A stretch of DNA of 64,000 nucleotides from Brachyhypopomus gauderio (taxonomy: Eukaryota > Chordata > Actinopteri > Gymnotiformes > Hypopomidae). The position numbers and the translations under genes were made by a program. Positions 1 through 64,000 of this stretch are shown in pieces. The notes below the pieces were generated by a model. That model did no database searches. It had not been told where the DNA came from and saw only the letters and a list, made by a program, of their open reading frames with translations. How positions within the stretch are numbered: the stretch's first letter is position 1; each line of letters starts with the position of its first letter. The stretch covers positions 10,729,373 to 10,793,372 of the forward strand of contig NC_135222.1 of the NCBI RefSeq assembly GCF_052324685.1, read 5' to 3'.

Positions 1-406
1 ATATCGGGAAAGGCTTGTCTCTCCTCATCTCAGTATTTCGTACCACCCTCCTCCAAGCTCACTTTTAAACCAACCACATACAAAACCTCTTTCTATGTAA
101 ACCCACATTGGCCTTCTTTAGTGACTATGGTTGGTGACTCCAATGACAGTGTTACTGCATGCTCAGTACCACCAGCTCCATATGGGCCTTATGCACTACA
201 CCAAAAGCACACACCAAGTTAATCACCTATATTTACTCACTGCACTAGCCTCACACAGCCAATCATGTCCTAATCCGTAAAATCCACACGGGCCTCACCT
301 CTGACCAAGGCTGTACCTGGTCCCAATGGCACCATTAATGTGAATTCAGTGTTGCCAGTTCCATACGGACTTTGCCTTCTACGCCACCACGCATTACCCA
401 ACAAAG
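1..406. other. Unassigned flank, no gene seen
   Basis: Non-coding DNA before the first transposon. Two loosely similar stretches (about 140-230 and 325-400) share CCA-rich wording such as cagctccatatgggcctt and cagttccatacggacttt, which suggests an old degenerate duplication. No open frame or known repeat was recognised. Confidence 0.3.
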
Positions 407-409
407 CAG

Positions 410-2057
410 GGGTGCGTTTCCCAAAACGTTCGTAACTCTAAGTACTTCGTAACCTCGTACTTACAAATATTCTTAAATTTACGAGTGTTTCCCGAAACAC
501 TTCGTAACTTATGTCATACTTATAGTCGTTCGTAAGTTAAGAATATCCAGACCCATTCGTAACTCAATAAGTTCTTCTTAACTGGAAGCTCACGTGCAGT
601 TCTACCTCAAAAAGGATAGAGGTGCTAATTTCACTCACGCTGGTTTTAAGCACGGCATTACATTTGCATTTATGTGTATCATTAGCCTAGTAGCCTATTT
701 TCTTTTGAAGTAATTACATTGCATACCACATTAAGTGTCAACAAAAATCAAATGTACTACTTTGAATTATTTAGCTTTAGCTGATATGTTCCCAATATTT
801 AATTAAATCTCTTCGTTCATCATTGTGCAGTTAATAGCATTTCAGACTTTCACAATTAATGTATTGTTTGCAAAGAAATGGCTACAAGTTGGCATATTAA
901 GCTTGTTTTAACTTAACCAATAAAATTGAATTTCCAAGGACTAGGGATGCATTACATGAAACCAAAAGTGGTTTTCATGCAATTGTAAACATTCCCAAAG
1001 TTGTTGGTGCAGTGGATGGCACTCTGATCCCCATACACACTCCCAGCCTCTTGAGCCCAATCTACATCTGCCGTAAAGGCTTCCCTGCTTTAAATATACA
1101 TTACATGCAAGTAATATACAACCACCAAGGCCTCTTTACGGACATTGTGGTCAAGTGTCCTGGGAGTACTCATGACTCCTTCATCTGGACCAATTCTGGA
1201 GTGTGTCAGATGGCTAGGGACGGTGCATTTGATGGTGGACATGTACTAGTTGACAGTGGGTATCTACTCTGAAGCAATATACTCCTGTATCAAATCCTCT
1301 GTTTTCCCTTCAGTAGCTGCGGGGCCCAGTATCCCCAGTGCCTTCTCCTCCTCAACAGTATGGGTACATGTGGACGTTTGACCTCCACCAGTTTTAGCCC
1401 TCTCCTATCTGAGTTCTGCCCCCTTATTTTGGCTTGACTACAGAAGTCATGCCACATCCCATGCCTGATATCTTAATTCCACTACATGCGCTGATAATCT
1501 TGGCAATATCATCCCATTTTTGTTTTTGTTTTTTTTTTTCTGAATTTGAGGAACTTCCTCGAGCTATTGAAAACAGTCTACTTTTGTTTTTGGTTCAGTT
1601 CACTCGACAGAAAGTTTCATTTACTCTGCTTGTTTGCCATGGTTTTGAATAACGTGAAAGGTTAATTGTGTGCCCTATTTATAGCCTTGATAAAAGCCTA
1701 TGATAAAAAGGTCAGAATTGCAAAGGTAATAATTTTAGAGTTCTACTCATTTTTTTCTTATACTTGAAATTTCAACACTTTTTAGTTAGTTTTTATGATT
1801 GTCATTTTGCCAATGGTACTTTTGTGTCGCAATAATGAAAAAAAGTATGTAAATTGGTGGTTCGGTTTTCGACTAGCGGAGCTTTTCCAGTGCAGATGCA
1901 GAGGCGGAGTCAACGAAGAACTACTTAGAACTTGTTCTTAATTGGGAGACTAAGAAGGCTTTTGGGAAACAGTCGTAAATTTGGGGTTCTTAAAGTTATG
2001 TCGTTCTTAAAGTTGTTCGTAACTTTCTAAGATCGTTCGTTATCGGGAAACGCACCC
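410..2057 (+). mobile_element. PIF/Harbinger DNA transposon, decayed
   Basis: The element begins gggtgcgtttccc at 410 and ends with the exact 13-bp inverse, gggaaacgcaccc, at 2057. It is flanked by the 3-bp direct repeat CAG (407-409 and 2058-2060). Three-base duplications of CWG or TWA type are typical of Harbinger elements. Both subterminal regions carry many copies of TTCGTAA and its inverse (for example 430-560 and 1970-2040), possible transposase-binding sites. The interior keeps one transposase exon (901-1272) but no MYB-like partner gene was seen, and the coding region is truncated. At 1,648 bp it is much shorter than autonomous Harbingers, so it is best read as an internally deleted copy. 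Confidence 0.88.
901..1272 (+). pseudogene. Harbinger transposase fragment (HARBI1-like DDE nuclease)
   Basis: This open stretch encodes part of a DDE_Tnp_4-type nuclease, the family from which vertebrate HARBI1 was domesticated. GAVDGTLIPI (about 1006-1035) carries the first catalytic aspartate. KCPGSTHDSFIW follows, and LVDSGYLL near the end carries the second. The frame then stops at 1272, so the third acidic residue and the C-terminal third are missing. Reading continues upstream of the GTG at 1012 to a stop at 898-900; residues such as FHAIVNIPKVVGAVDG show that the real coding sequence extends upstream. It is a remnant and cannot be a complete enzyme. Confidence 0.85.
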
Positions 2058-2255
2058 CAGATCTATACTGGCTGCCTTAGTGACTAAAGTCTTTTTTTAA
2101 TATATATTCACTACAAATTTTCAATGTCGTGCTTCAGGCTATCTATCAATTTTTATAGAATGCATTAAAATCCAGTGCACTGCCCCTCATGTACATACTT
2201 AATCACCGTATTCATATCGTACAAAGAATTTTTCTGTATGTACTTATTATTGAAT

Positions 2256-2530
2256 AACCCTGCACTTACCCTGTACTAATCCAACAGTAACCCTGTACTA
2301 ACCCAATAGTAACTCTGCACTTACCCTGTACTAACCCAACAATAACCCTGCACTTACCCTGTACTAACCCAACAGTAACCCTGCACTTACCCTGTACTAA
2401 CCCAACAGTAACCCTCCACTTACCCTGTACTAATCCAACAGTAATCCTGTACTAACCCAATAGTAACTCTGTACCTACCCTGTACTAACCCAACAGTAAC
2501 CCTGCACTTACCCTGTACCTACCCAGCATT
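2256..2530. repeat. 11/22/33-bp higher-order minisatellite
   Basis: Nine head-to-tail units lie at 2256, 2289, 2311, 2344, 2377, 2410, 2443, 2465 and 2498. Seven are 33 bp and two are 22 bp, filling the 275 bp exactly. The 33-mer reads aaccctgcact, taccctgtact, aacccaacagt, which are three related 11-mers. The 22-bp units have lost one 11-mer, so 11 bp is the underlying period and 33 bp a higher-order period. Confidence 0.93.
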
Positions 2531-2773
2531 AACACCACACTGCTGAGAAATCATTATGATATAAAATGATTAAATGATTTACTATATTTATGTTTGATAC
2601 TAACTTTGGTACAACCGGCCCTGGCTTGCCACTATATTTCTATTATATACTACAAAATTGTGTTAGTTTGTTGGAAAGTTGACTGGATGCTGTAACCTGT
2701 GTCTGTCTGGTTTGATAAACTGAATTCACATGTCCTGACTTTTCCCTTCGGATGTGTCCATGTGTTTATTGCA

Positions 2774-2885
2774 GTGGTGGACAAAGTACACCAATTATGT
2801 ACTTGAGTAAAAGTACAGTTACCTTGCATTGAATATTACTCAAGTAAAAGTAAAGTATTCACCTCAATTTATTTACTTGAGTTTA
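2774..2885 (+). mobile_element. hAT-like non-autonomous element, left-end fragment
   Basis: The stretch starts cagtggtggacaaagtacac and continues with repeated acttgagtaaaagta and actcaagtaaaagta blocks. This wording is characteristic of an abundant family of fish hAT-type elements, as recalled rather than searched. No convincing inverse end was found downstream, so only the left end is called. Confidence 0.55.
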
Positions 2886-3369
2886 CAAAGATTACGGTAA
2901 CTTCTTAACAAGATTAGCTTAACTAGATTAACTTTATGCTGCTTTGTATAGATGATTTATTGATTAGACAACAAACAAAACACATGGATATAATGTGAAC
3001 TACTTTAAGAAAACCAGCACTCTTTAGAAAATCCAGAGCAAACAGATATGAACAAAAATGGTAGTTTTGGATCTTGCCCCTGCAAATCAGGCCATTCGAG
3101 TTAGCTAGTTAGCTAGTGATGTACTGTACTGTACTGCTTGTCCAGGGCCTTATTCCATGTTGGAACCTAGCAAATCTTGTCCATTAACCATTTTATCTTT
3201 CTGTTGTGGGACGTATTATTGCAGCTTTTCACACAAAGCAAGTGTAACATTTCTCCAAAAAACAGTACAGTTTGGAGAACATGCTCAGAGATTAAATCCA
3301 AAATATACTTTGGTTGACATCATCTGCAACGTAAGTTGTTGGGGGTTGTTGTTGAACTAACCTAGTTTT

Positions 3370-3475
3370 TTTGCCGGGACCAAATATTAAAAAGAAGAAA
3401 AACCGGGACAGACCAGGACAGCCCGGGAAAACCGGGACAGGCACGTGAAAACTGGGACAGGTGGCAACATTAGTG
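3370..3475. repeat. Short imperfect repeat rich in accgggacag
   Basis: Four or five imperfect copies of a roughly 12-18 bp motif (aaaaccgggacag, cccgggaaaaccgggacag, aaaactgggacag) are packed into about 80 bp. This may be the subterminal part of an unclassified DNA transposon, but no partner end was identified. Confidence 0.4.
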
Positions 3476-5689
3476 AGTAACAATGCTGAGAGACCCTGTA
3501 GTTAATTCAAGAATCTAGACTACACAAATGCCAACCTGATAATATACCTTATGTGCTGTGTAATGGCTTGGTTATAGGAGTCTCACAGGCACAAAATGGT
3601 TATTTCTTCCAATATACTCCTAGGCATTTTGACTTCTTAGTGGACACCTGGGCAAAATGAAGGTCCTAAAGTGAAATGGGACCAAGATGTAGTCACAAAC
3701 AAAATGCGAGGCTGAGCATCTCTCCAGATTATGCTTCTTAGTAGTTATTTGTTTGCTGATTGTCATTGTACTCCACGAGAGCTGGCTCTACAGCCAGCAG
3801 ACCCCACTTGTACCCGCGTGTACTGCTTAAACAGTACATTGTACTGTACACATTTTCATCAGCAGCTTCATAAGGATTCCATGGACTGCTGACTCAATCC
3901 CCCCATCCCACCAAAGCTAAGCTATGGCTAAACCCGCATTGACAATCCACTCGCTATGACTCAACACAGAGGTGGATCCAAGAGTGCAACATCACGATTA
4001 TGACAGAGACATGACTCAACAGTAACATGGCCAACCATTAGAATGGTCAGAGAGAACTAAAAATAGTGCCAGGTTTGAGAGAAATACAAACCAAAAATAT
4101 CCAAACATAGTGGCTTCTGCAGCCCACCACTGTGGTCAACCTTGTTTTAGCCAAGAGCCAGGACCTTATGGGTCCTTTGTTTCATTCAGCCCTTACCAGA
4201 AAAAATAAGGTTGACTATCACAGTAGGTGGTTTTCATTATTTCCACTCAAAAACTCCACATCAAAACTTCTGTTCATCTTAATCAGACACAGATACTTTC
4301 TTGATAATTTCATTGAGTATAACACAGTGTTTTTTTGTAACCGTAGTGGAAATTGCCCTCCTAATAGTAAAGCAACATATTAGTATATCTAAGGTCACTA
4401 GCAAGGTGAAACTGCGTTTTTCTGCTTCACTGATCTGTCTGTCATGATTTTACACTGGGGCTACTGTATTGCCCCACCCCTTTCCTAATTGAAACCATCG
4501 AGACAAGTTCATGTTGTCCTTGAGATGTTGATTAGCAATGAGAGGTTCATATAGGTTTGCAACCTAGCACTGAAAGAGTTGGTATGATATATATATTTTT
4601 TGTTTTTGTTGTTTAATGTATATTTTGCTATCAACAACAAATCCTTTTTCTGTTCACTTCTGGTCATTGTTTTAGACATCCTCACCTGAGCTGCAGTCTG
4701 TTTCTGATGTAGTTAAGCTCCAATTTCATGCTCCTAATATGTCATTTTAAAGAAAGCAGCTTGCTTTGATGGGCCTTCAGTATTCACAACTGAGTGGGAG
4801 CCAGGCTTGGAAATCTATGCACATGGATTATTCAACAAGGAAATCTGAAGCAAAGAAGTGCACAGTGTACAGTACTGGGATAGGTTTGTTTTGGCCCTGC
4901 AGGTATGATGGAGATAATTGAATGAATGAAATAATAGCAGTAGGATAAGGAACTACAGAATTAGGATGATGCACATTCATTTCATTAAGTCATAGTGGTT
5001 GGTGAAGAGGCTAAAATATATTAATAAACAGAAAACAATAAACATTTTCCCAGGTCAAAAGTGACATAGGCATGGATTAGGTTGTAGAGCACCAATTAAT
5101 ATTCAAAGAGTAAAAACAAAAAATTGTGTAGTTATCAAAAGTACATTTTGAGTCCAATAGCTAGCGTGTAGCATTTTATAAAGCTATTTGGTGGCTAGCT
5201 TCCATTCTTTATTAGTCACACTTACATGTAAATCCACTATTTGATGCAAATTTTGGTAACCAAACTGTTTCTGTTGTTGGCTGGACAATACCTGTAAAGA
5301 ATACGTTGCTACATTCAGGAACTAGAACAAGTCTAGAAAGAATACTAGAGCACCTATGGGGCAAAACTATAGGACAGAATCTGGTTTTATGGGTGTGAGT
5401 AATTTGATCTCAGGCAATACACACTGAACACTCACCCTTTGATAGATGTGTACATCAGGAATATTATCTTAGATCTGCAACACAGGAAATCAGGAAGAGA
5501 GAAAACGAGGCCCAGAACAAAGGAAAGAATCAAAGGGAACTGAGAATAAATAACACTGAGAACAAACAAATGACTCAGTCGATTGAAGAGTATAATTATG
5601 CTACTCAGGAGGACCTGTTTTGTATGCTATTGGCTAAAACTGTCGGTTTCTGAAATTGTCTTATGTGTCTGAATCTATCTTTTGTTTCT
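3476..5689. other. Non-coding stretch, nothing assigned
   Basis: A+T-rich DNA with short open frames that have no recognisable domains. No repeats with clear ends and no splice-linked exons could be supported. Confidence 0.3.
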
Positions 5690-7078
5690 CAGTGAACAAA
5701 CTCCAGGTAAGAGATTTTCAATTCGGCATTATTATAGGATTCCACAAAGCAGGTTTTTGTATCGATTTGCCATTGTCAACTGAATGTGCACGTTTTGTGC
5801 AATTGTCTAGGAGCAAGAATCACTCAGCCATGAAGTGGTTGACGACGCAAACTCACAAAGTGGCGACTCCCCAAGCGTCGTCATCGCAAAGAGATTTTAT
5901 GGAGCTGGATGTGTATCATTTTTGTTGTAGCGCCGGTGCTGTCAGTTTTTAAATTTTAAGTAGCACAGATACATATGTTATAGTTCATATAGGAGTACAT
6001 TTGAAATTTGTTTTATCATGGGAACACAAATCATATATAGCTCCATACACGGTGAAACATTAGAGGCTGAAGGTGACACATCCGGCGTTTAAATGAGTTC
6101 CTTAGAAGGCATGCAAAGGCATTGGCTGGTTGAGGTAATTTAGTACAGATGCTGTTTCGTTCTTTCTTATTGTGATAAGCTTCATACACTACAGTTAGTT
6201 TAGCTAGAGCAGTGGGGGTGGGGAGTTGGGAGGAGGGGGTGTGTTCAAATGTAGGCTACCAATTAAAGTAAAATAGTCGCATTTTGAATCCGTGACTTCA
6301 GTAGGCTACTATGTCTGCTCACACATGGTAGGGCCACTCGTCCCAGTTCTCTTGCTATCTGTTATCCATCTCCATATTACATTTATTTACTTAAAGTCTA
6401 CTTAAGTCTTTTTAAAGACTTACATTAGAGTCTTAAAGACTCCCTATCTCGGTCCTAGTTATTTTTTAACTGCTAGGTGTACACCTGCTATCCTGCACCG
6501 TGTTGCAACACGTGATTTCATATTTATGTTTGCACAGAATATTTCCAATCGCAAACATGAGCAAAACTGTTACAGGCCTGGCTCCGTGCAGTGGATTTAC
6601 ACGTAATACACGCCTCTGCTGAACTCTGGAGCGATGGAAAGGTATCCTCTGGAATGGTGAATCACGCTTCACTGCCTAGCAGGCTGATAAATGAATCTGG
6701 ATTTGGTGGATGCCAGGAGAAGCTACCTATCAGAATGCCAACAGTGTCAACAGTAAAGTCTGCTGGATGTGGGCCAGTTTTTCAGGGTTTGGACTAATCT
6801 TCCAGTGAAGGATAATGTTAATACTAGAACATACAAAGGCATTTTAGACAATTATATGCTTCCAGTTTTGTGGCAACAACTTAGGAAAAGCATTTTCTTG
6901 TTCCAGCATGACACTGTCCAAAAAGACTGGAAGCCTTCCCAGAAGAATCCCAGAGTCTGTTACAACCGCAACATGGGGGCCAACTCCATATTAATGCCCA
7001 TGTTTTTGGAATGGGATGCTCAATAAGCTCATAGAGGTGAGATGGTTAGGTGTCCACATACTTTTGGCAATATAGAAT
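5690..7078 (+). mobile_element. Tc1-like transposon relic in two pieces
   Basis: Two segments match parts of one fish Tc1-like family. The first (about 5690-5890) resembles the N-terminal DNA-binding region (DFQFGIIIGFHKAG, then aattgtctaggagcaagaat). The second (about 6560-7078) is the catalytic and terminal part: LHVIHASAELWSDG, ESGFGGCQE, LDNYMLPVLWQQ and FLFQHD, then the non-coding tail ending gtccacatacttttggcaat. Roughly 670 bp of unrelated DNA separates them. In the second piece the text jumps from FLFQHD straight to the C-terminal SLPRR-equivalent (ctggaagccttcccagaaga), so about 300 bp of catalytic domain is deleted. Several frameshifts make it inactive. Confidence 0.72.
5891..6559. 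other. Insert between the two Tc1 pieces, unclassified
   Basis: About 670 bp with no recognisable coding content. It includes a G-rich patch (gtgggggtggggagttggga, about 6211) and a run of related phrases built on ttaaagtc/cttaaagact near 6390-6440. It may be an unclassified insertion or replaced DNA. Confidence 0.3.
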
Positions 7079-8430
7079 GTTGGTGTCAATTTCATGAATT
7101 TTGCTAAAAAGCCATGGTCGTGTATAATTTGGGAGACTAAATTACACCAAATAGTCAGTCAGCAATGTTGCCTACTGGCAGATTCCTAAAATATACACAC
7201 AGTATGCAGTACATAAAGCCAACAAGAAGGACTCCTGTTTTAGCTCCAATATCCTGACAGTTTCCTGACTCTGCTATCAGCTCTCAGGTTCTCCCCGTCT
7301 GTCCTTCTCTCTTCGCTACACAGCTCTTGCTATTTGGCTAAGATTGGTAACCGGTTTTTCACTAAAAGTCATATTGTTTTTACTTCAGCGTTAGAAGGGA
7401 TGTTATTAGGAGATGCTTAAGTTAAAACTTATCAACTTCATAAGCTTTACTAAGCATATTTTGAAGTTTTAGTTGTGATAAATATGTAAACCTTTTTGTT
7501 TTATCAAACTTTTCCAAGATATTCTCCTATTTTGGATAAAAACACAAAGGCAGATTCAAGCAGCACTTGCCATGTGTCAGTTTCGAGAAACACCGGCTGG
7601 TGACAGAATAACAATCTTGTTGTTGTTAGTCACCTTTATGGCAGCTCTGCTGTAAATCAGTCCAGCTGCGAGGGTTGGATTATTATTATTAAGCAGTTCT
7701 TAGCACATGTGTTCTGTTTAGGTTGACAAATCTCAAATTGCCCACGAAGCATACAGCAAGAGGTGGAAACAATCTCTCTCCAAAGTCAAATCAAACCATA
7801 TACTTCACACATGCCATATCAAGATGACAGAAAGCTGAGATGTATCTGAAGAAACAATCAAAATACTACAGATGTCTATCTTCCAAAGGAAAAAGAAAAA
7901 TCAATGATAGTTTAATGCAATTTTGGGTGGTTAAGTGCAAGAAGAAAAAGCAAGAACAACACAAAAGAATAACGTATGGAGTTCAATCATCACAGAGGAG
8001 AGAGCATCCATTGAAATCTTCACCGTCATAACTGTTTAAGGCCCCCAACACTCAACACACCTCTATTCTCTTTAATCTTTCATGCTGACACTAAGCATTA
8101 ATCCTGCATGCACACATGCACAAATGCACACATACCTATATGCACACACATGCACGTGCACACATGCCTATATGCACACTTGCACACACATGTCTCTTTG
8201 TTGTTGATAAAACACTGTAACCTCTTATAAATCAGCACCATCCCACATGTCAGCAAGCGTTCGGCCTCACCACCTCCTGCAGTGTTACATTAGCAAGATA
8301 ATTGGACAGTATTGTTATTGTTTACCATCTTTAGATGTCCAACCCATATGACTAAGGTTAAGTAGACAAGCAGATCAGAAATAAATGCCCCAAATCATTT
8401 CTGCTCATCTGACTACTGTGACAGCACATC
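7079..8430. other. Non-coding stretch with degenerate CA-rich tract
   Basis: No gene seen. Between 8100 and 8195 there is an imperfect tract of tgcacacatgcaca-type phrases. The lysine-rich open frame near 7840-8031 is A-rich low-complexity sequence with no domain and is not called. Confidence 0.35.
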
Positions 8431-8665
8431 TTCTACCAGGCATCACTGTGTGTATGTGATGACTCGCTTCCAATACAGTGTAACAGCTGATCAGCACCCA
8501 ACATGTTTTATATTCTCTGCATTTCTATATTCTCTACTTCTTGTGTGCAGGTGTGTATATTTGTGTGTGGCCATACATGCTTATGTGTGTGCTTGTGTGT
8601 ATGCATGCGTGTCTTCTTTGTGTATGTGTTTTTGTGTGCATATGTGCATGAGTTTGTGTGATGTG

Positions 8666-8668
<3 letters not shown>

Positions 8669-8706
<38 letters not shown>
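8669..8706. repeat. (TG)n microsatellite in a TG-rich block
   Basis: A pure TG run sits inside a longer imperfect TG/TATG-rich region (8540-8730). The long open frames in this region on both strands are artefacts of the repeat. Confidence 0.95.
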
Positions 8707-8707
<1 letters not shown>

Positions 8708-9038
8708 ATGTGTGCGTTTATCCCTGCGTTCTGTGTTGTCTGTGTATTTGTCCTGAGGCATTGGGGACAGGCTGCCAGCCAGGCACTCTCAGAGCTGACA
8801 GAATAAGAATGCGTTTCTCCTGACGGGGGGTGGGGGGCTGTGGGGGGGGCAGACATGTCCTGGCCATCACGGAGAGCCTCGGAACTGCTGGCTAATCAGC
8901 ATCCCTGAGACGCCTGCTGCATATGTTCATTATTTACTGCACACTGACAGCACAAGATGCAACATGGATGCAGTGTGTTTGGAGAGGGTGGTGGATCTGC
9001 AAAACCACTCAAATGTTTTTTTGGCACTGGTGCTTATA

Positions 9039-9107
9039 ACAACAACAATAATAGTAGTAGTAATAATAATAATAATAATAATAATAATTATTATTATTAT
9101 TATTATT

Positions 9108-9143
<36 letters not shown>

Positions 9144-9206
9144 AATAATAATAATAATAATAGTTGCTTTAGAAAATTATTATTAGTAGTAGTACTAATA
9201 CTAACA
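9039..9206. repeat. Compound trinucleotide tract with self-complementary core
   Basis: The order is AAC, AAT, TAG, then (TAA)n at about 9061-9089, (TTA)n at 9088-9110, (GTT)11 at 9111-9143, (AAT)n at 9144-9162, with a further TAG/ACT-type patch to 9206. The adjoining TAA and TTA blocks are reverse complements of each other, so the single strand can fold into a hairpin about 25 bp deep. Confidence 0.93.
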
Positions 9207-10223
9207 AATTTAATTAGATTTGTCACCTGTAAGAATGAATGAGAGTTTGATTCAAATGCTTTCAAAATGAACTAATTCTAATTAATTTCCAGGTGTGTAG
9301 GAGTTGTGAGAGTATAAACACTGTTGACATGTGAAATTACCATTTTGAGAATTTTTAAGTAATTTTGAACCATTTCAGTGTAAATTATTGTTCCATTAAA
9401 TACATGGTCCATGCTGTAATGAATATGATTGCAGTTATAACTTTGTCTTCAAATAAATAACAGATGATCAATTCAGATGTAATGCTTTTTAGCACTTCAA
9501 CCTACCAACATGTTATTACTCTCTAATTCCACCCCTTGATTTTATTGTCAGAACAACATGAGAGGTATTTTGAGAGCAAGGCCACTGCAACTACGGTTAG
9601 CTTTATCTTGAACATTCAAAACCTTAACCTGTCATTGGTTAGACTGGCCACATGATGCCTGGGTCTTTCTTAGTTGAGGTGTGTTGTGTCTGCTATGTCA
9701 CAAGCATAGACACACACATAGCAGACCTGGTGGAAGAGCTAGTAGATGAGAGGTGTGTAAACTGCCTACCACATCATCTGTCTGCAATCCAAAAACATGA
9801 AATGTGAAAGGATTGTTCACCAGCTTGTGTAGGGAACTGGTGGCATGGACTAAAACTACTAGTAAGTTCTACTAAACCTCAGAAAAGACCTCATCTCTTG
9901 AGATCTGCTGCTCAGAAACCTTCTGATCTACAGCACCATGACTGGCAGCCCCATGAGGTGCTCAAACCAACTGTGTGGTCTTGACATGCTGTTTAAGATG
10001 AATGACTAAAATGGAACACAATCCCCCAATAGAAATAAAGGAATGAGACAGAAGCACCATGGAAACAGAGCAGTGCACAACTTCACTACACTCAGAAGAG
10101 CAGTATGACTGAAACAATCATTCAGCTATTTAAGCAAGGTCAGTCACAACAAACACAGTGGCTCTACATGTATACCATTTAAGTATGTAAAATAAATTAT
10201 TTGGTTATAGTGATGCATTTACC
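9207..10223. other. Non-coding stretch, nothing assigned
   Basis: A+T-rich DNA without long open frames, recognised element ends or tandem repeats. Confidence 0.3.
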
Positions 10224-10227
10224 ATAT

Positions 10228-10587
10228 TGTGGCGTGGTGTGGAAGTGAGGAGTCAGAAACCGATCCATTTTTTAAATATAAGAACCTTTATTCAAATCGC
10301 CTTGGCAACGTAATCACGCTTGGAGACGTGAACACGCAGAACAGACTCAACAACACATGAAACATGATGGCAGGTCATTAGTACAGTAACATCACACACA
10401 CATGGCAGGTAGACTCAGACAATGTACAACTACTTAAACTAATACAGGGTGACTTAAACTACATAACACACGCAATCAAATACATAACTAATAAATACAT
10501 GCACCAACATTACACATAACAGGAACAATACCGGAGCTGCAGGGGCTCATGGGAAATAGTGCCGTCCCCCAGCGGACCGACGCTACA
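10228..10587 (-). mobile_element. Solo LTR, 360 bp, ATAT target duplication
   Basis: Read on the minus strand, the block starts TGTAGCGTCGG and ends CACGCCACA, the TG...CA form of a long terminal repeat. It is bounded by the direct repeat ATAT at 10224-10227 and 10588-10591. A polyadenylation signal (AATAAA, minus strand, near 10290) lies about 65 bp from the 3' end. No gag or pol sequence and no second LTR are present nearby, so this is a solo LTR left by recombination. A 4-bp duplication is compatible with Ty3/gypsy-type elements, but the family is not identified. Confidence 0.78.
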
Positions 10588-10785
10588 ATATACATTTGTT
10601 CCTTTTATATATAAAAGGTGAAGTTGTAGTTGTTGTACATCTTACAACTTTTCAGTTAGTGTATCATAATAAAATGAAAACTGTGAATGCCCATCAGCAT
10701 GTGTGGGGAGGCTTTTTTCTCCCAAGAGTCATGCACAAATAAACCTATAAGCTAAACTGATCCACCTGTCCCACAAATGTCAAAT

Positions 10786-13122
<2,337 letters not shown>

Positions 13123-13204
<82 letters not shown>
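13123..13204. repeat. (TG)n microsatellite
   Basis: Pure TG run of about 82 bp, followed by cacgtgcgtg. Confidence 0.97.
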
Positions 13205-13205
<1 letters not shown>

Positions 13206-13804
13206 ACGTGCGTGTGTGTCTTCATTTTGCATCCCCGCTGTTGTAGCTTAATATAACCTGGCTGAATGCGTCCCTGGCAGGCCTCTTCTTTCAGGGATAT
13301 CATGTGTAGGCCCTGTGGGTTTAGGCTTCCTCTTCCATCCTTCAGTTTGCCCTGCAGGCCTCGGTATGAGATTCCACTGTGGGTTTCGTCTTTGTGATTT
13401 ATAAGTCTTAGTTAGAAAGTCACAGATTTCATCAGAATGCAAATTTATTTTCATAAAAGAACTCTATATTTGCACACATATTTGCATCATTCCAAGCACC
13501 ACTCGAAGTCTTGGTAACAGACTTATTAAAATATTATTTGTCCATATTCTGGTCGTGGAGTCCAATTTCATATATGAAAGGTAGCTATGGATTTTCTCTC
13601 CTTTACCTACATGCTGCTCCATACCTTGCCTCTCTTACCTGTAAGCACCTGGCCGCTTGCAGATATGCCCACGTGCTTGGGAATGTAGATCAGCTACCCT
13701 GAGAGGAGCTCGCAGGAGAGCAGCAGTGAATCCGGCAGATATGATACCTACTCAGAAACTGTGTCACACTGTAGAGGATTTCTTTAGGAGCCCATACAGT
13801 ATAA

Positions 13805-13924
<120 letters not shown>

Positions 13925-13946
13925 TGGGGGAGAGGCAGTGCATTAC

Positions 13947-14655
13947 CCCAGGCAAAAAAAAAGTGTACTGAAATATACTTAATTTAAGTGCACTTAATAT
14001 ACTTCAGTGCATCATGATAAATATACTAAAAATGTGCTATTTTCACACACTAACTTTGTACTTAAGTGTGCTGTATGCATGTTTTATTACTACTAAAATT
14101 GTACTTAAACATAATTAAATATACTCAACTGTACTATTTTGAGACACCATTAAGTCTATTTAAGTGCACCTATAGTATACTTTCTCCCAGGCAAAAAAAG
14201 TGTACTGAAATATACTTAATTTAAGTGCACTTTCAGTGCATCATGATAAATATACTAAAAATGTGCTATTTTCACACACTAACTTTGTACTTAAGTGTGC
14301 TGTATGCATGTTTTATTACTACTAAAATTGTACTAAACATAACTAAATATACTCAACTGTACTATTTTTAGACACCACTAAGTCTATTTAAGTGCATCTA
14401 TAGTATACTTTCTCCCACCAAATCTTTATTTTAAAAACATACTTTGTGTGAACTTGGAGTATGTTTAAATCCACCTTTAAGATTACTATTAGTATATTAA
14501 TAAAACATAATAAATGTTTTATTAAGCACCATTGGTCTTTGTAATGGCACTATAGCATACTAAGAACATATTTATTACACAATAGCACATTTATCATAAA
14601 TGCATTACAAAATATAAATGTAAGTGTACTTTGGTGTACTTTTTTCACCTGCGGG
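13947..14655. repeat. Left subterminal repeats with about 235-bp tandem duplication
   Basis: Unit 1 (13947-14185) and unit 2 (14186-14413) both begin cccaggcaaaaaaa and run in parallel through gtgtactgaaatatactt, tgcatcatgataaatatact and tatagtatactttctccca. A third partial start follows at about 14414. The block ends with ttttttcacctgcggga, similar to the right terminus of the whole element. It may be the duplicated left end of the 9-kb transposon or a small non-autonomous copy of about 709 bp sitting at that end. Confidence 0.85.
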
Positions 14656-16069
14656 ACAGCTCTACTGTGTGTTAGGTATTGAATTTAACTAATTACATCA
14701 ACACAATGCCCATATATATATTTTAAAGTGTTTTTATTGACTTATAAAATGCTTTGTGTATTTCCACAATAACCAAACCTTTTAGATACACTGAAATACA
14801 GCACAGACAAGTGTTGTGAAGTGTAGCTTGTAGTGCTGTATATTAGATCCAAACAGAAACCTAAACAGTTGCTCTTGTATTCAGAACAGTTCTGTGTCAA
14901 ATTCACAAAATTTACATAAACAAAACATAACTTAATAACTACATAACTACACTACATTTTATACTGTTTGTTTTTGTACACAAAACTCTCATTATTGCAT
15001 TTTCTTCTAATGGCTGCTCTCACTTCTGACACACTTGTACCAGGAAACTCCAAAAGTACAGCATCAGTACAAAAAGAAAATAACAAAATGATAAATAATG
15101 CTTGTGAACTTTGTAAGGCATATACCACAAATTACACATTATAAAACCTAAATAAACAAGTGACAAGTGATGAGTATTAATACAATGCATTCAAATGACT
15201 AAAACTGCTTTGACAATAGCTCAGGCATTGGAACAGGCTAGGGTTAGGGTTAAGGTTAGAGGTATCCCAATTGCATGTCCTGTAGCAGGCAGTTCTGTTG
15301 TGTTAGCATTTTTTTAAAGATTTGTTTGCAGAATGGTAAAACAGCCAACAGTCCTTCTCAAAATGGTTTGTGCTAATTCATAGGCATAGTATTACCTTTT
15401 TTGTAGATTTATTGTAGATTTATTCAGTTCACTGGTTATCTCAAATGGTCTAAAAACACTGGTTCTGGAGAGCTACCTTCTTGCAGAGTTTAGTTCCGTC
15501 CTGTATCCAATAGGCTATCCTGCTCCTTACTTAAACCAAAACTGTGTAGCAAATTGTGGTTGTAACTAGGCTCTGAGGGAGGTAGCTCTCTAGAACCATA
15601 GTTGGTCATTATAAAAACACCAAAATGAAGAAAAATCAAAAATACATACTAACAAGGGCACTCAGCTTTTCCGGGTCTAACTGATCCTTTGGTGTTCCAA
15701 GTGCTGAATTTCCAGTTAGACTTGAGGAAGCCAACACATCCCTCCCAAAAAGAAGCATGGCTAATTCTTGGGTGAACAGTGTCCGGTTTAATCTTCGGAA
15801 GCAGCTTTTGCTGACCTGCACCCTTGTGTTGCCCAGGAAAATCTGTGTCCAGAAAATATATTTACATCCTCTTTAATTTTCTATGGATTTATGTAACAGG
15901 ACATAAAACATCTGCTTAGAAAGTCATCACATTTTAAAAAACACAACCTATGATGAACAACACCTTATCACAAATTACTGTGTCATGATTCATTTAAAAT
16001 ATGCAAAACTGCTAAATCGGTACATGAAAAATTAAGTGCACCTTTACCTTTTTCATTTAGGAATTAAGT

Positions 16070-16507
16070 TTGGCCAAAACTACGTCATGCAACAGGACAA
16101 TGATCTCAAGCACACCAGCAAATCTACAATAGAATGGCTAAAAAAAAGAGAAGAACCAAGATGTTGCAATAGCCACTCAAACTACAGACCTCAACCCAAT
16201 TAAAATGGCAGGACTTTAAGAGAGCTGTGCATAAACAAATGCCCACAAACCTCAATGAACTAAAGCTACGTAAACGTGCAAAGAACAGTGTCCCAAAATT
16301 CCTTCTGAATGATGTGAGACTTCTAAAATCATTCAAAAAAGATTTCTTCAGGTTGTTAAATGCTCATTGATTCATGTGGTGTACTTCATTTACACACATG
16401 GCTTCTGCCCTTTTGCAGTTTTTTGTAAATAATAACTTATTGTAATTTGTCATGTTATTGATCATCTGAGATTTTATTTTCCTAATTTTATCACCTATGG
16501 ACCAGAT
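16070..16507 (+). mobile_element. Tc1-like transposon, 3' fragment
   Basis: The fragment begins in the catalytic region (VMQQDND, HTSKSTIEWLKK, where the QQDND aspartate is a catalytic residue of the family). It passes through aggactttaagagagctgtg and ccacaaacctcaatgaact, and ends with the recognisable tail ggtgtacttcatttacacac and ttgatcatctgag. The 5' part of the transposase is absent and the reading frame is broken. It lies in the intron between BEN exons B and C and is younger than the host transposon. Confidence 0.78.
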
Positions 16508-16517
16508 ATTAATAATT

Positions 16518-16810
16518 ATAATAATAATACATTTTATTTAATGATGGCGCCTTTCATGGCACTCAAGGACACCTTACAACAGTTAATAAATTAAAATCAG
16601 ACAAACAGATCTACATATATTCAAATACTTTCAGCCAGATAAAATATAAGACACACAGGGAGAAGTGAAAATGAGGAGTCAGAAGTATGCTAATGTGAAT
16701 AGGTGGGTTTTAAGCAGAGATTTGAAGGTAGATAGACAGTCAATATTGCGGATTTGAGTAGGAAGGGCATTCCAAAGAAACGGGGCAGAGTAGCTAAAAG
16801 CTCCCACAGT
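16518..16810 (-). mobile_element. LINE 3' end (C-terminal reverse-transcriptase tail)
   Basis: On the minus strand, 16,683-16,808 translates without a stop as GAFSYSAPFLWNALPTQIRN, then CLSTFKSLLKTHLFTLAY. This is the C-terminal tail typical of many fish CR1/L2/Rex1-like ORF2 proteins. It is followed by a short 3' region (ggtgtccttgagtgccatga, then aataaaatg) and an attattata tail near 16,518. It is a 5'-truncated retrocopy in the same intron as the Tc1 fragment. Confidence 0.75.
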
Positions 16811-17141
16811 AGAAAAAAAAACATATTTAGCTACTTATCAATTTATTTATATAATATCAACCTTTGGTTTGCTTCCATCCACTGAGGTGGTACACTGTGC
16901 AACCCCTCTCTTCTCAGCTGCCATCATCCACATGTCCTCATTCCTAAGAAAGGCCTTTTTTCTCTATCAAGACCTTATAGTTGTCTGTGAATATCAAACA
17001 TAAAAGGTAAGACAAAATATCTACAGCATGTCTTTTCAGTAACTTTGTCAAGATTCCATAAAAACGTAATTACATATAAAGCAAGGTATTTACAGGTAGC
17101 CATAAAGTAAAGTCTTAGTAACAAACCTATTCCTTTCTACC

Positions 17142-17144
<3 letters not shown>

Positions 17145-17195
<51 letters not shown>
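17145..17195. repeat. (AT)n microsatellite
   Basis: Pure AT run of about 51 bp in the intron between BEN exons A and B. Confidence 0.95.
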
Positions 17196-17200
<5 letters not shown>

Positions 17201-17369
17201 CTTCGTGTTCAGATAGGAAGCAACACTGATTGTGAATCAATTTCAACTGCTCTTGTGCAAATGGAACAGACAACAGGTAGAAATGAGAGATTTTCAACTG
17301 ATTTCAAAGATTTTTATTCATTGAGATCTAGGATGTGTTATTTTAGTGTTCCCTTTATTTTTTTTAACA

Positions 17370-17370
<1 letters not shown>

Positions 17371-17446
<76 letters not shown>
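17371..17446. repeat. (TA)n-(CA)n microsatellite
   Basis: A TA run to about 17,431 followed by CA to 17,446, also in the A-B intron of the BEN gene. Confidence 0.95.
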
Positions 17447-17447
<1 letters not shown>

Positions 17448-18209
17448 TATATAATGTAATAGTCTATTAATCACAGTTAATTCATTGGTTGGAGGTGGGG
17501 GTTATCTTTACAATTACTTCAAGTAAAATGGAGTTTATAGTGCTTCTCATGTGTACCCAACCACGAGAAGCACCGTTCTTAGTTTTAAGAACGGGTGGAT
17601 TTTTTGTCTGCCATAAAAACATCCTTCGTGTTTTCTAAGCTGTGCACACAATTATAAACGAACGTTTACTTGAAGCAATTGTAAAACATTGCATGTATCT
17701 TTACTGGAAAACACGGAGGCTTTGGCCGACCAAACGCAACTTCCAACGGGAGTACATTTCATGGCGGGGGTGACATGTTCTCACGTTTGGTTATTGTAGA
17801 AAGCATATCCATTCAACTATTTTATGGCGTGTGTCAATTCCAAGACAAAAATCGCGAGCGAGGAAAATCACTTCGCGCAAGGAAAACCGCTCACTCATAC
17901 TAGATAGTTTACCTCGCTCGCTATTTTAGTCTCAGAATAGGTATGTTAGGTATGAAGACTAGAAGCCTACAGGAATGCACTTATGAGAATACATACCTCC
18001 TAGTAATAGCAGTTTTGCGGCCACCTTCTTTTGTGGGTCTTTCCTGTTAGCCTGGTACACGTCAATCCACCCGTCGTCGATCCAAAGATCCGGCCTGCTA
18101 ATACCTGAACTAGCTGCTTTGTGTACTGGAGTGTCACAATGTCAGTACTTTCGACATGAACTGATTTGTCCCTGAAATCAAATATTCCGAACTTAAACGG
18201 TGCCGTTTT

Positions 18210-18419
18210 CTACTGGAAATATTCCCCGAACTGTACCCGACCTTATGATACACTTACAGCTGTGACTGAGTTAACAAATAAATCCTAAGTACCCATGAAC
18301 ACATAGTCTGCTGTAATTGGCTCTCTGTATCTTTAAAGTGATTGGTTGAAATCAAACGAGGACGTTTAAGATACTATGCGCGCGTTTTTATGAGAAAAAT
18401 ACAACGCTTTGCAGCAGAC
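18210..18419. promoter_or_regulatory. Candidate bidirectional promoter of the transposon
   Basis: About 210 bp separate the last open BEN codon (minus strand) from the transposase ATG at 18,420. Two divergent genes with no other room for promoters imply a shared regulatory region. Nearby DNA (17,700-18,100) is richer in CpG (cgcgagcgagg, cacttcgcgcaagg, gcgcgcg) than the flanks. No certain TATA box was identified. Confidence 0.4.
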
Positions 18420-21400
18420 ATGGCATCTAAAAGACAATACAAAGAATATCTACTGGATGAGTCGAAACAACCTTCAAGAGCTACCAAACACAGACGGATT
18501 GCAAAAGAGAAAGAGGTATTTCATGTTTTATATATCTTCTCTTATTAACAACAACAATAATTATGAAAATAATATTTGTATTATATTGTAATATGAATCG
18601 TTAATTTTGACCACAAGGGAATGTTTTGTTCATTGCAGAATACTTCATACAGTAGAGAAAATTACAAGAAATACCTGTATTGTGCAACCTCAGACACAAA
18701 CACAAAAAGAAAGGTCTTAGAAGAGGTATGTTATGTTTCCATTTACAAGAATACAAATTATGGATGTTTTAATTAACGTATTACACATTGACATTGTAAC
18801 TGCATTCCTTAGATTCCACTTTCATTTAATGGAGAAGAAAAATCTTCTTTGGAGGCATACTCAAAACTCATTCCCACATGTGACATGCAGGTAAAATCAA
18901 TAAGATAAAATTCAATAGCAGGAGATTTAATTGTCAGTATCTGTGTGCTGTTTCTTAATTTTATTAGTACAGAGAATCTGCAAAATACTTTACTCTTAAG
19001 TTTTCATTCATTCAGAATTGTATTCGTTTGTTATTATATAAAGATTGCTTAATACATCCATGAACTGTCCCATGATCAGAATGTTCCAGATGAAGAACCT
19101 TTTACAGAAGAGGGAGCAAGCAGTCAGCCATATGATGAAAGCATAATAAGAAAGCATCATGTCAATTCAGCAGGAGAAGAGCAGCAGCAGGAAACACCAA
19201 ACAAAAGTTCATCAGAGGTACTAAAATGTCAGAATTTGGAAATATGTAGATTCATTCATGGGACTGTGTTGAATTGTTGTTGCATTATTGTCATTCCAGT
19301 AAGATTATATGAAATGGGAATATTTGTGCATTAATTTTCCCTGTCATGTGTCAGAACACTGATAAGTACGGTCCTTGTATTTTAAAGCTGTGTGTCTTTT
19401 CTTAAAATATGATATAATCATGTAAAATTGCTGTTTCTATTTCATTTGACAATGTTCTATTATGTTGATTGCACATATTATGCAGCTAGCCAGAGACGAA
19501 GAATGCAGACAGTCCCACTCAGTGCTGGAATTGCCACAGACAGCATACCCAGACAGCACTTTCACTTATGCAAGAGGGGATCAACAGGATATGCAAACAG
19601 AAGTACAGGTAACAGTTACTCAATGAAGATTTTTAAATATAACTGAAGCTCTAAAAAAATAATAAGCTGTCAATAGTATGAAAATTGATCTAGAAATAAA
19701 GGTTATTATTATTACTATCATTAATATTCCCATAATAATGATATATTAATTGTCAACATCAACACTAGTTTAAATATTACAGATTTATAAATATTTCTTA
19801 CAGGAATTATATGAAACGCAACCAGAACACATAGACTCTGCCACAACATTTGACCAGCAAGAGATTCCAAAGAGCAAGGTTGTTAGCTTTTATTATCGTA
19901 TGTTTTGAGTACAAAAGCAGTCTTTTTCTGTAGATGAGTTATTTAAAGTTATTACTATGTAATATCTTCACAGACAGACCCTTTGGATGGAGATGATCTT
20001 GCATATCCTGGAGCACCACTGACAAAAGGACAAAGTTTGCTCTTACTCATGTCTTATGTACTAAGGCACAATCTGACATCGGTGGCACTGGAACATCTAT
20101 TAAAGATTTTCAATGAGCATTTACCAGGCATGGCACCAGTGACCACATATCTTTTTCACAAAGCTTATGGACAGTATGGAAATTATCAACCACATTTTTA
20201 TTGTCCAGCATGTGGAAACTACTTAGGGGATAATACAAGTGAACTACAATGTAGTGCTTGTCATGCAATAACTGATTCCGAGAGCTGTCTTAAAAGTGGG
20301 TGTTTCTTTCTAGTGCTTAAATTGGCTTCACAGCTCAAAACATTGCTTGAACAAAAACAGACAAGTTTAAACAAAGATCAGCTGTCTGCAGATGAGATAT
20401 CAGATATACAATTTGGAGAAGAATACCGTAAGCTAAAAGATTCTGGTGAATTGGGTGAGGATGACATATCTTTAATTTGGAACTGTGATGGGATACCAGT
20501 GTTCAAGAGCTCAAAGTATCAAATCTGGCCCATTCAATGCCAAGTCATAGAACTTGAACCTAAAGAACGTAAGGCAAATATCTGTCTTCCGTGCCTCTGG
20601 TTTGGGGAGAAGAAGCCCAACATGTTAACATTTCTGAAGCCATTTGTAGATGAGCTGTTAGTTCTAGAAAGAGATGGCATTAAGTGGAAAGACTCAGCAA
20701 ACATAGAGCATGTCTCCAAAGTGTATGCTCTCATATGTAGTTCAGATTCAGTTGCTCGCCCACTTCTAAGAAACACCAAACAGTTTAATGGGTTTTATGG
20801 ATGTGATTTCTGTTATCATGTTGGAGGTGGTCCTTACATAAACAAAGCCCCAAAGCCACATCTCAGAAATGAAGCTGAGCACTTTCATGATGCAATGGCT
20901 GCAACACCCGAGAATCCTGTAATGGGAGTAAAAGGACCTTCATTATTAATGAAACTCAAGACATTTCAAATGATAAATGGATTTGTTCCAGAGTATCAGC
21001 ACTGTGTCTGCCTTGGTGTGACCAGACAACTAGCCAAACTGTGGTTTGACTCAAAACATCATGACAAAGAGTGGTACATAGGAACAAAAGCAGACAACAT
21101 TGACAAAGAGCTCATTGCAATTAAACCCCCAGTTGAAATAACTAGAGTACCACGATCTGTGGCAGACAGAAAATATTGGAAAGCATCAGAGTGGAGGTCA
21201 TTCCTCTTATTCTATGCTCTGCCAACATTGAATGGGGTTTTAGTGAAGAAATTCTGGAACCACCTTTTTCTGTTAGTGTTTGCTATGCACATTCTTTTGG
21301 GACAAAAAGTGAAACACAGTGACATTGAATTAGCGGAAAGAGCTCTCAAAAAGTTCACTATGCTGTTTGAAAAGTTATATGGAGCAGCAAATATGACATT

Positions 21401-22148
21401 TAATGTTCATCTACTGACACACATTGCAGCAAGTGTGAGGAATTGGGGGCCTTTGTGGGCCACATCAACCTTTTCCTTTGAATCGTTTAATGGCACTCTG
21501 TTACATTACTTCAGTGGAACCACACATGTTCCTGAGCAAATAGTTAAAAGATTTCTTTGCTGGAGGAGTCTAACACAAAAAGCAGGAAAGATAATGGCAG
21601 ATGCTAATGATGGGGTTAAAAACGTTTTTTCTGATCTCATAAACAACAAATTATCAACCTCTAATTCATCTAGCCTAAATGAAAATGTCAGGGTTTTTGG
21701 CACACCCTGTCATGGCAAACTGTCTGCGTTACAAACAATTGCTATCAAAAACTTGCTGGGTGTTACCGTCAGACACTGTGAATGTTATCACCGTTTCATT
21801 ATAAAAGGCATACTCTATCATTCAAGCAGTAACAGAGGTCTAAAAAAAAGAATTAACTCAACAGTGGAATTACAGGATGGAAGATTATGTAGAATTCTTA
21901 GCATGGTAGTATTCAAAAGACAGCATTTATCAATGCACTGTGTACTGGTAAAAGAGCTCATGAAGACTAGTAGACAGCTCTGCAGGGATGGTCAGTTGAA
22001 CATTGCTTCCACTTTTGTATCTGAAGTGTTGGAATCCAAGAATGTGTATGCAGTGCCCACTGAACTGTTCTACAGGAAAGCTGTTTTGGTCCAATCAAGA
22101 GGCAACGAGTATGTTATTCCTCTCCCAAACAATGTAGAGAGAGATTAA
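18420..22148 (+). CDS. CMC/EnSpm-like DDE transposase, seven exons, about 923 aa
   Basis: This enzyme would cut and paste the element. Exons: 18420-18515, 18639-18725, 18813-18890, 19080-19217, 19486-19608, 19804-19878 and 19974-22148. All are phase 0 with GT/AG borders (the exon 6 donor is a weaker AAG-GTTGTT). The start MASKRQYKEYL follows the divergent promoter; an in-frame ATG also exists at 18,390. In the last exon, counting from the TTG at 19,983, there is a zinc ribbon (C74, C77, C90, C93), a first aspartate in WNCDG (D169), a second in CSSD (D255), CDFC (C274, C277), HLLTH (H476, H480) and FSFE (E500). This order matches the D, D, CxxC, HxxxH, E pattern of the CMC superfamily. The motif usually read as D-x-M-H appears as EYQH (337-340). 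No stop or frameshift was found. AATAAA follows at 22,186. Exon-exon joins are inferred. Confidence 0.85.
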
Positions 22149-22612
22149 ATAGTAACTGAAGAACTATAAGAAAAACCTTACAAAAAATAAATTTCAAGAT
22201 TGTCCTGTTATATGCATTATTTATTATTTATTATTATTATGTATTATTAGAAATGCTGGTGACCACACAGGCTTTTAGTGTATTAAAAAGTGCTGTATGT
22301 TGCTGTTGTTGTTATTGATCCTGTTTATTCCAAATTCATTTTTGTATCACATAAAAAAATAGGTGACTTCAATTTAAAAAAATAACCCTAAGGTATATTT
22401 GAATAAAAGTAGCTAACTAAAGATTATTTACATTTAAAAATAAAAATGGATAATGCATTTATATCTTTTAGCACTTTACTATTTTACTGATAAACTGGTG
22501 GAGTATTTCAAAACATTAAACAGAAAAGGTCAGTTAAGGAAATGTACTTTTATTGTATATTTGTAAACACATCAAAGCACACTTTAAAATAATGTACCAA
22601 ACGTGCACTAGG
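22149..22612. other. Transposase 3' region
   Basis: Untranslated and spacer DNA between the transposase stop and the right subterminal repeats, with AATAAA at 22186-22191 and short TTATTA-rich runs. No coding content. Confidence 0.5.
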
Positions 22613-23005
22613 GTAGTATATTTATCTGAATACACCAAAGATCAATTTAAATATGAATTCAAATTAGTGTACTTATATGAAGTACACTGAAGTACTGCTG
22701 AGATAAAATGTACTTGCAATTATTGCATTGGAATTTGCACTTAAAATAATTCAGCATTATTTTTTAAGTAGTATACTTTCTCTGAATACACTAAAGATCA
22801 ATTAAAATATTAGTTCGAATTAGTGTACTTATATGAAGTACACTGAAGTACTTCTAAAGTAAAAATGTACTTGAAATTAATGCATTTCCATTATATTTTA
22901 TTTGTACTTATATTAAGCACACAAAAAAGTAATGTACTTGAAATGTATTAGCTGAAATTAAAATACATTGGTAGTACATTAAAGTATACTTAATTTTTAC
23001 CTGGG
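22613..23005. repeat. Right subterminal repeats and terminus of the CMC element
   Basis: A 155-bp period is visible. Units start at 22,613 (gtagtatatttatctgaata) and 22,768 (gtagtatactttctctgaat), and both continue through tagtgtacttatatgaagta and cactgaagtact. Further aagtacatt/aatgtactt words lead to the end ttaatttttacctggg. Subterminal repeats of this kind are usual transposase-binding arrays in CACTA-type elements. Confidence 0.82.
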
Positions 23006-25164
23006 ACACTATGTTTCTCCAGTGAATTATATTCCTTGACAAGACTACTAAGTGATGTAAGTTTCAGCCAAGTTAAAAATCTTTTGGTTTAAAAAAACAA
23101 AAACAAGTTTGTGCCACAGTCTGATGGTCTTTTTCTTTCTCTGGAAGCTACATTTAAGAAGCTCACTGATCCCAGATCAGTATTCCACATAACAGAAAAG
23201 TGCTGTTTCAAGTCTGATCACATAATGGTGCTGTAATTGGCTGCATGCAGGTGTGTTGACTTAGTGTAATCCACAAATCTCATGGTGACTGGCCTCAATT
23301 ACGCAGGATTGGTTCCGTTTCAGGGGTGTGAAGCGATTAGCTGTATCACAAGTTGCATTGGGACTATAAGATTGGGGAATGTAGGTATTATGTGAAATGG
23401 TGTGTGCTAGTCAGATATTCCAGAAACCTTGACTGTGACAGATTTTTTACAAATTATAAGAAAATATTCTGTCTAAAACAGAAGGTAAATTTAGCTTAAT
23501 AGGTGTTTTAAACAAATGATGTAATGGCCATCTGGGTGGTGCGTCATGACCAGGCTGTTATCCTTAATAACCCTCCTATGTAATGTCTGTTTTATTCAGT
23601 TTTCTGGCTTTCCCAGAGTCTCAGGCCACCTGTGAGTTTGTACCCTTCTCAAGGAACTAGGACCATCATTGCCCATCAAGTGTGAAAAGCGCTTTGTTTC
23701 TGTAGAATTCATGTGAATGGCTATTCGTTGTTTGATTAGACCTATTGACAAGTGTTTCTTAATATCTCACCCTACATAGACAAATGTTTGAAGACATAAC
23801 ATATGCACACAGTGTTTGTGTACTCATTACTCAATCAAAACAATGTAACTGTTTAAAAAGACTCATTTGACTGTAGGCTCTGCTAAATCTGAACACAGGG
23901 ATTGAAATGATCCTGGTGTACAGCAGCCTTCTATGTCTTAAAGATACCGTCTGTCCCATTAGCCCTGGTGATGAAGTGCTTCCAGACTTGGAAAAATGTT
24001 TTCACAAGAGAGAAAGCAACAGTTACTCACACTTAAACAAGCAAACACACCTGCCTCCCCAGAGGCTGGATCTCCACCTGAACCTCTCTGTTCTTTGCCT
24101 TTTATCGCAGCAAGTCAAACACATACATATATCCTCTCCCCACACACATTTCAGGACCATACTAGTCACACATTAAACATTTCATCCCATTACATGCACA
24201 AAGACCTACGAATGGCGGGTAATTCTGTGCCCGGCCGAATAAACACGGACTGCACTGACTCGTTTGTGGAGCAGCGGGGAGTAGTGTTTCAGTACCGATG
24301 TCACTTTCAGCAGTGACAAACCTGCTGCTCTTCCCTGGCCCTCAGAACCGGCCTGCATTTCTCACTGAGATATGCATGGCCTTTCTCCTATTTTATATCA
24401 AGTCATGGATAAGACAGATATGATGCTGGAGTTGTGAACAGGATGTTTTAAAGGCTGCAGGCTATGGCACAATCACATCCCTGCAGGGAAATTTGAAACG
24501 AGGAGCTTCTAATATGGAAGCGCTGGTATCCTTGGTCCTCGTTCTGCGTGTAGTACATGCTTTTGATTTCTTGGTGTTGAACAGTGGCAGGGCAGTGTGA
24601 CCCTTCGTGACAAACAGGTGCAATGTTATTTAATGTGCCTGATTACTCGAAAGCCTTCTGGCTTCTGGTTCATGGCCTCACCATGCAGCTGACCTGAAAT
24701 GCTAAGAAACTCTGGGATTCATTGTCATCACAGTACACAGAGCATAGTAACAAAGCGCTGTGCTCTTATGCAAGTAGAGATTTAATTTCAGCTGTTTTGC
24801 AACCATTGCACAGAATATAGGTTAAAGAAAAAATAAATAATTCACACATTTTATTTATGCCTGAAAAAAGAAAGTAAAAACATACTTTTTACAAGGTTAC
24901 TGTATTATTAAGGTCCAAATTTGGGTCTAAATAATGGAATTGGCTAATATAGTGTCCAGTCTGGGTGTTGGGCTTTACTCTCATCAATAATCTATGTCTG
25001 GAGTCTCCTCCATATACCCATTAGCTTTGCTGCGTAACTCTGTGCCTGGGGGTAACACTGAGGCAAAGAGCAGCATTTCAGCCTCCGATTGGCAGATTCT
25101 ATGGGAAGCATAGGGGCATAAATAATGTTAGAACAAAGAAAGCCACTTTGAAGGATATGTGATT
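23006..25164. other. Non-coding stretch, nothing assigned
   Basis: Right flank of the transposon. No repeats with clear ends, and open frames around 23,900-24,300 lack domains or splice support. Confidence 0.3.
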
Positions 25165-25318
<154 letters not shown>

Positions 25319-25495
25319 CAACATTGAGAATAGAATTGCTAGGTTAATTTAAATGACCTGCGTAAACAGACCTTATTGTCTATCGAAGCCTTTGAGCAAC
25401 ATGCCACTGCTGTAAAAGCAGGACAATATGTCTAATTTAACTGCAGACACTAGTGTCATTTGTCCAGCCTCAACTTGTGCCAGAAATTCCTCCAT

Positions 25496-25691
25496 AAAGC
25501 TGTGTTCATTGTGCACAAGCGCACAGCCTCCCGTAAATTCCATAAAGCTGTGTTCATTCTGCACAAGCACACAGCCTCCCGTAAACTCTGTAAAGCTGCG
25601 TTCATTCTGCACAAGCACACAATCTCCCGTAAACTCTGTAAAGCTGTGTTCATTCTGCACAAGCACACAATCAGCCTCCTGTAAACTCTGG
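25496..25691. repeat. 48-bp minisatellite, four copies
   Basis: Units begin aaagctg at 25,496, 25,544, 25,592 and 25,640; the last carries a 4-bp insertion. The core words are tgttcattctgcacaagcac and cctcccgtaaactctg. Because 48 is a multiple of three, several frames stay open on both strands, including a minus-strand frame of 179 codons (25,373-25,912) with a 16-residue repeat. No domain, start context or splice sites support a gene, so only the repeat is called. Confidence 0.9.
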
Positions 25692-25912
25692 TATTCTCTG
25701 CCAGGAATCAGCATGATCAGTCTTCCTGGAACTGTGCCTTTTATGTTGTTGTGAAACGGCCCATCCATACAGCAATAAATTGCATGAACTTGCCATAGGC
25801 ATGAAATAAATTCATCAGCTGTGCACAATGAATGACAGGTATGAAACACCAGAGGTTTCTGGATTAATTGCTGAGTGTGTTTATATGAAGGTAAGAAAGT
25901 AATGCAAAGCAT

Positions 25913-26867
25913 TGATTTACACTATATTTTGACTCGCTTTCACTGTCATATGATATATTGTTCATAGTCATTGTATTCAGGAAGAATCATTTGCTTTCTA
26001 TAGTGTTAGTAATGATTAAATTCCTGTACTGACTGCATTCAGCATCTGGGTGGTCATTAAATTACACAACCAGTTTCGATAACTACATGGGTGCATAAAA
26101 AGTGCATTAAAGTGTTCTTTATTTGTTATCATCTTTCATCCCACTTATCACAATGTCTACAATGTGGTTGTGGTGTTCTGGGTTTTTCATTAATCGTGAA
26201 TATGATTTGGAATGAATGAACTGATTCCTAAAGGTGTTTGTTGAGCCTGTTTCACTGATGTAATTCTTGCAACATTTCCAAACCTCATGATTGGTGATAA
26301 ATGGCTTTAGTCTGGGTTATAATACATGTACAGAGTGTTCTATTTTTGGGTAGTAAAAACTGCTACAGGGTTCAACAAAATTTGACATTTAATGATAGAA
26401 AAAGTCAAAGGCACAGGCAAATAGAAAGAAGTCCTGCACATCACATAAGCAAATCCAAGAAGAGACAGGCCTGTAACTGTATAACACGCTGTTCTGGTGA
26501 ACCAACGCCTAAACAGCTGGGGGAAATGGGAAATGAAAAGGCTGATTGCAAGCTGTATTGACAGTCTGAGGCACAGACAAGCATTGCTGGCCTAAACACT
26601 AAACGAACCGGTTAAAGAGATTGAATGTCTCTCGGAGAGTCGCTCATGGTCTGCAGGGCCGACACCACAGACTGAGCTATCATCTGTGTGTACAGACATG
26701 ACTCGCCGAAGGATGTGAAGGGGCAGAATGTGAGGAGGGGAAACGGAGCAGAGATGCATGCAGCCTCCAGGCAGACATCTTTATCATGCAGCATATCACA
26801 GGATAATGCAACCTCTTCTAAACTTATATGGTGCCATTCTCTTTTTTAGAACATTGAACAAGTAAAA
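25913..26867. other. Non-coding stretch, nothing assigned
   Basis: No tandem repeat, element end or supported coding exon was seen. Confidence 0.3.
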
Positions 26868-28197
26868 TGGCGCATTTCCACTAGGGCCTTCTTGGCGCGG
26901 TACGGTTCGATACGGATCGATTCGCAACGGAACGGTACGGTCGCGTTGTGTTTCCATTACAATGGTGGACCACCACAATGTGGGTGGAGTCGCTGTTGGC
27001 GTGCGGGTTGTAGTGTCGTGACATCATTTGTATGCGACCACAACACCGGTCGATGCCCCTTAACACATACTATTATTGTATCTTATTTATCTTTATCTTC
27101 ATTATTGTATGTGGTTGCTCTAATTATTGGTAATAATTTGGTATTACTCAAACAGGCTGAACACACCCTGCATAAAAAGCATCAGTCATACAATCAAATG
27201 AAATCAAACTTTATTATGAAATATAGATATTTAAAGTACAAAATATGTAAAAAGTGCAAAAAGAAAATTACCAAAAAATAACGTATAGCTTTATATGAAA
27301 TAAATATTTATTGTATTACAAGCAACATTTTGTGTGCTTTTACTGGCGTCTGTCTCGCATGGTGTTCACAAGTTTGCCAAGCACCCCGAGGAAAGCCCGG
27401 TTGAAGGAAACATTTTCCAAAGAGGCGCTCGCCTCGTCAGTGGAAGGGGAACCTTGAACGTAAAAAATAAATATTAAACACAAGCATTCCCGTGAAAGCA
27501 ACAACAATATAGCGTAACTGCACAAAATGAGTAGCACGTCATCGCTGCTCATGCTTTGTTTATGGCTACAGCTAACTAGCAACTAGCAAGGCTAAGAGCT
27601 AGCTATTGTACAGTAGTGACTGTGGTGGTAACATTAACTACAAACACAGCTCTAAATTCCTGCGTTTACAATAGATGCGTTCATATTACGTTCATATTAC
27701 ATCTTTTACGAGCCTAGTAAAACTGTGAAATCACAATACACTCACCATTCTCCGTGGCCTCCAGCACCGACATTGTCGTGTCCAGCACGTTTTCTCTTCC
27801 GTTACTGGCTGGCCGGTGACCGTATATGGCATCCATTTGCTGGAACCATTTCCAGTCTTTGCGGTTTGCTCCGCTGCATCCGTTATGGTCCTTCACCGCC
27901 CGGTAATCGCTTTTGGGTTTTAAAAATGGCTGAGGAGTCGATAGCGGAGGAGTCGCTCTCCTGTGACGCTCTACTGTGACGCAACCTGTGACGACACTCC
28001 CTGGCCAATCAGTGTCATGCTGTTCCTCCACGTCACAGAACTGTACCGCTTTGGAACGGTTAGAACCTCGAGCGAGTAGGTACGAAAAAAGTACCTGAAA
28101 GTACCGGCAAACTGGTACCTGGTACTAATGGAAACACTCACAAACCGTCGCGAATCGAACCATACTGCGCCAAGCAGGCCCTAGTGGAAATGCGCCA
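26868..28197 (-). mobile_element. Harbinger-type element with long inverted ends, MYB-like gene only
   Basis: The left end tggcgcatttccactagggc and the right end gccctagtggaaatgcgcca are inverse copies. Similarity continues about 50 bp inward (cttggcgc, then ggtacggttcga versus gtatggttcgat). AAA lies on both sides, which could be a 3-bp target duplication. The interior holds a two-exon minus-strand gene resembling the MYB/SANT-like accessory protein of PIF/Harbinger transposons. No DDE transposase frame is present, so the 1,330-bp copy depends on an enzyme supplied elsewhere. Confidence 0.72.
27340..28031 (-). pseudogene. Harbinger MYB/SANT-like accessory gene, N-terminally deleted
   Basis: Exon 1 (27,746 to about 28,031) encodes YRAVKDHNGCSGANRKDWKW, then FQQMDAIYGHRPASNG. 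This is the second half of the SANT-like DNA-binding domain seen in Harbinger partner proteins, which help the transposase bind element ends and enter the nucleus. It ends at a GTGAGT donor. Exon 2 (27,340-27,452) joins in phase 1 and encodes SPSTDEASASLENVSFNRAF and the C-terminus, then a stop. The first helices of the SANT domain are missing and upstream sequence does not look like them, so the protein is truncated by the deletion that made this element non-autonomous. The apparent start is a GTG, not a genuine initiator. Confidence 0.7.
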
Positions 28198-31100
28198 AAA
28201 GTGAACACTATTTATACACCGGTACAAACAAGTGTGTGTGATTTGTACATATAGGCCTATACGTACTACATTGGTAAGATTTGGAAAAGGCCTAGGCCTA
28301 CATCGAATACCGAAATCATTGTAAGTCAAACAATAAATTATACACTGACTACTGGTATGTAATTTTTAAAGCACAGAATACTCAAAATGTCACTCAACTA
28401 CCTATCACAGCTTAAATAAATGTTTCCAAGTGAGTGACAACACAATCACAGGCACATTTTCAGTTCCCATAAACCATTCTGGTAAGTGTGAGAAGCAATC
28501 CTAATAATGTCGCAGATGTTTGGGAAGAATTCCTGAGACGACAACAGTGCCACTCCTCCAGCTGGAAGTCTTCACCCTATCTGAACTTGTCCAGGAGCCA
28601 GTAGATAAGCTCTACCCTGGAGCTGCTGGCGGAGTGGAGTCCTGCTTTGTGAGTGGGAGTGATAGAGGTTAGATACCTCTGCCCTCTGACCAACTCCACT
28701 GGAGTGGTGTTTGATGTCTTGATCTTGCAACTCAGTAAAACGGCTGGTGCATCCACTCCTCTGAAGTAAAGAGTGCCATGATCCCCCATAACATCCCTCT
28801 GTTACTACAAAATCGTCTGCAGCAGTAAAGTGTCTGTACAATTTTAGTTTCATCCCACAAAGTTTCACATTAATTCCCACAATATTTGGAAATTTGGGTT
28901 TTCGAGGAGCTACGGTTTGAAAGAACAGAAACAAATCTAGTTTTTGTGTACTGGTAGCAGAAAGTGTGACTCATGGAGATGGTGAAATTTCTTCAATGTC
29001 TTGAAGAAATACAAAATTTCAAAATGATTTCTCAGAGAGAAACATTTGTGTTGTGGCAAACATTAATATTAGTTTTATAAAATAATTATATGAGTTATGA
29101 TTGAAGCATTATATGATTTTTAAAAGTGTCATTTGAATGCTGTGTATTTCTAATAGTTAAAGTGACCCAGTGACTGTTTTGGAAAGTTATATCTGCTAAG
29201 ATAATTCAGAAAGATTTCAATCCAGGCTGTTACAGAAGCATTTCAATATTAACAACACAGTTGATAGTTTGAGTGTAGCTCTCATATCAGAGTACATTTA
29301 ACAAGCTGGTTGTCTTTTATAAGTTGAGATGAAATGTTGTGGCTGCTGATTCTTGGTTGCCTGCAGGGGATTACTGTGTTTTCAGCTACTGGAGAAACAG
29401 CCAATAGAAAACTTAATCCACTCCCCGCTGGGCATGGGGGTGGGGGTGGGGGCGTCGGCATCAGGGGGAGGGGCGGGGCTGTTGAGCAGACCTCTGAGAA
29501 AGAAGTAGAGAAAAGAGGAAAGTGCTAAAGAGAGAATGCATACTGATAAAAAAGATGGAAAGAAAGGAGAGATGGAAAGAGGAGGTGATTGCACACTAAG
29601 GCATTCCTTTACATATTCATCTTTTGGTGCCCTTAATTCTCTATCTTTCCTCCTCAAGCCATTTTATTCAAGAACCAGAGGCTTAGATTTCATCAGATTT
29701 CAGTTGAAAAGTAGAAAAAAAACCTGAGTATTTAATAAAATACAAGAGAAAAACCATTCAGATCTTGCATCAGCAATTACCTGACATCCACCATGAAATT
29801 TTATAACATAATTGATATTAACTAAGATGCAGACTACATGACTTAAGGCAAATTTGGAAAGATAAATGAACAGTTGGGAGCTGTTAGGATTTCCAGCCTG
29901 ATGGCTTGTACATAAAAATGTATAGTCTGTGCATAGAAAAGGGAGCAGCTAAGGACTTGGCAGGTCTCTGGAGAGGTGTAACTGCTTGAGGTTAAAACTG
30001 TGAAAAAGGAAAAGCTGTCATTTCCACTACTGTTACGTGGCATCTTGACAGTACAACATGTCTAAGACATTTAGTTTTAAAAACAAAATGTTGAAGTTCC
30101 TCGCTTTTTATAAACTACAACAACAAAACACAGCGTGAATTTAAGTTTTGTTTGTGTGGGATTTTTTTCTCTCGAGTTGTTACACGGGTTTTGTTCCTTT
30201 TCTGTCTTTGGATTGAGAATGTATTCTCTGAATGCTTTTTGTGTGCAGTCAGCCAGAGTGTGCTTTATGTGCATGTAAACTTCATCGCCTACTCAGAAAC
30301 ACCTCTGTTATTGTGTTTTTATCTCTTTTATTTCCTATTTTTCTCTTGATCTCAGAAAGAAACATCTACATGTGGAAAGACTACAGAATCTTTTAAAAGC
30401 ATCTCTCTTTGACGCAGATTTCTTAATTAACTGAAAATAAAAAAATAAATCAAATCTGAGGCCAGAGCCCTTGGGAGAGCCTGGCTTCACCATCCTTGCA
30501 GCTACTGCCACTGAGGCCAATTTACAGGCATTCATTTTCTACGATATGTCAGGCAGGGGTGGGGGCACAGTGAGGTGGAGGTGGGGGTGGGGTTGAGGGT
30601 TGTGTAAGGGAGTGAAGAAAAAAACCAAGAAAGTAAGTCCAAATGGGCCCCTAGGGTATTGAAGAGACCACAGACCCCCGGAGCCATAGCAGTGACCAAG
30701 GTTCTCAACACACACGATTTCTCATGTTTCTCAAGTCAACAAAGTTATTGTTGCTCTCAAAATAACACAATTTTGTTTTAGTGCTGCAAACTCACCCAGT
30801 ACACAGATGCCAATAATGCCTCCAGACATTGTCCTAACTCAGGATTTCCTAGACCTCCACAGTTGGGACCTGGTTTGCCTAAAAGTCTCAGAGGACTATG
30901 GCCATACATGCCACCATTCTGTTTCAAATGACACATGTTTAACTATATCTGGTTCAGCAAAGTAGACCAGAAATAGAATGAAGAAGCTCAGATCTTTCCA
31001 AATAAATCTATAGCACTAAGGACTCCTGTATAGCAGTAAGTATAGTGGTTCAGTGGGTGCCAGAGAGGACTTTTGTTTCTCGTTCCAAAACATCTGTGTC

Positions 31101-31705
31101 TCCATGAACTACACCCCCTCCATCCCCGACACCCCCACAAAACTACACAAGCAGTACTTCATAATCCTGCACACACCCCACGAACAATGCTAGTCATTAG
31201 GCATGCTGTATCAATAATGTGATATTTAACTGGCCCAGTCAAGAGATAGATGATTGATTGGGTCATGGTGTCCACCTTGGTTTCACCCCAGAAATCGTTT
31301 ATGTAGCACATCAATCCACTTATTGCAGGTTTTTCTTTATTTTGTAAGGAATGGAATTGGGATCCTCTGCCCCAGTTAGGTGATAATAGCTGCCGAACAC
31401 AGTAATTCTCTGCTTAGGACAATGTGGAAATGGTTTATGCAGTTTTGTTGAAGGCAATCATGTGGAAATGGATTACGCACCCATCGCTTCTTTTTTTTAT
31501 TGTATTTCTGTGGTTATTGCACTGCGTGTTTTGCTTTTAGATTTAGACTCTGCACCTCCTTGAGTTCTACTGATAGGCCCTTTTATGCATAAATCATTAC
31601 CCATTCATTCAATTTGGCTGGCGAATTTAACATGGTAAAAAGCTCCAATACTGTCATTTCCGAGCTTTAAAAGGCCCCAAAGCTTTGCAGAATAATAATT
31701 GTGTA

Positions 31706-31771
<66 letters not shown>

Positions 31772-32362
31772 TGAATGTATATGTACTGCTTTTTTGCTCT
31801 TCATGTTTTTTAAGCTTTACCTTTCAGAGGCACTCACAATTAAAAAGGGCATTGAATTATCTGCCCACCATTGACTATAATGTTGTGAAGTCATAATAAA
31901 ATTATAATAAAAATTATAAAATTATAATTTGATGATTTTTATAATTTGGCAGTTTTAAGGTGCAGTATATGCTGAAAAAGTTGGGGAAACAGAGATACAA
32001 ATATGCAAACATGTGAATGTTGGGGCTTGTTAATACTACAGGACCTGTGGCTGTTCTAATGGCATGTTGCAGTAAGAGAAGGTGCCAGATTATTCTAGAA
32101 TGACTAGTCTAAATACATTCAAGAACAAAGCTGTTTTGTATTAGAGAAAAAGAATATTTGAATAAACCATGATCTGGGAAAAGCAGTAGGGTTGGTGTTA
32201 TTTTGCATCCGCAGTTGGAAATAAGGCCAAAAGGCTTCCATATGAACTTACTATTAAAGGAAAATCACATTAAGTATATTGTTAATCAAAAAGAAATGAC
32301 ATATAAAACTAAACACTCTTTATCTACAATGCCATCCACAATGCAAAGTGCTTTGCTTTTCT
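28198..32362. other. Non-coding stretch with G-rich patches
   Basis: No supported gene. A minus-strand frame of 120 codons (28,572-28,934) has no recognised domain. Guanine-rich runs at about 29,437-29,476 (gggggtgggggtggggg and more) and 30,555-30,600 could fold as quadruplexes. A TG microsatellite occupies 31,711-31,764. Confidence 0.35.
31711..31764. repeat. (TG)n microsatellite
   Basis: TG run of about 54 bp flanked by TATG units. Confidence 0.95.
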
Positions 32363-32603
32363 GATAGGGTTAGAGTTAGGCTTAGGGTTGGGACTTGGCA
32401 TAGTATTAAGGTTAGGACTACAATTGGAGTTAGGGCTAGGGCTAGGGTTAGGGATGGATTAAGGGTTAGAGTTGGGGTTAAGGCTAGGTGTTAAGGTTAA
32501 GGTTGGGGTTATGGACTGGGTAAGGGCTATGGTTGGGGTTAGGGTTAGGGTTGGGGTTAGGGTTAGGATTAGTTTGGGGGTTAGGTTTAGGGTTAGGGCT
32601 GAT
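32363..32603 (+). repeat. Degenerate telomere-like (TTAGGG-type) tract
   Basis: About 240 bp of irregular gggttagggttagg, ggggttaggg, aaggttagg and ggctaggg words, all in the G-rich orientation on the plus strand. TTAGGG is the vertebrate telomere repeat. This tract is heavily diverged and interstitial. It ends about 60 bp before the start of recognisable LINE sequence. Confidence 0.8.
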
Positions 32604-32659
32604 GAAACAATTCTGAACATTTGTGTTTTGTTTTCCTCTCCCTTTATTTTATATAGTTC

Positions 32660-35600
32660 TATATATTGTTCTATCTCCTGTGGGAGAGGTAGGACTAGGG
32701 GATTGGGTGCATTGTGGATACTACTTGTGGATAGCCTCGGCTACTGAGGCTGACTCATGGAACATGGAACGTAACCTCTCTGGGAAAGAGCCTGAGCTGG
32801 TGTACGAGGCTGAGAGATACCAACTAGATATAGTTGGGCTCACCTCAACACAGAGTTTGGGTTATGGAACCAATTCTCTTGAGAGAGGCTGGACTGTATT
32901 CTTTTCTGGACTTGCCCAGGGTGAAAGGCAGAGGGCAGGAGTGGGCTTACTTATAGCTCCCCGGCTTGCAGCCTGTGTGTTAGAGTTTTCCCTGGTAGAC
33001 AAGAGGGTTGCTTCCCTGTGCCTTTGAGTTGGGGAATGGGCTCTAACTGTTGTTTGTGCTTATGCACCAAATGGCAGTTCAGAGTACCTGGCCTTCTTGA
33101 AGTCTTTTTCTTCAATTGTTCTGTTAGGGGACTTCAATGCATACGTGGGCAATGACAGTAGGACCTGGAAGGGCGTGTTTGGGAGGAATGGCCTCTCCAA
33201 TCTGAATGAGCTGTCAACCGATCACCACCTAGTGGTGAGTTGGATCAGATGGCGGGCGAGGATGCTGGACAGACCTGGCAGACCCAAACGTATTGTGAGG
33301 ATTTGCTGGAAACGTCTGGCAGAGGAACCTGTCAGAAAGATCTTTAACCTCAACATCCAACAGAGCTTTGACCACATCCCGAGAGAGGCCGGAGACATTG
33401 AATCCAAGTGGGCTTTGTTCTGTGCCTCCATTATCAATGCGGCAGACCGGAGCTGTGGCCGCAAGGTTGTTGGTGCCTGTCATGGCAGCAATCCCCGGAC
33501 CCGGTGGTGGACACCTCAGGTAGGGGAGGCCTTCATGCTGAAGAAAGAGTCCTATCGGGCCTGGTTGGCTTGTGGGACTCTGGAGGCAGCAGACGGGTAC
33601 AGGAGGGCCAAGCGTATTGTGGCTTTGTCGCAGAGGCAAAAACTCGGTGTGGGAAGAGTTCGGTGAGACCATAGAAAGTGACTTTCAATGGGCTCTGAGA
33701 AGATTCTGACAAACCGTCAGGCAACTCAGGAGGGGAAAGCGATTCCCAACCAACACTGTATAGAGTGGGGCTGGGGATCTGCTGACCTCAACTGGGGATG
33801 TCATTAGGCGGAGGAATACTTCGAGGATCTTCTCAATCTCACTGTAACGGAGCTCTCGTCCGTTCCATGTTGCAAACGATTATAATGGACAGAACCATGA
33901 GACATTGAAACCCACAGGACTGCAGTTGGACCTTGTCAGAACGCTGAAAAAATAAACAACTGTGATTATCTGGCACTATTCAGGGTGGCCAACTGATAGT
34001 GTAGAATATTACAAAAATTTCCATGCATTTTTAACTGTTTATTGTGTGTTTTGAAAAGTCGTTCAACTTACCAGTATGTTCGCAGCCTTTGGCAGGTCAA
34101 AGGACCTGAGCCCAGGGGTTTGTGGGGTTTTGTGGTTGAGGTTGTGTTGCAGGTGGAGCATGCCATTTCGGATGTTTGAGCCGGGGGAGAGGACCTGCTT
34201 TTATGGTTCTGGTTCTAAAAAGGGGATTACAGCATGAATGCTTTATTATGAAATGTTTTATATTCACACTAAAATATTGCTTAAATAATAAAATGCTTGA
34301 TTTAAGATAAAATGGTCATTAGAACTGGTGCATTTTAAATCTTACCTGCGGGCGTGCCGGTCAGTGGTTGAGTCCAAGGGCTAATGTTTGTAAAGGGAGA
34401 ACTCTGTGATAAGAGGGAGAGCTGACTTGAAATGCAGATGAGTGAGGGCCTGGTTGATATGTGTTGATTGAGTTGATTAGTTTATGTTAACTTGTTTCTT
34501 TTTTTGTTTTTGTTTTTGTGCATTCTTTATTAATGTTTGGATTCTAAGGCACTCTTCACGGTGGACTGAATAAATGTGGTACAATGAAACTTCGGGTTCT
34601 GTTTTTTTCAGTTTTTTGCAAACGCCACTCGGCTATTCTGCAACACCCACCATCACGCCTTTCACAGAGGAAGCAGAACTAGAGGACTCGGATGGGGGCT
34701 TGCCCATCACTCAGGCTGAGGTGACCAGGGTAGTTGTGAAACTGTGAGTTCCTTAAGGCTCTGGATTTTGTGGGACTGTCCCGGCAGACACGTCTTTGCA
34801 ACATTGCATGTACATTGGGGGCAGTGCCTCTGGACTGGCAAACTGGGGTGTTGGTTCCCCTTTTTAAGAAAGGAAACCGGAGGGTGTGCTCCAACAATCG
34901 GGAGATCACACTCCTCAGCCTCCCCAGTAAGGTCTATGAAGGGGTTCTGGAGAAGAGAGTGCAGTCAATAGTCGAAACTCAGTTACAAGAGGAACAATGT
35001 GGGTTCCGTCCTGGTCATGGAACACTGGACCAGCTTTTTACCCATGTGAGGGTCCTAGAGGGTGCATGGGAGTTTGCTCAACAGTCCACATGTGCTTTGT
35101 GGATTTGGAGAAGGCATTCTGCTCTGGCAGTATAGGGTACAGGGCCCACTGCTATGGGCGATCCAGTCCATGTACAAATGGAGCAGTAGTTTGGTTCGCA
35201 TGGCCAGCAGTAAGTTAGACTGGTTCCAGGTGGCAGTTGGACTCCGCCAGGGCTGCCTTTTGTCACCGATTCTTTTCATAACTTTTATGGACAGAATTTC
35301 TCAGCATAGCCAAGTGGTGGAGGGGGTTCAGTTTGGTGGCCTCATAAAAAAAAAAAAAAAAAGTATCTCAGGTTCTTGTTCACAAGTGAGGGAAAGATGG
35401 AATGAGGGATTGACAGGCGGATCGGTGCTGTGGCTGCAGCATTGTGGCTGCGGCATTGCGGACGCTGTACAGGACCGTTGTGGTGAAGAGAGAGCTTCGA
35501 TTTACTGGTCAATCTACATTCTGACTCTTACCTATGGTCACAAGCTCTGGGTAGTAACCGAAAAAATGAGATCACAAATACAAGTGGCTAAAATGAGTTT

Positions 35601-35945
35601 TCTCTGCAGGGTGTCTGAGCTCTGCCTTAGAGATAAGGTACGGAGCACGGTCATCTGTGAGACGCTCGGAGTAGAGTCGCTGCTTCTCTACATAGAGGGC
35701 AGCCAGTTGAGGTGGTTTGGGCATCTGGTCGAGGCATCTGGTCCGGGCATGTCCAACTGGGAGGAGACCCTGGGGAAGACCCAGGACATGCTGGACAGGT
35801 TATATCTCTCGGCTGTAATGGGAATGCCTCAGTATCCACCCTGAAGAGCTAGAAGAGGTGGCTGGGGAAAGGGAAACCTGGGCCTCTTTGCATAGGCTAC
35901 TGCCTCCGTGACCTGGACCCAGATAAGCGAATGAGAATGGATGGA
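32660..35945 (+). mobile_element. Non-LTR retrotransposon (endonuclease + RT), decayed
   Basis: Fragments of one ORF2-type protein lie in order. The APE-like endonuclease has [40 protein letters not shown] and [13 protein letters not shown], with a deletion between GLSNLN and ELSTDHH. The linker follows ([29 protein letters not shown]). The reverse transcriptase has PLDWQTGVLVPLFKKGNRR, EEQCGFRPGHGTLDQLF and VGLRQGCLLSPILFITFMDR, and the C-terminal part has SQLRWFGHLV. The block holding the catalytic ADD motif is missing and replaced by a 16-A run (about 35,346-35,361). The 3' end gataagcgaatgagaatgga with ATGG units is typical of this fish LINE group. Clade assignment (I/Nimb-like or relatives) is uncertain. 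A solo LTR interrupts it at 33,843-34,645. Confidence 0.83.
33843..34645 (+). mobile_element. Solo LTR, 803 bp, inside the LINE
   Basis: The insert starts TGTAACGGAG and ends TTCTGCAACA, with an AATAAA at about 34,570 close to the 3' end. It is flanked by ctcac (33,838-33,842) and cccac (34,646-34,650), a 5-bp duplication with one change. Skipping the insert and one copy of the duplication puts the LINE text back in a single frame across the junction (LLNLT followed by ITPFTEEAELED), which is strong support for these boundaries. No internal retroviral genes remain. Confidence 0.8.
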
Positions 35946-37689
35946 TATGTTGATCCATTAAATATTGTAACTACTTTGCACATCGCTATTAATACTATTA
36001 TACAGTCAGGTAGGAAGGACTGAATGGTGCCTATAAGAGATGTAGTAAAAAACAGTCATTTTTTTCAAATAACATTTGAAACTTCTTAGGAGTGAAGATT
36101 CTTGCTAAGGCAACTGCAATTCTTTAGCAAATTAGAAAAACAACAGGGTCATGGTGAATGATATATGTTCCTTTAAAAGCAGTGCATCCATCCATAATAT
36201 GTGCTACTGATTCTATTTCCTGACTACTGTGCAGTAAAGGATACAGTCCATGCTGACACATACATGAATATCAACAGTAAACATAAGTGTATATGCAGTA
36301 TAATATCTGCACTCTACAGGATCTGCCTGTTTAAAATGTTTCCAAATTCTCTGGCCATCCACTTGTTATGCTGCAGAACAATTACCAAAGCCAAGTATTA
36401 GATCAAAGATACTGAAAAATAGTCCTGAAAATAAATACAAAAAATGTATACATAACATCAGGCTCCCAGTTAAAAAGTTTGTCAAGTATATGTTTTTCAC
36501 CTGCAGGTGGTAAGTTAAAAAAAGAAATAGGGTTGGAAAAATCTAACCATAACCCTAGATTATTTGGTAACTTGGTTGCTGAAAGGACTTTTATTTTATA
36601 TGTTATAAAATGGTCTCCAGCCAATTGCAACAAGCAAATTAGGGAAGCGACAAGTGGTCGCTGTTTCCAGAATTTATGATCCAAACAAATTTTACATTTC
36701 CTTTACTTTATTTGCTAATTTAGTTTGGATTAAAAATTCTGCTAATTTTCAATGGACAGGCTGAATATAAAAGTATTAATTTCCTAAGATAATAAAGCAA
36801 CCATGTTCAGGTATTCCCAGAAATAACAGTTGCCATTTTCTCCCGGGTCTATGTTTTCATCTTTAATTAAACCCACCCAGAGAATACAGCAAGAAAGATT
36901 TGATTTCATTGCCCCTGTGTGTAAGGTGGGTACTTCAGACAAAATGTACAATGATTGGATACAACATGAAAAATTTGTCATTATTTAAGAAAGCACAGCT
37001 ACTAGCCCAATTGGTCACAGTTTTATCTCCTCAGAAACATGGCCATCCCTAATCACACGCCAATTACTTCTCTTATAAAGGCACAGTATCCTCTCTCCCT
37101 GTGTGCGGTAAATAGGTTGTGAAAATTGTAATAAAATTGTTCATTATGTTTGATTTTCACTGATTACGGCTCCCTATTGGTGTTGCCAATTATGTGCCAA
37201 CTGTAACAAATGTGTTCGCGCAAGCACGTTTCAACACAACAATTATCTGGCAGGCTGTTTTCTACCTCTCCCACTTTAGTGAGGAGAATGAGGCATGAAA
37301 TGAATTTTGTAGACGTCCTGGAAGCCAGCTGTGTTTGGTATCATTACCTCACAGTGACGGTACCATGACTACAGAACTCATTTGTTTAAGGAAGTGCCAT
37401 TGAGTTGCCATTCACATTTTTAAAGTGAACACCATTAGTGTATATTTGTATATCTCAATTTGTATATCTCTGCTACGTACACTGCAGTTACTTACCTCAA
37501 ATTTTCATATATTAAATTGTACCAAATATTGTCACCAGGATCTAACTGATATGCATACCACCTGGCTCTTTGTTGACATATTGATTTATTACATCACAAT
37601 TTCTTTTTATTAATATCTCACACAAAAATAAGTAGTCCAAATTAAACAGGATTAATGATAATTATTTGTTTGTTTTCCCATTATGTCAG
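35946..37689. other. Non-coding stretch, possible conserved non-coding DNA
   Basis: No gene or repeat with clear ends. The part from about 37,020 to 37,400 is repeat-free, balanced in composition and rich in homeobox- and Sox-like words (caattatctg, taattacttct, attgttcatt). It might be a conserved element, but this cannot be shown from one sequence. Confidence 0.25.
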
Positions 37690-38680
37690 GGGACCATATG
37701 TAATAAAAAAAATAACACAACCTTAAATAAAATTAGGTTTGGTACTTGGTTGCAAATCGTCAGTAGTCAATGATCGCTTGCATTTACAACCCGTAGACAT
37801 CACAAACCTGGACTTCATCCCAAGCAACTCTCTGCCAGGACTGGAATACTCTCATCCATTTTTGCTCTGTTTATTTTGAGGGTGATTTGATTTTGGTCTT
37901 GTTTTTCAGTAAGCAGAATGCATGCTCATGTAGGTTCAGGTCAGGTGACAGATGGCCAGTGAGGAACATTTCACTTTTTATACTTTTTCATAAACAGTAA
38001 CCTGGCCATACAGCACTTTGAGCTTACTGTTGGTTTGTAAAGCATGCAGGATATATTCATTGTAGTACTATTATGTCTACATTCTTCAGCAATTTCTCTG
38101 TTCTGATCTTTAGTGATATCCTAGTTTGCTACTACATTTACATTTACATTTACAGCATTTGGCAGACACCCTTATCCAGAGAGACTTACATTTTTATCTT
38201 TTTTTTAATACAAGTGAGCGATTGAGAGTTAAAGGCTTTGCTCAGGGGCACCTCAGTCATGGCCTCAGGTCTGGGAATCGAACCCACGACCCTGGTCACA
38301 AGACCAGTTCCCTAACCGCCAGGCCACGACTGCCTTACTAGCAAGTTCTCCTATGCATTCTTCCTTCTTAACAATCTAGAGAACTAGTTTGATGTTTCAA
38401 ATATTTTGGGTAGGGCTCTTCTTGATATATTCAGATTCTGATGGGTTGTTTTAAAAGAAATAACATTTCTTTGGTCCTCATGATGAGATACAACAGCAAC
38501 AGAATCCAGATGCAAATTCCAGATATTTAGTTAACTTTCTTGTGCATGAGCTAATGATCCAATTATTTATTTAGCCAAAAACAACTGAACAGCCAATTAG
38601 CCAACAAAACTTAGGATCCCCTGAAATGAGGGCACCATTTAAATGCCCGATGATTCCCATATAGTTTACATAGTAAACAG
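37690..38680 (-). mobile_element. Tc1-like relic, minus strand, split by a SINE
   Basis: The plus-strand text gtacttggttgcaaatcgtc, agtcaatgatcgcttgcatt, ctctgccaggactggaatac and catgctcatgtaggttcagg is the reverse complement of an abundant fish Tc1-like transposase gene. The later tattcagattctgatgggtt, aacagccaattagcc and aaatgagggcacc resemble the opposite end of the same family. Many substitutions and deletions make it a fossil. The identification rests on recalled consensus wording, so boundaries are approximate. Confidence 0.55.
38134..38334 (-). mobile_element. tRNA-derived SINE with TGTAAATG tail
   Basis: On the minus strand it begins GGCAGTCGTGGCCTGGCGGT, containing an A-box-like tggcctggcggttaggg, followed by a B box ggttcgattcc. 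It then has a short body, the phrase ggataagggtgtctgccaaa, and a (TGTAAA)-type tail. Internal RNA polymerase III promoter boxes plus a tail shared with fish L2-like LINEs define this SINE type, which is mobilised by a partner LINE. It lies inside the Tc1 relic. A clean target duplication was not found. Confidence 0.85.
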
Positions 38681-41115
38681 TACATTATATCTACAAATTC
38701 TAGTTGACATTCTGCCTTTATATTCATAGTACCTGTTTTATTTCAAACACATTCTGTGCAACTAGTGCAACATGAAGAAAAAAAAAATTACAATTCCAAT
38801 TAATTTTGGCGTTCTGTAGAACGTCAATCAAAGCACAAGTTAATGAATGTTAATGAAGACAGGTCTCTGAACCATTATGGATTTGGTCTCAGCTCCATGT
38901 CTGGTTCTGCTTTTTTCTATTTTAAATGTGTTCTTTTTCCATCACTGGGTCAATTAACATTTCATAACAGCAGTAAAGTCTCTTTATGTGGTTCTTCTAT
39001 TGGAGTAATCTTGGGCATGCAGAAAACCCAATGAGTTCAGTAATCAGTAGGTGTGTTATGAACAGCAATTCCTAAAAATTGTAACATATTGGGAGCATGC
39101 TTACCAAGACACATCCACACATATATGCACACACAGACACACACAAGCACATACAAATCCAAGTACCCTGCTGAAAATGCCTGAGGCAAAGCTGAATGGG
39201 GAAAAAATCTTCAAAAGATTTGAAAGCTGCATTATGATTGCATGGTACTGTATTGACACAGCTGCAGACTCCACCCTCCACAAATGGCTGTTAGTTAGAA
39301 GGCAGAAGGCATGCTTGCTACACATCAATCATCTGTGAGGAGGTAGACGCAGCAGTGCACCACTTCTATTAAGCAAGCCATTTTCCAAGAGAAAGTCACA
39401 GCAAACTGTATACACCACTATGTTTGTGTGTGTGTGTGCGTGCACACGCATGCGTGAATGTGTGTGTGTGAAAGAGACACATGCTTCAGCTCTTTGTGAG
39501 AGTGTCATTCCTTAGAAAGATGCACACTAATCTCCAAGTGTGTTCGGCCACATATGTGCCGCTCTGCTGAGGGAAAGTGCCACTCTATTTATGGGGCTGT
39601 AAGCGTTTAAAGACAGTCGTGGGGTTGCTTTGTGTTTCTGATGGAAAATGTATACAGCAGAAAATTCCCCATAATTGGCTTTTGTTAGTGCTGAGGCTTG
39701 TCATTTGGCTTTCTTTAAAGGCTGCCATTCAGTGCTCAGTTAAGCGGCTGGTGATGTAAAATGCTGCCGAAAGAAAGGAAAAAAAGAAAGAAAAACAAAG
39801 AAAGACAGAAAGAAAGACAGAAAGAAAGCCCCCCCTCAAGGCATTTTGAACCACAACACTCGGAGACAAGAAAGGTCTACACCTCTTACAGGTATTGATC
39901 TTCAAATCAATGATGGCTGTATTTGAAGGGTGGAATATTCACCATCAGACTGTAACCTCGTCCTCCTACTCCCTCAGTCAACACGAGTGGAGAGTGTCTC
40001 CTGCATCTGTCTGAAGGTTCTTGGTTGCCAGAGCAACCCTCTGCATTACGGTCTCTTGTGAACTCTCTTGTTTGAGTTTGTCCTCGAGTGAATCCAGATC
40101 CTCTGATAGGCCGGAAAAGCCTGAGAATGGTGTGATACTTGAAAGCAGTTCGAAAGCTGTCTTCTGTAACCTTGGTGTGCTCCAGACCATCATGATGTCT
40201 CTTTCAGTTTATACAGTTTCTAATGAGTAGAAGATTCTACTGGCTAGTTAGAATTTTGCAAACGAGATCAGGTTGCATGGATCCTACTCATTAGAGTTTT
40301 GCTCATTAGTAGTTGCTGGGATATCCCTTTGAACCATCCCTTTATAGTCACAAAGAATGTACATAGAAAAGCGTAACCCCTGTAACACAACATCTGTTCA
40401 TTCTGACTGATAAAAATGTTTTGCTTTTGACTATTTAATTAAAATGTACAACACATGTACATGTACACTTGATTTTGGACTGATGTTTTATAGTAACTAA
40501 ACAAACTAAACAAACACACACACCCAGACATATGCATCTAGCGTGAATATTGATATGTGTGGTTAATCAATGTGCAATGACTATATACAAGTGAGAGATG
40601 TAAAACAAGATGGAAAATTATATGGAATACAGAGTTAGGTAAGGCAATACAGACACTTGTTAATTTTTAATGAGTTTTTTGTAGGTCATCACAGATTAAA
40701 TTTGCCTACATAGCTATTCATAGACAACTTAAAAAATAGTTTCATCTTTATTTGAAAAATGCCCACCTAATACCCAGTATAATCTTAAACGCAGAAACCC
40801 CACTGAATAAGTAATTATACGATTACTCATGGTAATTATTGTGCTTTTATCAGTGCATTTTTCTTTTAAACCTAATCCAGTTCTGAAGAAATAGTTATTC
40901 CTGAATATCAAAGTGTGCCTATGTAATGTGTGGGATCAGTTTCAGTCTCCACCCTATAACCAGGCTAAGGCACAGAATGGTGGGTAAAACCTCTCCCATT
41001 TGTGACCTCCAAGCCTGGAGGTACAGCTCAGATGACTCATGGAAGATCTAATAGCTTTCTATCATCAGCTTCTTTTCATATCATGAAGTTCAAAGATGCC
41101 TGAATGGGTAGGTGT

Positions 41116-41119
<4 letters not shown>
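38681..41119. other. Non-coding stretch with GA-rich and CA-rich patches
   Basis: No supported gene. A GAAA-rich tract occupies 39,775-39,828 and imperfect CA/TG tracts occur at 39,110-39,145 and 39,420-39,475. A minus-strand frame of 71 codons (39,978-40,193) includes an amphipathic-looking SEDLDSLEDKLKQESSQE but has no recognised family. Confidence 0.35.

Positions 41120-41174
<55 letters not shown>
41120..41174. repeat. (TC)n microsatellite
   Basis: Pure TC run of about 55 bp followed by a CT-rich tail to 41,205. Confidence 0.96.
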
Positions 41175-41180
<6 letters not shown>

Positions 41181-41205
41181 CTCTCTTTCTCTTCCTCTTC
41201 CTCTC

Positions 41206-42593
41206 TGTCCATTTGTTCAGTGGTGGTAGTATTTTAGGCCCTTTGTGCCTCACTCCAGTGTAAGTAAAGCTTTTCTCATTTTGCTTTATAAATGGTGCTT
41301 TTTAATTACAAGTGTTTTAAAATTGGACAGACACAATGAAATGATTAAAGGGAAAAACTGATGGCACATGTGGCAGATGTGCTCACTGTAACTATTATAG
41401 CCTGCTGACCAGAGTTTGCCCTCGGCAACATTACCCTTGCCAACAATGATTCATCCAGCTCACCCTGTATATCAAAGCTCTACAAGGCCTTAAATTACAT
41501 TTGAATACCGTCTTCATTCTGGGACAGAAGCACTGTGAGATTTGCAGTGAGGTTATGATAGGAGACAGAGTGAACAATGGATTTTGTGTATGGTCTTATT
41601 TTTTCCAGGATATACCAAGTGGTAGAGGGCTATTGGCTAAACCTTCAGGAAACAAACACAGAGCTAAAATTGCAGGGTGGCAGTGACATAACCAGAATAT
41701 GGTTTTAGATTTATTTAAGGGAATCTGTTGTGCAGAGGAAAAAAAAACCTTTAAGTTGACTAAAATAAAGCATATGAATAAAAAACACCTGACGTGTATT
41801 TTACAATGAAAGATAGGGGAAATAAAAGATTAAATCTGGTAATATTACATACCCTTTTAACATTTTATAGTGTATGTACTGAGTGGAAGAGGATGGAGTT
41901 TGAAGGTTCCGATAGTTCATGTGGGCTGGGGCAGGGGGTGGGGGCGGAGTCATCATGCATCTGAGATTGCATTGATATTGACAGTATTGAATTTTTAACT
42001 CAATTACTGCAGAACCTTTTAAAAGAGGACACCAGCTGAATCCATGATGAATGAATTTGAGCTGTTGTTAGTGGCCCTCTTCTTTACCAATTCTTCTGTG
42101 TGTCAGAGCTTGTGAGTCCTGTGAGTCAAATCACCTCTTCACATAGTTTGCATATTCATGGGCCTATGGAACACTGCAGTTCACTGCAGTTGTGTAAACA
42201 TTACAACCTCTTACTGTCAGAGCATTCATGTCAGACAGGTCAGTGTTTGACACAGTAATCCTGGTTATCTTGAATTACTGAAGAACAAAACTAAGGAGAC
42301 CATGTCGGGAAGCTAATGCCAACATCTGCACTATGCTCAGGTACACGTATGCTAAGATACTGTGGTGCCAGTCCTACTGGTACACCCCTCAACCGGTTAT
42401 AAACCGCCATAATGTGTCAGTCAGTGATACTTGCACAAAGTGAGCAAGTGCTGAAGACCTTCTTCTCACTTCCTGTTCTTTTCCAAAAATACTCAGCTAT
42501 TGAATTACATGGAAGGATACTGGTGATTTATTTTAAGCTTTAATTAAGGATCAAGAAAATACCACATACATGCAGCAGTTGTCAGCTGAATAT

Positions 42594-42596
<3 letters not shown>
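41206..42596. other. Non-coding stretch, nothing assigned
   Basis: No gene or element end recognised. A short ggggcagggggtgggggcgg patch lies near 41,930. Confidence 0.3.

Positions 42597-42672
<76 letters not shown>
42597..42672. repeat. (AT)n microsatellite
   Basis: Pure AT run of about 76 bp, able to form cruciform structures. It is followed by nested tgtagatacattgtatctaca-type palindromic words to 42,730. Confidence 0.96.
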
Positions 42673-42674
<2 letters not shown>

Positions 42675-43039
42675 TAAGGAGAGAATGTATGTAGATACAT
42701 TGTATCTACATATGTAGATGTAGATGTAGAATGTATTGGTTCTTTTTCTTTATTTGAACTTCATTGGTGCTATAGCAACAACTGGAGCTGCAGACAAATA
42801 TATAAGTAATGCAGTGTCCAATTAGCATTACCTACTTACTGTAATATTCTTCATTCTGATGGTCCGAAGGTGTTCAGCAGAATGATCAATATGGTATCTG
42901 CAATCTAAGGCCAGTCAGTGCTTAGGTTTATCTATCTGGGTCTTGGAATCCTAGTTGAGTGCTCTATCTGTCTGTAGCTGGTGCTTTGATCCTCTGGTGT
43001 TGTTAACTAATTCTCTTCTTATTTCATTATAATACATAC

Positions 43040-44930
43040 TTTATATAAAAACATATACTTCCAGGCAGTCTCCTTTTGCTTTACGCTCAGGTCCTTTACC
43101 AGAGGCCTGGCAGATCCCAGGACTGCACTCTTCTGCAAAGAGATTTCACATTGTTCTATATCAGCCAATTCTAATATTTTCTGGTGGTACATACCATGCA
43201 GAGTGTAGGAGCCATAATTGATGATTTGCATGCATTTGTCTCATTGGTTTTTGAGTGTGCGCCCTCTATAGGTGATGGGAGCAAACCTATAAATTTGACG
43301 ACTGAGGCGCGTGATGGGAGAGGAGGCAGACCAGCAATACCGTCATTGACCTCAGTTGGTGTACTTCATCATGCTTGATGTGTGGCCTGTTGCTACTGGA
43401 GCCTCACTAAAACAATTTTGCTATACTTTGAGCTCATCAAACAGTTATTAATGCAATAACATGCTACAATTGCATCTTTCATTTGTAATTTTATTCATTT
43501 ACAATACATTTCCGGTATCATTCTGCATTTAATACTTTCCTTGGATTCTTTGGAAACCAACTGTGAGTCTGACATTGAATCTGTCTTCTCCTGTGCGGGA
43601 AAGACAATTGGAAACTGGAAACGAGAGGTTACAGGACAAACCAAAAAAATGTTTTTACCATTACACAGAGGTTTTTCGTTCCCTGATGGTTCCTGCTCCT
43701 CATCATTCCCGTCCTCCTCAGGCTTCCGCTGTCTGAGGATCTCAGGAAGCACTTCTTCACTTAAGGCCATCTTCCTTGAATACTCTTTGATTTGGTTATT
43801 TCATCCTGGATGGTGCCACTGATGCTCTGATGCACCCCCACCCATTTTACTTGGTGTACAGTCTGAGCGTTGGATTTAGCATGAAACCCTCCATGCACTG
43901 TGAAGAGTCTCCTTGTCTTGATGTCAGTGGCTTCTATCTCCTCCTTTGCCAACTTATTATTCCAGCAGGATATCTGATGACTCGTAGAGCGTAGGTGTTG
44001 ATGGCCTGGATCTTGTTCTTCCCATTCAGCTCACTTCTCAGGATGCACCTCACTCTTTGTAGGTATTTGGCTGTAGCTTCTTACTTTGAGGGCTCATCAT
44101 GATTTCCATTTTGCCTGTGGGATTCCAAAGTACTTGTAGCTACCCTTGACATCTGTTATGTTTTCTTCTGGTAGTACAATCCCCTCAGTTCTAGCTACCT
44201 TCCATCTACTTGTAACCATCCGGCCACACTTATCCAGTCTGAATGACATTCTGATGTCATTGCTATATATCCTGGAGAGATAGATTATTGAGTCGACGTC
44301 TTGTTCCCTTCTGACATACAAGCTAGATGTCATCCATGTAGAGGAGATGACTGATAGTTGCCTGTATCCACAGCCACTGAGTGATGATATCACTGAGGAT
44401 GTTCAGGCCTATGTAGAACAGTAGCAGGGACAGGGCATCTTGGTAAATCCAACACTGGGGACTGAAATTGGCAGTTGTTTTTACTGCCCCATTGAGTTCT
44501 TGAAGAAGGATTTTAGAATTCAATTGATGCAATTCAGCCTCAAGCATTACAGCATTACAGTATGTGTGGGACATTGAATCATCTTTCTTGTAGTCAGTCC
44601 AGGCAGTCCACAGGTTGTTTTATACACCTGAAGCTGGTGCTCGGCTTCTCTGGTGTTCTTGCAAGTGCCTTTCAGGGCCCCGCTTATGGATTGACCCATG
44701 TGCCTACTTAGCTTAGCTACAGTGATGTCTGGCAGAAGCTGCTATGACAGTTATAGACCAGTACTTGAGTAGAACTATCCCTTTCTGGGGGTCCTTCATG
44801 ATCTGAACTGTCTAGCCTTCAGTTAATGATTCAGGGTGGGCTCCATCTATGTCAGGCATTCAAAGAGTGCAGGTAGCTTCTTCTGATGAGAATGATGATG
44901 ACATCTCCCCTCTGACCTGTCACCCTTGCT
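43040..44930 (-). mobile_element. Second LINE (reverse transcriptase) relic, minus strand
   Basis: Reading leftward from about 44,930, fragments of a non-LTR reverse transcriptase appear in order. They are a QDALSLLLFYIGLN-type motif, HLLYMDDI with the catalytic DD pair, IYSNDIRMSFRLDKCGRMV, VKGSYKYFGIPQA, then KEEIEATDIKTRRLFTVHGG, and after the LTR insertion LHGMYHQKILELADIEQ. The order matches a large group of animal LINEs often annotated as R2-like. I would not fix the clade. Frameshifts and stops show it is dead. It is split by the solo LTR at 43,204-43,665. Confidence 0.78.
43204..43665 (-). mobile_element. Solo LTR, 462 bp, CAGAG target duplication
   Basis: On the minus strand the insert starts TGTAATGG and ends CTCCTACA. 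It is bounded by a perfect 5-bp duplication: cagag at 43,199-43,203 and again at 43,666-43,670. Without it, the LINE reads EKPL then HGMYH in one frame, confirming both borders. An AATAAA on the minus strand near 43,490 is consistent with this orientation. No internal genes remain. Confidence 0.83.
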
Positions 44931-45023
44931 CGCCTTTGCCATTCAGACCCTTACTGTCCTTGTTACAAAGGTAGATGAGTAACGTAAATGTCCCATGCCT
45001 AATGGACCCACTGAGCTACACGT

Positions 45024-45024
<1 letters not shown>

Positions 45025-45064
<40 letters not shown>
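45025..45064. repeat. (TG)n microsatellite
   Basis: TG run of about 40 bp with a nearby second short TG patch. Confidence 0.93.
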
Positions 45065-45065
<1 letters not shown>

Positions 45066-46772
45066 GTGTGTGTGAGATACCTCCTAAAACCTTATAATAT
45101 AATGGTGCTTCACTAGCAGCTATATAAATACTTAATATCTTAGTATTTAGTCCACACATGCAGAGATACACACCAAATAGCTCCCTATTACTTAAAGCAT
45201 CCCGTCATCACGATAGGAGAATAGGATATGAGAATTCAAGTGTAGTGATGGAAATAACCAACAACTAAGCAACTGTCTATGAAAGATCTTATATATCATT
45301 AAATGAATCATAGAAATTTCGCATGCCACTTTTAAATGTCCCATTTTCATTTAATTTTAATGAGGAGTTGTGTAGCTAGAATTTATGAGGCCCCGTTTCA
45401 TGCTCTAATACAGCTGACTTTGTCCTACCAGTTTCTCTAAGCTTTAAAGTCATTCACATTAACTCACATTTTGTCTGTTTTACCTGTCTCCTCTACTCCC
45501 CTTCTGTACTTTCCCTTATTTCATTCTGATAATATGAAACCCTAATTTCTCCTGTGTAATGACAGTCCACTCCATTTATACATTTGTTTATTTGTTTATT
45601 TATTTTTACTGCATTATGGAATGATTATAAATAATTTTGTTCACTATAAATTTACATAAAACTAATATTTCTATATTATTCTCCATTTGTGGTGGTTTTT
45701 TAACAGGCGTATGGACCGGTAAAATTCTGAAATTAGCTCATAACATTCTTGGGGCTCGTCCTTTGTTTTGTTCGTGTTATGTGTTTGGTTTTTATTTTCT
45801 ATTTTCTTTCCTTGTGGTTCTGATTCTGGGTGGTTGTTTGCCTGCCTGTTTTTCTCATTTGGAGGAGGGGGAGGTGTTCTGTTGTGTTTGTAGCACTTTG
45901 CTATTGGACCTTCATTGAAGCAATTTGATTTTTGCCGCAAGACTGATTTACTATCCATCTCTGACTTTTTCTTCCTCCCTATAGATCGATATGCTACCAA
46001 AGTGGTGAATAAATCCATGCAGTACCAGCTGTGGCATGACTGTGGCATGTTGCCCAAGTGGCCTGTCATGGTGGCAGCAGGAGTGGATGTTGCTGTGACA
46101 GGGGGTATCGGCGGCGGTGGGGGCGATGGCTATGGTTGTGGTGGCATCTCCCAACATAGGAACTGTGAGTTCCCTGTCTGATCCTGCTTCATGGTTTATT
46201 TAAAAGAGCTGGAGTTTGAGTTACAGTGGCAGCAGGTGCATGCCTTGGCTGAGAAAGCACTGAAGTTTGTAGTTTGAACCTCAACCTCTTATTCTTTGTC
46301 CTTGTATTTCTTCACCTTTACACCCTAGTGAGTCCAGTGTTGATTTTGTTTTGAGCAGACTAATTAGGATTGGGTCACAGTTCAGTCATACATTGCTACA
46401 TTTCAGTGTCACCGCTTCCTTGAAATGGTCCAAGAACATTTGAACATTGTTGCACATATTAATTAGTGCCAGAGGCTTATTTTCAACTTTTGAGAGGCTA
46501 TGCAAAAAAGCCAGTCAAACTTATGTGCAATATATGCTTAAAAGAATAGGGTATTTTTATAGAAGTGTTGTAAAGCCAGTAATGCGACAACATTAACAAT
46601 GGCTTCCTCTGAGAAATTAATGGTGCACATGAATAAGCAAAAATATACCACCCTTTCTGATGCTGCTTTTGCTGTGGAGGAGTTTGTCTCAATCAGTAAA
46701 AATAACCTCCTAAAAATGTTCTCCTAAAAAAGTTCTCCTTGCGTGTTGTGAATCCTCCTAAAAGCTAAGTTA
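45065..46772. other. Non-coding stretch, one weak exon-like block
   Basis: No recognised gene. A pyrimidine tract ending ctccctatag at about 45,983 precedes an open frame (YATKVVNKSMQYQLWHDCGM, then a glycine run) to about 46,181. The acceptor-like context is suggestive but there is no clear donor or protein family, so it is not called as an exon. Confidence 0.3.
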
Positions 46773-48600
46773 ATGCTGCATCTGTTCCCACAACTGCAGT
46801 CTAAATCCAGAATTTGTTCACATTCAAAAGGGCCCCACGAGTGTTCTTACTTCCATGAGGTGGAACATCTTATTGCAGACTTTCAATTATTGCAAAGGAT
46901 GTCAGCATCACTCCTTCATAAAACTGTTGCCTTAGTCCAGTCACTTTCTTCTCTTAATCCATCATGTGATGGAAATGGAACACAGTGGGATATTTTCCAA
47001 CCTTTTTACAGCAGGGTTCATTTCTGTATAAGAAAATATGTCAGATAAACAACCTGTCAGCATTTTGAGTAATATTGGGGCAGCTCAGTCATTTATTCTT
47101 GCTGATGTCTTCCCATTATATGGTGAAATGTATTGCAGGTTTGATATATTAGTTTGTGGAATACAGCTAGGCTACACTAATGTTCCTTTGCATTCTGTTT
47201 GCTTAAATTCCAATTTTGTCTCTGGTAAGATAATAGCTGAGGTTTGTTCACAGTTACTTGTAGAGGGAGTCACATTTATTTTGGGGAATGATGAACCTTC
47301 CAACTGGTGGGATGGTTCTTCCTGTTTCTGCACTATATTCAAATCCCAATCTGTGCAGCTGGCCCAAGGTGACACTCTGAGTCAAGAGTTTCCTTCAACC
47401 TTTCATGCATTCATTGTTACTCATGCTGAGTCCTGCACATTCTGAGACTGCGATGGCTTGACTGATACTTTCTTTAGTTTAAGCTGTGCAAAAGACAGAC
47501 TGTATTGGAAGTAGAACAGACGCTTGCTCATTCTAATTCTACTAACGATGCAGTTAAAATGTTTAATGTAGGGTTGTGTGCAACTAGAGAACAAATAATT
47601 GCTGCTCAAGGGGCAGATCCAACATTAATAAAGTGTAAAGTTGCTGCTTTGGAAACAGCTCCTGCTGTGACAGATCCGCTACTTATTTTTGGGATTCCTG
47701 TTTATTAATGAGGAAGTGGGTTCCTCCTAATGCTGCTGAACTGTGTACCATAGTCTAGTAATAGTGTAACAGAGTTTAGCAGATTGCTGTCCCCCCGCCT
47801 TATTGTACATAAACTCTAAGTGTAGCTCATGACCATTGTTTGGCAGGGCATGTAGGAATTACATAGATGTATAACTGGATTTTGTATAATTTCTTTTAGC
47901 TTGGGTTAAAATGAGATGTTTCCATTTCTGTTGTTCAGCTGGCCTGGAACCCAAATCAAACCTGCTCCTCTCCATCCTGATGTAGGAGAACCACTGCATA
48001 AAATAATTAAGGATTGTGTTGGACCTTGGCCAAAATCAAAGTCTGGTCATCAGCACCTATTGACATTAAAGTGTGCTGCTACAAGATTTCTAGAGGCAAT
48101 TCCATTATGATTGATTAAAGCAAAGGGCGTAGAAAAGCTTTAGTGCAGTTTTGTTCTGTATATGGCTTTCCAAAAAGTATTCAAATAGATCGAGGCTTGG
48201 GTTACTCATCTAAAGTGTTTGCTCAAATCTTTAAATAACTGTTGATACAACATGTTATTTCCAGTGCTGTCAGAGAGTGATAGAAAGGTTTTGTTAAGCA
48301 TTGAAGGCAATGTTGTGCAAATATTGTGTGGATACAGGTGTGGAATGGACTATGAAGCTACATTTGGTTTTGTTTGCTGTGCCTGAAACTGTCCAAGATG
48401 CCATACGTTTGCCCAACCCACTTGTGTTTGGACAGTCTGTTCATAGGCCTGGCCTCGGAAGCTTTAAAAGGAAAGGATGGATGTTAAAACACAGATACAG
48501 TGTCACAGTTATTGCTTTAAGTGAATATGCTGTGAATGCTTACGTTAGGTCTGTACTTTACACAGATGGTCTTCTCCACATCCCAATGTGAAATGTGTGC
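46773..48600 (+). mobile_element. Ty3/gypsy-type retrotransposon relic (gag knuckle, protease, integrase)
   Basis: A decayed gag zinc knuckle (46,850-46,895) reads CSYF, H, DF, so two of its four metal ligands are lost. An aspartic protease-like block (47,038-47,445) contains SILSNIGAAQSFILADV and FILGND; the usual DTG active site is NIG here. A following block carries integrase pieces: REQIIAAQGADPTLIKC, the HHCC-like AHDHCLAGHVGIT, the core DCVGPWPKSKSGHQHLLT with AATRFLEAIPL, IQIDRG and SSKVFAQIF. Typical reverse transcriptase between protease and integrase is missing. Stops and frameshifts are frequent. It is a fossil with no functional product. Confidence 0.78.
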
Positions 48601-48839
48601 ACATTATGATAAACATGCAACTTCTCATCAAACCAAGACATCAAGATTTCATTAGTCTCCTTGTTGGTCCAATGTTCTCTGCAATTTTTAGATCCTTATT
48701 ATGAAGCGTGATATTTAAGTCTCTGAGCATTCTCTAGTAAAATGTGCACAGTCTCAATCTCATTGAACCCTCACATAAGCAGTCTGAAGGTACATGTTTC
48801 ATGTCCCGAGCTGAAGTTCTCATCTTTTTTGTTCCACAG

Positions 48840-50040
48840 TCTGGTGATATAAGACAAGTATTACAGCAATGTTTAGAAGTCCTGACATAGCCAACATAAC
48901 ACAGAGTGCCTCTTCTACTTTTACTACACGTTTTTGCACAGACTGCTGTAAGTTAAATGCCATCACATGATTTTCTGTAGCCTCGTGTGTTGACGTTGAC
49001 TACTGTTGGAAGATTGCACTGGTTAAAATCAAGATTTAGACCAGTGGAGTGCTGTGCTTCCTGAAATGTCAGCCCTCTGCTCACTCTGTAGGGGACAGTG
49101 TTTCTCCAAATCCCCCAAGCCTTCATGACTGCTACACTGTTTTATGATGTGAAGGAACCATTCTATTTACCTCATGGACTTTTTACAGATACTAACCATC
49201 TCAATTACACATGCACTTTTTCAAGGACACTACCACAGCTCATTATTCACCACATTTGAATTTTGGGGTGAATAATTTCTTTAATGGCTTTGAACTAGGG
49301 GCAATAAGGTACCTGTGGAAACTTCTAGATGTGAATTTGCTATGCCATATGTCCTAAGTGTGAATGTTTGTATGGCAGAGTTGATCATACATATGCTATA
49401 TTTCATCTGCCCTCTCTGTCTGAAACACTGGCCCCCTGCACCGTGAAAACGTTTTCAAACTTAGTTTCTAAAATTGTAGGTCCTTTGCATTTTTAATGCA
49501 TTTTAAACTACAGTTGCCCTGGATACACCTGAAAAAATTAGATCTCTTATCCGTGTAGTGTAACAATGCAAAATGCTCTCATATTTGTAGAGCAATAATA
49601 ATGCAAAGTGATGGGATATCTGCCTGACCTTACACCCATGCAAATGTATGCCAAAAAAACATCACAGAGTTGACCAAAGATCATCTTTCAAAACAAGATG
49701 CAAGAATACAAGTCTTCCTTTTCGAAAGGATGCTTCATGAATGGCTTCTTTGTTGTTGGTTAAGGTGGCTGTAGGTATGGAGTTTGCCACCTTGGTAGTG
49801 TATTGGGTAAACAGGTTACAGTTCTGGCATACGAGGTGCCATCTTTGGCTGTGCTTACATAGAGCTCGTTAGTCTATTCATAGTTCACCTAAAGGCTTAC
49901 TTGGAAAGTTATGCTCTTGTTCACCAGGTGGCCTCCTCTCCTTGTGTGTTACAGTAGAGGTAGAAGAGACACTGTGCTATGTTGGCTATGTCAGGACTTC
50001 TAAAGATTGCTGTAATACTTATCTTATACAGCATTCTGTG
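48840..50040. repeat. Inverted repeat pair about 1.1 kb apart with RT-like fragment
   Basis: The plus-strand stretch 48,851-48,922 (gtattacagcaat, tagaagtcctgacatagcca) reappears as its reverse complement at about 49,957-50,026 (tggctatgtcaggacttcta, attgctgtaatac), about 85 percent alike by eye. Just after the left arm, 48,910-48,965 reads SSTFTTRFCTD, then KLNAIT, which resembles the conserved RFCTD-KLNAVT motif of gypsy reverse transcriptases. The arrangement may be a rearranged gypsy piece or an unclassified element. Confidence 0.5.
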
Positions 50041-50479
50041 GTGGATCACACTAAATATGCCAATGTACATTACAGTACTTAGCATGTATAAGTACTCAGC
50101 CCCTGTGAGACTTCTAAAATGAATAAAGTGTAGCTAACGCCCTATGTCAACAGCCTTTCTGAAATCTATAAACTTATAATGTAATAAATGCAAGGTTTCC
50201 GCATGAGGCCCGTGCTGGTGCCACATATACAAATCTCTTTTCTGGTTTTATAAACTCTTATCCGACAAACATTCTACTGAATCTATTCCAGAATATAAAA
50301 GATGAAAATCCGGAAAGACAAAAGTTTTTTTATGCGCTAGGTAGACCATAGAATGCTCTATATTTCTGGAATACTTATTGTAGGTATTATGCCTAGGCAA
50401 TTTCACAGTTAGAAAAGATTTTTGTCTGACTGAACGGACGTTTTCAGGTCCATTTCTCATTCCGAACTTCTATAGTCGA

Positions 50480-50783
50480 AAGAGAACTACCCCTTTAAGG
50501 CATTTGGTACGATCCGCTTCTCCTTTTGATCGTTTTCAGCATTGACTGTGGAGCACAACATGTTGAAGGCTCTGGCGGTGGAGTCGTAGTTTTGTGGTCT
50601 CTGCCGTGCGACTCTTTAGTTCAACTTGAATCGATTGGTAACTAAAGGAATTACCGGCAATACCAAACCATGCTATGAAATGAGTTAAAATCTAGTTTGC
50701 GTTGATTTGAAGGGTCGCCTTTTACACCGCAAATACATATATTTGCAGACATTTCGGCTAACGTCGGAGAGGTGCTCCTCAGG
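50480..50783 (+). promoter_or_regulatory. Candidate promoter and 5' leader of a host gene, with short uORFs
   Basis: CpG dinucleotides (tacgatccg, tgatcg, ggcggtggagtcgtag, gtgcgac, accggc, aacgtcgg) are clearly more frequent here than in the surrounding A+T-rich DNA, as expected at vertebrate promoters. Three short upstream frames precede the coding ATG: a nine-codon one at 50,560-50,589 and two of only one or two sense codons near 50,672-50,680. They could dampen translation. The transcription start is not defined. Confidence 0.45.
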
Positions 50784-50841
50784 ATGAAGCTTCTTGTGGT
50801 ACTTTGTGCCACTCTTTTAACTTTATTGCTTCGCAGTCAAG
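50784..50841 (+). CDS. First coding exon with signal peptide, host gene unidentified
   Basis: The ATG at 50,784 opens a 19-codon frame, MKLLVVLCATLLTLLLRSQ plus one base, directly joined to a consensus splice donor (CAAG-GTAAGT). The peptide has a lysine, a long hydrophobic core and a polar end, the form of a secretory signal peptide, so the product is probably secreted or a type I membrane protein. Exon 1 ends in phase 1. No later exon could be linked with confidence in the remaining 13 kb, so the first intron is long or the gene continues beyond the window. Chance occurrence is possible; the CpG-rich leader and strong donor argue against it. Confidence 0.55.
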
Positions 50842-53040
50842 GTAAGTTTTCAGGTTTCTTATAGTTTTATGTTAACTCGACCGCTCCACTGAGAATCAAA
50901 CGTCGTGTGGAAACGCATACAAGTTTCATATCCATTGTGAGCTTGGTGTTGTGTTCCAAACTACTGCGGTCAGATCTATATAACAACCTGAAAGCGCAAA
51001 ATCTTTTTGCTTATAATAATAATATTACTTGTCTTTTTGTCTTTTTAAAACCTACGCCTAAAGTCTAAAATAAGTTGCACACTGACAAACATACACCATA
51101 AATACTAGAGTATATATGAACAGTTTGCCAGTTTTAAGCTGTGAAACGTGGCTTTATATGAAGTTTCCTTATTTTCTGGTAATGTATCTCTGAATCTGAA
51201 ACTCATTTTGCTTCTTTGCTTATATGTTGTCCGCTATTGTCAGATGTGCAGAAGAATCAGTTATAACTAACTTCTCTGTGAGGCTTAAGGCATAACTATC
51301 ACGGAACCATAGGAAGCGTATCTGGTGTGTTTGAAGGCAAAAGCCTTTATTCACCTTCACCAACACTTATTTACAACATGTTAGAACAGCCGTCTAACGC
51401 GGGCTGGAATGCAGAGACCCAGACGAGACACTGATTACTGTCCCTGTAAAACGGGTCAGAACTACAGAACCACTCGAGCGGACACAGCCTGCAGAGATTC
51501 ACGTAGCTACACCAATCTTTTCAACAGGATTAAAGGTTGCAGGACACATTGTTTCATTTCTTCTGATGGCATTTGCGAATATTTGTCAATATTATACGAC
51601 GGGCGCCGAAACGATAACAATTGTCGATAACAATTACCCCAATAACCTTTGTACACGCGATTACAAGTGCTATGAATCATTTAATAGGCATTTTATAACA
51701 AATAGTTACATGATATTGGCTTCAGGTAACCCAGCTGTTCTTCCTGTGCCTTGTTTGGGCCAATCTCAATTTTAAAATAAACATATGTTCTTGTGGCAGC
51801 AGTCTTCTCCTAATGATCACTAAAGTGCTTAAGTGATTAAGGCTATCTTTGCAAAGCTAGAATGAATCAGAAAACGACGGGATGTAGACAGGACCGTAAA
51901 TCAGTGATCTAAATTTGCGCAGAATTGGCGGAGTGCGTTGCCAGAGTAATTTGTTGGAAGATGTTTAAAGAATTTGGCATGTTGGTAGACATGGGACCGA
52001 AATGTATCCCGTTCACAGGCGTAGAAGTATGCTATTAACTTTGGCTTTCATGCATGTGGTTTTCTAACAATCATGTAATCCACCAGAAAATAGATGAGTT
52101 TTGCGTCATGGATGAGTAGGTTTTTACTGTTTGATAAACATGAGGGATAGACGATCCACGCCACGACTGCATTTGACGCCTGACGATCTAAGGCACTTTG
52201 TTCAATTTCTGTCTCCTGTTATTAGTTTATTACTTTTACAGCATACATGATCCAATTGGCTCTGCTGAATCTCCTGATGGGGTGTGTGTACGTGTGTGTG
52301 TGTATCCATGAAAAAGAGAAATGTTGGTGACAGCTGCTCCTGCGTGAGCTCATCAGCTAGAGCGTCACAGGAGTGTATGTTACTTCCCCTGACTGACAGC
52401 AGCTCGGTCACAATGCCAAAAAACAAAAGACTCATAGGAGCAGCTCCTGCCCTATGGCCCAGGAAATATTTGTAATCCTCTATATCTGGATTCATTAAGT
52501 TCACCGAGTGGATGAGTGAGGCAGGTTTGTGTAGATGAGGGCACTTTAATGTCTTTGCTCAGTGCACTTTACATGAGCTGTTTTCAGTCTCGCCACATGA
52601 ATGTTGCCTTCATGCTGTTTTGACATTTCTATTCATAGGAGAGGCTGGCAGAGTTCTATACACTAGGGAACAGTGAGGAAATTAACTTCAATAATGTGCA
52701 TCTTTGCAGGGCTTCCCTGTGGAATGACTGCATCAAATCCAGTTCCTCCTGTGTTTTGAACTAGGGTTTTTTTTTTTTTAATATTATACTCATAAAGGGC
52801 AGTCAATTTATAGCCATTTATTACCATTTGCCAAAGGTGTTATGCAAATGAGTAATTTGTGGGTTATTAGAAGAAAGGGGAGTGGAAGGTGAGCAGAGAA
52901 GAAGTTACATTTTAAAGACACTCGATCCCATTCAGAATGTGCACAAACGTGTATATGAGCTTGCGTGCGTGTGTTTGTGTGTCTGTGTGAATGTGTTTTG
53001 AGTTGGGGAAACATATATATGACCATATTTCTGGTATTAT

Positions 53041-53041
<1 letters not shown>
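50842..53041 (+). other. Presumed first intron, first part, with possible LTR-like block
   Basis: No exon found. From about 51,300 to 51,730 a CpG-richer block begins tatcacggaacc and carries an AATAAA on the minus strand near 51,350 (tttattcacc on the plus strand). This resembles an LTR or other retroelement piece on the minus strand, but matching ends and a target duplication were not established. Confidence 0.3.

Positions 53042-53115
<74 letters not shown>
53042..53115. repeat. (TG)n microsatellite
   Basis: Pure TG run of about 74 bp. Confidence 0.96.
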
Positions 53116-53117
<2 letters not shown>

Positions 53118-56000
53118 ACTAGTTAAGCTGGTTTGGCAGGTATTGTGCAGGGGGGTATACAGAGTCCATTTGATCCCTGTCTCATCATTACAGCTCTACA
53201 GACTGATGGCTGGTCATCCTCCAGGATATTGCAAAGTAAAAGCATTTTACCCAGTCACAGTCACAAGAAAATGTATTGTGGAAAAACCCTTTATTAAAAT
53301 AAATAAATATTTCTTTAAACCGTTTTTATCTTATGAATGCACATCAAGCTATTCAGACTTGATTTTTATATCTGAGGCTGCTACACATCAATTGTCATTT
53401 TTTTCTTCATGACAGCAGTATTAATGCAGAAAAGTACATTTCTGTCTCTTTATTGTTACTAAATTATGCCGTTATCAGAAACCTTCTTTCTTTGAGCTTT
53501 AGCAGGTTCACCATGTTCTTGGCCCCTGGGGGGACACATGTCCGCGTAGGAGCATCCTCTCCTTGTGACCAAGGGATCACTGAAAGTCCATGGAAGAGAG
53601 CCCAGCCCCATTAGCTTGATGTGGCCTGTGCCCGCACTGGATTGTGGGTGTTTTCAGAGCAGGTAAAAACGGCTAGTAGATCTAGCATGTGCTGGAGAAC
53701 TTTATTAGCATTTGCACTGTAGCCAACAGCAGTATATTGACTCATTTGTCCTATTTCCCTTGGCATATTAGACTATTTCTGTGTTGGTAGAGTGGAGAGC
53801 GTCTGGAGTCTGGGGGCAGTCTGTTAAACCAGATTAGTGGCTTTCAGTGGATAGGAGTTACATGTAAACTCGTAACATTGTCATAAGTGAGAGTGATCCA
53901 GCACCTCATTCCCTGGGTTGGGGGGGGGGGGGGGGTGTTAAAGCCCGATCATTATTGTGGTCGAGATTCTGTACTGAAACTTTGGCTAACCATAACCTTA
54001 AAAAATGCCAGTATTTCTGTCTCTGTGTAAAAGTCTAAGACTGAAATGAATGAGAGTCTTTCCTATAGTTAGGAGGGGTATGGGAGAGTGGAAATATTCG
54101 TGAGCTCTGAGAAGCTGTCTAACATCGTCCTGCAACAGGTGCTCTGGTTATATGGTGTCAGTTAGTTTTAGACCCAGCTACAATGAGCATTGTCAGCTGT
54201 GCGGGCCTGTGGCATCTGACTGTCAGATTGTAGCAGAAACCGCAGCACTGCTGCAGGAGGGTGCATGCATGTGCGTGTGTGTGTGTGTGTGCGCGACGGT
54301 GTGTGTGCGTGCGTACGTGCATGCATGTGTGTGTGCTTGAGAGAGAGACAAGGCAACAGACAGAGAGATGGAGTCAGGTGATGGCATCAAAAGTAAAAGG
54401 CCAAAAAGCAAGAGACTACAGGACACACACATGCGTGCACACACACACATAAATGAGTAGAACATGTTCTTAAAAATTGTTTTCAGAAACTTTATTGCAT
54501 CTACACTCATACTTGGTGCGCATACACACTAGCAAATGAAGTACATTTGAATTTTGAGATACAATAATGTAAATTTTCATACAATAAGCATTTGTTAAGA
54601 AGAAAGCTTAAGGGTTTTGCCTTATGGCTATAGTATAGTGTGGTAGTACAATTAGAAGTTTGGGAATATCAGGATACTGAGTTACCTTCAACTTTTTCTT
54701 AGATCCAGAAGCCAGTCATAGGGCAAAATGGTGCCTCCCAGTTGCAGCAGACATGCTGAACCTGTAGAACTCTGGGATTTGGTAGGCCATGTTGACCAAA
54801 TCCCAGGTCCAAACAAGTAAAATTTGAATTCATATCAGGTGACCATTATGCTTTTGAAATCTGTCTTTGTTTGCATTCGCGTTGAAATGGAGCCAGGACA
54901 TTACTACCCCAGGAACAGCCTTCAGGATGAAAGAAATAAGAAACTCATGTTTATAAAGAAGAGAAGAGAGAGGACAGCCATGAACTCAGACATTCTGTAT
55001 TTGAAAATAAGGAAATATTTGCATGGCATCCTTTTCAAATGCCATTTTGGTGATATTTGATAATTCTGTCAGATACCCTGTCATGCATATATACAAATGC
55101 ATGTACACACACACATATTCTAGGACATGAATATCTAGGAGGATTGAAAGACTACTGTTGGTCATCCTTTATTTTCTGCTGTTACTGAATTCTTTATGAA
55201 TTCTGAATTCTTTATGCTTTCTTGTGTGTGTTGGTTTGCACGGTTAGCTGAAAGATGCTGCCTTCTCTGGTTTCTTTCTCCTCAGAGGGGCATTGAGTAG
55301 TCCAGTTGTGCTACAAGCTCAATTATGATCTTATCCTCCCATCTGGTGGAGAATGAAGACGTAAGTGAATGATGCGACAAGTTGCGAGAGTGTTGCAGTC
55401 ATATTTGGTGGCATTTTGAAGGCTTTTTTGTTGTAAAAAAGAGAAGGCAGGCATGCAACCCCTTATGGAATGTTCTGAACTGGAGTGAACATTCTGAACT
55501 GGAATGTTCTGATCTTACATATGGAATGTTCTTATCCTACTCTTTTTTTTTTCCCCATTCTTTATTTTCGTTCTTTATTTACTTTCTTCCATTCCATCCC
55601 CCTGTCTGACCCCCCTCTTTTTTCTCATCTTTTCTGCTGTCTCTCTGCCTTTGTCTGTCTGTGCCTAATGAGGCCAGTCACTGTGGTCCTCCCCTTGGTC
55701 AGACGCTCAGGCAGATAGGTTTGAACAGCTCAGCAAAAGTGAGGACAAAAGCGTCCGGAACTTGTGCCAAGGCCTCGACTCCCTCTGTCACTGGACGGGG
55801 ACAGGCTGTCCCCAGGGGGCCTGTCCTCTGGCCGCCGGGCTCAGAGCAAGTATGAAGGATCAGTCATATCTGTGGTAGCTTCACCTGTGTAAATGGGGAC
55901 CAAGTGTCTGTCCTTCATATATAGTAGGAGCCAACAAGAGTAAACTTGTGGGTTTTATGTTTTTCAGAGAGGTCAGTGAGCAGCATAGAGACAAAGACAT
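53116..56000. other. Non-coding stretch with poly-G and CA/TG patches
   Basis: A run of 16 G lies at about 53,921-53,936. Imperfect TG and CA tracts lie at 54,260-54,345 and 54,420-54,450. No exon in frame with the exon at 50,784 could be supported. Confidence 0.3.
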
Positions 56001-56264
56001 AGACATGGTGAGATCATCATAGAGACAGAGACATGTAGACATGGTGAGATCATCATAGAGACAGAGACATGTAGACATGGTGAGATCATCATAGAGACAT
56101 ATAGACATGGTGAGATCATCATAGAGACATATAGACATGGTGAGATCATCATAGAGACATATAGACATGGTGAGATCATCATAGAGACATATAGACATGG
56201 TGAGATCATCATGGAGACAGAGACATGTAGACATGGTGAGATCATCATGGAGACAGAGACATAT
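56001..56264. repeat. 30/36-bp minisatellite, eight units in mirror order
   Basis: Units start at 56001, 56037, 56073, 56103, 56133, 56163, 56193 and 56229, each beginning agacatggtgagatcatcat. Their lengths are 36, 36, 30, 30, 30, 30, 36, 36. The long form has an extra agacag. The last two long units share a tagaga to tggaga change. All lengths are multiples of three, so frames remain open on the minus strand (repeating SMMISPCLYV), which I regard as a by-product. Confidence 0.93.
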
Positions 56265-56674
56265 TAAGATCAGCCACTTGAAGAATCAGTTGTTCTCGCA
56301 ACTATGTGATTGGCACCAAAAATATTAAAATAGGAACGTATTAGCTGGTGATTTCTGGTGTTCGTGTGAGACTTCTGGATTTGAAGCCATTTTACAATGA
56401 GGGAGGCATTTTTATTTACTGCCTGCATTGTTTTTGATTGACTCTCCCTCTCTCTCATTTTGTCTTTCTCGCATTCTCTATCAAATGCTTGCCTTAGCCT
56501 TGGCCTGGAAATCCCTCATTCGGTCATCCATGTCACGCTCCTCTTTCATTTCCCCCTTTTCCCCATTCTTTCTCTCATTCTCTCTATCAAATGTCTGTTT
56601 TTGCCTTGGCCTGGATTTCCCTCTCTTGGTCATCATCCATGTCACGTTCCACATTCTCCATCTCCCACCACCAA

Positions 56675-56675
<1 letters not shown>

Positions 56676-56728
<53 letters not shown>
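56676..56728. repeat. (CA)n microsatellite
   Basis: CA run of about 53 bp. Upstream, two similar blocks (about 56,455-56,530 and 56,560-56,645) share tctatcaaatg, ttgccttggcctgga and gtcatc, an imperfect duplication of about 108 bp. Confidence 0.94.
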
Positions 56729-56732
<4 letters not shown>

Positions 56733-59303
56733 TCACACTGACACGCATCTCCTCACCGTCATGGACTAAACCAAGCATGGGGCCCCAGCAACAAGCTCCA
56801 TTAAGAAAACAATGTGAGAACCCAATGGGCCCTTCAGGCTTGGGCCTTGAGTAGCAGCATGTCTGTTAAAAAGGCTGTGCTCTCTAATGAAGTCAGAGAA
56901 TTCGAGTGCTATTCGGGATGGCTCCTTTCAACATTGCCAGTAGCTACAGAGTGTCAAAACAACCCCAGCCTCTGCCTCCTTCCCGCCGTCAGTGCAAGCG
57001 GTGGCTTTTGACCCACTGGAGGGCATGTTCTTCTTTTCTAGTAGAAGGCATTGAGAGAATACCCTCAATATCCCAGGGTAGTCCCGCCCCTGTGAAAAGA
57101 AGGCCAGAAACGCAGCCAATTAAAATGCCTTGTTTGGGAAGCATCCATCAAGTGTGTGTGAATCTAGATATGGGATTCCAGTGTTTGCTTTGTGTCTTGG
57201 TTTTATGTCTTTTATTCTCCCTATAAAAGTGATCGCGGCAGTTCTTGTTGTATGCTCCCAGAACTCGGACTTCAACGTAAACACACCGGCCAAAAAGCTC
57301 CACTCCGTGCCGTTTAAAAGTCCTAAGCAGAGCGTTCTGTCCAGCAGCACTGAGCCTTCTCTTTAAATGGTGTGGGAGCCCTGCGTGCACGGATGTAGCC
57401 CCGCACCATTAAAATGCCTCCAAAGCCCTTCGATGTTGTTCAGTCTGCTCTAGCTTTTCAGAGTCCCTCCTCTACTAACAACTCTCAAAGCTCTTGGAAA
57501 CCCTCTTGACTCCGGGCTTTTGTTTAGCGTGGAGCGTGGCAGGCGTGAATGCCCAAAGCAACAGTATATCACTTGACCTGTCCACAGTCAGTCTGGCAGC
57601 ACTAGAACACTGTAAATCTCACTTGGAGTTCCTCCTCCTCCTCCTCCTGTGTTTCCTCGAGCTGCTTTCCGCTAATGCAGCCAAAGAAAAAAAGGTGCGT
57701 TTATCATTTGTTATTGTGGAGTTAAGTGTATTTTGCAGGGGGAGATGGCCTGTTTTAAAGAACAATGCTTTCTTAGAGACAGAGCAACTGTACACTGATG
57801 TATGCTTTTCATCGTATTTATGTACTACATTTCATCGTAGTTATGAAATGTGAATTGAGATGAAAACCACAGGTAGATGAGTTTATGCGAGGCAGAATAC
57901 ATTGCCCCCCAGAGCTTAGTTCCTGGGAGAAGAATGGTTGCGTTTGAGGAACATCTAATAGGGAGGCTGAACAGGGTGGTGTGCTCCACAGACCAGCTCC
58001 CTCAATGACCTCTGAAATGTGCTTTCCAGTACTCTTCAGTGGGAACAGGTCTTCTCTTTCTGCTCTGCTCTTTAATAAATAGGCTTTAAAGGCCCCATCT
58101 CCCTTATAATTTATTTATTTTCCTTAGTGAGATCTGACCAGAAATGGCTAGGTTCCATATTTCCAGTTACTTCAAATTAACCGGATTAAAAGTATTCTTT
58201 AATCTAAAAAAGAAAAAAAAAGCGGGAAATCGTTTATGCTTCCTGTTTGGTTTGCGCTGTGTCCTGTCTCTGCATCATGTATTAATGATCTAAATGTCGT
58301 GATGGAGGCAGAGCAAATTTGGACGGTGACATCACACCGCTATACGGCTGCCACGTGTTCATGTGGGGAATAGCTTAATTTCCTGGAAGAGGGAGGCTGG
58401 GGGTGGGACGGCCCCTCACGGTGTTCAGCTCTGGCCTGGCTCGATGAATGGAACGACATGGGCAATGCCAGGACATCCGTTTACCACGTTCACCTAAATA
58501 TGCTAATGTGGTCAGAGAGGTGCAGTGGGGCCCAGTTAGTATGACTGTAATTGGTCATTTCTGATTAGCAAAATCAAAGGTTTGCTTTTTTTCTGGTTTT
58601 ATTCATGCAGAATTTTGAAGCTACATAATGGTCACATCTCATATGACCAATGCATTTCACATTTTCAAACTTTTTTATTATTTTATTTTTTTACATAAGC
58701 TTCTGCAGTCATTGTTGTAGACAAAGCAGGACTGAATATGTCCTGGAAAACAGTTTACATCAAGTCATTTAATATTTGAAACATTTGATTTTTGATTTTT
58801 ATAATTGGCAGTAAATAGATAAAAGATTTTAGGTGATATGTATAACTCAAACGCCTGGTTTTATTTAGGGGCATTCTTATTCAGATCATTCTTGGTCATA
58901 TTGCACTGTAAAAAATATCACACATATGGACTTGTTAAAGCCTGTGCTCTTCTGTATCCATCTCCAGATGAGTGGAGTGGCCTGTCAGAGTTTGGCCCTG
59001 CCTTTGAGATTTTGCCCAGGTGTTTGCCTGAGGGGCCGGACGAATTCTCTTAATCAGAACCAACCATGCCCACAAAGCCGGAAATGACCAGTTTGAGCTG
59101 TACGCTAGAGTTGGGCTGATGTCACCGGCCGCCCTGACCCCCAGCCAGCCCCACCCAGACTTGTTTTGGTACACATGGTGCTTAGATTAACTTGGGGCCA
59201 GTGAGTCTTAAAGCAAGTCTGCTCTGAAAAGACCTAGCTCTCCAGTTGAAGGAAGCCATGACCATGCTTCTACATGCTGGAGCTCATAGCATTCATAGTG
59301 GAG

Positions 59304-59304
<1 letters not shown>
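56729..59304. other. Non-coding stretch, nothing assigned
   Basis: Open frames at 57,494-57,853 and elsewhere have no recognised domain or splice support. No element ends were seen. Confidence 0.3.

Positions 59305-59378
<74 letters not shown>
59305..59378. repeat. (TG)n microsatellite
   Basis: Pure TG run of about 74 bp. Confidence 0.96.
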
Positions 59379-59379
<1 letters not shown>

Positions 59380-60351
59380 AGGTAAGCTTTGTTCCTGCTC
59401 CATGCTCTGTCACACCTCCACGTGAAGGATGATGTGGTTAAGTGGTTGTTGGGCTGGAGCCATTTTGTGATTTTGGTAATAAGCTGAATTACATGCCAGC
59501 TGCCTCATTTCTTGTTAGTGTAAGTCTGGCTACTGGGATTTGGGGTCATGGGTCAATCGGCACCAAATGTAACAATGATTTTACATGCAGGAGGCTATCT
59601 GTCTGCAGCATTAAATGAAAATATGGACATGTGTGTATGCAGTTGTGCTCCTGCTTGCTCGAACAGAGGAAGACTCTCAGGAGGAAGGCTCTTGTCTGGC
59701 TTTCCTTGCTTTTGATGAGTTAACCTTGATGTCCACCTTGATGTTGCGCTTGTATGAATAGATGAAAATGAAAACCATGCAATCTGATTTGGACCAAATC
59801 CTTTGAGAGTGTGCATGGCATCAGTGTTTGGTGCTTGGGTCTGGGCCCTGTGAGACCCTTGTGCTGTGATCGGATCGGCAGCAAGGGGATCTATCTGAGG
59901 ACTGATGGAGTAGAGTGGAGGAACGACTTTGACCATCCGTGGTGATGACGGGCCACTGCTGAGTCTCGCTGTGGATCTGAAAGTGAAGCCGGGTGAGCCG
60001 GGGATTTGGACTGGAGCACTGTGAATGCATCCTAGCTCTCAGTGACCCTGTTGCAGAAACCCTGAAACGCACGAGTAATGTGTGTGTGTGTGTGCACGCG
60101 CGCCTTTCTGTAGGCCTATGTCTCTCTGGGTGAATGCACAGATCTTTATCCGTGTGTGTGTGTGACAGGTGCCTGGCTCTGTTCAGTTGCTGGGCAGTTG
60201 TAGCAGTAGCCAGAAGAAAAGGGTTTCATCTGGCGCCTGGCGCCTGTGGTCAGATATTTCCACTTGGCACTGCTCCATCCGCCCTCCCTTTTCATAAAGC
60301 ATGATTGGCACTAAATCTTACCTTCTATAAACTCATCAAGTGTTCACACAC

Positions 60352-60364
60352 AGGCGCGCGCGTG

Positions 60365-60422
<58 letters not shown>
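60352..60422. repeat. (CG/GC)-(CA)n alternating purine-pyrimidine tract
   Basis: gcgcgcgcgtgcgcgcgc runs straight into about 50 bp of CA. This is the classic sequence type for left-handed Z-DNA. Confidence 0.94.
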
Positions 60423-60423
<1 letters not shown>

Positions 60424-60859
60424 CTTTGGAAATTTTAGGCACGGGTGTTACTTAAGCTCATTTCAGTTGGGTCTTGTTCCTGGCCTAATGCCTTTTGCCC
60501 TGGAAGCAGCTGATTGATTGGGCTCCTCTCTGTAATGTCCACCCTGCTCATCCAGTTGACCTTGTCTTTCTCAGTTCTGCCCTTTATGGCTGTAACAAAC
60601 TCCTGCGTTTTTGACCAGCAGAGATTTTAGGTTTTACATGACACACTTTCATGGTGTAATCTGTTTCTCTCCCCCTCTCACACACACACATACACACACA
60701 CACTATTATTCCATTTGAATTAGTGTGAATGTTTACTCTTCACTCCTATAATGAGTGAAGGCTCATCTGAGACGGGGGAAGGTCATGCGCGTATGTCACC
60801 GTGTGCACATGTTCTGATACATGTATAGTGTTTTCCATAGTAGGAGTGACACTGCTGCT

Positions 60860-61020
60860 CAGCACGGAATGAATCATCTGAACGCTAACAAATCTTTGAA
60901 TCAGCACGGAATGAATCATCTGAACGCTAACAAATCTTTGAATCAGCACGGAATGAATCATCGGAACGCTAACAAATCTTTGAATCAGCACGGAATGAAT
61001 CATCTGAACGCAAGTCTTTG
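60860..61020. repeat. 42-bp minisatellite, about 3.8 copies
   Basis: Units start cagcacggaatgaatcat at 60,860, 60,902, 60,944 and 60,986, nearly identical to one another (one t-to-g change in unit 3), with the last truncated after gaacgc. The near identity suggests recent expansion. Confidence 0.94.
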
Positions 61021-62190
61021 TTATCTATAGGTTTGAGGCCCCAGTGTGTCCCGAACTCCCAACTACAGTATAATCCTGTCACAATCCATTTCTTAAAGTA
61101 CATTCCCTATTTATAGCTACAACAGAACTTTCCACTGGAAAGCGATACTCTGAAACACCACAGATTTGCTATTCAGGGATGTGACATTTCCATATCATGG
61201 CAATTAACAGAAATTGAATTTATATTTTTGTTCCTTACTGAGCTCACTGCATTCAAGTTCTTTATTTACATCCAGACATTTATATTGTACATATATTAGC
61301 ATTTTAGAAGTGCAGGCAATTGACTGGCTGTCAGGAGCTTCTAGTTGCTCTAGTTTAAACCTACAGGGAAAAGCTGTGTTCTGGAAGCCTGTAGTGTCCT
61401 GATCATGATACAGCTATATAATCCTGCAACAACTTGTTTCCTAAAGTACTTTTTTACATATTGACAAATATGACAATACTACAAGTTTATTGTGCATTGA
61501 TCCACAGTGGCTAGCCGGGCCAAGCTGGATCCTGTAGTCCTCGCTCTGCCCCGCTCTGTCCCATCACACTTACACTGTAGTCATAATGAGTTGCAGTACA
61601 CAAAGGTTCAGGACATCAGCTTGTTGTCTCCTCAGGATGTGTAGTTGTGGTGGTGAGCATTCCCTTTTATTTATTTCTTTATCTTTTTGGCATGAAGATG
61701 TACTTTTCGTTTGAATCAAAACAATTTAATTTAAACATCATTACTAAACTGGGCTATGTTTATAATCATTTGTGATGGGAACGGCCCAGACCGTGGAGCG
61801 CAGAAGGGCTCCGGGAGCCACAGAGACCAGAACCACGGAGACCAGAGGGCGGCGCAGGCATGGGGTCAGCCGTCGCACGGCTTCTGGACAGCAGAGCTAA
61901 AGATCAAACAAACCCGCTGGCGTACGCACAGTGCTCTCATTCAGAGTCCCATGAAGACGGCGTCTCTTGCATGCGAGCCTGGGGGGGGAGGAATCCCAGT
62001 AATGATGAGCTTGGGTGGGGAGGCTGCTATCTCCCAGCACGCCTACAGGCACAACCCCTAGTCTCATGACTGCTTGGTGTGCCTCTGGTTCAGAAGGCCT
62101 ACGGCACTCTGAGTTGATGTTGAACCCATGTTACTAGGCCCATGATCCTGTGCTGCTTCAGCACTAATAGGTTTCTAGCTGTGAATTTTA

Positions 62191-62227
<37 letters not shown>

Positions 62228-64000
62228 CCCAGTGTCTGTTATCAAGTCTTCTCATTGTTTGTAAGGGGATTTTTGTTTTTGTTGCCAAGGTCAGGCCAAA
62301 TGTTTGACTAATAATAATGACTCACTGCTGACTAAAATATTTTATCCATCTGAGCATTGATTATTCTCTTATAATAAACTCTCTAATAGCTTTAATTAAG
62401 CCTGGGGCCTTTGTTACTACACTTCATGAAAGGTTGACATTTTTAACATGTGTGGGCCTTATTGAACTCGTGTCATCAAATGCATGCATACATCTGACCA
62501 TGACAAAATGGTCATCAAACTGTAAATGGCAATGACCATTGATGCATTTTATTTAGAAGTAGCAATGAAGGACACAACAACAGGCTACCATGCTCCTGTA
62601 TCTGTTTGACACTTCATAGCTGCTTGTCTTCTTGGGAATTTGTCCCATTCCACTGTAATAACCCAAAGTATTTTTTATTGTCTGTTGTCTTTTCAACGTT
62701 TGCTGAATTGTGCTGGATGCTTAAACATGCCCAGAAAAAAAGTCTACCTTCGTTCTGTGGTCGTGTTTGGATGGAAGTTTCTTCAGAGCTTCTGGTCTCC
62801 ATGTCTTTCTCTTTCACTTGCTCTGTGTCCATAAGCTTAATCTCCCATGACGCAGAGACACATTTTATAAAATAGTGTGGAGCTGCTCCCCTGTGGAGCT
62901 GCAGTCAGCAAGCTTCTTGTGCATCGCGCTGTCGCCTTGTTAAAGTTTATCGGCCCGATGCCCAGACGTTTAGGGGGGGGGGGGGGGGCGATACAGGCCT
63001 GATATGGGATGTGAATGTTATCTGTCAGACTGCTCTTCAAAGTTTCTTTCTGCTTGAGGGAAGAGTGTTACATTTGGAGTCCAGCATGGCTACGCCCCCA
63101 TGCAGGCTGGTCCAATGGGACAACTGCTGGACTGGAGCTGGGACCCAGGTCAGGCCGCATGCCCTGTGCTGGTCTCTCAAGGCCTTCAAAAAGGGTACGC
63201 TCTGAGTTTCTCTGATCTCATGGAGGCGAGACTAACGTATTCATTGAGCACCAAGCTATTACAGAAGAGCAGCTAGGCCTCTAGCCTTCTCTAATTAATA
63301 CTGTTGACTTGTACTTTGTTAACGGTTCAAAGAAGTTATATGTACATCACTTTTTAATTGCAGGTGTTGTCACAGAGCAAATTTACAGAAATCAGTGTAG
63401 ATCAGTTGTTCTTTCAAGTTAGTTACATTTATCTTTGGTTGGTTTTTATTAGTTTATTAGGCTCTCTCCTCTCACCAGTTTAAAAGTCATATTGTTCTCT
63501 CATCAGAGTTTGCACCATTACGGGTTGAGAGAGTGACCTTCAAAAATCCCCCTCTGATCTTGGTACACAGTTGTGGCCATTGTGCTCAGCTAATGATCAG
63601 ATAGATCCCTCCATTTCTTGCGTCTCTCTCAATTCTCTTAAAGGCTTTATAAAGTTAGGAAATGGCTGCTCAAAACAGGAAATAACTTACAGGTCATTGA
63701 ATGTGAGGTGAAGGGTCACTCCTGGGTCAATCCAATCATAAATTGTTTGACCCTGTGCCTCCTTTTTCTCCTAATGGAGTTTGTCTTTTGATGGTTAGTC
63801 TGTTCATACACAAAGGGTGTTTTTAAAGTCTCTCAGTTTAAAGCTATTTTGGACCTCACTCTTGACAGCTGAAGTTTTCAGTTGTAGACTGTATCTCTGC
63901 CTCTAGTTGTGTAGAGGGATCAGAGATGCTTTATCAGAAAGGGGTGTTGGTGCCCCATTTAACACCCCTGCACCCCACCCTAGGCAGGGGACCACACTTC
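61021..64000. other. Non-coding stretch to the window end
   Basis: Contains a TG microsatellite at 62,192-62,226 and a G15 run near 62,973-62,987. A G+C-rich, CpG-containing block at 61,780-61,990 lacks a recognised product. The A+T-rich part at 62,300-62,480 is repeat-free and could be a conserved element. No exon could be supported. Confidence 0.3.

Follow-up and report, generated by a model that had tools for sequence, protein, structure and literature searches.

A BEN-domain gene recurs head to head with the transposase in a group of CMC-type transposons of the knifefish Brachyhypopomus gauderio

Introduction

CMC transposons (EnSpm/CACTA, Mirage, Chapaev) are defined by C(2)C and H(3-4)H motifs between the second D and the E of their DDE transposase. 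Their termini are CA..TG "in most cases" and hence not as a strict requirement, according to PMC12730594. In the plant En/Spm system a second protein, TNPA, accompanies the transposase TNPD, and PMC2613891 reports TNPA as absolutely required.

We analysed a window of 64,000 nucleotides from B. gauderio (NC_135222.1, positions 10,729,373 to 10,793,372), in which a sequence-only reading had proposed a CMC transposon with a transposase gene and a divergent BEN-domain gene. BEN proteins are host chromatin and insulator factors and also occur in some viruses. In the open-access literature, covered in part through titles and the openings of abstracts and exclusive of Repbase, we found no description of a transposase/BEN pairing.

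Results

The window element (Table 1) begins with CCCAGG at 13947 and ends with CCTGGG at 23005. The B. gauderio genome holds five full copies, which differ solely by two TA-repeat tracts and one substitution; alignments of the four further copies begin at 13943-13947 and end at 23005-23018, and the end motifs were found in each. These other copies are flanked by AA, AA and TA, and in copy L022 by TA/TA inside a TA run, where the size of the duplication is not definable. Counting the copy in the TA run, 2-bp duplications thus flank five of five copies (2-5 bp being expected of CMC elements). The termini are not CA..TG, being CCCAGG..CCTGGG here and CCCTTACC in the 55% lineage described below. 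A unit of about 9 kb with inverted CCCAGG/CCTGGG ends had been proposed from the sequence, and its end motifs could be located across all five copies. A genome search with the left 474 bp returned nine matches and, beyond the five complete elements, these were a single match at C1, a pair of fragments at C5 and 66 bases at C6; there was no swarm of small derivatives, although this search skips very common words and rarity is thus unproven.

Table 1. Features of the window element and its flanks
Feature	Position	Strand	Basis
Complete CMC-type transposon, 9059 bp	13947..23005	+	end motifs in five copies and copy alignments
Target-site duplication AC, left	13945..13946	.	flank comparison of copies
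Target-site duplication AC, right	23006..23007	.	flank comparison of copies
Left subterminal region: ~230-bp unit, twice in tandem, AGTRYAC-rich	13947..14417	+	
Right subterminal region, AGTRYAC-rich, 88-bp repeat (22621-22708, 22777-22864)	22521..23005	+	
Transposase gene, 7 exons	18390..22148	+	GT/AG borders read from sequence, P0010, motif positions
Transposase exons	18390/18420-18515, 18639-18725, 18813-18890, 19080-19217, 19486-19608, 19804-19878, 19974-22148	+	
AATAAA, putative signal 3' of transposase gene	22186..22191	+	sequence
Upstream DNA between divergent genes, putative shared promoter	18207..18389	.	sequence
BEN remnant exon 1 (conserved N-terminal region)	17997..18206	-	tblastn to P0141 and L038 comparison
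BEN remnant exon 2, A-run frameshift	16862..16984	-	comparison with P0141, L038
BEN-domain exon	15650..15842	-	Pfam PF10523; 9-bp deletion vs L038 and relatives
Last BEN exon (EFPGTSVSEVRAAIRRKCNNESF)	14952..15065	-	expected acceptor without AG
AATAAA, putative signal 3' of BEN remnant	14733..14738	-	sequence

The transposase gene was read across its seven exons, and neither a stop codon nor a frameshift was seen. It runs rightward, as in the sequence-only reading, and its last exon is 100% identical to the 933-aa protein P0010 (LOC143508558). Residues D381, D467 and E712 of P0010 are unchanged in all 12 aligned proteins, and C486xxC489 and H688xxxH692, which lie between the second D and the E, are likewise invariant. 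The Pfam profile Transposase_21 (tnp2), expected of the EnSpm branch, scored 24.6 bits with the window transposase (E 1.6e-5; cut-off 28.6) and 32.7 bits, above the cut-off, with the relative P0067 (38% identical). An NCBIfam search with P0010 and P0139 gave no match. The CMC class holds on the DDE, C(2)C and H(3)H signature residues and the 2-bp duplications. We read the window element as an animal transposon of the CMC type (EnSpm/CACTA-like) that was mobile until recently.

The BEN-domain gene that the sequence-only reading placed leftward of the transposase stood only in part. The BEN domain is present on the minus strand, and the joined translations of the window exons matched PF10523 (E 2.6e-7, 31.2 bits, cut-off 23.2). 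However, the gene is broken. We compared it with the Metynnis protein P0141 and with L038, an older genomic copy of the window family. Against both, exon 1 has ACG where ATG is expected (18206-18204) and a 1-bp deletion, and no recognisable exon for P0141 residues ~113-269 was found in the window. We conclude from these comparisons that the window BEN "gene" is a remnant with its start lost, frameshifts, its middle exons gone and its last acceptor lost. The lesions are identical in all five window-family copies, and the claim that the element encodes its own full BEN protein had to be given up. Since five recent copies share the same broken gene, an intact BEN gene is not needed in cis. BEN may be supplied to these copies in trans, and a short product may be made from the remnant itself. 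L038 retains an ATG start, one middle exon and an exon 1 with an open frame, but its frameshifted exon 2 and the AG missing from its last acceptor rule it out as an intact donor. Among the window-family copies that were read, namely the five full ones and L038 but not that at C1:5843954, none could serve as an intact donor.

Among solved chains, those closest to the BEN sequence were Bsg25A, also named Elba1 (E 3.1e-8), 4ix7, which is Insensitive (5e-8), and BEND6 (7.7e-5). Viral contigs gave one weak 25-residue match (E 1e-4) that we judged to be chance. A structure prediction for P0139 (alignment A3) had a mean pLDDT of 44.

To ask whether the two genes recur side by side had been suggested as a check, and we carried it out genome-wide. 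At least 64 transposase matches were merged by hand to 50 loci and split by transposase identity into 33 near-clade loci and 17 weaker ones (31-35%); C1:31054147 (33%) was assigned to the near group as its BEN exon matches that of the 40% lineage (90%). Among the matches listed, a head-to-head BEN exon lies within 25 kb at 29 of the 33 near-clade loci, which bears out the expected recurrence. A thirtieth pair, at C184, was seen by BEN profile alone (30/33). At no near-clade locus did BEN occur in another orientation (0/33), and at three it was not found (C20:13631596, C5:21970000 and C56:1196221); of these three, the upstream DNA was read for C20:13631596 (8.2 kb). None of the 17 weaker loci had a head-to-head BEN, an absence that may in part reflect limited sensitivity of the near-clade BEN queries, and one had BEN in a different orientation. 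The rough chance of finding a transposase locus no more than 25 kb from a given BEN locus is 0.003, an estimate that used 53 transposase loci (four C43 matches kept apart) instead of the merged 50, together with 29 of 54 BEN rows and all 18 of a second search. The BEN set for the pairing count comprised 50 positions, a selection from the exon rows. In the two BEN searches, 12 of 22 and 5 of 18 BEN loci had no transposase match within 25 kb; those that were read (L038 and L039-L041) descend from the same elements and have had the transposase deleted. In anchovy a transposase/BEN pair appears to be adjacent, and the anchovy BEN protein P0009, itself part of the query alignment, was absent from the resulting 42 matches. 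Relatives from tick, ant and sea urchin were seen at the protein level.

The sequence-only reading had named two observations that would speak against it. The pairing proved not to be confined to this site; for 3 of 33 near-clade transposase loci no BEN was found. The recurrence, and the fact that the terminal repeats of two lineages (window and 55%) enclose BEN, uphold the view of the BEN gene as part of the transposon. The same pair in related elements of the genome, readable in one young family, marks the association as genuine and ancient in this group of transposons. Our best reading is that the clade ancestrally carries two divergent genes, one for a DDE transposase and one for a BEN protein.

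The BEN proteins of the clade share a layout in which the N-terminal region and a motif in the middle are conserved and the BEN domain stands at the C terminus. The 55% lineage comprises six near-identical copies (L009 differs from each of the five others by 0-2 mismatches over 4.6 kb), with an identical open BEN exon in 6/6. Its copy at C20:3966410-3980961, read to both ends, has both genes between the terminal repeats and a 2-bp AA duplication. In the copy read, the BEN gene has open frames, splice sites and a stop codon, and it reads as intact in this single copy. PF10523 scored 36.0 bits with P0130 and 34.3 with L030 (cut-off 23.2), and 20.8-22.0 bits, slightly under the cut-off, in the 38-40% lineages. 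The 60% lineage derivatives L039-L041 are unlikely suppliers of intact BEN, as the L030 stretch ~4976-6588 with a middle exon is missing; their BEN match begins at residue 290. Between lineages the BEN exons are recognisable at 19-51% BEN identity, and lineages more diverged in BEN tend to be more diverged in transposase as well (Mantel r 0.90, a value reached in 18 of 720 permutations), with six lineages that form two deep groups.

The start positions of transposase and BEN are 183-213 bp apart, in line with the ~210 bp of common upstream DNA proposed earlier, and the AATAAA claimed for each gene is present in both cases as a putative signal (Table 1). With both strands counted, the left 724 bp contain 16 AGTRYAC motifs and the right 485 bp contain 13, against 5 in the inner 7851 bp. 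Dinucleotide shuffles gave means of 1.2 for the left end and 0.6 for the right end, and the subterminal repeats of the earlier reading are real. Enrichment at the right end was found in the window, 60% and 55% lineages, and arrays at both ends, a TNPA-like trait, in the window and 55% lineages. In the 40% lineage, which has BEN, AGTRYAC is absent from the right 500 bp. At the 64% locus it occurs just 4 times in 631, the largest shuffle also giving 4.

Discussion

Our reading is that of an ancestral two-gene CMC clade whose BEN protein acts in a TNPA-like manner on the AGTRYAC arrays, an analogy that we judge evenly balanced between right and wrong. The BEN protein would bind the arrays near both ends, as TNPA does in plant En/Spm, and once bound would assemble or time excision; it could also regulate the shared upstream promoter. 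BEN would be diffusible and either supplied by other elements or dispensable. If it is a diffusible DNA-binding protein, a BEN-dead copy could still jump. The five recent BEN-broken copies show that transposition does not require an intact BEN gene in cis. The subterminal repeats could instead be bound by the transposase itself. If BEN does bind them, its target would have changed in the 40% lineage, which has BEN and lacks the right-end motif.

That the pairing is accidental, with the BEN exons being part of a host gene or of some other, nested element, we find scarcely credible. Apparent other inserts in the BEN intron region, and the BEN loci without a transposase nearby, would fit such an origin. 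However, 29 of the 33 near-clade loci are paired head to head and none in another orientation, BEN lies within the terminal repeats of two lineages, and the BEN-only loci that were read derive from the same elements by loss of the transposase; given this recurrence, an origin from a nested element or host gene is very unlikely. Highly doubtful, too, is a passenger gene that an ancestral element picked up a single time and has kept without using it. Repeated decay is what it predicts, and BEN is indeed broken in the window family and partial or frameshifted in the transposase-deleted derivatives. A useless passenger should nevertheless decay everywhere, and exons still recognisable at 19-51% identity, and open in the 55% lineage copy that was read, count against it.

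Two further proposals give BEN a function, and we regard both as unlikely. BEN could be a transposon-encoded repressor or copy-number regulator, the loss of which freed the window family for its five-copy burst. In favour are the very recent origin of this family, its broken BEN, and the repressor and insulator activity reported for BEN-solo factors of the fly (PMC6911014). The 55% lineage, however, is about equally young with its BEN exon open in 6/6, which suggests that a readable BEN is no bar to spread. By analogy with demethylation-linked accessory proteins elsewhere, BEN might instead counter silencing by keeping the element's chromatin or promoter open. Divergent genes with a common upstream region would suit that role, as would the action of BEN proteins on chromatin; in fungi, TET/JBP genes carried by some EnSpm elements are thought to aid escape from methylation-based silencing (PMC12730594). 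Improbable as it seems to us, this proposal also has to accommodate a window family that spread despite its broken BEN.

Tentatively, and with slightly more doubt than belief, we extend the TNPA-like reading to a whole animal CMC clade, old enough for transposases to have diverged to ~36% identity, that would be defined by a co-inherited BEN gene with TNPA's part, so that the BEN factors of chromatin and the accessory proteins of selfish DNA would belong to one evolutionary pool. A standing BEN partner of a vertebrate DNA transposon would be the animal counterpart to the plant two-protein CACTA system, and for the chromatin field the transposon would be a source of BEN genes that can move. In the knifefish genome, young families with readable and with broken BEN stand side by side, which amounts to a natural experiment.

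Like other CMC elements, the window element has a DDE transposase whose second D and E enclose the C(2)C and H(3)H motifs; its terminal inverted repeats are short, its subterminal repeats are dense and its duplications measure 2 bp. It differs in its ends, CCC..GGG instead of the usual CA..TG, and in its BEN-domain partner gene. With plant En/Spm it shares a second, in our case putatively DNA-binding, protein and subterminal arrays. In contrast to TNPA, which is spliced from the transposase's gene (PMC2613891), BEN is by sequence a separate divergent gene with no shared transcription unit, and an intact copy is dispensable in cis, whereas TNPA is reported to be required (PMC2613891). Harbinger (Nuwa) likewise combines a transposase with a separate DNA-binding protein, of the Myb/SANT type (PMC12730594), but belongs to another transposase superfamily and uses another DNA-binding domain. 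The BEN-solo proteins Bsg25A, Insensitive and BEND6 also have a C-terminal BEN domain; unlike these host regulators, the transposon BEN is multicopy and has its own conserved N-terminal region.

Results

The window (positions 10729373-10793372 of contig C12 in the 796.5 Mb knifefish assembly, G000) holds a CMC transposon that recurs at four further genomic sites with 99.5-99.9% identity. The sequence-only reading had bounded this unit by inverted ends, and alignment of full copies located both: in window numbering, the alignments of the other four start at 13943-13947 and end at 23005-23018. A 2-bp repeat flanks every copy (AC in the window; AA, AA and TA at three others); the TA repeat of the copy in stretch L022 lies inside a TA run, hence the size of that duplication is indeterminate. 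There, a (TA)n run directly follows the element. Variation among the five aligned copies was confined to one substitution at 19673 and two TA-repeat tracts, which differ in length and by three bases at one tract's edge. Because the flanks differ between near-identical copies, the five are separate, very recent insertions. In contrast to the usual CMC termini CA..TG, this element has CCC..GGG.

Features of the transposon and adjoining repeats in the window
Feature	Position	Strand	Description	Basis
Transposon unit	13947-23005		5' end CCCAGGCAAAAAAAAAGTGTACTG, 3' end TACTTAATTTTTACCTGGG	sequence
(TG)n repeat	13807-13924		long, close beside the element	
Presumed Tc1/mariner fragment	16050-16400		in BEN-remnant introns	by eye
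Presumed LINE 3' end	16540-16810	minus	in BEN-remnant introns	by eye

The transposase gene has seven exons encoding 923 aa, the last with a 724-aa open frame, and is a 100% match to the annotated protein P0010 (LOC143508558, 933 aa) of the electric knifefish Brachyhypopomus gauderio. Pfam tnp2 matched with E 1.6e-5, but the match scored under the profile's cut-off. The CMC signature, as defined in PMC12730594, is complete (D381, D467, C(2)C at 486/489, H(3)H at 688/692 and E712). Its residues were invariant across the 12 proteins aligned, of which nine come from fish and the other three from a tick, a sea urchin and an ant.

By its sequence, a BEN domain is certain on the minus strand of the window. 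Joined exon translations scored 31.2 bits with PF10523 (cut-off 23.2), and the profile found zero matches in the rest of the window and zero at E <= 0.05 in 20 replicates of shuffled reading frames. A first search gave 9 homologues and an alignment query 42 at E <= 0.001 (7995 candidates scored); the 31 with an organism name are all fish, the other 11 carrying no name, and cod and the goby Mugilogobius each have more than one BEN locus among the 42 matches.

The earlier description of a two-gene element held for the plus-strand transposase gene, while the minus-strand BEN gene proved to be broken. Compared with P0141, the BEN protein of Metynnis hypsauchen, and with the older genomic copy L038, it has lost its start codon, is frameshifted in exons 1 and 2, has no recognisable middle exons, carries a 9-bp deletion in the BEN exon and lacks an AG where the last acceptor would be expected. 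Since this region does not vary among the five copies, all of them share the same broken gene. The window element thus has one gene plus the fossil of a second, unless some short product still comes from the remnant. Surviving pieces are 79-92% identical to P0141, which is high for a remnant; horizontal transfer and a recent shared source would be candidate explanations. The apparent inserts in the remnant's introns (16050-16810) are identical across the five copies.

Side-by-side recurrence of the two genes, which the sequence-only reading had raised, was borne out in the genome. At least 64 scored matches to the window transposase merged into 50 loci. The search for BEN exons used P0141 together with exon peptides of two lineages named, by identity to the window transposase, 40% and 55%. 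A BEN exon lay within 25 kb, always head to head, at 29 of 33 loci in the near clade of the window transposase: 5/5 in the window family, 6/6 in the 55% lineage and, among 22 others (33-65% identity), 18. A thirtieth pair, on C184, scored 22.0 bits with PF10523, just below the cut-off; at the last three loci the exon queries found no BEN within 25 kb. For a given BEN locus, the chance of having any transposase locus within 25 kb is ~0.003. None of the 17 weaker-match loci (31-35% identity) had a head-to-head BEN exon; one had a same-strand BEN exon at a distance of 9 kb. In the anchovy Engraulis encrasicolus, BEN LOC134456946 and transposase LOC134456944 lie on contigs both of 57,050,747 bases, which suggests that they are neighbours.

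The 55% lineage has an intact-looking pair, as predicted from the one copy in which its whole BEN gene was read (C20:3966410-3980961). This copy has ends CCCTTACC...GGTAAGGG, an AA 2-bp duplication, a transposase open frame of 737 aa and a predicted BEN gene that opens with ATG, keeps its exons in the expected order with splice donors and acceptors at the junctions read, and closes with a stop codon. The open BEN exon is the same in 6/6 copies, and the copy in L009 differs from each of the other five by 0-2 bases over 4.6 kb. Copies of the 40% lineage (C2, C5, C14 and C18; L017, L018, L019 and L021) are 99.4-99.6% identical, and three young-looking CMC lineages (window family, 55% and 40%) occur together in this genome. 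In the 60% lineage, at L030:5390-6250, a putative BEN exon is split by an insert with ends CAGGGTTCGTAC...GTATGAACCCTG, hAT-like by eye.

BEN loci with no transposase match within 25 kb numbered 12 of 22 in one search (from 29 of its 54 matches) and 5 of 18 in a second. The two groups read are BEN-only because they are deletion derivatives: L038 is a window-family copy that has lost most of its transposase gene, window position 18413 being joined to 22109, and L039-L041 derive from the 60% lineage (matched pieces 93-100% identical), lack part of BEN and showed no transposase over the 7.8-9 kb that were read. Several copies of such derivatives (L039, L040, L041 and similar) keep part of the BEN gene. 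Further BEN loci with no transposase match within 25 kb lie, for example, on C114, C16, C25, C2, C30 and C31.

In the window element, the 1209 end bases contain 29 copies of the subterminal motif AGTRYAC, against 5 in the 7851 inner bases. Right ends of other lineages had 23 per 500 bases (55%; 1.05 in shuffles), 10 per 671 (60%; 0.48 in shuffles), 4 per 631 (64% locus; shuffle mean 0.48, largest 4) and zero in 500 (40%). BEN and transposase divergence correlated across a small sample of six lineages (Mantel r 0.90, matched by 18/720 permutations).

Discussion

Among the papers listed by searches of open-access literature, none is, judged by title and abstract opening, about CMC elements with a BEN-domain gene, and the term BEN is absent from PMC12730594. 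The nearest solved chains to the BEN domain are Bsg25A (E 3.1e-8), 4ix7 (5e-8), which we take to be Insensitive, and BEND6 (7.7e-5); all three proteins bind DNA. The BEN protein may be compared with TNPA: it would be a dedicated DNA-binding protein acting beside the transposase and the repeat arrays. According to PMC2613891, plant En/Spm requires both transposase and TNPA, which binds subterminal repeats and doubles as a suppressor.

We give the TNPA model of the BEN protein about an even chance of being right. The burst of BEN-dead copies speaks against its strict version; in that burst, BEN may have been supplied by other elements, or may be optional, or may restrain the element. The anatomy fits the TNPA model: like plant En/Spm with TNPA, the window clade combines a transposase, a predicted dedicated DNA-binding protein and repeat arrays.
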